Source of the DNA: Parcubacteria group bacterium Greene1014_15
GTDB taxonomy: Bacteria; Patescibacteriota; Minisyncoccia; Phycocordibacterales; VMGT01
Reading direction: 5' to 3'
Length of the DNA stretch: 48,283 nt
NCBI GenBank assembly: GCA_007376725.1
Contig: VMGT01000020.1
Coordinates: 1-48,283 of the forward strand
A program made the position numbers and the translations under genes. Position 1 is the stretch's first letter; each line of letters begins with the position of its first letter. Positions 1 through 48,283 of the stretch are shown here, piece by piece. The notes under the pieces are model-generated. The model was not told the origin of the DNA. It saw only the letters and a program-made list of their open reading frames with translations, and made no database searches.

Positions 1-16
1 TGTGTGAAAGACAGAA

Positions 17-40
17 GCTTCAATCTTGAAGCGGTTTTGT
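17..40 (+). terminator. weak terminator-like hairpin
   Basis: GCTTCAA (17-23) pairs with TTGAAGC (26-32) and is followed by GGTTTTGT. It could end a plus-strand gene lying left of the window. The loop is very short and the U-run only four bases, so this is tentative. Confidence 0.3.
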
Positions 41-51
41 GATGTATGAAA

Positions 52-95
52 AAACTCCCGCAGCAGGTGTGTGCGGGAGTTTCGTAATTCACAGT
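52..95 (-). repeat. partial copy of the ACTGTGAATTACGAAA palindrome
   Basis: AAACTCCCGC (52-61), an 11-base loop and a complementary arm running on through TTTCGTAATTCACAGT to 95. It matches, in reverse orientation and including the loop, the perfect palindrome at 42355-42413, but the outer half of the left arm is missing. A more distant relative lies at 47383-47534. The hairpin could also act as a terminator. Confidence 0.8.
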
Positions 96-140
96 ACTTT
101 AACTCCTTCTGCGCTCTTGTAGATCGTGATGAAAAACATA

Positions 141-161
141 GGGCTGCCTTTTCAGCAGCCC
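141..161 (-). terminator. terminator hairpin after the minus-strand gene
   Basis: GGGCTGC (141-147) pairs with GCAGCCC (155-161). Read on the minus strand it is followed by TATGTTTTT, and it lies 37 bases past the stop codon of the 198-908 frame, so it probably ends that transcript. Confidence 0.6.
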
Positions 162-197
162 TTAAAACATATTCGCTTATAGAGAAAAGGCAAGTGT

Positions 198-908
198 CTA
201 ACAAAACCGCCTACCGACCCCAAACGGCCGCTCTTTTTTCTTTCGCCGTTCTAATAGTTCTTCATACTGCTTACGCAGTAGTGGTTCTATTGAGGCTGGC
301 CACACCGTCCGTTGCAAGGAAGAGTCGAACATAGGAGACGCGAACCGGTTTAAAAACTCCTCTGCACTTTCTTTTGTCTCGAAATAATCGAGTGCGAGGG
401 GAATGTTATTTCGGAAATCCTCTTCCACATTTTTACCAAGGAACCATGGAAAGCCCTGATCCTCGGCCTCCTGTGACGCAATGATCTCAAACACTCCACC
501 TTCATTGATGCCCCGTTGGATAATAGTCCACGGCATCTCCTCTATCCACCAGTCGATAATGCCGCTCTCATTTAATTCTCGGGAAAGCTGCCCTGGCTTA
601 AGGTTAGAATAAAGCTCTTCGGGCGACTCAGTTGTTCTTTCTGGAGTTAACGATGGCAAGGTAATTTTGCCTTCATTGTTATTAGAGGGCATGACAATCT
701 CCCCTGCCAAACCCTCCCTCCAGGATCGGCGAGTCCCACCCAGAGCGCTAGCTCTTGAAAAAGAATGATGTGCCTCTTGGACGCGTCTTAACGCATCTGC
801 GTAGGACGAGTTACTCTCCGCTATGGAGCTCAGTTCTGCCTCCATCTTATCAAACCCAGCCTTTATGTCAAACGCGACGTTTCTCTGTCCAATCTTTTTG
901 CCGTGCAA
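198..908 (-). CDS. unrecognised protein or orphan C-terminal fragment
   Basis: An open frame of about 236 codons with a TTG start and no obvious ribosome binding site. The product is hydrophilic and acidic in its first half (Glu/Asp/Ser-rich), has a WWIEEMPW segment near residues 118-125, and ends in an Arg/Lys-rich tail (EERRKKKER-like). I recognise no family. Its beginning overlaps the last 41 bases of the primase-helicase in another frame; the frame is open only a few codons further upstream, to a stop at 930-932. Either this is a short independent gene or the tail of a larger gene fused here by deletion. I favour the latter because no natural start is evident. Confidence 0.45.
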   Translation of the reverse strand: MHGKKIGQRNVAFDIKAGFDKMEAELSSIAESNSSYADALRRVQEAHHSFSRASALGGTRRSWREGLAGEIVMPSNNNEGKITLPSLTPERTTESPEELYSNLKPGQLSRELNESGIIDWWIEEMPWTIIQRGINEGGVFEIIASQEAEDQGFPWFLGKNVEEDFRNNIPLALDYFETKESAEEFLNRFASPMFDSSLQRTVWPASIEPLLRKQYEELLERRKKKERPFGVGRRFC

Positions 909-2214
909 GACTTTGTACCATAGCGACCGTTATTGGAGATTTAACGGATTTTTTATTGGAAGCAAATTGCCCCACATCCTTTTTGGGGATATTCAAAAAG
1001 CTTTCTATTCGTTCCAACCATTGATCATATATTTGTTTTCGATGGACAAGTATCAAAGCTGGCAGCTTTTTCTTTGCGATTAAATCAAGTCCCATGATCG
1101 TTTTTCCACTTCCTGGCGGCGCAATCAGAACGCCGCAATCTGCTTTTTCAAAATAGGTACGTGCCTCTTTTTGATGATCAAAAAGTTCAAACGATAGATG
1201 CAATGATATCGCTTCCGGGTGGTTTCGTCTGTCCAAAATTTTGAGCGGTATTCCCTGCTCTTGTAAATATAATTTAAGGTGCGTCAAGAATCCTCGCGGC
1301 ACAAGCACTTCTCCTCCTTCCGAAAGAACGGTTTTGAAATACTTTTCCAACGCATAGGTTGGTATGCCCATATTTTTCTTCATTGCATACTCCGCATTGA
1401 AAAAATTCAATTCTTCGCGAAGAAAAGTCGTGAGGTGCGAATTCATGTCGCCTTTTGGAAGAGAGGCGTATTCGAAAAGCGTAATGAGTATCTCTCCATT
1501 TTTTGTATGAACAGGATTTTCTTTCGGCACAGTAAATTTCGCAAACAATGCATCAAGTTTTTCGACTGAAACCTTTTCTACAGATGAAAGCAACTTCCAT
1601 TGATCCGGAAATGGTTCGAGCGACGTTGGGTCAACAAAAATACTATTTCCATTTTTTCGCGGTTGTCCTTGAAGGGGGAGCGCAATTAAATTCCCCAATC
1701 CCTTTCCCGTTAATCGATCTTGGTTCGGGAACAAGCGATCAAAACTATCGTCTTTGTCAAAATCGCCAATATTGTTTGAGGCGCGTAGCAATGAGAAAAA
1801 AATTACTCGGCTTTTGTATGCCGAGTAGTTTTGCTCAAAGAAGCACCATACATGCCCTCCTTTGCCGGAACGAGAACGTTCTAAATATGCCGTCACGTCA
1901 TTTTTCGCGCATTCATCAATAAGACACTTCGCTTGTTCATGCCAGTTGCCATCGTCAAAATCAGCTACAATAAAATGAGAGGTATGATCTTGGGGAATCG
2001 GATATAATCCTACCGTAATGTCGCCAATAAGATGTTTTTCAACAAAAAGACCAGAAAGAGCCGTGAACTTTTTCTTTGACCAATCCGAGTACACAGGAGA
2101 ATAGCCACTGCCACCCCCGTCCCATTTTTCCCATCGTTTAGCAAATACATCCGAGCGCCCCTTGAAAAGAGACGTAAAGATTCGTATACGATCCTGCTTA
2201 GAAAATTCCGCCAT
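868..2214 (-). pseudogene. truncated archaeo-eukaryotic primase-SF2 helicase
   Basis: The first ~270 residues show an archaeo-eukaryotic primase fold: the acidic metal site in IVADFDD, the basic SRSGKGGHVW motif and the conserved RLTGKGLGNLIALPLQG stretch. A DEAD-like helicase domain begins near residue 340 with DHQKEA and Walker A (APPGSGKT), continues through LVHRKQIYDQW and AMVQSLAR, then stops at about 448 residues. Motif II and the whole second RecA domain are absent; relatives I remember (the primase-helicase of TOTE-type conflict systems) are about twice as long. ATG at 2214 is preferred over TTG at 2220. It is third in a minus-strand set after the CcbP-like and HEAT-like genes. The primase half may still be made; the helicase cannot be functional. 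Confidence 0.8.
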
Positions 2215-2264
2215 ACGCAAAACCTACCATGCGAGCCGGCGAAATAGCAATTCTGCTCTTGCAA

Positions 2265-2954
2265 TTATGCAAACTCACGAATCCACTTTTCAATTTCGCT
2301 CTCTGAAAGAATGCTGGTATTCACAACAAAATAGTGAGGATAGAGAAAGATCATTTCGCTGTTGCAGTCCGCAATAACATCTTCGATCAAATCTCTAACT
2401 GCGACATCCACATGAACGAGAACAGCGATTCTCGCATAATTTTTACCGAAGAAAATCTCCTCGGTTTTTGATGTGTGTTTTTTTGCTACAACGTGAAGCA
2501 CTGAAGAAATTGTATCTTTTTGCGTCTGTGAAAGCGCTTCTTTTGAGTTTACAGCAAAACAATAACGTAATCGTTTTCCTTCTCCGCCGAGACCCGTCAT
2601 AACAAGCGGCGGAGACTCGTCGTCAAAAAGCTGTTCGAGTCCTTTCTCAAGCACGTTACTTTGACACTCTTGCCAGGCAAGGAAGGCCCACGCTTCAAGT
2701 TCCGCGTCAGGATTTTTCAGGTACTTCTGTATCCCATACAGCGCCTTGAGATCTTTGCCATGCCCCAAAGCAAAAAGAATTTCTTTTTTCTCTTCAATCG
2801 GCGTCTTCTTTCTTAAAAGTTTGTCGCGATTTTCCTTTGCCCACTCGATGCGATCAGTATCAAATGTTTTGTGGTAGGCAATGTATTCCGAATGGATATC
2901 AGGATGGACAACGATGTCAAAAATATTCTTTGCTTTGTTTTGGGATTTTGCCAT
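2265..2954 (-). CDS. hypothetical protein with HEAT-like N-terminal half
   Basis: 229 residues with no signal peptide or membrane segment. Residues ~45-100 form paired amphipathic helices with the spacing of HEAT/armadillo repeats (KKEILFALGHGKDLKALYGI, then LEAWAFLAWQECQ). The C-terminal half alternates beta-like strands (ARIAVLVHVDVAV, MIFLYPHYFVV). No catalytic motif is visible. It starts 9 bases after the stop of the CcbP-like gene and ends 50 bases before the primase-helicase ATG, so the three are probably co-transcribed. It may be a scaffold or adaptor for the primase-helicase; that is inference from position only. Confidence 0.7.
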   Translation of the reverse strand: MAKSQNKAKNIFDIVVHPDIHSEYIAYHKTFDTDRIEWAKENRDKLLRKKTPIEEKKEILFALGHGKDLKALYGIQKYLKNPDAELEAWAFLAWQECQSNVLEKGLEQLFDDESPPLVMTGLGGEGKRLRYCFAVNSKEALSQTQKDTISSVLHVVAKKHTSKTEEIFFGKNYARIAVLVHVDVAVRDLIEDVIADCNSEMIFLYPHYFVVNTSILSESEIEKWIREFA

Positions 2955-2963
2955 GGCAGTCGT

Positions 2964-3332
2964 TTAAAATTCGTATCCTTCTCGTACCCAATAATGCCAG
3001 TCATCAATCGCTTCTTTTGTTTTTTCAGAACCATCAATAGGATGGATTTGAGCAAGCGGGACAGCAAGTTTTCGTTTATTCCATATACTATCGACAAACA
3101 TTTCATGCTCACATTCTTTTTCAATAGCCATCCCAAGTACCTGGATTATTTCATTTTGCACAAGAGGAGAGGCGGGTCTTTTTTCGATGCACCGCGCTTT
3201 GAAAGGAAAATCCAAGACATCGTCGAGATAGTAATACCACCCCATTGCACGTTCTTCGGAATCGTGCGCATCAACCACTATCTCATCCCTGATTCGCTCG
3301 TCTCGGCCATTGTCTTTTTGCGTGAAAGCCAT
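2964..3332 (-). CDS. CcbP-like calcium-binding family protein
   Basis: The segment around [34 protein letters not shown] (split here: [17 protein letters not shown], then [15 protein letters not shown]) matches the family typified by cyanobacterial CcbP: an acidic calcium site followed by the GWYYYL...FPF signature. The C-terminal part ([20 protein letters not shown]) also fits. I chose ATG 3332, giving 122 residues as usual for the family; an upstream in-frame ATG at 3428 would add a low-complexity hydrophilic stretch. First gene of the minus set, divergent from the SEC-C gene with about 135 bases between starts. Some family members accompany mobile or conflict loci. Confidence 0.75.
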
Positions 3333-3437
3333 GCAAGCACTATACACATCAATGCCTTTTTGTTCAACCCTGCCGCTCTCTCTTTCAGCCTCATTATCAT
3401 TTTGCCTCATGCGCCCGCACCCATCCAAAGTTTCCAG

Positions 3438-3480
3438 TGGGACAGATTCGTGGTAAAAATATCACCATGAATCTGTCCCA
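3438..3480. promoter_or_regulatory. long palindrome across the start codon of the SEC-C gene
   Basis: TGGGACAGATTC (3438-3449) and GAATCTGTCCCA (3469-3480) are perfect 12-base inverted repeats; inside them TGGT and ACCA also pair. The ATG at 3467 lies on the inner edge of the right arm. In RNA this would put the initiation region into a strong hairpin; in DNA it could be an operator between the two divergent gene sets. Confidence 0.6.
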
Positions 3481-3922
3481 AGAACTTGAACAAACCATAG
3501 AGAGAATGAATGAAGCGGAGCTTCACGCGCTTTTCTCCCTTGTCCGCGAGAAACTAAAATTCTTCCACCAAATGCACGACCTTCACTCACTTCAGCAGTT
3601 TCATCTCTTCGATGAGGTTCTGTTCAAGCACCACGGAGAAAGTATTGCGGGAATTGTCATTCGTATCAACACACGTAGCGTTACCATAAAAACAACCGAC
3701 AGGGGCGAGTGGAAAGTAAGCCCAGTTTTTGTGACAAAGGTTCGAGAATCTTCTGTTGCGTGGGAAAGCAAGGATATGTCCCCGTCTCATCACAACAACC
3801 ATAGCAACAAGACATCTCAGACTGCCGTACGAGAGCTCAATCCCTTTGCTGAAGTGCCCAGAAACGCACCATGTCCTTGTGGCAGTGGGAAAAAATTTAA
3901 GAAGTGTCATTTAGTGATATAG
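3467..3922 (+). CDS. SEC-C zinc-motif protein
   Basis: 151 residues from ATG 3467. It ends with the SEC-C motif [18 protein letters not shown], a small zinc-binding element also found at the SecA C-terminus and in many accessory proteins. Upstream are an N-terminal helical region (residues 1-40) and a beta-rich middle with a linker rich in His, Ser and Asn. There is no SecA ATPase domain, so this is a stand-alone SEC-C protein. It overlaps or abuts the helicase gene: GTG 3904 lies inside it and ATG 3940 is 17 bases after its stop. The pair looks translationally coupled. Its start lies in the palindrome at 3438-3480. Confidence 0.8.
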
Positions 3923-3939
3923 TATCCACCATTACACCT

Positions 3940-6339
3940 ATGACCACATCACGCAAAACAGCACACATTCCGAAAGTCTCGTACTACAAGAAACCGGCAC
4001 ATCTGAACACCAGTGAATGGCAGCGCGAGTTGCGACGTGTCTTCATTGCAGAAAAAAAGCAACCGTTTGTCATTGAGTATCTTGGGAGCGAGCATCCGGT
4101 ATTTGGAGACTATGTTGTGAAAAATACAGAGAGCGCGAGTGTCTATAAAGTTGCGCTGAGAAGTCAAAAAACGCCTGGACCAAATTTTTGCACCTGCCTT
4201 GATTTTAAGACCAATGCATTGGGAACATGCAAACACATTGAAGCAGTACTCTCTTGCGTTGGGCACAATAGAAGAACGGCAAAATTTCTTAAAGATACCT
4301 ATCAGCCAAGCTACACTTCGCTCTATCTCAAATACGGAGAGAGGCGCGAAGTGACATTGCGAATCGGAACCGATCACAAAGAAGAATTCGAGAAACTCGC
4401 AAAAAAGTACTTTGATAGTTCATACCATCTGCTCCCCAATATAACCGACAAGATTGACCGTTTTATTACCCTTGCCGCGCAGATAAGCCAAGACTTTCGC
4501 TGTTACGAGGACGCTATGGACTTTATTGTCGCAAAACGAGAGATGCAAACTCGAAAAATTGCGATGGAACGAATTGTCAAAGATAAAAAATATTTTGACC
4601 ACCTGCTTAAAACCGTTCTCTATCCATATCAGAAAGAAGGAATTCTGTTCGCTGTAAAAGCCGGACGCTGTCTTATTGCGGATGAAATGGGGTTGGGGAA
4701 AACACTACAAGCAATTGGCGCAGCGGAACTTTTTAAAAAAGAATTTAGCATACGCTCGGTGCTCATCGTTTGTCCAACATCGCTTAAATACCAATGGAAA
4801 AGTGAAATAGAGAAATTTACCGAACAGTCGGCGCGTGTTATTGAAGGAAACGTAGCCGAACGGCAAAAACAATACGATGCCACCGAGTTTTATAAAATTG
4901 CGAGTTACAACATTGTCGGAGCGGACCTTACCGCCATTAACAAGATGACTCCTGATCTCGTAATTCTCGACGAGGCACAACGTATCAAAAATTGGAACAC
5001 ACGGACGGCAAAGCAAGTGAAAAAGATCGAGTCTTCCTATGCGGTTGTTCTCACGGGCACACCCATTGAGAATAAATTGGAGGAACTCTACTCCATCGTC
5101 CAGTTTATTGACTCATTTAAACTGGGACCACTTCACCAATTCCTTGAAGCACATCAGATACACGATGCACAAGGCAAGGTGATTGGTTATAAGGAACTCA
5201 ATCATATCAAAACACTTCTCGCTGACATTGTTATCAGACGCACAAAAAAAGAAGTGCTGGCCGAGCTCCCGGTGCGTACCGATAAACATCTCTTTGTTCC
5301 ACTGACAAAACCGCAGGCGGACCTGCATGCAGAATTCCTCGATCGCGTGGCCCGATTGGTCAACAAATGGAAACGATTTGGATTTCTGGACGAAAAAGAT
5401 CGACTGCAGCTTTTGAAAGCTTTGAATTGCATGCGCATGGTCGCAGACAGCACATATATTCTCGACCAACAAACACGACATGACACGAAGATCAATGAAC
5501 TTATGAGCATTCTCGACAACTTCTTGTCCGTCAATGGAGATAAGGCAGTTGTGTTTAGTCAGTGGGAGCGAATGACCCGGCTTGTGAAGTCGGAACTTGA
5601 AAGCCGTCAGACGGGTTTTGCGCACCTTCACGGTGGCGTACCGAGCCGTGATCGAAAAGCGCTCCTTGACGATTTTCGCGAGAACCCCTTTTGTCGCGTG
5701 TTTCTTTCGACCGATGCCGGCGGGGTTGGCCTTAATCTTCAGTGCGCTTCGCTCATCGTCAACATGGATATTCCATGGAACCCCGCAGTCCTTGAACAAC
5801 GCATCGGCCGCATTCACCGCCACGGACAAAAGAATACTGTCACCGTGATCAACCTCGTTTCGCGCGGCAGCATCGAGGAACGCCTTCTTGACGTGCTTAA
5901 GTTCAAATCCTCACTTTTTGCTGGTGTCCTCGACGGTGGAGAAGACAAGATCTTCATGGGCGAAAGCAAATTCAAACACTTCATGGCAACTGTGGAAAAA
6001 GTCGCGGGTGCACCATCTGCCACACATACGCCTACAACCGACGTAGAAGAACAGAAAGAAAGTGAAGAAAGAAATCCGACCACCTCTGTGAATACGTCGA
6101 GAGAAGTATCATCTGATACTTCTGCGTCCGAACTTTTTTCGATGGCAGAGAATCTTCTCGGCACATTTGCAAAAACCTTTACTGACAAACAAAAAACGGA
6201 GACATTCATTTCGTCGCTTATCAAAAGAGAAGCTTCAACGGGAAAATCGTATATACAGATTCCCGTGGAGAACAGTGAGGTCGTACAAAAAGCAGTCGAA
6301 GCATTCGCGAGTCTATTGTCGATATTTAGACAACAGTAA
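3940..6339 (+). CDS. SWIM-domain SNF2-family DNA translocase/helicase
   Basis: About 799 residues (811 if GTG 3904 is used). A SWIM zinc finger lies at residues ~80-105 (CTCLDF...GTCKHIEAVL). The SNF2 core follows: motif I DEMGLGKT, LIVCPTSLKYQW, motif II DEAQRIKN, motif III LTGTPIENKLEEL, then the C-terminal lobe VVFSQWERM, HGGVPSRDRKALLDDF, STDAGGVGLNLQ and motif VI QRIGRIHRHGQ. All ATPase motifs are intact. The last ~130 residues are a Ser/Thr/Glu-rich linker and a helical tail. SWIM-SNF2 proteins remodel protein-DNA complexes and recur in defence and mobile loci; the specific role here is not known. Coupled to the SEC-C gene. Confidence 0.93.
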   Translation: MTTSRKTAHIPKVSYYKKPAHLNTSEWQRELRRVFIAEKKQPFVIEYLGSEHPVFGDYVVKNTESASVYKVALRSQKTPGPNFCTCLDFKTNALGTCKHIEAVLSCVGHNRRTAKFLKDTYQPSYTSLYLKYGERREVTLRIGTDHKEEFEKLAKKYFDSSYHLLPNITDKIDRFITLAAQISQDFRCYEDAMDFIVAKREMQTRKIAMERIVKDKKYFDHLLKTVLYPYQKEGILFAVKAGRCLIADEMGLGKTLQAIGAAELFKKEFSIRSVLIVCPTSLKYQWKSEIEKFTEQSARVIEGNVAERQKQYDATEFYKIASYNIVGADLTAINKMTPDLVILDEAQRIKNWNTRTAKQVKKIESSYAVVLTGTPIENKLEELYSIVQFIDSFKLGPLHQFLEAHQIHDAQGKVIGYKELNHIKTLLADIVIRRTKKEVLAELPVRTDKHLFVPLTKPQADLHAEFLDRVARLVNKWKRFGFLDEKDRLQLLKALNCMRMVADSTYILDQQTRHDTKINELMSILDNFLSVNGDKAVVFSQWERMTRLVKSELESRQTGFAHLHGGVPSRDRKALLDDFRENPFCRVFLSTDAGGVGLNLQCASLIVNMDIPWNPAVLEQRIGRIHRHGQKNTVTVINLVSRGSIEERLLDVLKFKSSLFAGVLDGGEDKIFMGESKFKHFMATVEKVAGAPSATHTPTTDVEEQKESEERNPTTSVNTSREVSSDTSASELFSMAENLLGTFAKTFTDKQKTETFISSLIKREASTGKSYIQIPVENSEVVQKAVEAFASLLSIFRQQ

Positions 6340-6345
6340 TAAATT

Positions 6346-6833
6346 AGACATCGGTGAGAACTACGAAGCTCGCATCATGGCTCCCGGGTATCAATCACAA
6401 CAGAAAGGTTTTGCCATAGAACCTAATAAAGAAACCTGGTTGCCAATTCTCATGGACATAGTTCGAGAAAAACCAGCCGACATGTCCGAAAGATTGTACA
6501 TGTGATGAACAAAATAATATTCTTTACTGCGGTGGTATAAGACAGGTTGCAGAGAAAGGCGTTCTCATGACGATCGGGGTAGCGTCTCAGAAAGCACTCG
6601 AAGCCGCAAAGCTGGATTCGATTCAGGAAGCAAAACAGAAGGAAGTAGACGGTAAGCCAGCATACGAAGTTACCGGCACAGCAAAGGGCAGATTTCTTTT
6701 CGTTATCCCTATGAGCTTTTCTGTAAAAACAATAATTGATGCCAAAACCGGTAGTATCGAGCAAATCGAGAGATCGTGGTGGAATTTTCTCGTTAGAGCC
6801 TATCCACGATCTAAGAACCTATCTCCTATCTAA
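6346..6833 (+). pseudogene. degenerate two-frame gene, PepSY-like C-terminus
   Basis: Between the SNF2 helicase and 6833 two overlapping frames both look coding. The first (to 6505) reads ...FAIEPNKETWLPILMDIV. The second is open from 6462 without any start codon until ATG 6567 and reads PTCPKDCTCDEQNNI, then KPAYEVTGTAKGRFLFVIP and VKTIIDAKTGSIEQIE, the last two resembling a PepSY-type repeat. A one-base change in the A-run near 6467-6472 would join them. The C-terminus runs into a repeat end at 6795. I read this as a broken secreted or membrane-associated protein; an alternative is a short intact gene from 6567. Confidence 0.5.
6795..6812 (+). repeat. solitary element end AGAGCCTATCCACGATCT
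   Basis: Identical over 18 bases to the left end of the element at 23237-23396. It forms a local hairpin with AGATCGTGG about 25 bases upstream. No full element is present, so this is a fragment or a very short derivative, and it supplies the last codons of the degenerate frame. Confidence 0.65.
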
Positions 6834-6912
6834 CCACAAAATACAAAATATGGCTTGCCTGCCGAAATGATCAAAGTTCATTTTCCTATACCCAGTCTCT
6901 ACCGCAGGGTGA

Positions 6913-6940
6913 TTGATTTTGTCAATACTTTTGCTACACT
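6913..6940 (+). promoter_or_regulatory. probable sigma70 promoter
   Basis: TTGATT (6913-6918), a 16-base spacer, TACACT (6935-6940), about 50 bases upstream of the carbonic-anhydrase-like gene. Confidence 0.5.
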
Positions 6941-6990
6941 GCCCTTTAGATACAGACCTAGAATCCCCCTAACTTCATAGGAATGAATAT

Positions 6991-7614
6991 ATGCCTTCTG
7001 AAGTGCCACCAAACTTGCCGAAGGGATTTAGCATCGATGATTTCAAACACATCAGGGAATTGCGCGCTGCGAGAGTACTTCAGGAAATTACCCCTGAAGC
7101 GCTCAATGCGGTTGCGGGAACAATTCCCGTGTTCTGCTCTGATGGCGATCGCGCTTGGGATATTTTTTCACACCATGCGGAAACATGCTCGAAAGCAAAC
7201 TATCCCGTGCGACCACACATTATTGCATTTCCCGGAGCGCCGCTGTTACTTTCCGAAGACTCGCCCAAACTTCTCGGTATGAACACCGATGAACTTTTTA
7301 TATACGGCATCGGAACAGGTCAGAAGCTCAAAAGCATCACAACCGTTGTCCTAGTTCCTCACTGGCCGTGCGGCATGGCAAGACAACTTGGAATCTCGCT
7401 CACGCGCTCCCTCGCACTTTGCTTCGGCGGCAAAAAAAGAATAAAGAAACTTGTGGGTATTGAAACCGTCGTGGTCTGCTTGCATGTTGATTACGGCAAG
7501 AATAAACACGATAACGATGTTATGAAAACATACTACGTCAATCGCGAACAGTGGGTTTTATTGGCTGCTGCAAAATACGCAGATTGGAGCGCTGCACCAG
7601 AACCAAAAATATAG
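6991..7614 (+). CDS. beta-carbonic-anhydrase-like protein, atypical
   Basis: 207 residues. It has CSDGDR at residues 49-54, close to the C-x-D-x-R zinc/catalytic motif of beta-carbonic anhydrases but with one extra residue, and HWPC at 124-127, matching the H-x-x-C zinc pair. The glycine-rich TGQKLKS and CGMARQLG segments fit the fold. The altered first motif makes carbonic anhydrase activity uncertain; it may bind another ligand. An AGGA sequence lies about 8 bases before ATG 6991. The stop codon TAG is inside the left arm of an inverted repeat (7607-7705). A second member of the fold is encoded at 9447-9908. Confidence 0.6.
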   Translation: MPSEVPPNLPKGFSIDDFKHIRELRAARVLQEITPEALNAVAGTIPVFCSDGDRAWDIFSHHAETCSKANYPVRPHIIAFPGAPLLLSEDSPKLLGMNTDELFIYGIGTGQKLKSITTVVLVPHWPCGMARQLGISLTRSLALCFGGKKRIKKLVGIETVVVCLHVDYGKNKHDNDVMKTYYVNREQWVLLAAAKYADWSAAPEPKI

Positions 7615-7705
7615 GTCACCCTGCGACAGAGACCGCAGGGTAATAACGTACTCGCTGCCGCTCGTCATAAGCGTGGCAGAGACCACGCAGTATTGACCTA
7701 TATTT
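7607..7705. repeat. 99-bp inverted-repeat element
   Basis: AAATATAGGTCA at 7607-7618 and its exact complement at 7694-7705. Inside are two further hairpins (CCCTGCG...CGCAGGG and GCTGCC...GGCAG). The left arm contains the stop codon of the preceding gene. No coding capacity. 7706-7790 holds no gene that I can see. Confidence 0.55.
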
Positions 7706-7791
7706 CGTCTTCGCTCGGACGAAATGAACGTAGTAACATTCATTTCGCATCCTCGCTAGCCGAAATAACAAAACAACAACGACTTCGCGTC

Positions 7792-7824
7792 GCCGCCGAA
7801 CACCAATGTGCCCGGCGGCTTTTT
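7792..7824 (+). terminator. rho-independent terminator
   Basis: GCCGCCG pairs with CGGCGGC, followed by TTTTTC. It ends transcription from the carbonic-anhydrase-like gene and shows that the MFS coding sequence cannot sensibly start at 7808. Confidence 0.75.
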
Positions 7825-7846
7825 CTTCGTGACACACGAGAGTACA

Positions 7847-9076
7847 ATGAGATACATACTGATTATGCGCGCACTGCATCATCATGCCATCTATGAACGC
7901 TTCCATGCCCTTGTCGCATTGAATTTTCTCTTTGGTATTGTCTACGGCATCTTCTCACTCTCGCTTCCTATTCTTGCAGAAAGTATATTTGGCAATGTTG
8001 TCGTTATCGGATTTGTTTTTGCTCTTCCTGCGCTTTTCGGTATCGTGCTCGATATTCCACTTGGCGCTTTTGCGAACCGCTTCGGGAGAAGGCGCACCAT
8101 TTTTTACGCAGGTCTCTTGCTCTGCCTTTCAGCATTTTTTTTCCTGCAATTTCATCATCCTCTCATATTTCTTTTAACACTCCTTTTTTACGAAGTTGCC
8201 GGACAAGCGTGTATCATTCCCGCGGACGCGGAGCTTATGGCCCTCTCTCCGAGAACTCGATCAGGTAAATTTAATGGTCTCTACGAAGCATTCCATAATC
8301 TCGGCTATACAATCGGTCCTCTTATTGCAGGTATTCTTCTCGCAGCAAAATCTCCGGGTGCGCTCTGGTTCGCCTTTGGAGGAGCTGCATGCATGATGCT
8401 TATTTCCGCACTTCTTCTGCCAAAGGAACGTATGGGGAAATCATTCAGGTCGTCAGTTGAAGCCCTTTGGCGGCGCGATAAGGTGTTTCGCTCCGGCTTT
8501 CGTGAATTTAGGACTCTTGGTTTTCTTGGCAGCTATCTCGCATTTCTTTTTTTTGTATCCGCCCTCCATTGGGGTTTCAATTCAATCCTCGAACCACTCT
8601 ATGCGATTAAGCTCGGTCTACCAAACACAGTACTCGGCCTTATCTTCGCCGGTTTTACACTTCCCTTTATCGTCGTCAGTATCGTTGCCGGGCAATTCGT
8701 CGATCACGGAAAAACAAAACGTGTTACACTCGCCGGACTCTTCTTTATGGCAATATCTACCTGTGGTTTCGGAATCACGCAAGAGCCAATCATGCTCTTT
8801 TTGTTTTCGCTCTTGCATGGTATCGGACAGGCGCTCTTCCTCACCGCCCTCATGAGCATGTTTGACATCCTCTCTGCGTACCACACAAAAGAAAGAATTT
8901 CCGGCATCAAAATATTCGCCGAGAGTGCGGGATATTTCGTTGGCCCACTTATGGCCGGTCTTGCTGCAGGCTTCATCGGATTTTCGAGTACATTCGTAAC
9001 ACTTGGTCTTCTTACCCTCGTATTCGCAGGAGTAACCCTCTTTGTTAACTTTGAAACACAAAATAAGACCGCGTGA
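7847..9076 (+). CDS. major facilitator superfamily transporter
   Basis: About 409 residues and roughly twelve hydrophobic segments. The MFS loop 2-3 signature appears as GAFANRFGRRRT near residues 70-81, and the equivalent second-half loop as GQFVDHGKTKRV near 286-297, so the two six-helix halves are both present. Helix 5 carries NLGYTIGPLIAG, like motif C of antiporters, which suggests efflux; the substrate cannot be told. ATG 7847 is chosen because upstream codons fall in a terminator stem; ATG 7865 is a possible alternative. Its stop codon lies in the loop of the hairpin at 9065-9085. Confidence 0.9.
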   Translation: MRYILIMRALHHHAIYERFHALVALNFLFGIVYGIFSLSLPILAESIFGNVVVIGFVFALPALFGIVLDIPLGAFANRFGRRRTIFYAGLLLCLSAFFFLQFHHPLIFLLTLLFYEVAGQACIIPADAELMALSPRTRSGKFNGLYEAFHNLGYTIGPLIAGILLAAKSPGALWFAFGGAACMMLISALLLPKERMGKSFRSSVEALWRRDKVFRSGFREFRTLGFLGSYLAFLFFVSALHWGFNSILEPLYAIKLGLPNTVLGLIFAGFTLPFIVVSIVAGQFVDHGKTKRVTLAGLFFMAISTCGFGITQEPIMLFLFSLLHGIGQALFLTALMSMFDILSAYHTKERISGIKIFAESAGYFVGPLMAGLAAGFIGFSSTFVTLGLLTLVFAGVTLFVNFETQNKTA

Positions 9077-9085
9077 TGCGGTCTT
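9065..9085 (+). terminator. hairpin at the end of the MFS gene
   Basis: AAGACCGC and GCGGTCTT pair around a five-base loop containing the TGA stop codon. There is no U-run, so termination is likely but not certain. An inverted-repeat element begins at once. Confidence 0.55.
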
Positions 9086-9446
9086 AGGCCTCGTTGATCA
9101 GCAATTCCCCAACTTCCAAATAATGGCTTAAAATAACGAGTTTTTGGCACTCCATTCGTAGATTTTTGTTAAAAATTTGCCTAAAATAGAGCACTTTTTA
9201 CTACAAGAAACTCCGATTTCATGGCTTTACTTCGAACTATCTGAAAAATTACAACACAGAATTCTTAAGACTGTCGAAGTTGGGGAATTGCTGCTCGTTG
9301 ATTAATAACTTGACATGATTCGGTTTCAGATTTCCGTAAGATTTCATTTTTTCGATTGAACAAATCTTGAGGCGTAGCAAGCTACGATGAAAGAAAGATT
9401 GCGGAAATATGGAAGCGAAACGGGCAAGTTATTCATCAACGAGGCC
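9086..9446. mobile_element. inverted-repeat element B, interrupted by element A
   Basis: AGGCCTCGTTGAT at 9086-9098 is complementary to the right end (9434-9446). After the insert at 9099-9302 the left arm resumes as TAATAACTTG (9303-9312), pairing with CAAGTTATTC at 9425-9434. Without the insert the element is about 158 bp. Its core (about 9330-9420) is nearly identical to the core of the element at 24771-24939, in opposite orientation, including a GGCGTAGC..GCTACG hairpin, although the outer arms differ. The right end touches the stop codon of the gene at 9447. Confidence 0.7.
9099..9293. mobile_element. 195-bp inverted-repeat element A with 9-bp target duplication
   Basis: CAGCAATTCCCCAACTTC (9099-9116) and its exact complement (9276-9293) bound A/T-rich sequence without a gene. 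CTCGTTGAT occurs directly on both sides (9090-9098 and 9294-9302), the signature of a 9-bp target-site duplication inside the left arm of element B. Confidence 0.75.
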
Positions 9447-9908
9447 TTACCCTACTTTATGCAGCATCACGTGTTCTCCATCCGGAACACAGAGATACCC
9501 TACTTCAATTTTAAGAGCGGGCCACAAAGATGCAAGTGTGTCGCGTGCCTCGGCAAGCAAATCCTCATGAAAGACGGTCTCGGCAGAAGCTTCTTCTGCG
9601 CCAAATGTTCTACCAATCGCTTTGAGCGCTCCGCAATTCTGATGTGAAAGCGCAATAATAGATTCCACATGATGCAGATCTATAGCAACTTCAAGGGCAC
9701 GGCGCATTGCATCTTTGTGGTCTTGCGCAAATGCGTATTGCGTCACATTTTGAGCTCCTCCCGGAAGAGCGATTACATCATATTCATTATCGTGCAGATT
9801 ATACGCCTCCTTAAGCGCATGAGACAAGCGCGCGCATCCAAAACGAAAGTCGATACAAGCAAGCACAACAGCCTTGCATGTATGCTGCGAAAGAATGCCC
9901 TCTCTCAT
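9447..9908 (-). CDS. beta-carbonic-anhydrase-like protein
   Basis: 153 residues. It has the canonical zinc/catalytic pairs of the beta class: C18-x-D20-x-R22 (ACIDFRF) and H89-x-x-C92 (SHQNCG). It is shorter than most carbonic anhydrases (about 190-220) and lacks an obvious N-terminal arm; such short forms are common in poorly characterised branches. ATG 9908 is six bases past the atpE stop, so the gene is translationally coupled to the F0 genes. The product would interconvert CO2 and bicarbonate or bind a similar ligand. The stop codon TAA coincides with the edge of element B. Confidence 0.75.
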   Translation of the reverse strand: MREGILSQHTCKAVVLACIDFRFGCARLSHALKEAYNLHDNEYDVIALPGGAQNVTQYAFAQDHKDAMRRALEVAIDLHHVESIIALSHQNCGALKAIGRTFGAEEASAETVFHEDLLAEARDTLASLWPALKIEVGYLCVPDGEHVMLHKVG

Positions 9909-9913
9909 ACCAT

Positions 9914-10138
9914 TTACACGAATTTAATAATGAGCGCTGTAACAAGCGCGTAGATCGCAATAGCTTCGGCAAATGCGATCGAGAGTGTCATCGCGGTCTG
10001 AATACTATTTGATGCTTCTGGATTTCTACCCATGGCCTCAAGCCCGCGGGACCCAATCCACCCAATGGCAAACGCCGGACCAATCGTCCCAAGCGACATA
10101 ATAATCGCCATCGCAAATTCCTTGCTGATTTCCATCAT
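9914..10138 (-). CDS. atpE: ATP synthase F0 subunit c
   Basis: 74 residues forming a two-helix hairpin: helix 1 with the glycine-rich GPAFAIGWIG, the polar loop RNPEA, and helix 2 with the ion-binding carboxylate in AFAEAIAIYALV. The surroundings of the Glu lack the residues typical of sodium-binding rings, so a proton-coupled ring is more likely. Follows atpB by 76 bases. The usual next genes (atpF, atpH, atpA...) are not here; a carbonic-anhydrase-like gene follows instead. Confidence 0.93.
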   Translation of the reverse strand: MMEISKEFAMAIIMSLGTIGPAFAIGWIGSRGLEAMGRNPEASNSIQTAMTLSIAFAEAIAIYALVTALIIKFV

Positions 10139-10214
10139 ACTACTATGTATTAATTACCTTTTATAACAACATACTACAATATAACATCTTGCGGTACAAG
10201 TGAGCGAGTTCAAG

Positions 10215-10958
10215 TCAATGATGCTCGGCAGTAGCGATTTTGATGAATATCGCCGTAAGCATGGTAAACACAAGCGCCTGGATAAACCCAACGAAAATTT
10301 CAAGAAAGAGAAATGGAATGGGACCCACATACGGGAGAAGAAAACTCACGATCATGAGCAGAACTTCGCCTGCAAAAACATTTCCAAAAAGACGGAAGGA
10401 AAATGAAATCGTTTTCGACACTTCAGAAAATAATTCGAGAATACCGATAAAAAAATCGATTGGACTCTTAAAGTTCAAAAATTTCGCCGTATGTTTCCAT
10501 GCGCCGAGAGCGACAATGCCGAACCATTGCACGGCGGTAATTGAGACAAACGCGAGCGCAAGCGTGAAATTAATATCGCTCGCGCTTGATCGAAAGAACG
10601 GTACGAATACGCGAACTCCTTCATGCCCTTCGTGGAACATGCCAAGCGCAGGCAACAGAGGAGCAATGCCAAACCAATTCGCTGTAATGATAAAAACAAA
10701 GATTGTCGCAAGAAAAGGAAAATATTTCTCTGCAATTTCCCGGCCGCCGAACATAGGCGCAAGCAACCCTAAAATTCCTTCGTAGACCACTTCGGCGCCA
10801 TTTTGAAACCCGGACGGCGCAAGTTTCAGGCGACGAATAAAAACTATGCTTATAATTGCAAGAAATGCCATAACAAACCACGTCATGACAAGCGTGTTCG
10901 TTACATGAAAGCCACCAATAGAAAACAGCTCTTCCGCGGATATTGAAATTTCATGCAT
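10215..10958 (-). CDS. atpB: ATP synthase F0 subunit a
   Basis: About 247 residues with five to six membrane helices. The essential arginine lies in the conserved helix as SKTISFSFRLFGNVFAGE, and the last helix has the family pattern (GFIQALVFTMLTAIFI). It forms the ion half-channels against the c ring. ATG 10958 (MHEISIS) is chosen; an in-frame upstream start at 10976 is less likely. TTGACA on the minus strand (11012-11017) is a possible -35 element upstream, but its -10 partner is unclear. No atpI lies upstream. Confidence 0.92.
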   Translation of the reverse strand: MHEISISAEELFSIGGFHVTNTLVMTWFVMAFLAIISIVFIRRLKLAPSGFQNGAEVVYEGILGLLAPMFGGREIAEKYFPFLATIFVFIITANWFGIAPLLPALGMFHEGHEGVRVFVPFFRSSASDINFTLALAFVSITAVQWFGIVALGAWKHTAKFLNFKSPIDFFIGILELFSEVSKTISFSFRLFGNVFAGEVLLMIVSFLLPYVGPIPFLFLEIFVGFIQALVFTMLTAIFIKIATAEHH

Positions 10959-11073
10959 GGTCTCACTATATACCAAAATAGCACTTTATACAAAATACGA
11001 AAATTGGAGTTTGTCAATATTGCGCAACTGCTTCTAGTTTCAAAAAGATTTTTTGAAATGTGGATAACTTTTT

Positions 11074-11101
11074 TTGATGCAGACATAAAGCGCACTACAA
11101 T
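11074..11101 (+). promoter_or_regulatory. probable promoter for the small membrane protein
   Basis: TTGATG (11074-11079), 16-base spacer, TACAAT (11096-11101). The leader then contains a TGCAGAG/CTCTGCA hairpin (about 11113-11132) just before the ribosome binding site. Confidence 0.55.
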
Positions 11102-11161
11102 CTACTCCAGGTCTGCAGAGTTGTTGCTCTGCAAATAAAACCCCGAAGGAGGTGATTGCTA

Positions 11162-11392
11162 ATGTTAGTAGGTGTAATAGTACAGGCACTGCTCGGACTC
11201 TTTCTTCTTGGGTCCGCTCTTCTGGTCTGGAACAAAGTGTATACTCTTTTCCAGAGTGCTGATACTACCATGGACGCTTATCTCCCCGTTTTTCTGGGGG
11301 GCGTCGTGTTCCTTCTGGCAAGCGGGCTCATTTACCAGATGGGTACCGGCGTGGTCGCCACGATCGTCAAATCTGTAGGAGCAGGTGGATAA
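11162..11392 (+). CDS. small two-helix membrane protein
   Basis: 76 residues. Two hydrophobic helices (about residues 2-24 and 40-62) are joined by a short loop (NKVYTLFQSADTTMDAYL). A near-perfect Shine-Dalgarno (AAGGAGGT, 11146-11153) sits 8 bases before ATG 11162, among the strongest in the window, so it is probably highly translated. It stands alone, with its own promoter and terminator, divergent from atpB. I do not recognise a family; the shape would fit a small stress or envelope protein, or a holin-like one. Confidence 0.75.
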   Translation: MLVGVIVQALLGLFLLGSALLVWNKVYTLFQSADTTMDAYLPVFLGGVVFLLASGLIYQMGTGVVATIVKSVGAGG

Positions 11393-11415
11393 CCAGTGAT
11401 TTGTTCTGAAAATTC

Positions 11416-11508
11416 ATTTATTCTATAATTGTTTAGAATAAATACTGGCATCATCCCCTAAACTACAAACCCCCCGACTCTCGCACGAGAGCCGGGGATT
11501 TCTTTTTT
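11416..11508 (+). terminator. hairpin plus rho-independent terminator
   Basis: ATTTATTCTA (11416-11425) pairs perfectly with TAGAATAAAT (11434-11443). The terminator proper is CCCCG..CTCTCG/CGAGAG..CGGGG at 11472-11497, followed by ATTTCTTTTTT. The first hairpin may protect the 3' end or mark a processed small RNA. Confidence 0.8.
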
Positions 11509-11518
11509 GTCCTGCGCG

Positions 11519-12220
11519 TTATACAGAACAATTTGTTTGAATTAAGCGGATCCAGGGAAGATGCGAAGGACGATTGAGTATTTCCGGCTCTCGTACGGAG
11601 ATATCATCCCAGAACACCTGCAACGCTAGCCGAGACGCTACGAAATAATCACCCTTGAGTTCCTTCATGGCATCCCAGTAGTTTCTTTTGTTGTTATTCG
11701 TAATAACAAATCCAGATGTATCTGAAAGAAGTTCCCGCAGACGCTCTGCATTAACAGCAAGTTTGCGTGCATCGTACACATCTACATCAGATGCATCAAT
11801 CATAACCAAGCCCGTGAGCATGCCGAGCGCCCCTTTCGGTATTTCAACATAACGCTCGGGTATGCTGCATGCAGTTGCTGTGAGCGCCTCAACACGCCAT
11901 CCTTTGATGCCATGATTCTCCACAACCGTAAGCGTCTGGAACAGTTTTTGTAATCTTGATACAGAGGAAACATGTTCCCTTAAAAATTGCTCAAATTTTT
12001 GGAGCCATGTGAGAAAGGATTGCATATTCAAAGGATCAGGATTATCCTTCAGTTTGCTTTCTCCGATCTTCTCTCCAAGCAACAGTTTTAGATCGCTTGC
12101 ATGCGCCGAAAACATTTGCAAACACTCAACAGAGCTTTTCTGTAGAAGTGCAGTGATTTCCCGTTGTTCGAATAGTCCACTCAACTCCCCGCGAACGTCC
12201 TTGAGAAACGATTCGTCCAT
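11519..12220 (-). CDS. hypothetical soluble protein
   Basis: 233 residues; good GGAGG ribosome binding site before ATG 12220. Mostly alpha-helical and soluble; no signal peptide or membrane helix. Residues 30-90 resemble a helical bundle; a beta-rich stretch (GMLTGLVMIDASDVDVYDA) sits in the middle. It has no motif that I can assign. It stands alone; its 3' end converges on the terminator of the small membrane protein. Confidence 0.75.
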   Translation of the reverse strand: MDESFLKDVRGELSGLFEQREITALLQKSSVECLQMFSAHASDLKLLLGEKIGESKLKDNPDPLNMQSFLTWLQKFEQFLREHVSSVSRLQKLFQTLTVVENHGIKGWRVEALTATACSIPERYVEIPKGALGMLTGLVMIDASDVDVYDARKLAVNAERLRELLSDTSGFVITNNNKRNYWDAMKELKGDYFVASRLALQVFWDDISVREPEILNRPSHLPWIRLIQTNCSV

Positions 12221-12337
12221 ACCTATCCTCCGTAGATATATTGTTCACATCTCACACCATAAAATCACAAAATGAAGCTGCTGTCCATTTAAGGCACTGT
12301 AACAAAAAACGTATTGTAGTAGAATTGGATACATATC

Positions 12338-12470
12338 TAGGACTTACGCATGTGAGCGTCTTTGCGAGGTACTCCGAAGCAATCTAGAATTCGTGAGGTC
12401 TAAGAGTAAGCCTGGATTACTTCGCGCAAAGCGCTCGCAATGACGAAAAGAGTGATTTGCGTAGGTCCTA
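12338..12470. mobile_element. 133-bp CTTACGCA-type inverted-repeat element
   Basis: TAGGACTTACGCA at 12338-12350 and TGCGTAGGTCCTA at 12458-12470 pair with one mismatch. The interior has a second hairpin of the GCGAGG...GAAGCAATCTAG / CTGGATTACTTCG...CTCGCAATGACG type, the same internal hairpin as in the element at 34273-34429. No clear target duplication. 12221-12337 otherwise holds only upstream sequence of the minus-strand gene. Confidence 0.7.
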
Positions 12471-12487
12471 ATATTGTCTACATGCTC

Positions 12488-12934
12488 ATGAAAATATTTT
12501 TTCTTGTATTCATCGTCGCTCTCGCGCTTAGTCTCGTCTGGGAGCATCTCCATTTCCCCCTCTATGACTGTTCGGCAGGATGCAGTGTGCGCACACTCGC
12601 TCTCTTCCCTTCTGTTCCCTTGCTCGTCAAAGCAAGTGTCTTTGACGCCTTTTTTATTACACTTCTCTATTGCTTGATAAGCATAGTTCACCAAAATAGA
12701 AACTGGGTGCGGTGGTGGAACTTGGGCGACACGCTTCTCATTCTCGGCATCGGTTTTTCCGCCACCGCACTTCTCGAACACAATGCACTGGCTCTCCACA
12801 AATGGGCCTATACGACAGCCATGCCAATCGTCCCCTTTCTCGACATCGGCCTTTCACCATTTGTGCAGCTTGCTCTTCTAGCGCTTACCACCTACACCAT
12901 CGTCGAGAAATTGGAAACATTTTTTTCTAATTAA
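12488..12934 (+). CDS. hypothetical membrane protein, about four helices
   Basis: About 148 residues from ATG 12488 (ATG 12482 is also possible). The N-terminal hydrophobic segment (KIFFLVFIVALALSLVW) may be a signal anchor. A short loop holds WEHLHFPLYDC with another Cys nearby; further helices follow at about 50-70, 85-100 and 120-140. The conserved-looking HKWAYTTAMPIVPFLDIGLSP loop suggests a real, constrained family, but I cannot name it. No Shine-Dalgarno is seen; the start lies 17 bases beyond the 12338-12470 element, which may supply its leader. Confidence 0.7.
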   Translation: MKIFFLVFIVALALSLVWEHLHFPLYDCSAGCSVRTLALFPSVPLLVKASVFDAFFITLLYCLISIVHQNRNWVRWWNLGDTLLILGIGFSATALLEHNALALHKWAYTTAMPIVPFLDIGLSPFVQLALLALTTYTIVEKLETFFSN

Positions 12935-12940
12935 CAATAT

Positions 12941-12968
12941 CGTCCTGCTGAAAAATTTCAGCAGGACG
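12941..12968. terminator. bidirectional hairpin between convergent genes
   Basis: CGTCCTGCTGAAA and TTTCAGCAGGACG are perfect 13-base arms; A/T-rich sequence follows on both strands. It probably serves both flanking membrane-protein genes. Confidence 0.65.
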
Positions 12969-12984
12969 ATATATATCTCATGTT

Positions 12985-13254
12985 CTACGATGACTTGCAC
13001 GATGCCCTATAGACAAAATAAATACCATAGGTGCTAAGACTTCCAACACCCATAACAACATACGGTATCACACCTAGATGAATATAGGCGAGTGCTGCGA
13101 TAATGTACAGAACGGCAGCTATTTGTGATATCGCAAAATTCTGGATCGAAGGGCGTTTTGGCACCACTCCACAGAATGCGGCAGCCACAGCAATACCAAA
13201 AAACCCGCCGGACATTCCGGCAATAACAAAAGTAATGTACAAAACAACATCCAT
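12985..13254 (-). CDS. small membrane protein, three helices
   Basis: 89 residues with three hydrophobic segments (about 3-25, 40-58, 62-82) and a Lys/Arg-rich loop (VPKRPS) between the first two. An AGAGGATG sequence precedes the start. The glycine-rich first helix (IAGMSGGFFGIAVAAAFCG) recalls small multidrug-type or channel-like proteins, but the similarity is too weak to name. Single gene. Confidence 0.65.
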   Translation of the reverse strand: MDVVLYITFVIAGMSGGFFGIAVAAAFCGVVPKRPSIQNFAISQIAAVLYIIAALAYIHLGVIPYVVMGVGSLSTYGIYFVYRASCKSS

Positions 13255-13353
13255 CTGTAATCATCCTCTCGAGAGAAAGTTCAACAATTTTCCCACTGTT
13301 TGTTATACCATCCATACACAGAATGCGCTATCATAAAAAATGTATGAAAGAAA

Positions 13354-13380
13354 CGCGCTGCTTCATCAAGAAGCAGCGCG
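13354..13380 (-). terminator. terminator of the tldD-pmbA operon
   Basis: CGCGCTGCTTC and GAAGCAGCGCG are perfect 11-base arms. On the minus strand they follow the pmbA stop and are followed by GTTTCTTTC. Confidence 0.65.
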
Positions 13381-13390
13381 AGTTTGGTCT

Positions 13391-14713
13391 TTAGCTTTTT
13401 CCTGCAACGGTCACATCCTCAACACGGATGGACGGCACAGAAACGGCTTCCCGCATATCCCGATCGTTTGCAACGCGCATGGTCCGAAACAAATCAAGCA
13501 AGTTGCCGGCTATGGTCATCTCATCAACCGGCCTGCTTACTTTTCCGTTTTCAATGAGAAATCCTGCAGCGCCAAACGAGTAATCGCCCGTTGGAAGATC
13601 CACGCCACGACCCAAGAGATGCGTTACGAGAAGTCCTCGGGGAATATCCTCGATCAACTCATCGCGAGAAAGATCGCCATTGTCAACGATAATATTTCCT
13701 GTTTGCCCGCCGCCATGCCCGGTACAGACCACACCAAGCTTTGCAGCGCTTTTGAGGCTCGTTAGCCACGTCTTCAAAACACCGTCAACGACGATGGGCG
13801 TATACCGAGACGCCACTCCATCCTCGTCGCAGATACGCGATTTGTTCATTCGCGGCAAATGCGGGTGGTCGGCAATCTGAATCGGTTCATTGCAGATACG
13901 CTTACCAAGAAACTCCTTGAGAAACGTGTTTTCCGAGTACACATTTTCTCCCGAAATTGCGGAAAATAATGCGCTTATAATTTGCGGGGATGAGAGAATA
14001 TCGAACACGACAGGCATCCGTCCGCCTGAAACAGAACACGCGCCCCTGCGTGCGAGCGCCCGCTTTGCCGCAATGAGACCAATTTGTTCGGGTGTCCGCA
14101 AATTCGTGCGGTGCGTCGTCGTTTCTATTTTAGAACCCTCTACCATTGCTTCGCCGTCTCCCGCAACTGCTCCGGCGCCATGCATATATGACGTAGCCTC
14201 GCCTTCGAATTCAAAACCGGCGCTCGTCAAGAGAATGTCGTGCCTGTAAACTGCCGCCGAAACCGCGCCCTCAATTCGCGTAATCCCCTCCTGTGACAAT
14301 ACGGCATCTTCAAGCGCTCGCGCAGAGTCTTCGAGTTCGGCAAGCGTCGGCCGCGGCGAACGATCGTAGAGATCAAGATATGTCCGAAGCCCATCGATAT
14401 TTTTTTGCCATAGTGATTCATTCGAGAGAAATGCGTACGGGTCATCACTGCTCGCACGAGCCATCTCCACTCCCTTTTGCGCGAGCCGATCGAGCCCTGC
14501 AAGAGAAGATGTGGTAGTTGCGACCGTTGCAGTACGCAGACCAACATGTACCGCAAAAGTAAACCAACGACTGTGGGTAATTTCAGGACGGACATTCCCC
14601 TGCTCGAGAACAACACCATAAGAATGTTCTTCGCCTGCGATAACTCGCGCTCCCGTAGCGCCATGTTTTTTTGCCGCAGAAAGCAACATCTTTCCAATAT
14701 CACAAATTTCCAT
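13391..14713 (-). CDS. pmbA: TldE/PmbA, partner subunit of the TldD protease
   Basis: 440 residues, the normal length. It carries the TldD/PmbA fold but lacks the HExxxH zinc site, as expected of TldE. Family blocks seen: RMPVVFDILSSPQII, ENTFLKEFLGKRI, DEDGVASRYTPIV, GHGGGQTGNIIVDNG and GDYSFGAAGFLIENG. TldD and TldE form a heterocomplex that cleaves unfolded or modified peptides, including antitoxins and RiPP precursors. SD AAGGGAG lies 8 bases before ATG 14713. It is last in a three-gene operon after tldD and a winged-helix gene. Confidence 0.93.
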   Translation of the reverse strand: MEICDIGKMLLSAAKKHGATGARVIAGEEHSYGVVLEQGNVRPEITHSRWFTFAVHVGLRTATVATTTSSLAGLDRLAQKGVEMARASSDDPYAFLSNESLWQKNIDGLRTYLDLYDRSPRPTLAELEDSARALEDAVLSQEGITRIEGAVSAAVYRHDILLTSAGFEFEGEATSYMHGAGAVAGDGEAMVEGSKIETTTHRTNLRTPEQIGLIAAKRALARRGACSVSGGRMPVVFDILSSPQIISALFSAISGENVYSENTFLKEFLGKRICNEPIQIADHPHLPRMNKSRICDEDGVASRYTPIVVDGVLKTWLTSLKSAAKLGVVCTGHGGGQTGNIIVDNGDLSRDELIEDIPRGLLVTHLLGRGVDLPTGDYSFGAAGFLIENGKVSRPVDEMTIAGNLLDLFRTMRVANDRDMREAVSVPSIRVEDVTVAGKS

Positions 14714-14750
14714 TTTGTATCTCCCTTAGAGATGTGTGGGGAAACTCTGA

Positions 14751-15278
14751 CTATCGATTTGTAAAGTCTTTCATTTCCGGGTTTCTTCCGCTTTTCTCTG
14801 TAAGTCTCCGACCTTGCTGGGTTAATCGGTGCGGTTTATGCCGACCATCAGCACATTTCCAGTCGGACCCTTCGACGAGATGCAAATCGCGTAGCTGGGC
14901 AAGGTGCCGCGAGACGGTTGCTGGCGGGATGTGCAGTTCGTCAGCAAGATCACTGGGGAGATACTTGCCATTGTAGAGAGCTAAAAGGATGTCTATATAA
15001 CCTTCTGTTAAAATATACTTCTCAATGTCCTGTTCCCCTTCTTGCTTTCTAACAACTGCGTTGAAAGAACGAGACACTTCAAGAATGCCAGCACAAAAAC
15101 CTGCGGCGTACATATCCCCCGCGTTTCGGGAGAGATCAGCAAGTCGAGAACAGAATTCTTGCACCACCTCAACACGCCGGAGAGGAAGTTCCTCACCAAG
15201 AAGTCGTGCTGTGCGACTCAGTTCTTTTCTGTCATCTATATTTCTGTTTAGGCGATCAAAGACCCGGTCGACCCTCAC
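14751..15278 (-). CDS. winged-helix (ArsR-like) transcription regulator
   Basis: 175 residues from GTG 15278 with SD GGAG six bases upstream. The C-terminal half has a winged helix: ILLALYNGKYLPSDLADEL, recognition helix PPATVSRHLAQLRDLHLVEG, then a basic wing (KPHRLTQQGRRL). The N-terminal ~85 residues are helical with two Cys and may sense a ligand or dimerise. It sits between tldD (stop 18 bases upstream) and pmbA (start 37 bases downstream) on the same strand, so it is expressed with the protease. It may regulate the operon; there is no obvious operator to confirm this. Confidence 0.85.
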   Translation of the reverse strand: MRVDRVFDRLNRNIDDRKELSRTARLLGEELPLRRVEVVQEFCSRLADLSRNAGDMYAAGFCAGILEVSRSFNAVVRKQEGEQDIEKYILTEGYIDILLALYNGKYLPSDLADELHIPPATVSRHLAQLRDLHLVEGSDWKCADGRHKPHRLTQQGRRLTEKSGRNPEMKDFTNR

Positions 15279-15296
15279 TATTTTCTCCTTTCCTCT

Positions 15297-16784
15297 TTAC
15301 GCCGCCCCGCCGACAACAACCGCGCCTTCGGTCAATCGTACCGTCGGCTGTCCAACACCCACAGGAACAGATTGTCCGTTCTTGCCGCATGTACCGATCC
15401 CGGGATCAAGCACCATATCCGTACCAACCATATCCACATGAGTGAGCACATCGTATCCGGTACCTGTGAGCGTAGCCTGCCGAAGCGGCGTGTCGAAGAG
15501 TACAACGCCATTTTCAATCGGAAACAAGAGTGTCGCGACAAAAACAAAATTTCCCGTCGCAATATCCACTTGTCCTCCGCTGAACTCTTTCGTATATATT
15601 CCGCGTTTCGTCGACGCAATGATTTCCTGCGGATCGCTCGTTCCCTGCAGCATATATGTATTTGTCATACGAGGCATCGGCTGATACCGAAACGATTCCC
15701 GACGGCCGTTGCCTGTCGGCGCAACACCGAAATATCGTGCGCTCATGCGATCATGCAGATAACTTACCACACGCCCGTTCTCAATCAGAGTCGTATACTG
15801 CGAAGGCATGCCTTCGTCGTCATACGTAAGCGAACCACGCCGTCCCGGAATAGTACCGTCGTCAACAACAGTGATTTCAGAATGCGCAACAACTTTTCCC
15901 ATCTTATCTGAAAACGGCGATGTCTTCATTCGATTGAAGTCGCCCTCAAGCGTATGCCCGATCGCCTCATGCAAGAGTATCGCTGTCCACCCGGGTCCGA
16001 GTACAACAGGCATTTGTCCCGACGGGCAATTTTGGGCAATCAACATAAGGCGTGCATCTGCAACAGCTTCGCCAACAAGACCCTTCCAAACAGACTCCTC
16101 AAAAAATGAGCTGTAATCATAACGTCCACCTCGGCCCGCGACGTTCGAAACACTCCGCATGCCGTCCGAAAGCGTTACCGTAACATTGAGACGAACGAGC
16201 GGACGAACATCATGCACAACGCGGCCATCCGGCCGAACAATCAGAATGTTCGCCACGGAACCACCGAGAGTAATTTCAACTTCCCGAATTCTCGGGTCGC
16301 AAGAACGAGCGTATGCATCAATCTCTGCAAGCAGCTTCATCCTCTCGGAAAGTTCAACAGAAAGGGGGGATGTTGCAGGGTAGAGAGCCTTTGCTTTCTT
16401 TCTATCCGCACGCTTGTACGCCCCTTGTTTACCCTGCATATCCCTAAGATCAGAAATAACGGTCTGGAGCGATGCGCGGGAGAGGTCTGAACTGTGTACA
16501 TATCCCGATTCACAGCCGACCACTTTACGCAAACCGAATCCCTCATTCTCAATGTATTTCACCGCTTCAGCGCGGCCATGTTCCCACACAACAGATTCAA
16601 CATGAGCTACCTCGGCATAGAGTTCACCGTCTTCCTGCCCATTAAGCGCTTCGCCAACGATGTTAACAAGCTCTGTCTGGTTCGCAACCGAAAATGCATC
16701 CAAAAAATAGTCTTTCCACACGTGCGATATTTTTTCCACAGTAGAGTTTCTCCAGAAAATAGTCTCAAATAACAAAAACTTCAT
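15297..16784 (-). CDS. tldD: metalloprotease TldD
   Basis: 495 residues. The zinc site is LLHEAIGHTLEGD (HExxxH) near residue 270, followed by family blocks SLTYDDEGMPSQYTTLIENG, RRESFRYQPMPRMTNTYM (as two parts) and the C-terminal DPGIGTCGKNGQSVPVGVGQP. This is the catalytic subunit of TldD-TldE. It is slightly longer than usual at the N-terminus; the start at 16784 has no clear SD and a GTG about 16 codons in is possible. First gene of the tldD-wHTH-pmbA operon, divergent from the methyltransferase. Confidence 0.93.
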   Translation of the reverse strand: MKFLLFETIFWRNSTVEKISHVWKDYFLDAFSVANQTELVNIVGEALNGQEDGELYAEVAHVESVVWEHGRAEAVKYIENEGFGLRKVVGCESGYVHSSDLSRASLQTVISDLRDMQGKQGAYKRADRKKAKALYPATSPLSVELSERMKLLAEIDAYARSCDPRIREVEITLGGSVANILIVRPDGRVVHDVRPLVRLNVTVTLSDGMRSVSNVAGRGGRYDYSSFFEESVWKGLVGEAVADARLMLIAQNCPSGQMPVVLGPGWTAILLHEAIGHTLEGDFNRMKTSPFSDKMGKVVAHSEITVVDDGTIPGRRGSLTYDDEGMPSQYTTLIENGRVVSYLHDRMSARYFGVAPTGNGRRESFRYQPMPRMTNTYMLQGTSDPQEIIASTKRGIYTKEFSGGQVDIATGNFVFVATLLFPIENGVVLFDTPLRQATLTGTGYDVLTHVDMVGTDMVLDPGIGTCGKNGQSVPVGVGQPTVRLTEGAVVVGGAA

Positions 16785-16815
16785 CCGTTAAAATAGAACC
16801 ACATATTGAAAAGCA

Positions 16816-16843
16816 TTGCAAACCCCACGAAAAAGGCTACCCT
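16816..16843 (+). promoter_or_regulatory. probable promoter, possibly for a leaderless mRNA
   Basis: TTGCAA (16816-16821), 16-base spacer, TACCCT (16838-16843). The ATG at 16850 falls where transcription should start, so the mRNA may have no leader. Confidence 0.45.
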
Positions 16844-16849
16844 GTACGC

Positions 16850-17539
16850 ATGACACAACGGAAAGCATGGGAGGATGAATATAAAAAGCCCAAACTCGTC
16901 ACACTTTCACAAGAACCACACAACGACGTGCGAAAGTTTTGGAAATTTCTCAAAAAAGAATATCCGTTTCCCGTAGAAAAATTGCAGGTGCTCGACCTTG
17001 GATCAGGCACAGGAAAACATGCGTTCTATTTCGCGGAACTCGGCGCACAGGTGACTGGCATTGAAATTTCAGAGACAGCGCTTAAAATTGCGGAGAAAAT
17101 AAAAACTGCAAAAAAATTGCCAGTACAATTTTTGCAAGGCGACATCGGAAAAAAATATCCATTTGGAAATGCTGCGTTTGACATCGTACTCGATATTCTC
17201 TCATCAAACTCACTCGATGAAGCAGGGCGTGCAAACTATCTCCGCGAAACAGCACGCATACTCAAACCAGAGGGTTTTCTCATGGTAAAAATTCTCTGCA
17301 AGGATGGGGATAAAAATGCACACGCGCTTCTTGCGTCAAATCCCGGAAAAGAAAAAGACACGTATACGATCCATGAAATCAACCTCACTGAACGTGTTTT
17401 TTCACGGGAAGATTTTGAAAAAATGTACGGTAAATATTTCACAATTCGAAAACTCGAAAAAAATTCAAGCTATACGCTATTCAACAATCAAAGATACAAG
17501 AGAAACTTTTGGATTGCGTATTGTCAAAAGAATAGGTAA
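16850..17539 (+). CDS. class I SAM-dependent methyltransferase
   Basis: 229 residues. Motif I is VLDLGSGTGKHAFYF (about residues 46-60), followed by the acidic end of strand 2 (VTGIEIS), GDIGKKYPFGNAAFDIV (motif II region) and the ARILKPEGFLMVKILCK strand. Methylates an unknown small molecule or macromolecule. No SD; see the leaderless promoter. It ends 39 bases before purM and may be co-transcribed, but purM has its own strong SD. Confidence 0.85.
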   Translation: MTQRKAWEDEYKKPKLVTLSQEPHNDVRKFWKFLKKEYPFPVEKLQVLDLGSGTGKHAFYFAELGAQVTGIEISETALKIAEKIKTAKKLPVQFLQGDIGKKYPFGNAAFDIVLDILSSNSLDEAGRANYLRETARILKPEGFLMVKILCKDGDKNAHALLASNPGKEKDTYTIHEINLTERVFSREDFEKMYGKYFTIRKLEKNSSYTLFNNQRYKRNFWIAYCQKNR

Positions 17540-17578
17540 CATCCGAGCAGATACAGCACATATACAAGGAGACTCATC

Positions 17579-18784
17579 TTGAACAGCTACGCTAAAGCAG
17601 GTGTTGATTACACAAAAATAGCAGGTTTCAAAAAAATCATGCGGGACCTTGCGAGAAAAACAGCACATTTTCCGCAAAGACGAGGAGTTTTTGTCAGTGG
17701 AGCCATAACACATGCTCATGGAGCGATATATGAGTATCGTGACAAAACACCGTGCCTTTTTGTACAAACAATCGAGGGCCTCGGTAAAAAAAACTGGATT
17801 GCCGAGCGAATGTACTGCTTTCGTGCGGACGGCAAGACTTATCACCGCGGTATTGCCATTGACATCGCGCTTGCGGCAGTCAACGATTGCATCGCACATG
17901 GTGCAATGCCCGTCATTCTCACTGATAAGATTGCTTCTCCTTCGAGCGCATGGTTCACCGATCTTTCTCGTGCACGCGACCTCGCCTTCGGCTTTGAGGA
18001 AATTTGTCGCATGGTTGGCATGGCCATTCCCCAGGGCGAGTCTGCGGTCATACAAGACGACTACGAGTACCCAATCTTCTCCGGCTGCGTCACTGGCATC
18101 GTTACACCACTTACAAATCTCATCACCCGCGATCGTATAGAAGCGGGAGACGCAATTATTGGTGTTGCCTCATCCGGACTCCACGCAAACGGCAGCTCGC
18201 TCATTCTCGACGTAGCTGCAACCCTCAAGCATGATATTCTCACACCAATCCCGCGCATCGGTAAGTCTCTCGGAGAAGAGGCGCTCACGCCGACACTTTC
18301 ATACGTGCGTCTCGTCGAAGCGCTCCTCGAAAATCGCGTTCCCCTGCATGGCATCATTCCCGGCACAGGAGGCGGTTTAAGCAAACTCGCCATCCATGAT
18401 GTTCCCTACACCTATGTTGTTGAGCGCTCCCTCTCTGTTCCAAAAATCTTTCTTTTCATGCGCTCGTGCGGCGTTCCCCTTCGCGACTGTCTCACCACAT
18501 TTAACTGGGGCATCGGCTATTACCTTTTTGTACCAAAGAACAATGTCGAACAAACCCTCGTCATCGGCGCCTCCGCCGGGTACAAACTTATGCAAATCGG
18601 CTTCGTTGAGCGAGGAGAACGGCAGGTAATCTTTGAACCTGCGGGAGAAATTCTCATGCCACCCGAAAGCGTAACGGAAGAGAAGTTCCGCGACAGTCGC
18701 GCCACGGGAAAAGATCCGATGTTCGGATATGGAAGTACGACGCCTCCACTTCCACCATCGAGCACCCAAAAAACGTTTGAGTAA
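17579..18784 (+). CDS. purM: phosphoribosylformylglycinamidine cyclo-ligase
   Basis: 401 residues. AIR synthetase signatures: YAKAGVDYTKI at the N-terminus, GIAIDIALAAVND, GVASSGLHANGSSLI, HGIIPGTGGGLSKLAIH and FNWGIGYYLFVP. It closes the imidazole ring in purine synthesis (FGAM to AIR, using ATP). The TTG start at 17579 is supported by AGGAG 6-7 bases upstream. It is longer than typical PurM (about 345), with a Pro/Ser-rich C-terminal tail. No other pur gene is nearby; many CPR genomes lack the full pathway, so it may serve salvage of an intermediate. Confidence 0.88.
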   Translation: MNSYAKAGVDYTKIAGFKKIMRDLARKTAHFPQRRGVFVSGAITHAHGAIYEYRDKTPCLFVQTIEGLGKKNWIAERMYCFRADGKTYHRGIAIDIALAAVNDCIAHGAMPVILTDKIASPSSAWFTDLSRARDLAFGFEEICRMVGMAIPQGESAVIQDDYEYPIFSGCVTGIVTPLTNLITRDRIEAGDAIIGVASSGLHANGSSLILDVAATLKHDILTPIPRIGKSLGEEALTPTLSYVRLVEALLENRVPLHGIIPGTGGGLSKLAIHDVPYTYVVERSLSVPKIFLFMRSCGVPLRDCLTTFNWGIGYYLFVPKNNVEQTLVIGASAGYKLMQIGFVERGERQVIFEPAGEILMPPESVTEEKFRDSRATGKDPMFGYGSTTPPLPPSSTQKTFE

Positions 18785-18790
18785 TGTACA

Positions 18791-18824
18791 CCGTCGTCCA
18801 CCTTCGTGGACGACGGTTCTTTCG
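18791..18824 (+). terminator. terminator after purM
   Basis: CCGTCGTCCA and TGGACGACGG are perfect arms around CCTTCG, followed by TTCTTTCG. A weaker GCACG/CGTGTGC hairpin follows at about 18850-18873, ahead of infC. Confidence 0.75.
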
Positions 18825-18969
18825 TACGCAAGAATGCAAAATCCAACACGCACGCCTTTGTGGAGCGTGTGCATTTACTTAAAATACAAAGCATGCTATA
18901 AAAGTAGAGCAGTTCCGTCTCGGAATTGTTTACTTATTTAAGCTCTCTTATATCGCTTCAAAGGATAAA

Positions 18970-19473
18970 ATACGGTTCAACGAGTACATTCAAGCAGTCG
19001 AGCTGCGTGTGGTTACGGCGAGCGGCGAAAACCTCGGGGTTCTCCCGCGAGACGAGGCCCTGCGGCGCGCACGCGAAGCCGGTCTTGATCTTATTGAAAT
19101 CTCTCCGAACGCAAATCCCCCTGTCGCAAAGATCATTGATTACGGCAAGTTCCATTACGACCTCAAAAAGAAGGCAAAGGTTGTGCAGGTAAAAGCCCAT
19201 ATCACTGAAACCAAGACCATTCAGGTGAAGATTGGCACAGGCGAGCATGATCTCATGCTCAAGGCAAAACGCGCATCGGAGTGGCTCAAACAAGGTGATC
19301 GCATCAAGCTTGATCTTTTTCTTCCGGGACGTTCTAAGTATATGGAACTCGGTTTTCTTAAAGAACGCATGGAACGCATGCTCAAGCTCATTACCGAACA
19401 GTACAAGATCGCCGATCCACCAAAAAAAAGCCCGAAGGGTCTTACGGTCGTGATAGAACGAGCCGGAAAATAG
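18970..19473 (+). CDS. infC: translation initiation factor IF-3, non-canonical start
   Basis: IF-3 N-domain (FNEYIQAVELRVVTASGENL, GVLPRDEALRRA), linker and C-domain (KTIQVKIGTGEHDLMLKAKR, DRIKLDLFLPGR). The first ATG/GTG/TTG in frame, GTG 19009, would remove the conserved N-terminal strand, so the true start is upstream. The best candidate is ATA 18970, four bases after AAGGA (18961-18965); ATC 18952 is the other. Use of a start codon that IF-3 itself discriminates against is the known autoregulation device of E. coli infC (AUU). First gene of infC-rpmI-rplT. Confidence 0.9.
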   Translation: MRFNEYIQAVELRVVTASGENLGVLPRDEALRRAREAGLDLIEISPNANPPVAKIIDYGKFHYDLKKKAKVVQVKAHITETKTIQVKIGTGEHDLMLKAKRASEWLKQGDRIKLDLFLPGRSKYMELGFLKERMERMLKLITEQYKIADPPKKSPKGLTVVIERAGK

Positions 19474-19517
19474 GTTTCCTGAAAACTAAATTTCAAATTT
19501 AATTTAACGAATTTATC

Positions 19518-19709
19518 ATGAGCATGAAAACAAATAAGTCATTTACGAAAAGATTGAGAGTGACTCCCAAAGGAAAACTCATCTCGCGAAAACCCGGTCA
19601 GGATCATTTCAACGCAAAGGAGTCCCGAGCTTCGCAACTCTCTCAAAAACGCGGCCAGCAAATCAAACTGACCAATAAAGCGCGCCGACGCTTCCTTCCA
19701 AACAGCTAA
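19518..19709 (+). CDS. rpmI: 50S ribosomal protein L35
   Basis: 63 residues, the usual length; very basic, with KTNKSFTKRLRVTPKGKL and the C-terminal TNKARRRFLPN. Lies 44 bases after infC and 16 before rplT, the standard operon. Confidence 0.93.
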   Translation: MSMKTNKSFTKRLRVTPKGKLISRKPGQDHFNAKESRASQLSQKRGQQIKLTNKARRRFLPNS

Positions 19710-19725
19710 AATTTAATTCACTAAT

Positions 19726-20073
19726 ATGACACGAGTAAAAAGAGGAACAACTTCATTAAAGACACGGCGCACGACCCTTAAAGCCGTAAAGGGGTATCGT
19801 TTTGGACGAAGTAAAAAAGAGCGCCAGGCAAACGAGGCAATTGCGCATGCTGGCACGTATGCGTTTGCCCATCGTCGCGACAAGAAAACAGCGATTCGCG
19901 GTCTCTGGCAAGTTCATATTGGCGCATTCGCAAAAGCGCAGGGGCTCTCATATAGCAAACTGATACACGCGCTAAAGACCAAGAACATCAAACTCAACAG
20001 AAAGATACTTTCGGGACTTGTCGGAAAACATCCCGACACCATGAAACGAGTGTTTACGACTGCCACAAAGTAA
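19726..20073 (+). CDS. rplT: 50S ribosomal protein L20
   Basis: 115 residues, full length. Signatures: TRVKRGTTSLKTRRTTLK, KGYRFGRSKKERQANEA, AHRRDKKTAIRGLW and GLSYSKLIHALK. L20 starts 50S assembly and, in several bacteria, represses its own operon. Last gene, followed directly by a terminator. Confidence 0.95.
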   Translation: MTRVKRGTTSLKTRRTTLKAVKGYRFGRSKKERQANEAIAHAGTYAFAHRRDKKTAIRGLWQVHIGAFAKAQGLSYSKLIHALKTKNIKLNRKILSGLVGKHPDTMKRVFTTATK

Positions 20074-20075
20074 AG

Positions 20076-20118
20076 AAAAAATCTCTGCCTCGACACAACA
20101 TCAAGGCGGGGATTTTTT
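20076..20118 (+). terminator. terminator of infC-rpmI-rplT
   Basis: AAAAAATC..GCCT pairs with AGGC..GATTTTTT, ending in a run of six T. Confidence 0.8.
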
Positions 20119-20136
20119 CTATGTTACGAATTCAGA

Positions 20137-20164
20137 TTGACAGCGCAACAAATCTGTATATGCT
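20137..20164 (+). promoter_or_regulatory. probable promoter
   Basis: TTGACA (20137-20142), 16-base spacer, TATGCT (20159-20164), about 75 bases upstream of the small gene at 20239. Confidence 0.5.
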
Positions 20165-20238
20165 GAAGCCAGACCGAAACTCGTCGCCAACGCGCACGTT
20201 AGAGCGGCACATTCTCACAATGAAAAGAAGATTTCACA

Positions 20239-20445
20239 ATGAAGCAACTGTCATGGAAAAAAGGAAAGACAAAAGCATCGATTCGGTTTGCTGCACGCAT
20301 AAAAACGTACCTCAAAACCTGCACGAACGAACAAGTGGCCGGGGTACTCCGTCAAGCATTTAGCGAGGTGATCAGTGGCACTCTGATACTTCAACAAAAC
20401 ATGTCTGTTCAAGAGTACTTGCGGAAGATTCTTCCGACAAACTAA
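20239..20445 (+). CDS. small basic hypothetical protein
   Basis: 68 residues; basic N-terminus (KQLSWKKGKTKASIRFAARIK) and a predicted helical C-terminus (QVAGVLRQAFSEVISGTLILQQ, SVQEYLRKIL). It has its own promoter and a double terminator, which supports expression. Function unknown; the size and charge would fit a nucleic-acid-binding protein. Confidence 0.6.
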   Translation: MKQLSWKKGKTKASIRFAARIKTYLKTCTNEQVAGVLRQAFSEVISGTLILQQNMSVQEYLRKILPTN

Positions 20446-20447
20446 AA

Positions 20448-20500
20448 GGCCGCCAAAAGCGGCCAACCCCGTTCTAGATGTAAATCTAGAACGGGGTTTT
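20448..20500 (+). terminator. tandem hairpins, rho-independent terminator
   Basis: GGCCGC/GCGGCC (20448-20464), then AACCCCGTTCTAGA paired with TCTAGAACGGGGTT (20465-20498) and a T-run. Confidence 0.85.
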
Positions 20501-20530
20501 GATCTTCCAAAAATATAAATATCGAGCTTG

Positions 20531-20604
20531 GTGTCATTCCCGCGAAGGCGGGAATCTAGAACTCTACTGAACAACCTGGATTCCCGCCTTCGCGGGAATG
20601 ACAC
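20531..20604. repeat. REP-type palindrome (TCATTCCCGCGAAGGCGGGAAT)
   Basis: Perfect 26-base arms (20531-20556 and 20579-20604) around a 22-base loop. The arm itself contains CCCGCGAAGGCGGG. This sequence type is widespread in bacterial genomes as a dispersed repeat. It lies between convergent transcripts. Confidence 0.85.
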
Positions 20605-20644
20605 TGAAACGTGCAGAGCTTGTCTGCAATACAATATCTGCATT

Positions 20645-21295
20645 TCACAAAATCCTCTCCCCACCTTCTCCGCCGACACCGTCATTGTTTTGATACACAC
20701 GCTCGAGTTCTTCTTTGTCTTTCATTACCAGTTTCAACACTTTTCGCACAAGTTCCTTCGGATTGCTGTCGAAAACAATTTTTTGATTGGGACGGTGTCC
20801 CTTTTCAAGAATATTCTGAATTACTTCATCGGTTTCCCATTCGCCTTGCAGAACGCCGATCGGCTTGCTGTCTTCAAATGCAATAGTCAGCTCATTGATG
20901 GTACCGATACGCCCGCAGCCGATGAGCACCGCATCCGAAGATCGCGTCAAAAGAAGATTCCGACCTGAATAGCCAAAACCGGTAAAAATGATGAGATCAA
21001 GATAATCAAGCGGCAGCTTGTAAACATTCACATGCTCCGCCTCGGTTGATGCCGGAGAAAGAGCGATAGAGGTCCCACCAACTTCTTTTGCTCCCATGGC
21101 AGACCAGAGCGGAACACCCGTTGTCGCTCCCGTAACAAGAATCCCGCCCTGACGAATGATTTCCCTGCCCATCTCCTTGGAAAGTTCCATTGCGGAGACA
21201 CCGCAGTGCCCTGTCTCCGCGGCGCCCGACACACAGATCTTCGGCCGCAAGTGCGGATGCTTGAGATGCATATGTACGTTGGCATTTTCATCCAT
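20645..21295 (-). CDS. LOG/SLOG-family Rossmann protein
   Basis: About 216 residues from ATG 21295. SLOG features: ICVSGAAETGHCG at the first strand, GGILVTGATTGVPLWSA, FTGFGYSGRNLLLTRSSDAV and GRIGTINELTIAFED, the last corresponding to the PGGxGTxxE nucleotide-binding motif of the LOG family. Members act on nucleotide derivatives (AMP nucleosidase/cytokinin-type hydrolysis) or bind nucleotide signals; the substrate is unknown. Its start is 12 bases past the MBL gene stop, so these are one operon. Confidence 0.8.
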   Translation of the reverse strand: MDENANVHMHLKHPHLRPKICVSGAAETGHCGVSAMELSKEMGREIIRQGGILVTGATTGVPLWSAMGAKEVGGTSIALSPASTEAEHVNVYKLPLDYLDLIIFTGFGYSGRNLLLTRSSDAVLIGCGRIGTINELTIAFEDSKPIGVLQGEWETDEVIQNILEKGHRPNQKIVFDSNPKELVRKVLKLVMKDKEELERVYQNNDGVGGEGGERIL

Positions 21296-21324
21296 AGTTT
21301 TATTGTAATACATTAAGAAACTGT

Positions 21325-22692
21325 CTAAAACTCCAACTCATACGTTTTCCCCTGTTCGGGCACAAGAGCGTCAACACCAAGATAGTCACGAATGCGCTGC
21401 ACAAGAAAGGAGGACGACTTCTCTTCTCCGGCAACCGAGAAAACCTTGCGCAACGTATCCGCGTTCCCTTCGACGAAATCAAGCAAACCTTTCGAGTCTC
21501 GATGCCCGGAATACCCGCTAATGGTTTTCACGCTCGCCCGCACGGGAATATCCTCGCCCTGCAAACGCACTTTTTTCGCACCTTCCTGAAGTAATCTGCC
21601 GATGCTCCCTGCCGCCTGATAGCCCACGATAAGCAGTGTGCTCTTTGGGTCTGGCAAGTAGAGCTTTTCGTGATCGAGGATCCTGCCACCATACGACATG
21701 CCAGCGCCTGCGATAATTATTTTTGGATTCGGCGCATGTGCGATCGCATGTGATTCTGCAACCTCTTCCGTAAATGTAAGCTTGGGAAATGAAAAAATAT
21801 CATCGCCGCGGCGCTCTGCTTCTTGCACTGCTTCATTCAGCTCTCCTTTGTATTTTCTATATACTTCTGTGATCCGTATCGCGAGCGGTGAATCAACAAA
21901 CACTGGCACCTTTGGTATCCGCCCGCCCTCCATCAAATTGTTTATTTCATACAAAAGTATCTGTGTCCGTTCGAGTGAAAAAGCTGGTATCACAAGCGTC
22001 CCGCCGCGAGCAACTGTTTCTTCAATAATATCTTCAAGTTGTTCCCTCCTTTCCGGCGCGTCCGTATGCAGCCGATCACCGTACACACTGTCTATGACGA
22101 GATACGTCGCATCGTGAATAACTTCAGCATCGTGGAGAAGCGGTGACGGAGAGTTCCCAAGATCACCCGTAAAAATAAGATGCCCATGACCGCATGCAAT
22201 GTCAACCATTGCCGAGCCCAAAATATGTCCGGAGTCTCGGAGCATAAACGTACATCCATCATCAAATGTCTTTTCTTTATGATACGGGATTCCCTCCCAG
22301 AGCGAGAGCGCCGTTTCTATATCCGCTTTTGAAAAAAGTGGGCGCGCACCTGTTTGCTTGCTTTCTTTTTCAAACACCGACAAGCTGTCAAGGAGCATGT
22401 ATTCCGCAAGATCTTTTGTCGCAGGAGTCGAATAGATTTTCCCGTGAAAACCGTCATGACAAAGCTTGGGAATTCGTCCGATGTGATCAATATGCGCATG
22501 AGTCACGATAAGCATGTCTATGGCGCTCGGGTCATACGGAAACGGTTCATGGTTCGCCTTATCACAGAATGTACTGCCTTGAAACATGCCGCAGTCGATC
22601 AACATTTTTTGGGAAGACCCCGCCACAAGAAAGTTTGATCCGGTCACCGAGCGCACAGCGCCATAAAAGACTACAGTAAGTTTTGTTGTCAT
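21325..22692 (-). CDS. metallo-beta-lactamase/beta-CASP ribonuclease
   Basis: 455 residues. Zinc site THAHIDHIGRIP (HxHxDH), SGHILGSAM and FTGDLGNSPSP; the beta-CASP insertion follows (VIPAFSLERTQ, FVDSPLAIRITEVY) and the terminal motifs IIAGAGMSYGGRILDH and SGYSGHRDSKGLLDF. It is a CPSF73/Ysh1-like nuclease, the type that processes or degrades RNA. All metal ligands appear intact. It overlaps the upstream membrane-protein gene by four bases. Confidence 0.92.
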   Translation of the reverse strand: MTTKLTVVFYGAVRSVTGSNFLVAGSSQKMLIDCGMFQGSTFCDKANHEPFPYDPSAIDMLIVTHAHIDHIGRIPKLCHDGFHGKIYSTPATKDLAEYMLLDSLSVFEKESKQTGARPLFSKADIETALSLWEGIPYHKEKTFDDGCTFMLRDSGHILGSAMVDIACGHGHLIFTGDLGNSPSPLLHDAEVIHDATYLVIDSVYGDRLHTDAPERREQLEDIIEETVARGGTLVIPAFSLERTQILLYEINNLMEGGRIPKVPVFVDSPLAIRITEVYRKYKGELNEAVQEAERRGDDIFSFPKLTFTEEVAESHAIAHAPNPKIIIAGAGMSYGGRILDHEKLYLPDPKSTLLIVGYQAAGSIGRLLQEGAKKVRLQGEDIPVRASVKTISGYSGHRDSKGLLDFVEGNADTLRKVFSVAGEEKSSSFLVQRIRDYLGVDALVPEQGKTYELEF

Positions 22693-23084
22693 GGTGATGC
22701 AGGTGTACGAGAAATAAACAGGGCGCTCGCAGTAAGCGCACCGGTCAAATCCATGATGATATCCAGTGTTGTATCAACGATGTATGCATCTTTTCCGACC
22801 AGCGAAATACCAAAAAAATATTCGTACACTTCCCAAAGTATACCAACACACAGTGTTGCAAGAACGATGACACCTGCGCCTTTCATTTTTCCGTATGTGC
22901 TTTGGAGAGAATGGGAAAGATACCAGAGAGTAAAAGCGGCCACCCAAGCGCCACCAAGAAAGTGCATAACAATGTCAAACCACCATAAAGACCAATAAAG
23001 ATGGAAATAGAGGGCCACAAAATGTAGCACGGCGATTATCACAATGAGCCCTGCTATATACGCTAAACCTTGGTTTTTGTTCAT
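22689..23084 (-). CDS. four-helix membrane protein, DUF2238/YjdF-like
   Basis: 131 residues with four hydrophobic segments. Features recalling the YjdF/DUF2238 group are WFDIVMHFLGGAWVAAF, GILWEVYEYFFG and DTTLDIIMDLTGAL, with conserved acidic and aromatic residues at membrane boundaries. Function of the family unknown. Four-base overlap with the beta-CASP gene indicates translational coupling. Confidence 0.7.
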   Translation of the reverse strand: MNKNQGLAYIAGLIVIIAVLHFVALYFHLYWSLWWFDIVMHFLGGAWVAAFTLWYLSHSLQSTYGKMKGAGVIVLATLCVGILWEVYEYFFGISLVGKDAYIVDTTLDIIMDLTGALTASALFISRTPASP

Positions 23085-23177
23085 CGCTTCTTTAGTATAC
23101 GGTAAAAATAAACGCTCACAAAGTCAGTAAAACGAGACCGCGCAAAAACAGCTTGATCAAAATTCAGTCGATAGAAT

Positions 23178-23451
23178 TTCTATTTTGGGATGAAATACAA
23201 GGAGCAGGAGAAGTGAGCGATGGAGACGTATTCCTTAGAGCCTATCCACGATCTCCATTTCGACTAGAATTTTCCAAATTTTGGACCAAAAAAGCGTAAT
23301 TTTCCTCTCGGAATCCCGATTCAGTTTGTCAAATTTCACTTTTTTGCCTCAAAATTTGAAAAATTCGTCTTGAAAGCGAGATCGTGGACAGGCTCTTATA
23401 CGACAATAGAGCGAACTCGAACTGTGACGAAGTAGTTCGCCCAAAATAGAA
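23178..23451. repeat. outer inverted repeat enclosing a smaller element
   Basis: TTCTATTTTGGG (23178-23189) and CCCAAAATAGAA (23440-23451) are exact complements about 250 bases apart, with the 23237-23396 element inside. This looks like an element inserted in another. No coding capacity. Confidence 0.5.
23237..23396. mobile_element. 160-bp inverted-repeat element, AGAGCC ends
   Basis: AGAGCCTATCCACGATCTC (23237-23255) pairs with 23378-23396 with one mismatch in 19. The inner edge on the right reads, in complement, GATCTCGCTTTC, which is the motif shared with the elements at 24771, 35885 and 36115. The same left end occurs alone at 6795. Confidence 0.75.
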
Positions 23452-23463
23452 GTTCTAAACAAG

Positions 23464-23501
23464 GGAGCATCTGCGTCGAATTAAACGATCGCAGATGCTC
23501 C
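23464..23501. repeat. hairpin GGAGCATCTGCG
   Basis: Perfect 12-base arms (23464-23475, 23490-23501) around 14 bases; no U-run. 23502-23709 contains no gene that I can support. Confidence 0.45.
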
Positions 23502-23709
23502 AGCAACAGAAGTGCATAGAATTTGTTATACAACATCAGGGTGGCACAGGTGGGTGCCCGCAATCGAGAAGCAACAGCTTTCGATAATTTCCACTATATT
23601 TTATTTTTAGTAGTTGGACTCCCTGTATACAAATTTTACGCTGATTTGTATATATCTATACACTCCTGCATACAGTATATTCTCCTCAAAAAAGTTGGCA
23701 ACAAAATTG

Positions 23710-23741
23710 AAGACCGCATCTTCGTTTGAAGGTGCGGTCTT
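23710..23741 (-). terminator. bidirectional terminator
   Basis: AAGACCGCATCTTC and GAAGGTGCGGTCTT pair with one mismatch; minus-strand continuation is CAATTTTGTTG. It lies directly after the 23745-24041 gene. Confidence 0.7.
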
Positions 23742-23744
23742 GTT

Positions 23745-24041
23745 TTACGCATTCGGAAAATGGTGCCGAACAAAATCCTGATGAATATACGACGGCAGTG
23801 CTTTACCAAGCACCGTAGTAAAGAGCGCTGCGCATTCAAGCAACGTGTTCATGAGACAGAGATCGAAAAGTTCAATCGCCTTGCGCGCACAGCAATTTGC
23901 CGTTTGCATATCATTCCAATCTTCTTTATATATCCGTGCAATCACGAACATTAGTTCACCGCAGATGCGCGGGAAACCAAAACACATTTCTCGCACCCAC
24001 TCTTGCGCTGATTCCAGATCAGTAAACTCAGGAAGTTGCAT
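23745..24041 (-). CDS. hypothetical protein next to ndk
   Basis: 98 residues, helical, rich in Cys (about six, including NCCARKA). SD AGAAGGAG lies 6 bases before ATG 24041, within or just after the end of the upstream ndk gene (12-base gap). No membrane segment, no recognised motif. The helical pairs (AQEWVREMCFGFPRICGEL, CARKAIELFDLCLMNTLLEC) would suit a small helical bundle. Co-transcribed with the NDK-like gene. Confidence 0.7.
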   Translation of the reverse strand: MQLPEFTDLESAQEWVREMCFGFPRICGELMFVIARIYKEDWNDMQTANCCARKAIELFDLCLMNTLLECAALFTTVLGKALPSYIHQDFVRHHFPNA

Positions 24042-24053
24042 TTGAACTCCTTC

Positions 24054-24665
24054 TCACCTTAATCTCGAAGGCATAGCATCGTGCATGTGAGGCAGACTTG
24101 AGCGACTATAAGAAAACAACATTATTTCATCTCGATCAAACCATGACGCAATTTCCCGGCACGCCTCTATGGTATTCTCGGATGCATGCACCATGTTGAC
24201 GCACGCTTTGCCCGGTATATTTTCAATCGCTTTACCAAGAGAAAAATCTCCACGTATTGTACCGGGGACAGCCTCGTACGGCAACGTAGAACCAACCATC
24301 TCGCGCACACGCGCCATAGCATCGGTTCCGCACAATACCATTTTGATCATCGGCCCACTTTGAAAATATTCTGTGATTGAACACTGCAGATCAAGCCCAA
24401 TACTTCTCGCATCAGTTTTTCTGTGCAGCGTTTGCGGGTCAATATCCATAGATGCATACGACCTAAGCATTTTTTCGCCGAGAGCAGTAATACTTTCGGT
24501 CGTATTTGCAAAGTGCCGAGAAATCTGAACCGGCGTCGCCATGATCATCCGCATTCCGACAATGTGAATCAATGCACGTTCGAATCGGCCAATAATGTCT
24601 CCAACGATGCCGCGTTTAACTGCGTCAGGCTTCAAAAGCACCAGGGTCATTTCATTCCTGTCCAC
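24054..24665 (-). CDS. ndk: nucleoside diphosphate kinase-like protein, copy 1
   Basis: 203 residues from GTG 24665, with SD AAGGAG about 6 bases upstream. NDK motifs: TLVLLKPDAVKRG, MIKMVLCGTDAMARVREMVG, PGTIRGDFS and the phosphohistidine site NMVHASENTIE. The usual HGSD is HASE here. A segment of about 45 residues (around 65-110) is inserted compared with the 135-150-residue enzymes. NDK transfers the gamma phosphate between NTPs and NDPs through the His. A paralog lies 0.8 kb away (25427-26044). Confidence 0.88.
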   Translation of the reverse strand: MDRNEMTLVLLKPDAVKRGIVGDIIGRFERALIHIVGMRMIMATPVQISRHFANTTESITALGEKMLRSYASMDIDPQTLHRKTDARSIGLDLQCSITEYFQSGPMIKMVLCGTDAMARVREMVGSTLPYEAVPGTIRGDFSLGKAIENIPGKACVNMVHASENTIEACREIASWFDRDEIMLFSYSRSSLPHMHDAMPSRLR

Positions 24666-24770
24666 GCACTACTCCTTATCAGTGTTGCATTGTTCTACAA
24701 GAATAAACCGAAAGACCGCAGGGAGTATACCATACGCGCACAGAGGGGCAACGCGTACGCCTAGGAGCTA

Positions 24771-24939
24771 AGGAACCATACCAAAATAATTTCCCAATCT
24801 CGCTTTCATCTTTCCGCAATCTTTGATTTTTTCTCAATCACAAATCTTTCATCGTAGCTCGCTACGCCTCAAGATTTGTTCAATCGAAAAAATCAAATCT
24901 CACGAAAATTCTCAGGAAAGTTATTTTGGTATGGTTCCT
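24771..24939. mobile_element. 169-bp inverted-repeat element, AGGAACC ends
   Basis: AGGAACCATACCAAAATAA (24771-24789) and its exact complement (24921-24939). Just inside is TTTCCCAATCTCGCTTTCATC on the left (AATCTCGCTTTC motif). The core matches element B (9303-9446) almost base for base in reverse orientation, apart from about 20 extra bases, while the arms differ. The right edge overlaps the stop codon of the gene at 24938. Confidence 0.8.
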
Positions 24940-25345
24940 AATCATCTCGTGCATAGCGTTGTATCATGGGATTTCCTTCATCTTCAATTGGCTTGATCGT
25001 TCCTGCTTCCTTACTCGCCTGAAGAGCGGCATTAAGTTGAGCAACATCAATTTGTTCAACACCGGTCCATCCCTCCTTCTCCGCGAGTTCCTTGAGTGTC
25101 TTGAGCTTATCAACCATGTAGTAACTTCCGTCACTTTTTTTAATAACATCTTGCAATCCCTGCGGCGCAAGTTCCCAAAAATACATCTTGTCTCTATTTG
25201 CCGCCGCACGTGCCTGCTCAAGATCGCCCATAATTCCTGCAGGAAATTGAGAACGGTACAAGTCTTCCGGAATTGGAACATTGCTTTCAATGTGCACCGT
25301 TTCCGTTTTTGGAGTTTTTTTAGTAAATCGTTCTAGAAAGCTCAT
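24938..25345 (-). CDS. hypothetical soluble protein between the ndk paralogs
   Basis: 135 residues, hydrophilic, no membrane segment. N-terminus MSFLERFTKKTPKTETV is followed by a proline-containing stretch (VPIPEDLYRSQFPAGIMGDL) and two helical blocks with repeated Leu/Lys/Glu. No motif recognised. The TAG stop codon is the edge of the 24771-24939 element, so the original C-terminus may have been altered. No clear SD. Confidence 0.7.
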   Translation of the reverse strand: MSFLERFTKKTPKTETVHIESNVPIPEDLYRSQFPAGIMGDLEQARAAANRDKMYFWELAPQGLQDVIKKSDGSYYMVDKLKTLKELAEKEGWTGVEQIDVAQLNAALQASKEAGTIKPIEDEGNPMIQRYARDD

Positions 25346-25382
25346 CGAGATAATATATTTTTATGTCTTCACCGTGTCAATA

Positions 25383-25415
25383 CACACGGAATTCCTAAAG
25401 AAATTCCGCGTGCGT
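25383..25415 (-). terminator. hairpin downstream of ndk copy 2
   Basis: CACGGAATT pairs with AATTCCG(C)GTG. No U-run, so terminator function is uncertain. Confidence 0.4.
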
Positions 25416-25426
25416 GTTGCTCAACT

Positions 25427-26044
25427 TCATTCCAGTATCTTATCCAAATTCACGTCGTAGAGAATGCTTTCCTGCACAAGGCGATAGTCGACGAGTTGCT
25501 CTTTTTTAAACCAGTGAGCTATTTCGCGCTCTGCTTCCTGTACAGAACCAGATGCATGGACGAGATTGCGTACCGAACGCCCATCACTATCTGCCATTTG
25601 ATAGGAATCGAGCACGTAATCTCCTCGAATGGTGCCGACATCCGACGTAAGCGGCTCAGTTCCACCTGTAATCTTGCGGACAATTTTCACCGCGTGCGCG
25701 CCTTGCCATACCATGCATACTGCGGGACCACTCGACATATATTTTTTAAGTCCGGCAAGTATCGTCTCGCCCAGTTTCAACGGATCTTCAGACGGTGGTG
25801 TCAAATTCTTGCTCCGATACCCTTCAATCGTTTTTTTACCGACTGCTTCAAGCCAACCCGCATCGAGCATGTAATGTGCTTCAGCATGTGAGAGCGATGG
25901 CACAATCATTTTTATCGCAACGAGTTTAAGACCAACACGCTCATAGCGCAGGATGATTTCACCGATAAGTGACCTCTGCACCCCATCGGGTTTTATAATA
26001 GCGAGCGTGCGTTCCTCTTTGTGATGTTTCTTTTCTTTCTCCAT
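25427..26044 (-). CDS. ndk: nucleoside diphosphate kinase, copy 2
   Basis: 205 residues. TLAIIKPDGVQRSLIGEII, VCMVWQGAHAVKIVRKITGG, VGTIRGDYV and the active-site NLVHASGSVQEAE. Like copy 1 it has an inserted helical segment (about residues 55-105, including EGYRSKNLTPPSEDP) and an extended C-terminus (DYRLVQESILYDVN). It has an extra basic N-terminus (EKEKKHHKEER). The active-site His is present in both copies, so both may be active; one may be specialised. Confidence 0.9.
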   Translation of the reverse strand: MEKEKKHHKEERTLAIIKPDGVQRSLIGEIILRYERVGLKLVAIKMIVPSLSHAEAHYMLDAGWLEAVGKKTIEGYRSKNLTPPSEDPLKLGETILAGLKKYMSSGPAVCMVWQGAHAVKIVRKITGGTEPLTSDVGTIRGDYVLDSYQMADSDGRSVRNLVHASGSVQEAEREIAHWFKKEQLVDYRLVQESILYDVNLDKILE

Positions 26045-26087
26045 GGACTCTAATAGTTACAATATATCACACCTTCTCTTTTTCTGT

Positions 26088-28844
26088 CTACACCGAAACC
26101 TTTCGATATTTTTCCATTATTTGCGCCTCAATTTCCGCACGATCGCTGCCATAGAGATGGTACGAAACTTCCTTCAAACTCTCGACTTGACGAGCATAGC
26201 CCACCGGAGGCGCTATCGTTTCAATATTAAACGGTTTTGCTGGCTTACCATTAATAAGCATGCGCAGATATGCATTGCGATTGTCGAGATTCATGAGATC
26301 GTTCGCCTTAAAAACAGGTTCGAACTGCTTTTCCAAAAACTCAGCGTCTTCCGCGCCAACACGAAATGCCGCGATCGATCCCACGTTACCAAACACAGCA
26401 TTTTTGATCTTTTCGTCAAGTTGCGCAATAAACTGGTGCGCCACATTCAAACTCAACCGATATTTTCGCGCTTCCGAGAGAATGGTCGCAATTGAATCGG
26501 TCGTAATATTCTGAAACTCGTCGAGATAGAGATAAAAATCTGATAGTTCCGAACCAATGGCATCAACACGAGAGAGCGCCGCCATCAGAATTTTTCCAAC
26601 GAGAATAAGACCGATCAGGCGTGAGTTAATATCGCCAAGCCTGCCTTTCGAGAGATTGACGAGAAAAATTTTCTTTTCATCCATAATACGCCTGAAGTTA
26701 AACGACGAACGTTCCTGGGCAATAATTGGGCGCATAATGTCATTTGAAAGAAACACGTCAAATTTACTCGTGATGTAGGGCACCATGTTTTCAAGAGATG
26801 ATTCGCCTCCCGCCTTAGTTGCAATTTCGCGCCAAAACTGCACGATGATTGGATTCGTGCACATCGCGAGTTTTTTGTCCCGAAACGCTTTGTCTGCAAG
26901 AACGCGTGACACTTCAAGAAGCGTACTGCCCGCGTTCGGATCATCAATCACGAGCATCGATGCATTGCGAAAATACTGTTCGAAGATCGGACCACCAGTC
27001 GTTTTCAGATCAAACAGCTTATCAAAAATTGAAAACAACTCGTTCACGACGAATGTCTTCTGCTCCGGAAACCGCGCATCATACTCGAGCATATTGAGTG
27101 CCATCGGCCGTGGCGTATATGCAGGATCAAAGTAGATAACGTCGCCATACCGCTCTGGCGGAATATATGAAAGAATATCAACAATGTCAGAACCATGCGG
27201 ATCAATCATGCAGACACCCGCGCCTGCCGCGATATCCTGTGCAATCATATTTTTGAGAAGCGTTGTCTTTCCTGTTCCTGTCTGACCGATAACGTACATA
27301 TGTCGCACGCGATCTTCTTTTGTCATATACGCTTTCGTCGTCACATTGCGATACGTATTCACGCCAAGCAATGTGCCTTCGGTCGGCATCTCGTGCGGCG
27401 CGGAACTCGTACCCGCTTTCGCCTGTTTGAGATGCGGCGATGACTTAATACCCTTGGGCGGAAAATGCACCATGGTGGTCAATTCACGAATAGAGAAAGG
27501 TAAACTTCGGGAAGTATTGAATTCTCGAAAAGAAAACTGATGGAGCATTTGCGCGAGCGCGCCTTTGCGCAGACGCTCAAATCGCAGCGTGTTTCCTCCG
27601 GTATGACTAAACTGATTAAACGCCGACTCCATTTCAGAGAGTATTTCTCCGGCGCGTTGTTCATTTCCCGCAGATGTGACAAGCCGGATATTACTCATGA
27701 CAATCGGACTTGCGATTTTTTCGCGGAGAATTTCAAGCGCAGTCTGGTCAATGGTCGGCTGACGAGACATGCCGTCTTTGTCCTTGCTTTTTTCATCTCC
27801 AAAAACCATTTCACGGAGCACATGAGAAATTTTACCCCCCATCGTCACGGTACTCTCCACCGCTTTTTTGACAGGAACGCCACGTTCGATCTTTTTAATC
27901 ACCTCTTTATATTTGTCGGCATAATCCAGAGCTCCGCGCGGATGAAAAACAAGCTGCAAAGCCGCCCCTTCGCCATCACGTTCGATCTTTGAAAATGAAT
28001 TGATGATCACGTTGAGCGGATCGTAATCAAAATGTTCATAGAGTTTGATTGGGTATGCCGTGCTTTTAGCGAGTGTCATGGAAGACGCGGCAGCTGCTCC
28101 TTCTTCATTAAAAATATTGTAGTCGTCTTTGTGCACCTCAATCTTGGCATCATGAAATATGGAGAGTATGTGCTTTTCAAAAAGATCGCGCTTGTGGTTT
28201 GGAACGGCGACGTAAAAACTCACTTCTTCGCTGAAGTTTGGCAACGCGATCTCGATCGTAAAATAGTCATTCCCTCGCGTTCCGTCATTACCAACAGAGA
28301 GCATGCCGGAATAAAACTGCTCCATTGAGGAAATAAGCTCTTTGAGAGTCCTCTCTTTTTCGTCCGTCGCATGTTCCGGCAACTGCACTTCGTAGAGCGT
28401 CATGTGTGTCGCTTTCCATTCCGGTCCGCCCTCCTTCATACCCGCAACAGCAATTCCTTGGTTCACATACTGGACAAGGTAGCGATGAAAATCATCTTCC
28501 AAATGGGGGTTATGCATCTTATCGAGCACGGAGAGCGTATTCCGCAATCCTTCCTCGACAAGCACCGCGAGCAACTCTTCCATCTGCTTGTCATGTTCTT
28601 CGGGCGCAAGATCAAGCGCAATTTTTTCCACATGACGCTCGGGCATGTGGTGCACCGGAGCAAGTATGCTCTCCGGCGGAAACGCTTTATACTCCTCAAT
28701 TTGATTCTTGATAATTTCTCCGCGATGCGGCTCGCGGCCGCGATCAAGAAGTTCTTTTTCCTTTTGCGCCACCTGTTCGCGCAAAAAAGAAATCTCCTCT
28801 TGGGGCGAGCTAAATTTTACCTGCTCTTCTTTTATTGGTTCCAT
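26088..28844 (-). CDS. TraD/VirD4-like DNA-pumping ATPase
   Basis: 918 residues. The N-terminal ~480 residues lack known motifs, start with a coiled coil (EEISFLREQVAQKEKELLDR) and have no clear membrane helices. The ATPase domain has HMYVIGQTGTGKTTLLKNMI (Walker A, ~516-535), MIDPHGSDIVD, FYLYLDEFQNITTDSI (Walker B, ~770-785) and NVAHQFIAQL (~800). This arrangement matches coupling-protein/TraG-type motors that feed DNA or protein into type IV secretion machines. It follows the giant gene with a 16-base gap. No other T4SS gene is here; CPR bacteria often carry such motors without a full system. Confidence 0.85.
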   Translation of the reverse strand: MEPIKEEQVKFSSPQEEISFLREQVAQKEKELLDRGREPHRGEIIKNQIEEYKAFPPESILAPVHHMPERHVEKIALDLAPEEHDKQMEELLAVLVEEGLRNTLSVLDKMHNPHLEDDFHRYLVQYVNQGIAVAGMKEGGPEWKATHMTLYEVQLPEHATDEKERTLKELISSMEQFYSGMLSVGNDGTRGNDYFTIEIALPNFSEEVSFYVAVPNHKRDLFEKHILSIFHDAKIEVHKDDYNIFNEEGAAAASSMTLAKSTAYPIKLYEHFDYDPLNVIINSFSKIERDGEGAALQLVFHPRGALDYADKYKEVIKKIERGVPVKKAVESTVTMGGKISHVLREMVFGDEKSKDKDGMSRQPTIDQTALEILREKIASPIVMSNIRLVTSAGNEQRAGEILSEMESAFNQFSHTGGNTLRFERLRKGALAQMLHQFSFREFNTSRSLPFSIRELTTMVHFPPKGIKSSPHLKQAKAGTSSAPHEMPTEGTLLGVNTYRNVTTKAYMTKEDRVRHMYVIGQTGTGKTTLLKNMIAQDIAAGAGVCMIDPHGSDIVDILSYIPPERYGDVIYFDPAYTPRPMALNMLEYDARFPEQKTFVVNELFSIFDKLFDLKTTGGPIFEQYFRNASMLVIDDPNAGSTLLEVSRVLADKAFRDKKLAMCTNPIIVQFWREIATKAGGESSLENMVPYITSKFDVFLSNDIMRPIIAQERSSFNFRRIMDEKKIFLVNLSKGRLGDINSRLIGLILVGKILMAALSRVDAIGSELSDFYLYLDEFQNITTDSIATILSEARKYRLSLNVAHQFIAQLDEKIKNAVFGNVGSIAAFRVGAEDAEFLEKQFEPVFKANDLMNLDNRNAYLRMLINGKPAKPFNIETIAPPVGYARQVESLKEVSYHLYGSDRAEIEAQIMEKYRKVSV

Positions 28845-28860
28845 ATTTTACTATCAAATT

Positions 28861-31800
28861 TTAGTGTCGCCGCGTCAGTCCTCGAAGCATATTCCCGAGC
28901 TGCACTGCAACTTCCCTGCGTGTTGTGCCATCGCCGGTTGTATACCTGTCAAACATCCCCCGCATTTCAGCAACAGCCGACTTGCTTGCAAAGGCTAGCG
29001 ATTTGCGCTCGTTCGCGCCGATTCTCGGTTTTCCCTCGACTTGAGGAACCATCCGCTGTGCGTAATAGTCAGCAAATGTTTCAGCATCGAGCTGCTTGCT
29101 CATGACAAGCTGAAGAAGTCTGCGCGCTCGTTCGGTGCTATCTCCTGGTCCAGTATCTAGTATACGGTTGAGCGGTATTGCTTTCATCGACCAATATATT
29201 GATTCTTGACTGGTTCCTTCACGGAACATCGTTTTGTTGTCCAATCGTTCTATGGCAGATCGCTGTTCCGGAATCTTCACTTCTCCCGCAGGCTGTTGGT
29301 CGGGAATTCTCGCTGCAGGAGGCGCGGCTTGTTGTTCAAGTACCGGCTGCCCCTGCCCTCCGAGAAGTTGATCGGCCGTTTGTGGCCCAATAGGGGGCAC
29401 AGCCATCATATTTTGCATCCGTACCCGAAGCAACAGGAGCGCACTATTTTGCTCGGCGAGTGTGCCACCCGCAGCTTTTTCAAGCGCCGTCTGCATACTC
29501 GCAACTGTTCGCGCGTCAGCGCCCGTGAGCTGCCCGTAATACTCGGAAAATGCCTGGCGGTCCACATCACCAGTTTTCACCTTGTTTATCAAATCATCTG
29601 TTCGAGAGATGGCATCGCCAGCGCCTGTACGCACAATCGTATCAAAAAATTGATGCTCTGCGACACGTGTCCGTTCTCGAATCTCTTGCAGGGCTCTTAG
29701 AACGGCAGGATCAGTACTTGGCTTTTCCGTTTTCGTTTTTTCCTTCAGTCTCTCTTCCGCTTCTTCGACTACCGCAGCATGTTTTCCCTGATGCGCCGCC
29801 GCATCTTTCGTGAAATAGTCTTTGCCGACGACCTCTACTTTCTTGTTCGCAATATCAATTTTAATTGCGTTGTTTCCGTCTCTTTGTACATACTCCGCAT
29901 ATCCTGCCGCGTCTGGAGAATAGCCTTTTTCTTGGAGAGTTTGTGCCAAGGCAGTATCATTCTTCAGAACGGTGCTTGCATACTCTCCCCAGAGTGTACT
30001 CGCACGATTCGTAGCAAAGTTTGCAAGCTCCTCTTCCTCACCATTCCAACCAAGACTTTTCGCTACGCCTTTGTTGTCCGCAATATAGTCCGAGATCACT
30101 CGCTCGGTCGGCAGGTTATTCATGTGCCGCACTACTTCGTTTGGCACAACCTCGACGCTCGGAACCGTTCCGCTTGTTTCGGGAATAATCGGCGTTTGTT
30201 TTGTCGTCACTGGAGGCGCTTTTACTTTCGGGGTCGTTTCCGTTACTTTAGGCTCGCCTTGCTGCCCTTCTTGTGGCACATTCCCATTTTCTACAGGCAT
30301 TTTTGGAGTTATTTCAACTGGAGCTGCAGATTTTTGTCGCACGGTTTCTTCAGACACAAACTGCGTCATTGCTGCTTTCTGTTCAGCGCTAAGCGATGGA
30401 TCTTCAAGTCTCTTGTGAAGAACTTCGAGCGCTGCTTTTTTGTCTTTTTGACCAGAAAAAAACTCTTGATACTGTTGGTACGCAAGCGCCGTCTTTCCAA
30501 CTTGACTCTCGTTTGTTTGAGGTGTAGCTGCGTCAACCTCAGCCGCACGTGGCATAGCGGGTGAAGCTTCACCCGTAAAAAGATGGGAAAGTCCCTTATA
30601 TGCCTGCCACGCACTTTCAGCTGTAAACACCCATCCAAATACTTGACGCAATTTCTCTACTTGCACTGCTGCAAGTCCAAACGAATGCACTGTGCCATTT
30701 TCCTCTACAAGTCTTGCATACCTTTCGAGGGCTCCCTTTCGCCTACGAAAAACTTCTGCTTTCTTTTCTTCCGTAGCTGCATTTAACACTTCAAAATGAA
30801 TATCCATAATTTTCTGCACTATTGCTTCCCGCTCAACCCCAAGCTGCCGTAACTTTCCCATCCAAGTTTGAGGCAACATTTTGCGCCCTGCGTCAGGTAT
30901 TTTTTCAATACGCTTTATCAATTCAGCCGGCAGTGTTTTCAGATACTCATTACCTATTTGCACCCCAGTTGGTTTCTCACCGCCACTTTTATTCTTCGCT
31001 TTATCGTACAGTGCCCATGCTTCATTGAGCGTCTTTCCACCGCTTGTTCTCGCGATATACTCCTCTTCAGATTCATCTTCTTTTTTGCGATAATCCTCAT
31101 CTCCACGAGTCTTATTCGCTACCTTAATTTCCTCGTAATCTTTAAATGTACCGACAACTTCACCCGCGACAAGCGCGGCATACATGGCAGCGCTGATCGG
31201 CAAACCAAAAAATGCCGCAACAGGACGGCCAATACGCGCGGCAGCACTCGCAATAACACCTCCGCTCTGTAGCTTTCTCCCGACATTCCAATCCATTTTC
31301 AAACCTGCATCTTTTTTCAACTTGTCCAATTTAGCAGCGCTTAACATCGCCTGCGCCTTATCCGCACTTTTCGCCCACCGGTGAGCGAACGCATCGTATA
31401 GTGGACTGCTCTGCCGTAACTTTCCGGCCGTTTGAGTAATGCTACTTTTTTCGGTACCTTGCAGACCTCTTGATTCCAAAAGCGTGCCCGACATTAATTC
31501 TCCCGTCCATTTCTTGAGATACAACCCCCAGTTCAAAAAATTCATGCTCAATTTTTCGCGCTCCTTCTCGGAAAGTTCATCATATATTTTTTCAATGTCT
31601 TTTTTTGCCTCCTCGACTATTTCTTTCGGCGTCCGGGGAGCTTCTGGTGCAGGAGCAGGCGCTCCATCCGGTGTGACGTGAACAGTTGTATCTGGGGGTG
31701 TTTGTTCGGCAGGGGCTGCTGCGGTGACGGCCGGAGTCGTTGTTGTTTCAGCTACCGGAGCAACTGGCGTAGATGCGGCCTCCTCCCCCCGGGCATGAAT

Positions 31801-33390
31801 CGCTTTCCCGAGAGCAAATGCTTCTTCAACCAATTTTGCTTTTGTCGCACCGCTATCGCTGTCGCGCTCTCTCATCAGCGCACAAGTGTGCTTCAAATCT
31901 TCTGACATCCCATCTCCGCCCAATTTCCCTTCATTATATGCCATCTGAACAAACACGAGCGTCCTACGGTCATTGCGCGGGTCAAGGGGATCTTTTTCCG
32001 GCATTAAAAGCGCGCGAATTGCATTGAATTTCTTGAGTTCGCTGTCTTTGGCAACCGAAGCTGATTCGAGGGAAGCCTCGGCGACAGCTGGCACAGCCGC
32101 ATCGCCAATTAAAGCCCGCTCAACGTGTTCTGCTTCTTCCGGCGTCATCTCCAACACAGGAATACTGTAGTCTTCACTCGTTTCTTCACCCGCCGGAGCA
32201 CCACCGTCAAAAACAGTTCTCCACGCTTCGTCGAGTTCTTCCTGTTCTCTTTTTTCTGCCTCGGCATCTGTAAGTTCCTCCGGTCCTGTCATCGCTTTAA
32301 TCTCCGGAGATGGCGCTCTCGCATACCGATCTTCGTACAATTTCCGAAACAAAGCGATCTCATCTGCATCAAGAGGAACATTTTTCCTCTTGTCCACGAT
32401 CATCTTGAGCAAATAAGCGTCGTCAAAATGTCCAAGAACGTCTGCGGCTGCCGCTTCTGCTTCAAAGAGTGCAGTAAGTTCAGGCTTCTTTTTTTCCTCA
32501 AACTCACGAGCAGCAAGTTGTTTCTCCATTTCCCTCTGTTTTTCTTCTTTAAACTCCTCATCAAAAATCCACGCACCTGTGGCATTTTTTTCACCTTGCT
32601 TTCCATCTGTGTCACTCACACTTCCCGCCGCACGGCCGACAACTCCTTTTCTTTCGGGTGTCCACGAACTCGGGAAAATCTTGTCCCAAGCAGCATCTGT
32701 TTCTTCCTTCGTTCCCTGCTCGGATGCTGTTGAAACAGCAGTCTCAATGATTTTGACGACTTCGACTGGCGGAGCCTTCACTGGTTGCTTTTCTTCAGAA
32801 AAAACAAAAGCGTCTCTCGTCATCTCGCCATACACCTTATCGAAAAACTTCCGCTCCGGACTATCCATTGAAAACGCTCTTGCACCCGCGCCGGAAATCG
32901 ACGTTGATAAACTTGCGCGAACTTCATCGTGCGAGGGAATTCGTCCGCCAAACTCTTTCATCAGATTCTTCGTGTGCGCGATTATATCTTTACGAAGTTC
33001 TTTTTCTGCAGCAGATTCAGGCAATGGTTTAACTGGATTCTCTTTCGGCCGGTTAAGTTCACTTTGGGCGTCTTGCGCTTTAAGTGTTTCTATACCCTTC
33101 TCGAGTCCCTCCACTAGATAGGGGCCAAGATCATTCGCTGCCACAGGTTCTCCAAGTATAGGTTCGGCAGGAAGAGAATCTACGGGAAGACCAACCTCTG
33201 CAGGCAATCCCGCAAAAACATCCGGTCCGCTCGCTCTTGAATTTATACCTTCCGAGAGCGTTTGTGCTTTGTTATCGTTTATGGCCTTTCCTTGTCGTGC
33301 GCGCTCCTCAAGCGCCTTTTTCTTCATTTCAGCAAGAGCGGCTTCCTTTACAGGATCAATAAGAGGATTAAATTTATCGAAGTCATTCAT
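28861..33390 (-). CDS. giant multi-region protein, partner of the TraD-like ATPase
   Basis: About 1,509 residues from ATG 33390. No family recognised. Residues 1-550: charged, Glu/Lys/Ala-rich, with predicted long helices. About 560-600: a Pro/Ala/Thr-rich linker (PAEQTPPDTTVHVTPDG). About 715-745: the only strongly hydrophobic stretch (ARIGRPVAAFFGLPISAAMY...), a possible membrane insertion. About 930-1150: helical, then a Pro/Thr linker (TTPKVKAPPVTTKQTP). The C-terminal part holds two related segments (about 1247-1330 and 1397-1509) sharing FSEYYGQ/FADYYAQ, MQTALEKA/..SAVAEMRGMF and a final helix. The proximity to the motor suggests a structural or secreted component; this is inference. 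Confidence 0.85.
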   Translation of the reverse strand: MNDFDKFNPLIDPVKEAALAEMKKKALEERARQGKAINDNKAQTLSEGINSRASGPDVFAGLPAEVGLPVDSLPAEPILGEPVAANDLGPYLVEGLEKGIETLKAQDAQSELNRPKENPVKPLPESAAEKELRKDIIAHTKNLMKEFGGRIPSHDEVRASLSTSISGAGARAFSMDSPERKFFDKVYGEMTRDAFVFSEEKQPVKAPPVEVVKIIETAVSTASEQGTKEETDAAWDKIFPSSWTPERKGVVGRAAGSVSDTDGKQGEKNATGAWIFDEEFKEEKQREMEKQLAAREFEEKKKPELTALFEAEAAAADVLGHFDDAYLLKMIVDKRKNVPLDADEIALFRKLYEDRYARAPSPEIKAMTGPEELTDAEAEKREQEELDEAWRTVFDGGAPAGEETSEDYSIPVLEMTPEEAEHVERALIGDAAVPAVAEASLESASVAKDSELKKFNAIRALLMPEKDPLDPRNDRRTLVFVQMAYNEGKLGGDGMSEDLKHTCALMRERDSDSGATKAKLVEEAFALGKAIHARGEEAASTPVAPVAETTTTPAVTAAAPAEQTPPDTTVHVTPDGAPAPAPEAPRTPKEIVEEAKKDIEKIYDELSEKEREKLSMNFLNWGLYLKKWTGELMSGTLLESRGLQGTEKSSITQTAGKLRQSSPLYDAFAHRWAKSADKAQAMLSAAKLDKLKKDAGLKMDWNVGRKLQSGGVIASAAARIGRPVAAFFGLPISAAMYAALVAGEVVGTFKDYEEIKVANKTRGDEDYRKKEDESEEEYIARTSGGKTLNEAWALYDKAKNKSGGEKPTGVQIGNEYLKTLPAELIKRIEKIPDAGRKMLPQTWMGKLRQLGVEREAIVQKIMDIHFEVLNAATEEKKAEVFRRRKGALERYARLVEENGTVHSFGLAAVQVEKLRQVFGWVFTAESAWQAYKGLSHLFTGEASPAMPRAAEVDAATPQTNESQVGKTALAYQQYQEFFSGQKDKKAALEVLHKRLEDPSLSAEQKAAMTQFVSEETVRQKSAAPVEITPKMPVENGNVPQEGQQGEPKVTETTPKVKAPPVTTKQTPIIPETSGTVPSVEVVPNEVVRHMNNLPTERVISDYIADNKGVAKSLGWNGEEEELANFATNRASTLWGEYASTVLKNDTALAQTLQEKGYSPDAAGYAEYVQRDGNNAIKIDIANKKVEVVGKDYFTKDAAAHQGKHAAVVEEAEERLKEKTKTEKPSTDPAVLRALQEIRERTRVAEHQFFDTIVRTGAGDAISRTDDLINKVKTGDVDRQAFSEYYGQLTGADARTVASMQTALEKAAGGTLAEQNSALLLLRVRMQNMMAVPPIGPQTADQLLGGQGQPVLEQQAAPPAARIPDQQPAGEVKIPEQRSAIERLDNKTMFREGTSQESIYWSMKAIPLNRILDTGPGDSTERARRLLQLVMSKQLDAETFADYYAQRMVPQVEGKPRIGANERKSLAFASKSAVAEMRGMFDRYTTGDGTTRREVAVQLGNMLRGLTRRH

Positions 33391-33457
33391 AATAAGCAGA
33401 GTCGTACACTTTAATAGTATCATCCTGTCGGGCCAACACGAAGATAAAAATGTGGAG

Positions 33458-33483
33458 AAACAACCGCCTTCCGGCAGTTGTTT
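33458..33483 (-). terminator. terminator hairpin of map
   Basis: AAACAACCGCC and GGCAGTTGTTT pair with one mismatch around TTCC. On the minus strand TCTCCACATTTTT follows. It overlaps the map stop codon. Confidence 0.6.
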
Positions 33484-34252
33484 AGAACAGAGTCAGTATT
33501 TCAGGAACATCATCCGTAATGAGAATCGTATGCTCAAAGTGAGCGCTCCGTTTCCCATCAACTGTTTTCCATGTGTATCCATCGCTATCAAGCTCAATAT
33601 TCCGCGTTCCCTCATTAAGCATCGGCTCTATTGCAAGCACCATGCACGGCAAAAGTTTTGGTCCTTTCCCTACAGTTCCGACATTTGGAATGTAGGGCTC
33701 TTCGTGCACATAGTGTCCAACACCGTGCCCACCAAGTTCTTCAACAATACCGTACCCAAGCGGCCGGGCGTATGATTCAATCGCCGCACCAATATCTCCG
33801 ATCCTTTTGCCGCCTTTCGCTGCGTTAATGCCACACATAAGCGCTTCTTCTGTAGTATACAAAAGTTTCTGCGCCGCGCGATCAATCGTGCCAACAGCAA
33901 CCGTCTTTGCCATATCTACAACCAAACCTCTGTGTATAAGGCCGATATCAATGCCAACAATATCGCCATCAGCAAGTATTTTCGGATGTTCGTTTGGGAT
34001 ACCGTGTACCACTTCATCGTTTACTGAAACACACAGTGTCGCAGGAAACGGACGGTTCGCGCCATATGGTTTGTAGTTGAGAAATGCGGCTTTGTCGCCT
34101 CCTGCCACAATTTGATCATGCGCAATTCGATCAAGAACAGCCGTACTCACGCCAGGATGCACTTCTGCTATCACTGTATTGAGAACAACCGCGAGGCGGC
34201 GTCCGGCTTCGCGCAAAATCTCTATCTCATCCGGCGTCTTTACCATGCTCAT
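33482..34252 (-). CDS. map: methionine aminopeptidase, type I
   Basis: 256 residues (254 if ATG 34246 is used). Metal ligands visible: DIVGIDIGLIHRGLVVDMAKT (both Asp), GHGVGHYVHEEP (His), VLAIEPML (Glu) and the final AHFEHTILIT (Glu). It removes the initiator methionine from new proteins. Last gene of adk-pyrH-map, which normally follows secY. An element (34273-34429) lies between it and pyrH. Confidence 0.96.
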   Translation of the reverse strand: MSMVKTPDEIEILREAGRRLAVVLNTVIAEVHPGVSTAVLDRIAHDQIVAGGDKAAFLNYKPYGANRPFPATLCVSVNDEVVHGIPNEHPKILADGDIVGIDIGLIHRGLVVDMAKTVAVGTIDRAAQKLLYTTEEALMCGINAAKGGKRIGDIGAAIESYARPLGYGIVEELGGHGVGHYVHEEPYIPNVGTVGKGPKLLPCMVLAIEPMLNEGTRNIELDSDGYTWKTVDGKRSAHFEHTILITDDVPEILTLF

Positions 34253-34272
34253 AGTTTTTTAAGGATGAATCA

Positions 34273-34429
34273 CTCACCTTACGCAATAATATGAATGTTT
34301 TTCCGTCATTGCGAGGGCGAAGCCCGAAGCAATCTAGGATTACGTCAAGAAACTCTGGATTGCTTCGGGCTTCGCCCTCGCAATGACAAGTATAGATAAT
34401 CTCATACAACTCATATTGCGTAAGGTGAG
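34273..34429. mobile_element. 157-bp CTTACGCA-type element at the pyrH-map junction
   Basis: CTCACCTTACGCAATA at 34273-34288 and its exact complement at 34414-34429. TGAATCA occurs directly on both sides (34266-34272 and 34430-34436), consistent with a 7-bp (or 8-bp) target duplication. The interior is a near-perfect REP hairpin (CGTCATTGCGAGGGCGAAGC... / ...GCTTCGCCCTCGCAATGAC). Removal restores a pyrH ending in HP followed by TAA six bases before map. Confidence 0.85.
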
Positions 34430-35118
34430 TGAATCACGGTACCGACGAACTCTTCACCACGCAAATACTTTTCCACGTTTTCAATATTTTTTCCATTCAA
34501 AATTGCCACTTCAATGCCAATGGCCTCTGCACGCGCCGAAGCAACAGGATCAAAGGGTGCATGCAGGCCCGGATCCCACTCCATAGGTATTAATTTCCGA
34601 TATTCTCCCCATGTAATATCTTTGATCGGTTTCGCATCTCCATGTTGCTTCGGATCTTTATCGTACGCAAAATCGATATTTGAGAGATTCACAATTTTCA
34701 TTGCATGTAATTTTTCTGCAAATTCCACTGCATCAAGATCAGAACTCGAACCCGGAGCATACGCTCCGCCCATGATGACTTTTGCGTCAATCCCATCTAA
34801 TTCTTCTGGCCTGTTGACAACTTCACCGTATGCAAGCTCTTTGCAAACCGTCTGAAGAAGCTTGCTATTAAGCCGAAGAGCATAGATGCCGATCCAGTCA
34901 AGATCTTCTTTCGTTGTTTCTGTGAGTTCTTTGGCGACATTTTGATATTTGCGGCATGTTCTGCCGCCTCCAACGACAATCATGAATCGTTTGCCTTCCG
35001 CGACAAAACGAGCGATCATCTCGCGAAATAATCTCAAAAATTCCGTATCAACTTCTTCCGGCACGACAAGCGAACCGCCAAGCGATATGACGATTGTTTC
35101 TTGTTGCTCGTTATTCAT
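34411..35118 (-). CDS. pyrH: UMP kinase, archaeal-type
   Basis: 235 residues. ISLGGSLVVPE (phosphate-binding glycine loop), FMIVVGGGRTCRKYQ, DWIGIYALRLNSKLL and NIDFAYDKDPKQHGDAK. It phosphorylates UMP to UDP with ATP. The sequence is nearer the archaeal-type branch than the E. coli one, as is usual in CPR. The last residues (SPYAI) and the TGA stop are encoded by the end of the inserted element at 34273-34429; the start codon ATG 35118 lies within the target duplication of the other element (35127-35245). No SD remains upstream. Confidence 0.93.
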   Translation of the reverse strand: MNNEQQETIVISLGGSLVVPEEVDTEFLRLFREMIARFVAEGKRFMIVVGGGRTCRKYQNVAKELTETTKEDLDWIGIYALRLNSKLLQTVCKELAYGEVVNRPEELDGIDAKVIMGGAYAPGSSSDLDAVEFAEKLHAMKIVNLSNIDFAYDKDPKQHGDAKPIKDITWGEYRKLIPMEWDPGLHAPFDPVASARAEAIGIEVAILNGKNIENVEKYLRGEEFVGTVIHSPYAI

Positions 35119-35126
35119 ATTCTATA

Positions 35127-35245
35127 TGACTTACGCACTTGAGTGCAGTTTGAGGCGCGAGCGAGGCTTGCGACCAAGCTGTATTTCCTATACAGCGCGG
35201 GAACAAACGAGCGAAGCAACGAAGAAATGCGCCAAGTGCGTAAGT
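35127..35245. mobile_element. 119-bp CTTACGCA-type element at the adk-pyrH junction
   Basis: TGACTTACGCACTTG at the left and CAAGTGCGTAAGT at the right. CATATTCTATA is repeated directly at 35116-35126 and 35246-35256, an 11-bp target duplication that contains the pyrH start codon (left copy) and the adk stop codon (right copy). Removing the element leaves a three-base gap between adk stop and pyrH ATG. Confidence 0.85.
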
Positions 35246-35251
35246 CATATT

Positions 35252-35842
35252 CTATAGTTTGAGAGCAGTTGCAATATCTTTCGCAACATTTTCGATCGAC
35301 TGCTCACCATTGATATCGATAAAGTTATAATAAGCATGGCTCCGAAAATATTCGATTGCCGGTTTGGTCTCCGTATCGAACCAGTCAAGCCTCTTTGAAA
35401 TTCCGGCGGCGGTGTCATCATGTCTACCACGCTCGCTGAGGCGGTCAGTTGCCCACTCTTGCGACACATTGATATGCACCACATCCGGCCGTTCCCGTTT
35501 ATAGAACTGCAATGCGCCATCAAAAACAAGCGCTTCCGCATATCTGCGCACAAGGCCATCGCAAAAAAAGTGCTCATTCCCGGTCATATTTTTGATCAAC
35601 AGCCCTGTCCATATCCATATCGGCAAAAATTCAGGTTGAAGGCCTCCCGTTTCCATAATCTCCCGTGCAAGCGTGCTCGTGTATGAATCTTCCTCAACAA
35701 ATGTGCGAAATTCATTGCCGGTTTGGATATAAAAAAGAGACCTTTCTTGGTCCTTTTGTGCAAACAAATCACGCAAGAGGTCCAGCTGTGTCGTCTTCCC
35801 CGATCCCGAACGTCCATAGAATATAATGGTGCGCAGTTGCAT
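35252..35842 (-). CDS. adk: adenylate kinase-family protein
   Basis: 196 residues. P-loop GRSGSGKTTQL (residues 9-19), NMP-binding region with GNEFRTFVEED, FFCDGLVRR (the DG-R site of adenylate kinases) and the lid RLSERGRHDDT, which retains the Arg and DD pattern of a short lid. It sits after secY in the order secY-adk-(pyrH)-map, which supports the assignment. Substrate most likely AMP, though another nucleoside monophosphate is possible. Confidence 0.85.
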   Translation of the reverse strand: MQLRTIIFYGRSGSGKTTQLDLLRDLFAQKDQERSLFYIQTGNEFRTFVEEDSYTSTLAREIMETGGLQPEFLPIWIWTGLLIKNMTGNEHFFCDGLVRRYAEALVFDGALQFYKRERPDVVHINVSQEWATDRLSERGRHDDTAAGISKRLDWFDTETKPAIEYFRSHAYYNFIDINGEQSIENVAKDIATALKL

Positions 35843-35884
35843 ACATGTTACTATACACCAGAAATCGTGTTTGCGCTAGTTCTA

Positions 35885-36066
35885 AGGGCTCGTTAAAAAA
35901 TTAATTCCCAATCTCGCGCACACTGCGCAGCCATCTCCAACTCGTGCTCACTCGCAAAACCACTCGTTGTATCGGAATACAACTCGGGTTTCGCTCATTC
36001 CGCGCCAAGTCGTATTTGACCGCGCATTGTGCGTGATCTTTGGGAATTAATTTTTTAACGAGCCCT
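35885..36066. mobile_element. 182-bp inverted-repeat element with 27-bp perfect ends
   Basis: The ends (35885-35911 and 36040-36066) are perfect complements, beginning AGGGCTCGTT and ending AATTCCCAA, directly followed by TCTCGC. A second inner hairpin GCGCACACTGCGCA.../...TGCGCATTGTGCG is present. It lies 42 bases upstream of the adk start. Confidence 0.8.
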
Positions 36067-36080
36067 AACGTAAAAAGATG

Positions 36081-36115
36081 GGGGGTGCGGCCATTCGGCA
36101 CACCCCCGCTTTTTA
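36081..36115. terminator. bidirectional terminator
   Basis: GGGGGTG (36081-36087) pairs with CACCCCC (36101-36107), followed by GCTTTTTA on plus; the minus side continues CATCTTTTT. It would stop transcription entering adk from the RAYT island. Confidence 0.7.
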
Positions 36116-36170
36116 GGAACCTGTCTACAATCTCGCTTTCTAGTCAAAATGGAGGTCGTAGACAGGTTCT
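36115..36170. repeat. 56-bp hairpin, miniature AGGAACC element
   Basis: AGGAACCTGTCTACAATCTC pairs with the right side GTCGTAGACAGGTTCTT. It contains AATCTCGCTTTC next to the left arm, the inner motif of the larger elements, and looks like a deleted copy. The right edge is close to the TGA at 36176. Confidence 0.65.
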
Positions 36171-36175
36171 TTTAC

Positions 36176-36287
36176 TCAATCCTCTATTGCATCTTCCTCA
36201 GACGAGGAGAGAGACCAGCCGCGACCTTCTTTGGTCAATTCTCCAAAACCAACCCAGTCGACAGCAACGGTTAATTTCTTTGATAGT
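36176..36287 (-). pseudogene. 3' remnant of an unknown gene
   Basis: A minus frame of about 36 codons reads LTVAVDWVGFGELTKEG followed by an acidic tail SSSEEDAIED and TGA. It looks like a protein C-terminus whose upstream part was replaced by the repeat array at 36285. Origin unknown; low certainty because it is short. Confidence 0.35.
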
Positions 36288-36675
36288 AATACGGGAGTAA
36301 TACGGTAATACGGGGGTAATACGGGGACAGTCACCGTAATACGGGTAATACGGGGTAATACGGGGTAATACGGGGCATACGAATACGGGGACAGTCACCG
36401 TATTTATTTCACCGATAATACGGGGTACGGGGTAATACGGTCTAATACGGGGTAATACGGGTAATACGGGTAATACGGGTAATACGGGTAATACGGGTAA
36501 TACGGGGACAGTCACCGTATTTATTTCACCGATAATACGGGGTACGGGGTAATACGGTAATACGGGGACAGTCACCGTATTTATTTCACCGATAATACGG
36601 GGACAGTCACCGGATAATACGGGGATAATACGGGGACAGTCACCGTATTTATTCACCGTATTTATTTCACCGTAT
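36285..36675. repeat. REP array of RAYT: TAATACGGG units and GGGGACAGTCACCG cores
   Basis: About 390 bp of short irregular units (GTAATACGGG and variants, over twenty) separated by six copies of GGGGACAGTCACCG, four followed by TATTTAT or ATAAT. Spacing is not regular. The array touches the stop codon of the RAYT gene. Inverted copies of the same core lie on its other side (37378-37530). Confidence 0.9.
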
Positions 36676-37365
36676 TTATTTCCTCTTCACATTCTTTGAA
36701 CCCTTTGGTCTTCCACCCTCTCGCAAAGTTGCATGCAATTTGTGTTCATCAACCATCATATTCACCCAGTCATTAGAACCAAAAGGCGCACCTTTGTTCA
36801 CCGATGTCCTGATACCTGTGGTTATATCTTCTTTGTCTTGCGTATTCACCCATGCACCGTAATTCGTGGGTAATGGTGTGGGTCCTTTTGAAAGCATCTT
36901 CTGCAACTTTGGAGTACCTCTAGCTCTGATCCACCCGCTCCCCCATCTCCAGTCCTCTACCTTGCGCACAAGACCTGCACGCACCGGATTGCGTTCCACA
37001 TATTTAATGACTGTCAGTAAATGAGCGTCTTTTTGGATAATGAAAGACTTATATCTTCCTTGGTAGAGCGGGCCAGTGCCGGTTGTCTTGGTAACGGTGT
37101 GCATTCTCCGCGTGTGTGCATTGGTGAGTAGGTGCATGAATGTTTTCATGTCCCCTTCTTTCTCGGGGAACAACACGAGGTGCCAATGGTTGGGCATGAG
37201 AGTGAATGCGAGTACATGCATGCCTGTTTTCTCTTGTGTGCGAATGAGCAAATCCATGAACAGTTGGTAGTCTTTTTCGTTTCTGAATATGCGCGTTCTA
37301 CCAACGGCGCGATTGATAACGTGATATGGAGTTTGTGCGATATCTACTCGTGCTTGGCGCGCCAT
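36676..37365 (-). CDS. REP-associated tyrosine transposase (RAYT, Y1-type)
   Basis: 229 residues. Family motifs: YHVINRAVGR near the N-terminus, the HUH-type LMPNHWHLVL (about residue 60), GPLYQGRYKSFIIQ, VIKYVERNPVRAGLV and a basic tail GGRPKGSKNVKRK. RAYTs nick and rejoin single-stranded REP hairpins; the catalytic His pair (HWH) is present and the Tyr is likely in the region after residue 95. Arrays with GGGGACAGTCACCG flank the gene on both sides, inverted, which are probably its substrate. Appears intact. Confidence 0.9.
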   Translation of the reverse strand: MARQARVDIAQTPYHVINRAVGRTRIFRNEKDYQLFMDLLIRTQEKTGMHVLAFTLMPNHWHLVLFPEKEGDMKTFMHLLTNAHTRRMHTVTKTTGTGPLYQGRYKSFIIQKDAHLLTVIKYVERNPVRAGLVRKVEDWRWGSGWIRARGTPKLQKMLSKGPTPLPTNYGAWVNTQDKEDITTGIRTSVNKGAPFGSNDWVNMMVDEHKLHATLREGGRPKGSKNVKRK

Positions 37366-37377
37366 GCGATTACTATA

Positions 37378-37530
37378 TCATAAGTATACGGTGACTGTCC
37401 CCGTATATGACCCCGTATATGTCCCCGTATACCCCGTATATTAAGTCGGTGACTGTCCCCGTATATCCGTATATGCCCCGTATATGTCGTATATCCTGAC
37501 CCCGTATATCCCGTATATCCGTCGTATGGC
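37378..37530. repeat. right-hand REP array, inverted
   Basis: Two copies of CGGTGACTGTCCCCGTAT (about 37388 and 37446) with further CCCCGTATAT units. They are the complement of the array on the other side of the RAYT gene. The left edge follows the RAYT start codon by about 13 bases. Confidence 0.85.
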
Positions 37531-37703
37531 CAGGTCGCTTGAGTGCGTACGTGATCGTTGCGACGACTCCTTTCAAGAAATCGTCTACGAAACAATATAT
37601 TGCTATCAAAATGGTGTCGGAATGTTGTGCCAGAGTCATAATGGTTGTTGATTATACTTTTATGGCTCTAGTATAGCATTCTTTGCCTATCGTGATTCGG
37701 GTT
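37524..37703 (-). mobile_element. IS left-end remnant with a truncated transposase start
   Basis: On the minus strand: an end starting AACCCGAATCACGATAGGC (37703 leftwards), a short leader with a CCAGAG/CTCTGG hairpin, then ATG at 37639 beginning MTLAQHSDTILIAIYCFVDD and ending FLKGVVATITYALKRPGH where the REP array starts. The VDDF..K...KRPG pattern resembles the N-termini of some DDE transposases (IS982-like), from memory only. The first ~100 bases recur at 47281-47386. The outer end lies in the 3' end of the SnoaL-like gene. Confidence 0.6.
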
Positions 37704-38002
37704 AGTATTCTGTTATCATATTTGATACCCTCATATATGCCAGAATAATGGCCTTTCCCCGCAAATTCAACTACAACCGTTTTGTCATCTCCTTGGATAG
37801 TCAATATTTTGAAATTCCAATCGGAAAGTTCCGTATATGTTTCTTTCATCTTTTCTACATACTTCTCTTTGCCTTGGATAATCCCTTTCGATCCTATAAC
37901 TTGGTATTGTACCTTTTCATCAAGACAATCCGCACATAAAATCCAATCTCGCTGATTCTCTGCATCAAGAAATTTTTCAACTATTTCCATTGCATTTTTC
38001 AT
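37652..38002 (-). CDS. SnoaL/NTF2-like protein with altered C-terminus
   Basis: 116 residues. Helical start (EIVEKFLDAENQRDWILCADCLDEKVQY) then the curved sheet (IQGKEKYVEKMKETYTEL, WNFKILTIQGDDKTVVVEF, YEGIKYDNR) of small NTF2-like proteins, often ligand-binding or isomerase-like. The family usually ends with a strand like FRFRDGKI. Here the last 17 codons (LTRITIGKECYTRAIKV) come from the end of the IS remnant, so the final strand was replaced. The gene lies between secY and adk, where no such gene is normal. Confidence 0.75.
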   Translation of the reverse strand: MKNAMEIVEKFLDAENQRDWILCADCLDEKVQYQVIGSKGIIQGKEKYVEKMKETYTELSDWNFKILTIQGDDKTVVVEFAGKGHYSGIYEGIKYDNRILTRITIGKECYTRAIKV

Positions 38003-38074
38003 AAATCACTCAAATAACAATTACAAAACTTCCACCAATAAGCAGTTTTTTGTTCGAAACATAGTTGGATTATT

Positions 38075-39346
38075 TTAATACTCCCGCATTGAAACTTGCG
38101 CTTCGATTTTGCGGATGAGATCGAGAACAACGGAAACGGCAATCAAGAGCGCCGTGCCGCCAATAGAGAGTGCTGTAAGACCGGTAAGCGCTTGCATGCC
38201 AATTGGCAGAACAGCAATAATACCAAGAAAGAGAGCGCCAACAAGCGTAATCCGTGTAACGATTTTTCCGATGTATGTCGCCGTATGATACCCCGGACGA
38301 ACACCGGGAACAAATGCGCCGCTCTTCTGCAAATTTTGCGAGATTGAATCGGGATCAAAGGTCACTGCAGTGTAGAAATAGGTGAACAAAACAACAAGAA
38401 TAAAGTACATGGAGCCATAAAATAGTTGATTCGCGAGCAATGCGCTCACAAAAGTCGATAGTGAACTGATCAGCTCATTGTCGATGTTGGAAAGAAAATT
38501 CACGATCATTTGGGGAAAGAGCAGTATTGAAAGAGCGAAGATGATCGGAATAACACCCGCTTGGTTAAGACGCAGCGGTAGATACGTAGAAATACCACCC
38601 GTTACCTTGGAGCCGCGAACACGTTTTGCGTAGGTAACCGGCACCGGGCGTTCCGCCTCCGTCACCGTCACCACACCCGCGATCACAGCGAGCGCTGCAG
38701 CAAGAAAGCCGAGATAGAGCGGCAACTGTTCTGGAGAAAACGAAAACACCAGTTGGCTCGCCACTTGCGGCAAACCGGCAACAATACCTGCAAAAATAAT
38801 GAGCGAGGAACCGCTGCCGATGCCAAATTCGCTCATGAGTTCGCCAATCCATGTGAGCATGATAGACCCGGCAGCAATAACTGCGATGTTCGCTGCAAGA
38901 TTGAGAATGGGCAAATCAACAATAATTCCCTGCCGCTGCAAAATAACGATAAAACTAAATCCTTGAATGATCGAGAGCGGAACCATAAGAAGCCGCGAGT
39001 ATTGTGCAAACTTTTTTCGCCCCGCTTCCCCTTCCTCGTGGTACATCTCTTTGAGCTTGGGGAACATCATCGTTAAAAGCTGCATGATGATTGACGCCGT
39101 AATGTAGGGACCGACGCCAAGCATTACGATAGAAAGATTCGAGAGGCCGCCGCCGGAAAAGATATTCAAAAGACCGAGAAATTGATTCGAAGCAAAAAAC
39201 TGCTCGAGCGCAATCTTGTCAACGCCGGGAATTGGAATCGTCGCCATCAAACGGAACACTGCAAGAGCGCCAACAACAAACAATATACGGTTGCGCAGTG
39301 AACGATCTTTGAGAGCGAGTTTGAATTTAGAAAATAGACTTTGCAT
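38075..39346 (-). CDS. secY: preprotein translocase subunit SecY
   Basis: 423 residues, ten predicted helices. Signatures: VFRLMATIPIPGVD, the plug region LNIFSGGGLSNLSIVMLGVGPYI, ITASIIMQLLTMMFP, YAKRVRGSKVTGG (cytoplasmic loop), LPLRLNQAGVIPIIFA and VRPGYHTATYI. Forms the SecYEG channel. Follows rplO by 42 bases in the usual spc order. Confidence 0.96.
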   Translation of the reverse strand: MQSLFSKFKLALKDRSLRNRILFVVGALAVFRLMATIPIPGVDKIALEQFFASNQFLGLLNIFSGGGLSNLSIVMLGVGPYITASIIMQLLTMMFPKLKEMYHEEGEAGRKKFAQYSRLLMVPLSIIQGFSFIVILQRQGIIVDLPILNLAANIAVIAAGSIMLTWIGELMSEFGIGSGSSLIIFAGIVAGLPQVASQLVFSFSPEQLPLYLGFLAAALAVIAGVVTVTEAERPVPVTYAKRVRGSKVTGGISTYLPLRLNQAGVIPIIFALSILLFPQMIVNFLSNIDNELISSLSTFVSALLANQLFYGSMYFILVVLFTYFYTAVTFDPDSISQNLQKSGAFVPGVRPGYHTATYIGKIVTRITLVGALFLGIIAVLPIGMQALTGLTALSIGGTALLIAVSVVLDLIRKIEAQVSMREY

Positions 39347-39388
39347 ATACTAATTTACAGACGAAAATCTGGGCGCACAACAAAAAAC

Positions 39389-39823
39389 CTATACCACAAC
39401 TGTGCCACCAACTTTCTCTATCAAGTCGCGAACGGATTTCGAAACAGCGATACCTTTGATGGTCAGCACCTTCGAGAGACCGCCGCGATGGAGAATCTTT
39501 ATCTTCGGCATCTTACCCTTGCGCATTCGTACAAGGCCTTGTTTGAGAAGATATTCCGGAGTAACATCCACCGCTTTGGCCGCATACTTTTCAAGACTTC
39601 CCGTTGTCACAATCACCGGCTTCTCGTAAATACTCTGAAACTGATACCCGCGCAACTTTGGCAGCTTCTTAATGATATCACGCATTTCCGGGCGGAATTT
39701 CGCGCCAGCTCGAGCTTTCTGTCCCTTTGTGCCGCGGCCAGACGTTTTGCCGCGCGCACCGCCACGGCCGACGCGCTTCTTTGTTTTCTGTGCATGTTCT
39801 CTTTTGAGAGTATGTATTTGCAT
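39389..39823 (-). CDS. rplO: 50S ribosomal protein L15
   Basis: 144 residues from ATG 39823. N-terminal Gly/Arg/Lys-rich loop (KKRVGRGGARGKTSGRGTKGQK) and a C-terminal globular domain (KIKILHRGGLSKVLTIKGIAVS). Starts 10 bases after rpsE; rpmD, normally between them, is absent. Confidence 0.94.
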   Translation of the reverse strand: MQIHTLKREHAQKTKKRVGRGGARGKTSGRGTKGQKARAGAKFRPEMRDIIKKLPKLRGYQFQSIYEKPVIVTTGSLEKYAAKAVDVTPEYLLKQGLVRMRKGKMPKIKILHRGGLSKVLTIKGIAVSKSVRDLIEKVGGTVVV

Positions 39824-39833
39824 ATCAGTAAAA

Positions 39834-40610
39834 TTACTCGAAAGCGGGTTGTGCAACAACATCCTCTCCTACTGTAGGATCCACTGCAGCCGCCGGCAGA
39901 GCGACAGCAACAGCACGCTTAAGCTGTTTGAGCGCTTTAATCGCAACGCGAGCATTATTCAAACGATTACGGCTGCGCGAATGAATCTTTGACATAACGT
40001 CAGTAACTCCGGCAAGTTCAAGCACGTTTCGCACCGAACTTCCTGCCACAAGACCGCCTCCGGGAGCTGGCGAAATCTCGACAAGCGATGAGCTATACTT
40101 TGCCCGCACTTGATGCGGAATAGACATGTTTTTTGTCAGAGGCACTTTGATCATATTCTTTTTTGCATCTTTCGTTGCCTTCTCGATCGCAAGCGCAGTG
40201 TCACCGGCTTTGCCGATGCCAACACCAACCGTGCCCTTGCGGTCACCGAGAATCATCACAACGCTAAAATTGAAACGACGACCTCCCGCGACTACGCGCG
40301 TCACGCGGCGAATGTTAACGACACGCTGTTCGAACTCTGGACGCACGCGCTCGCGGCGAGGACCGCCTGACCCGCGACGAGAACGCCCTTCGGCACCGCC
40401 AGGACCTCCTTTGCGCGCACCTCCGCGAAATGGCGGGCGATTACCTCCTCCTTTCTGTCCGCCGGCCGGACCTCCACGCTGTGACGATCCGCGTCGAGGT
40501 ATAAACGAACGATCTCCTTCGCGCGCGCCGCCTGCCGTCCGTCCGCTGACGAGGGCCTTGCTTCCACCCGTTTTTCCTGTCTGCGTTGTTTTTTGAGTAT
40601 TGTTTTCCAT
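39834..40610 (-). CDS. rpsE: 30S ribosomal protein S5 with Gly/Arg-rich extension
   Basis: 258 residues from ATG 40610. The S5 core begins at about residue 90 with FEQRVVNIRRVTRVVAGGRRF and includes VGVGIGKAGDTALAI and SPAPGGGLVAGSSVRNVLELAGVTDV. The N-terminal ~85 residues are unusual: Gly, Arg, Ser and Pro-rich (RRGSSQRGGPAGGQKGGGN, GGARKGGPGGAEG), like RGG regions that bind RNA. Normal S5 is about 165 residues. Confidence 0.94.
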   Translation of the reverse strand: MENNTQKTTQTGKTGGSKALVSGRTAGGAREGDRSFIPRRGSSQRGGPAGGQKGGGNRPPFRGGARKGGPGGAEGRSRRGSGGPRRERVRPEFEQRVVNIRRVTRVVAGGRRFNFSVVMILGDRKGTVGVGIGKAGDTALAIEKATKDAKKNMIKVPLTKNMSIPHQVRAKYSSSLVEISPAPGGGLVAGSSVRNVLELAGVTDVMSKIHSRSRNRLNNARVAIKALKQLKRAVAVALPAAAVDPTVGEDVVAQPAFE

Positions 40611-40617
40611 ACGTATG

Positions 40618-40968
40618 TTAAAATTCAAGACCTCCTTCGCGCGCGCCGTCCGCAAATGCCTTAATCCGGCCTGCATACACAAATCCTCCGCGATCAAAAA
40701 CGACTTTTGTTATTTTCTTTTCTTTTGCCTCCTCGGCAATTTTTTTTCCCGCAATCGTCGCGGTTTCAGTTTTGTTTTTGCCGGAAATTACTTTCGAAGT
40801 CAGGCCGACAAGGGTTCTGCTATTCTCATCGTCAATTATTTGAGCATGAATATATTTATTTGAGCGATACACTGAAAGACGCGGTTTCTCTTTGGTTCCG
40901 GACACAGAAAAACGCACCTTTGTGTGGCGCCGCTCTCGCGTTTTTGTTTTTATGTCGGTCTTAGTCAT
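40618..40968 (-). CDS. rplR: 50S ribosomal protein L18
   Basis: 116 residues: [38 protein letters not shown] and the C-terminal [20 protein letters not shown]. Binds 5S rRNA. Seven bases before the S5 start. Confidence 0.95.
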
Positions 40969-40977
40969 TATGATATA

Positions 40978-41511
40978 TTATGCGGTCTTCTTACCTTGCT
41001 TGCGACGCACCACTTCATCATGATAACGAATTCCTTTGCCCTTGTATGGTTCTGGCTTCTTGAGCGAGCGAACATTCGCCGCAAACTGACCCACCAGCTC
41101 TTTATCGATCCCCGTGATCGTAATGACATTCTTTTCAGCCGTTACTTTGATACCTTCGGGAATCAGAGCGATAACCGGGTGAGAAAAACCAAGTGTAAGC
41201 ATGAGCTTTTGTCCCGATACTTCCGAACGGAAGCCGATTCCTTCAACAATAAGTTTTTTCTCATATACCTTATTCACACCCGCGATCATGTTTGCGATAT
41301 GCGCTGCATACGTGCCCCAAAGCGCCTTTGTGGAAACAGAAGTAATGCGGGGTGTAAGCCTCACCTCACCGTCGAGAACGGCAATGTTGATGCTGTTTTT
41401 GAAATCACGCGAGAGTGTACCGAGCGGCCCGACGACAGAAACAGCGCCCGCTATCGCAGTCACAGATGTTTTTTCAGGTATTTCGATTATTTGTTTTCCA
41501 ATGCGCGACAT
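40978..41511 (-). CDS. rplF: 50S ribosomal protein L6
   Basis: 177 residues from ATG 41511 (MSRIGKQIIEIP). C-terminal signature KELVGQFAANVRSLKKPEPYK then GKGIRYHDEVVRRKQGKK. The frame is open far upstream without a better start. Standard place between rpsH and rplR. Confidence 0.95.
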   Translation of the reverse strand: MSRIGKQIIEIPEKTSVTAIAGAVSVVGPLGTLSRDFKNSINIAVLDGEVRLTPRITSVSTKALWGTYAAHIANMIAGVNKVYEKKLIVEGIGFRSEVSGQKLMLTLGFSHPVIALIPEGIKVTAEKNVITITGIDKELVGQFAANVRSLKKPEPYKGKGIRYHDEVVRRKQGKKTA

Positions 41512-41524
41512 ATATATATGGAAC

Positions 41525-41911
41525 TTACCAGACGCGAAGCAAAGCCTCTCCGCCCATCTTTTCTTTCTGTGCTTCTTTGCCGGTAAGAATACCCTTCGGT
41601 GTTGAGAGCACGAGCGTCCCGAGACGCCTGCGCTCCGCCGCAATATCAGCAACGCCGTAGTAACGACGACGTGAAAGCTTTGAGATTTTGCGTGCCCCGC
41701 GAATACGCGGCGCACTGCCGTCGTAGACAAGATCAATTTCGATAAACTTTTTGACTTTCTTCCCCTTTTTTACAACAGTACCGACATATTTCTCGCGCTC
41801 AAGAAGCAGCGCAATTGCATACTTAAAATTCGAATAGGGAACAACAACCGATGCTTTGCCTGCATTGTTGCCATTCTTTATTTGTACGATCATGTTAGCA
41901 ATTGCATCCAT
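41525..41911 (-). CDS. rpsH: 30S ribosomal protein S8
   Basis: 128 residues: DAIANMIVQIKNGNNAGKASV, the central IEIDLVYDGSAPRIRGARKIS and the C-terminal LVLSTPKGILTGKEAQKEK with GGEALLRVW. Starts 9 bases after rpsN. Confidence 0.95.
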   Translation of the reverse strand: MDAIANMIVQIKNGNNAGKASVVVPYSNFKYAIALLLEREKYVGTVVKKGKKVKKFIEIDLVYDGSAPRIRGARKISKLSRRRYYGVADIAAERRRLGTLVLSTPKGILTGKEAQKEKMGGEALLRVW

Positions 41912-41920
41912 GTTAAATTT

Positions 41921-42106
41921 TTACCAAGATGATTTTTTGACACCCGGTATTTTGCCATCGTTTGCAAGTTCGCGAAAGCAAATCCTACAGAGCGCGAAAT
42001 CCCGCATGTAACCGCGCTTTCTACCGCAACGAAAACAGCGCGACACAGACCGCGAGGAAAACTTCGGTTTCTTTTGAGATCTGACGATAACTGATGTTTT
42101 TGCCAT
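41921..42106 (-). CDS. rpsN: 30S ribosomal protein S14, zinc type
   Basis: 61 residues with two CxxC pairs ([12 protein letters not shown] and [11 protein letters not shown]), the zinc-binding short form, and the C-terminal [11 protein letters not shown]. First gene after the interruption that separates it from rplE; preceded by its own promoter and a leader hairpin. Confidence 0.95.
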
Positions 42107-42160
42107 AGTGTTTTTTCTACACCGCTTTGCGAAACTATCCTATCATACTACTCGGCAAAC

Positions 42161-42182
42161 GAAAAACGGAGTTCCTACTCCG
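42161..42182 (-). terminator. attenuator-like hairpin in the rpsN leader
   Basis: On the minus strand CGGAGT-AGGA-ACTCCG is followed by TTTTTCG, a compact intrinsic terminator about 55 bases before the rpsN start and downstream of the promoter at 42234-42263. It could allow conditional readthrough. Confidence 0.6.
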
Positions 42183-42233
42183 CCATAACTTGTTCCCGGA
42201 TATTAAAAGAAAAAGCTCATGGAGCGTCCCACT

Positions 42234-42263
42234 ATATTAGCAAAAATAAGGGCTTTTTGTCAA
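42234..42263 (-). promoter_or_regulatory. promoter driving rpsN onward
   Basis: TTGACA (42263-42258 on minus), 18-base spacer, TAATAT (42239-42234). Start of transcription near 42227, giving a leader of about 120 bases. Confidence 0.65.
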
Positions 42264-42266
42264 ATT

Positions 42267-42354
42267 TCATCCCTCCCAAAAAATAAGGCCAATGACAACA
42301 AGACCAACAATAATGCCCACTAATTGAATGGTCGTGATTTCCTCACGATATAGA
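42267..42354 (-). pseudogene. C-terminal remnant of an EamA/DMT transporter
   Basis: About 29 codons: FLYREEITTIQLVGIIVG then LVVIGLIFWEG and stop, matching the last transmembrane helix and preceding E-x-x-T-x-x-Q-x-x-G pattern of EamA-type (DMT superfamily) transporters. Upstream the frame runs into the palindrome at 42355-42413, which cut it off. It is not a functional gene. Confidence 0.65.
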
Positions 42355-42413
42355 AACTGTGAATTACGAAACTCCCGCACACACCTGCTGCGGGAGTTTC
42401 GTAATTCACAGTT
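42355..42413. repeat. perfect palindrome, ACTGTGAATTACGAAA family
   Basis: 24-base perfect arms (42355-42378 and 42390-42413) around an 11-base loop (ACACACCTGCT). Inner part of each arm is AAACTCCCGC. Same sequence in part at 52-95; the outer arm motif recurs at 47383-47534. Confidence 0.9.
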
Positions 42414-42429
42414 ATAAATGGCATAATAA

Positions 42430-42693
42430 TTATCGAACACCCGTCTTGTGTTCAAGAACCTTTACGCGATCGCGCAATTCATCAGTTTCTTGATGTCTTT
42501 TGCCAATACTAATTTCAAGATCATCGAAACGTTCGTCTATTTTTTCAAAGCGTTCGTCCACCTCTTCAAAGCGTTCGTCCATTTTTCTCTCGAGCTCTTC
42601 TATATCCTGTTTTGTCGCAGCAAAACCTTTGGCGACCATAATTGCCAGTTTTTCATTTTTCTCTTGAATGAATCTTTTTGTCGCACTGTCCAT
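42430..42693 (-). CDS. small coiled-coil protein
   Basis: 87 residues, mostly a heptad coiled coil: QDIEELERKMDERFEEVDERF then EKIDERFDDLEISIGKRH, with repeated DERFE/DERFD units. No membrane segment. Such small coiled-coil proteins are common in CPR genomes next to transposons or in variable sites. It starts 12 bases after rplE ends and would be co-transcribed with it. Confidence 0.75.
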   Translation of the reverse strand: MDSATKRFIQEKNEKLAIMVAKGFAATKQDIEELERKMDERFEEVDERFEKIDERFDDLEISIGKRHQETDELRDRVKVLEHKTGVR

Positions 42694-42705
42694 ACCAAAA
42701 GTGTA

Positions 42706-43278
42706 CTATTTTCCAATCGACTTCACAAACGGTACACCTATATGAGTAAAGTATGCGAGGGCCTCCTCGTTAGTATCCTTATTCTTGCGGCTCTTTGTAA
42801 CTATTGTCACAGCAAGACCAAACACGTCCTTGAGATCTTCATCCGATGTTTCGGGAAATATCGTGTGTTCGCGAATTGCGAGCGTCATATTTCCCATAGC
42901 ATCAATGGCCTTGCTCGGAATGCCACGAAAGTCCTTAGTGCGCGGCAATGCCACATTGAAGAGCTTGTCGAGAAAGCGGTACATGCGCGTACCGCGAAGC
43001 GTCACCTGATAGCCGATGGCATCACCTTGGCGGATCTTAAAAGCAGCTACAGATTGTTTCGCTCCGCGTGGCGCAGGCTTTTGTCCCGTAATCTTCGCAA
43101 GGCGATCCGCAACAAGAGCTATCTTTGCTTTGTCCTTCAGAGAACCAACGCCCGAAGAAACCACGACTTTCGAGAGCCGCGGCGCTTGCATGCGATTCAC
43201 ATATCCAAATTTTTCTTTGAGAATGTTGAATGCTTTATTTTGTTTTTCCTTCGTCATCTCTAGCATGGTAGTTCTCAT
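42706..43278 (-). CDS. rplE: 50S ribosomal protein L5
   Basis: 190 residues (starts at 43266 or 43257 are alternatives). Signatures: RMQAPRLSKVVVSSGVG, GQKPAPRGAKQSVAAFKIRQG, VTLRGTRMYRFLDKL and LPRTKDFRGIPSKAID. The ATG overlaps the rplX stop by four bases. Followed by a coiled-coil gene instead of rpsN. Confidence 0.95.
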   Translation of the reverse strand: MRTTMLEMTKEKQNKAFNILKEKFGYVNRMQAPRLSKVVVSSGVGSLKDKAKIALVADRLAKITGQKPAPRGAKQSVAAFKIRQGDAIGYQVTLRGTRMYRFLDKLFNVALPRTKDFRGIPSKAIDAMGNMTLAIREHTIFPETSDEDLKDVFGLAVTIVTKSRKNKDTNEEALAYFTHIGVPFVKSIGK

Positions 43279-43580
43279 ATCACCGCACCACTTTTCTTGC
43301 TGATGCGAACCTTTTTGCCGTCCTTCACTTTCACCTTAAGACGTGTCGGCTTATTTGTTTTCGGATCAATCAGCATGACATTTGAAACATGGATTGGGTG
43401 CGTCTTGTCAATCACTTGTCCTTTCTGCCCCTTCTTTTGCGCACGCTGATGCTTCTTGCGCACATGCACGCCTTCCACGATAAGTTGAAGCGTTTTGGGC
43501 AAGGCGCGCAAGACTTTTCCTGTTCTGCCTTTGTCTTTTCCAGCTATAACCTGTACTGTATCACCTTTGTGTATTTTCAT
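43275..43580 (-). CDS. rplX: 50S ribosomal protein L24
   Basis: 101 residues; N-terminal KOW motif IHKGDTVQVIAGKDKGRTGK, then EGVHVRKKHQRAQKKGQKG and PIHVSNVMLIDPKTNKP. Confidence 0.95.
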   Translation of the reverse strand: MKIHKGDTVQVIAGKDKGRTGKVLRALPKTLQLIVEGVHVRKKHQRAQKKGQKGQVIDKTHPIHVSNVMLIDPKTNKPTRLKVKVKDGKKVRISKKSGAVI

Positions 43581-43598
43581 GGTTTTTTTAACAGTCAG

Positions 43599-43970
43599 TT
43601 ACACAACTTCCGATGCAAGTGAAATAATTTTCTGATAACCGCGCTCTGCAAGCTCGCGCGGCATGGGACCAAATACTCGCCCTGCTTTCGGATCTTGCTT
43701 GTCTTTTTCCAAAATCACAACCGCATTGTCGTCAAAGCGAATATACGATCCATCCTTGCGACGAAATGCTTTCTTCTGGCGTACCACAACTGCCTGAAGG
43801 ATTTCTTTTTTCTTTACAAGTTTGCGCGGTTCAGCAGTTTGAACAGAGAGTATCACGACATCGCCAATCTGCGCATAGCGGCGCTTGGATCCGCCCGGTA
43901 CCTTGAAAACACGGCCGATCTTTCCGCCTGAATTGTCCGCTATTGTTACGAGTGACTGTGGCTGCAACAT
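43599..43970 (-). CDS. rplN: 50S ribosomal protein L14
   Basis: 123 residues: MLQPQSLVTIADNSGGK, KVPGGSKRRYAQIGDVVIL, VVVRQKKAFRRKDGSYIRF and RVFGPMPRELAERGYQKI. Confidence 0.96.
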   Translation of the reverse strand: MLQPQSLVTIADNSGGKIGRVFKVPGGSKRRYAQIGDVVILSVQTAEPRKLVKKKEILQAVVVRQKKAFRRKDGSYIRFDDNAVVILEKDKQDPKAGRVFGPMPRELAERGYQKIISLASEVV

Positions 43971-43976
43971 AAAAAT

Positions 43977-44237
43977 TTATACGATCACGAATGTCTTTCT
44001 CTTGGAAATCGGGCGCACCTCGCGGATCGTCACTTTTTCGCCAACTTTGTGTGTGTTCCCAGCGTCATGCGCAAGATATTTCTTATGCCGCTTCATATAC
44101 TTGTCGTATTTGACATGTTTGATGAAACGCGTCACAAGAACGGTTGCCGTATCTTTCATTTTGTCGGAAACAACAACACCCGAGAGTATTTTCCCCCGTT
44201 TCACTTTTTCTTCTGTCGTTGTGATTGTTTCTCCCAT
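43977..44237 (-). CDS. rpsQ: 30S ribosomal protein S17
   Basis: 86 residues with [41 protein letters not shown] and [20 protein letters not shown]. Six bases before rplN. Confidence 0.95.
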
Positions 44238-44244
44238 GGTGGAT

Positions 44245-44445
44245 TTAGTTTGCTTTTTTTAGCTTGCGCGAACGCATCTCGGTGAGCATGCGGGCAATCT
44301 CTTTCTTCGCGTTCCTGCCTTCTTTTGTATTTCTCGATTTACTTCCTGCAACATCAAAGCGAAAATCGGTAGAAAGTTTGCGCGCATCACGAAGAAGCTT
44401 CGCAAGTTCTGTATCGTCAGCTTTTGCAATATCCTTGGTTTTCAT
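44245..44445 (-). CDS. rpmC: 50S ribosomal protein L29
   Basis: 66 residues, helical; [20 protein letters not shown] and [17 protein letters not shown]. Seven bases before rpsQ. Confidence 0.93.
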
Positions 44446-44500
44446 GATTAGGCTCGGTTGATACTACTCAAATATCGTTCAAAGTCAACCGTACAGAAAT

Positions 44501-44926
44501 TTAATGCTCCGCGCGTTCGATAATCCTTGTTTTCACCGGAAGCTTCGCCCCAGCCTTACGGAGCGCCTCGCGAGCAATCTCGGGCTTTACGCCATCCACC
44601 TCAAAAAGCATGCGACCCGGAAGCACTTCAAAAACATAGCCCTGCAAATCACCTTTCCCTTTACCCATGCCCACTTCCGCAGCTTTTGCGGTATACGGCC
44701 GATCGGGGAAGATACGGATCCACATCTTTCCTGTTTTCCCCACGAGACGAATCATCGTCTTTCGGGCAGCCTCGATCTGGTTTGATCGGATGCGTGCGCC
44801 TGTTGTTGCTTTAATTCCCATAGAACCATAAGAAAGTGTCGTGCCGCGCGTTTCAATTCCGCGTCTGTTTGGATTCTTTCGACCGCTTTGCCATTTGCGA
44901 TATTTAACTTTCTTTGGGAATAGCAT
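44501..44926 (-). CDS. rplP: 50S ribosomal protein L16
   Basis: 141 residues: MLFPKKVKYRKWQSGRKNP, GIKATTGARIRSNQIEAARK, IFPDRPYTAKAAEVGMGKGKG and the EVDGVKPEIAREALRKAGAK C-terminus. Confidence 0.96.
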   Translation of the reverse strand: MLFPKKVKYRKWQSGRKNPNRRGIETRGTTLSYGSMGIKATTGARIRSNQIEAARKTMIRLVGKTGKMWIRIFPDRPYTAKAAEVGMGKGKGDLQGYVFEVLPGRMLFEVDGVKPEIAREALRKAGAKLPVKTRIIERAEH

Positions 44927-44955
44927 GATGGTTGTTGATGGCGTGACGTGAGAAT

Positions 44956-45615
44956 TTACTTTTCAAATACATCGCCCTTATAAATCCATACTTTAATACC
45001 GAGATCTCCCTGCGCAATCGTCGCACGGGCGCGAGCAAAGTCGATATCAGCGCGCAATGTCTGAAGCGGAATGCGTCCTTGGCGCAGGTCTTCTTGTCGC
45101 GCCATGTCGGCTCCACCCAAACGGCCGGAGAGACGGATACGCACGCCCCGCACATCGCGATTTGCCATCACTTTTTCTACCGTTTGCTTGAGCACGCGAC
45201 GAAACGGCATGCGCTTTTCAAGTCCTTCCGCAACCATGAGCGCCACGATTGCCGCATTTGACTCCGGAGAACGGATTTCTTCAATATCGATCTTAATATC
45301 GCCCGCAATTTCCAAAAGCTTATGACGACGGAGAAATGTCATAATATCCCCGCGCAATTTCACCGAACCTTCTCCAGAGCGACCGATGATCATGCCCGGA
45401 CGAGAGGTCTTGATGATAACTCGGAGTTTGTTTGCGCCGCGCTCCATTTCAATGCCACCCACATACATACCGAGAAGACGTTTCTCAAGGTATTCGCGAA
45501 GAAGCACATCACACTTAAGAAAAGAGTTGTAGAGTGCAGGCGTCGCAAACCAACGAGACTTCCAATCTCGCAAGATGCCAAGCCTATGTGCGTATGGATG
45601 AACGACGTGCGTCAT
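44956..45615 (-). CDS. rpsC: 30S ribosomal protein S3
   Basis: 219 residues. KH domain with the GRSGEG loop (KTSRPGMIIGRSGEGSVKL), followed by GVRIRLSGRLGGADMARQ and the LQTLRADIDFARARATIAQG block. 19 bases after rplV. Confidence 0.96.
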   Translation of the reverse strand: MTHVVHPYAHRLGILRDWKSRWFATPALYNSFLKCDVLLREYLEKRLLGMYVGGIEMERGANKLRVIIKTSRPGMIIGRSGEGSVKLRGDIMTFLRRHKLLEIAGDIKIDIEEIRSPESNAAIVALMVAEGLEKRMPFRRVLKQTVEKVMANRDVRGVRIRLSGRLGGADMARQEDLRQGRIPLQTLRADIDFARARATIAQGDLGIKVWIYKGDVFEK

Positions 45616-45634
45616 GATTATTTATATATTCAGA

Positions 45635-45982
45635 TTATTTCTTTTTTGGGATGGGGAGCTCATCTCCCAGTTCAATCGTGATGTGACTCGTGCGCTTGTT
45701 GATACGCGATGCATGGCCGCGCGCACGAGGACGAGATCGCTTGAGTGTCTTGCCCATGTCGACGCGAATCGCAGCTACGCGAAGATCTTCCGCAGACTGA
45801 TTTGTTGCATTCTTCGCGTTCGCGAGCGCCGACTCAAGTAACCTAAGCAATGGTAGTGCGCCACGTTTCGTCATAAAACGAAGAACTTTCATAGCATGCG
45901 CTACATTTTTACCCCGTATCGCTCCCGCAATGAGACGCACTTTGCGCGGAGATTGGCGGTATGTGGAAAGTGTCGCTTTCAT
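45635..45982 (-). CDS. rplV: 50S ribosomal protein L22
   Basis: 115 residues: SPRKVRLIAGAIRGKNV, LLRLLESALANAKNATNQ and KRSRPRARGHASRINKRTSH, the exit-tunnel loop. 12 bases after rpsS. Confidence 0.96.
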   Translation of the reverse strand: MKATLSTYRQSPRKVRLIAGAIRGKNVAHAMKVLRFMTKRGALPLLRLLESALANAKNATNQSAEDLRVAAIRVDMGKTLKRSRPRARGHASRINKRTSHITIELGDELPIPKKK

Positions 45983-45994
45983 AGTAGTACTTTA

Positions 45995-46348
45995 TTACTT
46001 CGCTCCCGGCTTAGCCGCTACAGGAGCGGTCTTCGCTGCCTTTGCCGCAGCAAGTTCGGTCTCCTTTTTCTTCTGTTCAAGCTCCTTCTGCATCTTGCCA
46101 CCGTGACGTATAAACTTGCGCGTGAGAGAAAATTCACCGAGACGATGGCCAACCATATCTTCGGTAACAAACACCTCAAGATGCTGTTTGCCATTATGAA
46201 CTCCAAAAGTAAAACCAACCATTTCAGGAGCTATCTCGCTCCGGCGTGACCATGTCTTAATAACGCCCGCTTCAGTGGGACGTTTGCCGGCTATCTTTTT
46301 GAGCAGTTTCGGGTCAACATACGGACCCTTTTTGAGTGATCTCGTCAT
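45995..46348 (-). CDS. rpsS: 30S ribosomal protein S19 with Ala/Lys tail
   Basis: 117 residues from ATG 46348: [36 protein letters not shown] and [19 protein letters not shown]. It carries an extra tail of ~30 residues rich in Lys, Glu and Ala. It is now first in its transcription unit because rplB is 1.5 kb upstream. Confidence 0.95.
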
Positions 46349-46387
46349 AACGTGCAATGAAAAAAGCCTTTCCTTCGGCTCATGACT

Positions 46388-46416
46388 ATACTACTCAATA
46401 CCGTGGAGGGTGTCAA
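46388..46416 (-). promoter_or_regulatory. promoter driving rpsS onward
   Basis: TTGACA (46416-46411 on minus), 17-base spacer, TAGTAT (46393-46388). The short leader contains AGCC...GGCTTTTTT, a weak terminator-like hairpin. Confidence 0.65.
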
Positions 46417-46454
46417 CAAAAACACATAAGCGGCACTACACTCATTACGAAAAT

Positions 46455-46482
46455 TTGACATTTATTTTTCTGATGATATAAT
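46455..46482 (+). promoter_or_regulatory. consensus extended -10 promoter
   Basis: TTGACA (46455-46460), 16-base spacer, TATAAT (46477-46482) preceded by TGA (extended -10). It is the best match to the sigma70 consensus seen in the window and drives the gene at 46535. Confidence 0.8.
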
Positions 46483-46534
46483 CTGATTGGTATGAGATTC
46501 CCATCACACAACAGTTTTATGCGGAGAAAATGAA

Positions 46535-46726
46535 ATGACTGCGTCTCTAGCAACTCAAACAACAACGTTGTATGATCTCATCGCGACAATCCAGCGCGTC
46601 GCCGACGAACATCCAGAGCTCTCGCCCGAGGCGAGAGAACAGACAGAGGTGGCCACCATAGTGGCCATGATCCAAAAAGGAATGGTCTATGCAGGGCCGT
46701 ACAAGCTGTGCGTAGCAGACAGTTGA
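46535..46726 (+). CDS. small hypothetical protein with its own strong promoter
   Basis: 63 residues: a Thr-rich start, then two helices (LYDLIATIQRVADEHPEL and EAREQTEVATIVAMIQKGM) and a short C-terminal strand (YAGPYKLCVADS). GGAG lies about 10 bases before the ATG. It forms a compact unit with the promoter at 46455 and the terminator at 46738, on the strand opposite to the ribosomal genes and between rplB and rpsS. Function unknown; the small size could fit an antitoxin or regulator, but there is no toxin beside it. Confidence 0.65.
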   Translation: MTASLATQTTTLYDLIATIQRVADEHPELSPEAREQTEVATIVAMIQKGMVYAGPYKLCVADS

Positions 46727-46737
46727 CCCCCACCCCG

Positions 46738-46775
46738 AGGCGTGAACAACATATCGTTCACGCCTTGACTTTTTT
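46738..46775 (+). terminator. rho-independent terminator
   Basis: AGGCGTGAAC and GTTCACGCCT are perfect arms, followed by TGACTTTTTTATG. Confidence 0.85.
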
Positions 46776-46791
46776 ATGTGCAAAAAGATAT

Positions 46792-46821
46792 CCCCCGTAC
46801 TCCATAATTTGAATACGGGGG
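46792..46821 (-). terminator. terminator for the minus-strand pseudogene
   Basis: CCCCCGTA (46792-46799) pairs with TACGGGGG (46814-46821); on minus it is followed by ATATCTTTTTG. It lies 33 bases past the TAA at 46854. Confidence 0.65.
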
Positions 46822-46853
46822 GCATTGCGCGCACCAAACAAATGAATAGTTAG

Positions 46854-47301
46854 TTACTTAAGTCCGAAACCTATGTCTTTCAGATAGACTTCGAATTTAT
46901 ATTGATTTCGGATATCTTCCTGTACTCGCTCGAAACGAGACGCAACCGTATGTTTGTGCAAATGAAACAGCGAAATTAAAATATCCGGAATCAGTTTTTC
47001 ATACGGTAAAAAGATCCGGCAAAGTTCCTCGTTCGTGAGCTGCTGGCAGTAAATACAATACTATTCTGTATTTGTCTTCGGGAATCCCTTTACCGCTTTT
47101 CCAGAAATCGGCAAGTTCCGTATCGGTAAATCGGCGAGCATAGTGCAACTCTGCATAAATCCAAGCAGCGGAACGCTGACATAATAGTATATGCTTCCCC
47201 TGAATAGGCACAGTCGCTCCTGCCCAAGTACTTGTATAAGACACTGCAGCCATATGCTTGCAGTATGTTTCAGAAGTAATAACCCGAATCACGATAGGCA
47301 A
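46854..47301 (-). pseudogene. frameshifted hypothetical gene fused to an IS end
   Basis: One minus frame (47301-46999) reads ...AAVSYTSTWAGATVPIQGKH, FTDTELADFWKSGKGIPED and KYRIVLYLLPA. A second, overlapping frame reads QQLTNEELCRIFLPYEKLIP then DILISLFHLHKHTVASRF, ERVQEDIRNQYKFEVYLKD and stops at 46854; it has an in-frame stop just upstream and no start. A single one-base change near 47045 joins them into a protein of ~130+ residues. The first seven codons (from TTG 47301) come from the IS remnant, so the original N-terminus is lost or begins at ATG 47253. Family unknown. Confidence 0.6.
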
Positions 47302-47386
47302 AGAATGCTATACCAGAGCCATAAAAGTATAATCAACAACCATTATGACTCTGGCACAACATTCTAACCTCGACACCATTTTGATA
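47281..47386 (+). mobile_element. second copy of the IS left end
   Basis: It begins AACCCGAATCACGATAGGC and is nearly identical for ~100 bases to the complement of 37606-37703: one substitution and one six-base indel. It includes the transposase start (ATG ... coding MTLAQHS) and breaks off after codons for TILI, where the next inverted-repeat element begins. Confidence 0.75.
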
Positions 47387-47534
47387 CTGTGAATTACGAA
47401 ATGCAAAAATGTTATACTGGAAGTGCTTTAGGGGGTTGTGTCTCTGAGGCTGTGTTTGTTGGAAAAATTAGACTTTTTTCGATTTATTGTACATTAGTTT
47501 TCAAATCTTTTTCTATTTCGTAATTCGCAGTATC
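47383..47534. mobile_element. 152-bp inverted-repeat element, ACTGTGAATTACGAAA family
   Basis: GATACTGTGAATTACGAAAT (47383-47402) pairs with 47515-47534 with one mismatch. The interior is unrelated to the palindromes at 52 and 42355 and has no gene. It truncates the IS remnant. Confidence 0.75.
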
Positions 47535-47818
47535 TCATATCGTCATGCATGTAGGAAAATACGTTTTTGCTCAAGTGAATGACTCGACATCGACCGACAT
47601 CTTTATGAAATCCTACAGATTTTGAGCGTACCCCTGTTTGACAAAAACAGCCTGATTGAGCTGTTTTCTCATGTCTGTCTACAAAATCCTGTCAAGGGCT
47701 CGCAAAATACGGCTTTGTTATTTGATTTTTAACCGGACAGTAGTGGTACTTATCCCCATTTGCATCTCCCCATTTGCATCCATTTGCATCCGCGCGTTGT
47801 TTAAAAAAGGTACACATG
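47535..47818. other. non-coding stretch with a hairpin and short tandem repeat
   Basis: No gene supported. AAAACAGC/GCTGTTTT hairpin at 47644-47667. CATTTGCATC occurs three times at 47757-47766, 47771-47780 and 47781-47790. The stretch separates the rplB terminator from the elements. Confidence 0.6.
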
Positions 47819-47848
47819 AACACTCTGCGGCTCCTGTCGCAGAGTGTT
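47819..47848 (-). terminator. hairpin after rplB
   Basis: AACACTCTGCG and CGCAGAGTGTT are perfect 11-base arms, 13 bases past the rplB stop. On minus a run of six T follows only after nine bases, so it is an imperfect terminator. Confidence 0.55.
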
Positions 47849-47860
47849 ATTTCTTATTAT

Positions 47861-48283
47861 TTAAATCGCATTTCTTTTCTTTCCAACTTTTCGGCGGCTC
47901 ACGATGAGCACGTTTGAATACTTTTTAGCGCGGCGAGTCTTGTGACCTTTGCCGGTCGGTTTGCCCCATGCAGAAACCGCGCGGCGGCGTCCACGGCCCT
48001 GCTTCCCTTCGCCTCCTCCATGCGGATGATCAACCGGATTCATCGCCGTACCACGAACCGTCGGACGAATACCCTTCCAACGCGAACGGCCTGCTTTGCC
48101 GTAGTTTGTCAGACGATGTTCCTGGTTTGAAACTTCGCCGATCGACGCCCATGCCTGGTCAGAGACACGGCGAATTTCTGACGACGGCATTTTGATGTGC
48201 GTGTAGCCACCCTCTTGAGCAACTACTTCCGCGTAGTTTCCCGCAGAACGTGCGAGGCGGCCGCCGCCAAGCGGCTTCAGTTC
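47861..48283 (-). CDS. rplB: 50S ribosomal protein L2, C-terminal part
   Basis: The last 140 residues; the frame runs off the right edge of the window. Signatures: [38 protein letters not shown], and [16 protein letters not shown], which contains the His of the peptidyl-transferase centre region. The C-terminus ([13 protein letters not shown]) is normal. rpsS would normally follow within a few bases; here it is 1.5 kb away. Confidence 0.97.

Follow-up and report, generated by a model that had tools for sequence, protein, structure and literature searches.

The window analysed here, meaning the whole stretch of DNA, comprises 48,283 nucleotides of contig VMGT01000020.1 from Parcubacteria group bacterium Greene1014_15. 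This is a tiny parasitic-type bacterium with a genome of 1.17 Mb in 55 contigs; among named Patescibacteria records, those of Taylorbacteria, Zambryskibacteria and Nomurabacteria are closest to it. Between the map gene and the first nucleoside diphosphate kinase (NDK) gene, the minus strand carries two genes, one encoding a giant protein and the other a motor ATPase (Table 1). As the first-pass annotation had proposed, they are 16 bases apart and the giant has about 1,510 residues; both reading frames are open, and the giant counts 1509 aa from its ATG. Among the ten neighbours scanned, no secretion gene was found except the housekeeping SecY. The two NDK genes lie in near-tandem downstream of the motor. 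We also noticed that an IS200-type Y1 transposase separates secY from adk, although the region otherwise consists of housekeeping genes, and that a similar-looking protein lies near a second motor (L003:3931-4614).

Table 1 Features of the giant-motor locus and its surroundings (window coordinates).
Feature	Position	Strand	Remarks
Giant gene	28861..33390	(-)	1509 aa from ATG 'MNDFDKF' at 33390; longest ORF start 33423
Giant residues 1-540, charged N-terminal region	31771..33390	(-)	conserved only in sister genome G002
Giant residues 584-936, core A	30583..31641	(-)	family-defining conserved region; profile A7, in which the window's own sequence is included, matches the own genome at E 1.6e-95
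Hydrophobic patch, giant residues 724-742	31165..31221	(-)	mean hydropathy 1.92
Second Pro/Ser/Thr-rich linker, giant residues about 1005-1085	30136..30378	(-)	from composition
Giant residues 1087-1193	29812..30132	(-)	common with motor-linked relative in G154, 30%, E 2e-10
C-terminal repeat copy 1, giant residues 1252-1287	29530..29637	(-)	
C-terminal repeat copy 2, giant residues 1410-1445	29056..29163	(-)	
Motor gene	26088..28844	(-)	918 aa, HerA/VirD4/VirB4-class ATPase, without predicted N-terminal TM helix
Motor residues 1-136, helical N-piece	28437..28844	(-)	separate upstream gene in deeper lineages
Motor residues 137-478	27411..28436	(-)	aligned with VirB4 N-terminal domain in structure model
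Motor residues 479-918, ATPase domain	26088..27410	(-)	VirB4/TrwB fold
Walker A GQTGTGKT, motor residues 520-527	27264..27287	(-)	conserved columns in motor alignment
Walker B-type DEFQ, motor residues 775-778	26511..26522	(-)	invariant in 46/46 aligned motors
map	33482-34252		
First NDK gene	25427-26044		
Other NDK gene	24054-24665		
IS200-type Y1 transposase	36676-37365		
SecY gene	38075-39346		

The giant could not be placed in any family by Pfam (E ≤ 1), NCBIfam (best E 0.56) or PADLOC, in line with its earlier description as uncharacterised. The single hydrophobic patch and the two Pro-rich linkers described earlier were also recovered: one clear patch was found, merging with a weaker one at residues 712-730, and composition gave Pro/Ser/Thr-rich stretches at about 541-590 and 1005-1085. 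The duplicated C-terminal domain stood only in part. The two repeat segments, which were picked after reading them, aligned with a score of 68, above all of 1000 shuffles (mean 27.5, maximum 55), but a self-comparison of the giant by BLAST, run at E ≤ 10 with the low-complexity filter, returned only the identity and no repeat. The giant is fast-changing and probably membrane-anchored.

The motor belongs to the HerA/VirD4/VirB4 ATPases, a known class. Its ATPase half exceeded the Pfam cut-offs of DUF87, TraG-D_C, T4SS-DNA_transf and TrwB_AAD_bind, a HerA central-domain match was obtained as well, and in the T4CP test PF02534, PF10412 and PF12696 were above their cut-offs. Its first 480 residues had been left unassigned; they can now be divided into the N-piece and a second part that, by the structure model, is probably a VirB4-type N-domain (residues 137-478). 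The model was built with AlphaFold2 from an alignment of 46 motors (mean pLDDT 85), and its best full-length Foldseek match was VirB4 (TrwK of R388, E 3e-15), with TrwB behind it (E 1.7e-10). On the ATPase domain VIA-align placed the two level, with Z 29.5 for the VirB4 ATPase (338 aligned, 3.0 Å) and Z 29.0 for TrwB (367 aligned, 3.6 Å). Full-length VirB4 (8rtd_O) aligned with motor residues 137 to 893 at Z 19.5 over 575 residues with an rmsd of 20.6, which indicates that the domains are differently oriented. At the profile level, hhalign of the motor N-domain against a Patescibacteria VirB4 profile gave nothing, and searches of the own genome with PF03135 and PF19044 did not pick up the window's motor.

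The motor can be compared with two known systems. Like the VirD4/TrwB coupling proteins (T4CP) of Patescibacteria, it has the ATPase domain with the T4SS-DNA_transf, TrwB_AAD_bind and TraG-D_C matches and is located away from virB4. Unlike them, it lacks an N-terminal TM anchor (no hydrophobic segment before residue 529 at a threshold of 1.2), and it has the extra domain aligned with the VirB4 N-domain, a fused N-piece and the giant next door. With VirB4/TrwK/TraC the model shares the overall fold along residues 137-893, N-terminal domain included, whereas the genome's own VirB4 (about 610 aa) is encoded elsewhere, on contig C7. Deeper motor relatives, such as those at L079, L164 and L168, do start with a TM helix, and in these lineages the N-piece is a stand-alone gene of ~125-150 aa. 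The window's motor has its N-piece fused on and no longer has the TM helix. The idea that the giant replaces this lost anchor was ruled out, since the TM-bearing motors of G518 and G552 have giants too.

The HerA match raises another reading of the pair, in which the motor, a HerA-like translocase, handles DNA inside the cell for segregation, repair or defence, with the giant as the anchor of DNA on the envelope. It would fit VIA-align, where structures of HerA and DndH were in the top rows, and PADLOC returned mad8 for the window's motor (E 1e-12) and for the second motor (L003:9040-11085, E 9e-16), although both mad8 matches are probably due to the common ATPase domain. We regard internal DNA handling as quite improbable, because the TrwB/TraG-D_C and T4SS-DNA_transf families scored over their cut-offs, full-length VirB4 aligned with the model, and no NurA-like or nuclease partner was found among the window neighbours scanned.

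The motor is widespread. A first scan of the genome collection kept 80 motor relatives, 40-78% identical. In the order, the motor N-domain profile matched 389 of 397 genomes at E ≤ 0.001, and about 309 had a strong match (best E below 1e-40; counted by hand as 389 minus 80), while the other 80 N-domain matches may be paralogues. Within the own genome, a second, shorter VirD4-like ATPase (681 aa, 43%) was found on contig C19, together with a VirB2/VirB3/VirB4/VirB6-like cluster on contig C7. The earlier statement that no other secretion genes lie nearby holds for the neighbours scanned, SecY aside, but cannot be extended to the genome. Reading of the C7 sequences suggests VirB6-like, PrgI/VirB3-like and VirB4 pieces and two VirB2-like pilins, and the genes near the cluster look like dnaA, dnaN and yidC. 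PF19044 confirmed VirB4 in this cluster and matched in 36 of the 41 genomes of the same sample. The VirB4-like gene on C7 (L120:13446-15466) is split over two frames into ORFs of 487 and 212 aa, and a short sequence is repeated where the frames part; this may be a frameshift or an assembly error. Since a T4SS-like cluster exists elsewhere in the genome, the motor need not act alone. For Patescibacteria, the accessible part of PMC12102498 reports 5,713 coupling proteins of the VirD4 type from 2,918 genomes, about two VirD4/TrwB-type proteins per genome by its totals, with only 148 of them near virB4. For the VirD4-like ATPases away from virB4, it suggests possible exaptation and leaves their role open.

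We then turned to the giant's family, which is defined by core A, a helical region of ~350 residues that includes one or two hydrophobic stretches and is flanked by variable regions. By direct search, a relative was found in one of two other genomes of its family. Growing core-A profiles raised the number of order genomes from 7 of 247 to 12 of 397, with 12 of 383 in the class, and gave 22 different carrier genomes in all. Before the A7 profile was made, BLAST with three independent relatives (L102, L104 and L105) had reached E values of 5e-5 to 2e-12. Many of the relatives show weak hydropathy, and the membrane topology of the giant is tentative. A structure model of the relative in G471 was low in confidence, with a mean pLDDT of 58 and about 75-89 in most blocks of the core; it matched nothing in the PDB at E ≤ 0.001, and VIA-align gave coil segments only. 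Core A was modelled only within the whole G471 protein, and the model does not demonstrate a new fold.

In nine of the 22 genomes, spread over six families with different flanking genes, a core-A giant adjoins the motor on the same strand (the window's genome G000, and G001, G002, G035, G154, G266, G471, G518 and G552). The two genes are 1.5 kb apart in G001 and enclose a DUF5663 gene in G471. Seven of the nine have the giant upstream of the motor; in G266 and G471 it is downstream. Eleven giants are clearly away from the motor, and the loci of G429 and G463 are truncated in part by contig ends. For unlinked genes in a ~900-gene genome, we estimated that about 0.1 of 22 would be adjacent by chance, shared ancestry being ignored. 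The pairing exceeds chance, and in this respect the first reading of the locus is supported. Constant pairing was not observed, since half of the giants (11/22) have no motor nearby, which goes part of the way towards the refutation set out with that reading, although 11 of the 12 giant-bearing genomes of the order have a strong motor match somewhere; the twelfth, G236, reached only E 3e-11. Conversely, most genomes of the order have the motor without a giant (about 309 against 12 of 397). The pair had been tentatively interpreted as a minimal DNA or protein transfer device. A role in moving DNA or protein fits the class of the motor, but a minimal device of two genes is not supported by these distributions.

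A second large-protein family was found in the same position. This family, core B, has glycine-rich hydrophobic stretches followed by a Pro/Ala linker and a tail, and it lies beside the motor in 13 of the 80 motor loci of the first scan. Its profile matched 17 of 383 class genomes, of which we looked at 14, the weakest three (G474, G411 and G588) being outside this set; the 27 core-B rows count two genomes twice (L042 = L189, L054 = L190). In nine of the 14, core B and the motor share a strand and are at most three small ORFs apart; in three they are not together, and G583 and G651 end at a contig edge. Next to the core-B giant, 13 of the 14 loci carry a DUF5663-type gene (~100-aa protein). 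Eight of these small proteins were scanned with Pfam, and DUF5663 (PF18908) was recognised in all but the one encoded on contig C7 of the own genome. The order giant, DUF5663, one to three small ORFs, motor was seen in G657, G645, G572, G626 and G704, and in all of these but G645 a small ORF matched the motor's N-piece. The window, with its giant followed by a motor with fused N-piece, has the same order minus DUF5663, which was not found at its locus; one core-A cassette contains DUF5663 as well. No homology between the two cores was detected: growing alignments gave hhalign probabilities of 2.4% or less (one of these comparisons kept minimum-to-maximum envelopes, so that some rows are longer than the core), and the profiles gave no cross-hits. 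The Campbellbacteria protein at L054 was first grouped with core B at an hhalign probability of 69%, and then confirmed by the core-B profile, of which it is a member.

Cores A and B replace each other at the same locus. One case is that of the core-A gene of G471 (813 aa) and the core-B gene of L054 (839 aa), orthologous genes with the same neighbours on both sides. Their products are 41% identical over 119 residues at the N-terminus and 57% identical over 187 at the C-terminus, and differ in their centres. Within one genus, G383 (core A) and G088 (core B) have the tail in common (28.6%, E 1e-25), and the same downstream genes, UvrD and rRNA-dimethylase, follow. In G374 (core A) and G047 (core B), the giant occupies the same gap after the EF-G gene without sequence similarity. 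Giants of both core types lie between the EF-G gene and a ~396-aa gene, probably EF-Tu by its length and position (L144:6539-10609 and L107:2463-10277), which suggests that these giants may be highly expressed.

A LysM-like module was found behind core A and behind core B, but in none of 109 other large ORFs; in this count, all four core-A hits below 1e-3 and one of the seven core-B hits are seeds of the model. The LysM matches in giant relatives (E 0.0027 and 0.0014) remained below Pfam's cut-off, the LysM-like segment in the G471 model folds as strand-helix-helix-strand, and a search of a single LysM-like segment against PDB sequences gave nothing. The resemblance to LysM wall-binding proteins concerns some relatives only; the window's giant has neither a Pfam LysM domain nor a LysM-like segment.

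Since giant and motor are paired in varied gene orders, and the membrane part is swapped in place, the two look like partners. We conclude that the giant probably serves a T4SS-type ATPase as an exchangeable partner in the envelope. A different explanation is that the giant is a general structural protein of the envelope or cytoskeleton with no special tie to the motor, and that adjacency reflects ancestry and insertion into highly expressed housekeeping loci. Half of the giants do lie elsewhere, for example beside EF-G, and the map-ndk context of the window's pair is kept at many motor loci without a giant. Such an origin would have to account for adjacency that persists in six families although flanking genes differ and the order can be reversed, and for the presence of what looks like an unrelated type of protein in this position beside the motor, so we consider it rather unlikely.

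On the partnership reading, we tentatively propose, at somewhat less than even confidence, that the giant is an envelope-side accessory that tethers or gates the motor, and that the window's pair is a reduced, fused form of a cassette of giant, optional DUF5663 protein, optional separate N-piece and motor that occurs in several Patescibacteria lineages. The motor would be a cytosolic hexamer docking at the inner membrane. The giant would keep a long charged arm in the cytosol and its helical core in the membrane, and would extend through the Pro-rich linker to C-terminal domains outside, where some relatives may hold the wall with the LysM-like module. By tethering or gating the motor at the envelope or wall, it could couple ATP-driven transport of DNA or protein to an envelope site. 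The recurring DUF5663 protein would be a small adaptor, absent at the window's locus. The giant is optional and replaceable, which argues for a modifier of a widespread core ATPase and not for half of a device.

The main rival to this tether sees the giant as cargo: the motor, by itself or via the T4SS, would export it as a large protein resembling an adhesin or effector, with DUF5663 as its small chaperone. Many secretion substrates are encoded next to the ATPase that recruits them, and fast divergence, lengths from 609 to 1599 aa, core swapping and optional presence would all suit a substrate, as would the small acidic neighbour and the large disordered parts of the giants. The location of most Patescibacteria VirD4-type coupling proteins away from virB4, as given in the accessible part of PMC12102498, is also compatible with it. 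Conservation, however, falls on the membrane-like core in the centre of the giant and not on a signal at its N- or C-terminus; one swap replaced the middle and kept the two ends, and domain scans of the giant and its relatives found no known effector or toxin domain. We therefore regard cargo as unlikely, though both it and the tether predict contact between giant and motor.

It is conceivable, but we would not expect it, that Patescibacteria possess a second envelope machine besides the VirB4 T4SS. In this machine, an ATPase of VirB4 fold that also shows VirD4 features would work with an N-subunit, with DUF5663 as adaptor and with a wall-reaching giant membrane protein that has two exchangeable, unrelated membrane cores, perhaps matched to host or cargo. 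If the pair does work as proposed, it would enlarge the small set of machines through which such reduced cells might contact their hosts. As far as our searches went, neither the giant family nor its exchange with core B has been described; the literature searched describes no giant partner of such a motor and does not mention DUF5663. The present analysis provides a set of partners (core-A or core-B giant, DUF5663 and N-piece) for one widespread type of VirD4-like ATPase, and the core swap at one locus offers a natural experiment on the role of the giant.

Two further gene arrangements were seen around motors. In G173 (L200:5098-9902), the motor has two consecutive large proteins downstream of it, and a separate DUF5663-type gene follows each of them. 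In deeper lineages, many motor loci (L064, L066, L068, L071, L168, L191, L194, L197, L201 and L202) have next to them, on the opposite strand, multi-membrane-span proteins of roughly 500-770 aa (families F58 and F166).

Follow-up and report, generated by a model that had tools for sequence, protein, structure and literature searches.

MITEAba12 is a MITE that is moved by an insertion sequence (IS) with matching ends (PMC6382973). Among the IS elements themselves, IS701 produces a 4-bp target duplication (PMC2266710), and a 5-bp repeat is characteristic of ISAba11 (PMC7885321), an IS701-type element of Acinetobacter. The literature on MITEs in Patescibacteria yielded a single passing mention and nothing of relevance. 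The genomes of these bacteria are tiny and tight, so that elements thriving between essential genes reveal where DNA is tolerated. A different point of reference is the integron attC site, in which the folded strand is antisense to the gene, which lies at stop codons and whose structure is kept better than its sequence.

Here, we analyzed a window of 48,283 nt (contig VMGT01000020.1), the whole stretch of DNA to which all coordinates below refer, from a host genome that is a draft in 55 contigs and is placed in the Patescibacteria on the basis of named PyrH relatives. Both gaps of the adk-pyrH-map operon in this window contain a short insertion, here called element A (adk-pyrH) and element B (pyrH-map). 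It is well supported by their ends, their copies, their target duplications and the empty junctions of a relative that both features are MITEs. Our main reading, to which we assign a probability of about 85%, is that A and B belong to two families of MITEs moved in trans by DDE transposases, that the enzyme for A was of the ISAba11/IS701 type, and that one strand of the core of A probably folds.

Two insertions in the adk-pyrH-map operon

The operon lies on the minus strand, with map (methionine aminopeptidase, assigned by sequence) at 33482-34252, pyrH (UMP kinase) at 34411-35118 and adk (adenylate kinase-like, assigned by sequence motifs and operon position) at 35252-35842. Element A (35125-35249, plus strand) is a 125-bp MITE with a structured core, termed R0, whose purine-rich strand is the plus strand and is antisense to the operon. 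Its left terminal inverted repeat (35125-35142, plus strand) reads TATGACTTACGCACTTGA, the family consensus being TAGGACTTACGCA, and its right one occupies 35233-35249 on the minus strand. The target duplication TTCTA, which reads TAGAA on the coding strand, is located at 35120-35124 on the pyrH side and at 35250-35254 on the adk side, where it includes the adk stop codon TAG (35252-35254). Element B (34273-34429) is a 157-bp MITE with CTCACCTTACGCAA ends, inverted repeats at 34273-34288 and 34414-34429 and a core with a TCATTGCGAGG...GCAATC hairpin. As the first-pass annotation had stated, it is flanked by TGAATCA, at 34266-34272 on the map side and at 34430-34436 on the pyrH side. That annotation was also right that B rewrote the PyrH tail: the protein now ends in GTVIHSPYAI, with the final residues SPYAI and the stop codon supplied by the element, and the joined flanks restore GTVIHP and a TAA, leaving six bases to the map ATG. 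Both junctions are occupied, in line with its view that the elements entered the few non-essential bases separating three essential genes.

The borders of element A required correction. An 11-bp repeat, CATATTCTATA, had been taken as its target duplication; the repeat is exact, but the borders, fixed by comparison with sister copies in the same genome, fit a duplication of 5 bp and rule out one of 9 or 11 bp. The remaining six bases are element ends that coincide with the target sequence, and the joined flanks are identical whether 11 or 5 bp are read. The proposal that the two elements are related did not survive either: the two differ in duplication length (5 versus 7 bp), in their ends and in their core. 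Duplication length and core rule out a single family, and A and B have little in common beyond CTTACGCA near their ends.

Close copies are numerous in the host genome, with about 17 of A (family members there being 123 to 133 bp long) and more than 20 of B. Exact flush duplications were counted for all lengths between 3 and 10 bp, and pairings of a left flank from one copy with a right flank from another served as the control. For the A family, an exact 5-bp duplication was present in 13 of 22 host-genome copies and in 14 of 36 copies from other fetched loci (0.14 expected in each set); for the B family, 6 of 13 copies, one of the 13 from another genome of the same taxonomic family (G002), had an exact 7-bp duplication (0.17 expected). 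These peaks at 5 and 7 bp lie far over expectation and indicate insertion by transposition, as had been claimed, by two different machineries. The check proposed in the first-pass annotation, a search for other copies with 7- to 11-bp duplications, was borne out as to the copies, with duplications of 5 bp in family A and 7 bp in family B. Chance palindromes or an assembly artefact are also refuted, since many genomes contain such elements, in dozens of copies at loci that are unrelated, and the length of the duplications is fixed; this is a reading of negligible probability for which only the fragmentation of the draft into 55 contigs could be cited.

The invasion of two adjoining junctions, which the first-pass annotation had highlighted, is not special in itself, since the non-coding DNA of the window contains at least nine short inverted-repeat elements. 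By a strict scan, which gave 0 to 3 such clusters in shuffled sequences, the window contains 12 short inverted-repeat clusters, nine of which are non-coding. Further non-coding elements of this kind lie at 9099-9293, 9294-9443, 20531-20604, 24771-24939, 36117-36169 and 42355-42413. Upstream of adk, a third inverted-repeat element of 182 bp (35885-36066) has 27-nt perfect ends, AGGGCTCGTTAAAAAATTAATTCCC, and its interior (35917-36033) gives a weak match of 30.1 bits to the structured core on the minus strand.

Empty junctions in a relative and a probable source of the transposase

In a genome of the same genus (G001; PyrH 74% identical), the order adk-pyrH-map is kept and both junctions are empty, with gaps of about 13 nt, which makes the insertion history readable. 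Without the elements, the window is predicted to read CTCAAACTATAGAATATGAATAAC at adk-pyrH and GTGATTCATCCTTAAAAAACTATG at pyrH-map. Over the two junctions, its joined flanks align with G001 at 114/146 and 103/142 identities, with gaps of only 1 to 7 nt. The prediction that relatives would have matching empty sites was thus borne out for the empty state of both junctions but not for the exact protein ends, since PyrH and Adk of G001 end in GSVLHS and LKLSV and the predicted ends were HP and KL. The alignment supports the reconstruction, in which the exact ancestral bases are beyond proof. G001 carries an A element of its own immediately upstream of adk, with the duplication AGATA, and the pyrH-map gap of G002 holds a different dispersed repeat (L066, 2185-2325), a second copy of which is 84% identical. 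The gaps of adk-pyrH-map are used repeatedly by elements.

Of the 397 genomes of the order, 30 contain the TAGGACTTACGCA ends of family A, at up to 83 per genome, and a reversed-pattern control was near zero. The highest load seen, 83 exact ends, is in a 0.7-Mb genome (G347), in which a search for an IS701 transposase found none. A distant relative (G379) has an intact 1,049-bp element with the same 13-bp ends on both sides and a 323-amino-acid transposase that scores 347 bits against the NCBIfam IS701 model (cut-off, 250). Furthermore, three loci of a viral collection contain 1,101-bp elements whose ends are identical and whose 5-bp duplications are exact (TAAAG, AACTC and GAATA). One of the three, L143, was compared further and matches copies on Acinetobacter plasmids, of which two are annotated "IS701-like element ISAba11 family transposase." The end consensus of the family agrees at 13/13 positions with the G379 element and the ISAba11-like elements, and the window copy of A agrees at 12/13. 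The canonical 4-bp duplication of IS701 does not apply here, the length being 5 bp, as for ISAba11. Ends and duplication length thus strongly support mobilization of element A by a transposase that would be of the ISAba11 type. The interior of A is unrelated to the IS701-type element of the order and did not arise from it by deletion, the core model having no match in the G379 element (L290) at an E value of 0.01.

Neither a protein search nor model NF049921 found an IS701-type transposase in the host draft genome. For B, no element of 600 to 2,500 bp with CTCACCTTACGCAA-type ends was present in the fetched loci and no longer paired copy among the matches listed in the 397 genomes; B ends are nearly restricted to the host genome and G002. 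Two further routes to a parent were tried. A DDE_Tnp_1 search of five genomes returned IS982 and IS5-like fragments in the host and two unrelated hits in another genome (G025), none with A or B ends, and the A- and B-end patterns gave mostly chance matches in viral contigs, yet pointed to ISAba11. Other transposase genes were also observed. An IS982-family transposase (132 bits) lies at the end of host contig 4 (L136), and the window open reading frame at 37376-37639 has its first ~30 residues in common with it. A REP-associated tyrosine transposase (NCBIfam NF047646, 80.5 bits) is encoded at 36676-37365, with dense GGGTAATACGGGGACAGTCACCG repeats on both sides (36270-36690 and 37385-37600).

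According to the mechanism that we propose, A and B would be short DNA transposons that are non-autonomous and rely on trans-acting DDE transposases for cut-and-paste movement. For A, an IS701-type transposase would have bound its 13-bp ends and cut the TTCTA at the adk stop codon with a stagger of 5 bp; one copy of the duplication would then serve as the adk stop, and the pyrH start would stay intact. Element B, from the second family, would have generated its 7-bp duplication and swapped the last residue of PyrH for SPYAI. Such insertions may persist because the bases between a stop codon and the next ribosome site are nearly the sole neutral DNA of such an operon. Since no IS701-type transposase was found in the host genome, the A copies look either orphaned or moved by a visiting element, and the enzyme presumably came from outside that genome.

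A folded core with a preferred orientation

A-type ends bracket at least three interiors: the R0 core, a TCATTCCCGC hairpin and a TCATTGCGAGG hairpin, the last of which B has as its core too. At 12338-12470, for instance, the window has an element with TAGGACTTACGCA ends and a TCATTGCGAGG-type core, that is, the same ends with different cargo. An alignment of 20 diverse R0 copies revealed GATGCAGTTCGAGG and AACGAAGAAATGCGCC as conserved boxes, together with a hairpin that covaries, with 18 of 36 pairs compensatory and a covariation of 0.293, compared with 0.142 for shuffled and at most 0.062 for slid pairings. In a phylum-wide alignment, 34 of 36 pairs were compensatory (covariation, 0.652; shuffled, 0.194; slid, at most 0.098), although this alignment was fitted to a covariance model and leans towards structure, whereas the 20-copy alignment was not so fitted. 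The covariance model from the 20 copies scores element A at 137.6 bits on the plus strand and 42.1 bits on the minus strand and, in a search of 287 genomes from across the phylum, has matches in 28. Scores of about 30 bits are also attained by unrelated palindromic elements that share the ends, so that matches below about 40 bits are doubtful; at 43 bits or more, the core is present in about 24 of the 287 Patescibacteria genomes, from about 18 families. The copies considered are the best matches, with E values that are rough. The longest open stretch in any of them is 49 amino acids.

No Rfam 15 covariance model matched 35125-35249 at E values up to 1; matches to mir-3479 and MIR5638 were judged spurious, these being microRNA hairpin models that scored under their gathering thresholds. 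Viral contigs contained no convincing match to the core (best, 22.4 bits). In a genome of another class (G665), seven core copies of about 175 bp have IS701 ends, and exact 5-bp duplications flank 4 of the 6 listed copies as judged by eye. Many of the phylum-wide copies have other outer stems, no IS701 ends and no clear duplication, and the MITE reading of core copies is proved only where ISAba11-type ends are present. The core of element A (about 125 nt) is a previously undescribed phylum-wide family whose fold and orientation at gene ends are conserved, an old module that did not originate from the single IS found in Patescibacteria.

Purine-purine internal loops are conserved on one strand, with purines kept among 57 rows at columns 29 (R, 55/57), 183 (R, 57/57), 57 (A, 56/57) and 157 (G, 53/57), and wobble pairs on the purine-rich strand exceed their mirror images (29 G-T versus 5 A-C; 86 versus 35 in a further count). 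These observations bear on the proposal that the covariation is a by-product of hairpin repair, in which template switching between the arms copies changes from one to the other without selection on structure. The window copy of A indeed has the same change at both ends (TATGAC/GTCATA in place of the TAGGAC/GTCCTA of the family). However, hairpin repair would erase purine-purine mismatches, which persist in nearly all rows, and it predicts no strand preference for wobble pairs or orientation, so that we regard it as improbable.

Placement was counted for 79 core copies, with genes from a simple open-reading-frame caller. Among the 72 outside called genes, the purine-rich strand was antisense to both flanking genes in 47 and sense to both in 6 (binomial P of about 3e-9); 10 lay between genes pointing towards the element from either side and in effect convergent (>E<), and 9 between divergent genes (<E>). 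Where the gene on the right opposes the element (n = 57), its stop codon is -8 to +4 nt from the element end in 40 cases, while 3.7% of random non-coding positions are within 5 nt of a stop. Element A fits this pattern, with the adk stop 2 nt away and its purine-rich strand antisense. The B family also tends to sit close after stop codons, and stop adjacency is therefore partly a matter of where insertions are tolerated. The orientation bias of the A core is not accounted for by such tolerance and would not be predicted for a simple palindromic MITE.

A site directly after stop codons is also what would be expected if the elements were kept for a role in mRNA, as hairpins that end, insulate or stabilize transcripts. 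The operon-strand folds are very stable (-93.3 kcal/mol, z of -14, for the RNA of element B, and -51.2 kcal/mol), and some copies have terminator-like outer stems (L341 and L350). Nevertheless, it is the mRNA-antisense strand that has the wobble excess, most copies are flanked by co-directional genes rather than sitting at convergent ends, and no T-run follows A or B in the operon direction, which makes this role an unlikely one.

Taken together, covariation, purine loops, wobble direction and orientation support the view that the folded strand matters. Most likely, folding of the purine-rich strand is required during some stage in the life of the element, and the folded form might be single-stranded DNA or an antisense RNA. 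A tentative extension, for which we hold rather less than even odds, is that A belongs to a class of folded mobile elements spread across the phylum, in which the antisense strand must fold, a strand-specific process orients copies at stops and IS701-type ends are one of several vehicles. It is similarly possible, but again short of probable, that the core is a structured element with a function of its own, the operon-antisense strand folding either as an antisense RNA or, in the manner of attC sites, as a single-stranded DNA substrate for recombination or transposition, and the IS701-type ends serving as only one vehicle. The 47-to-6 orientation, the 40 of 57 stops at the element end, the purine loops retained in nearly all 57 rows, the absence from Rfam 15 and the spread over about 24 of the 287 genomes, with different outer stems in many cases, are in favor of such a function; on the other hand, copies with ISAba11-type ends insert as ordinary transposons do, the B family, though unrelated, also shows a degree of stop adjacency, and an attC-like identity is contradicted by the boxes considered below.

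Comparison with known mobile elements

Like integron attC sites, the core of A has a folded strand antisense to the gene, a site at stop codons and a structure conserved over sequence. However, the attC boxes RYYYAAC and GTTRRRY were present at the core ends in 0 of 154 strand readings, which rules out attC identity, and unlike for integrons, no cassette arrays were seen and A-type copies have transposon duplications. The dRS3 and Correia repeats of Neisseria are likewise dispersed inverted repeats, and the TCATTCCCGC...GCGGGAAT core of some A-type elements may be dRS3-like; element A itself has another core.

A close relationship is to ISAba11, which has the same 13-bp ends, TAGGACTTACGCA, on both sides and a 5-bp target duplication; ISAba11 is 1,101 bp long with a transposase gene, whereas element A has 125 bp and no gene. 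In being short and gene-less, with inverted repeats and a target duplication, A resembles bacterial MITEs such as MITEAba12. Unlike these, it has a core that covaries across the phylum, strand-specific purine loops and an orientation bias at stop codons. This conserved folded module, found in about 18 families, absent from Rfam and with a strong strand and position bias, would, if real, be either structured mobile DNA of a new class or a new RNA.
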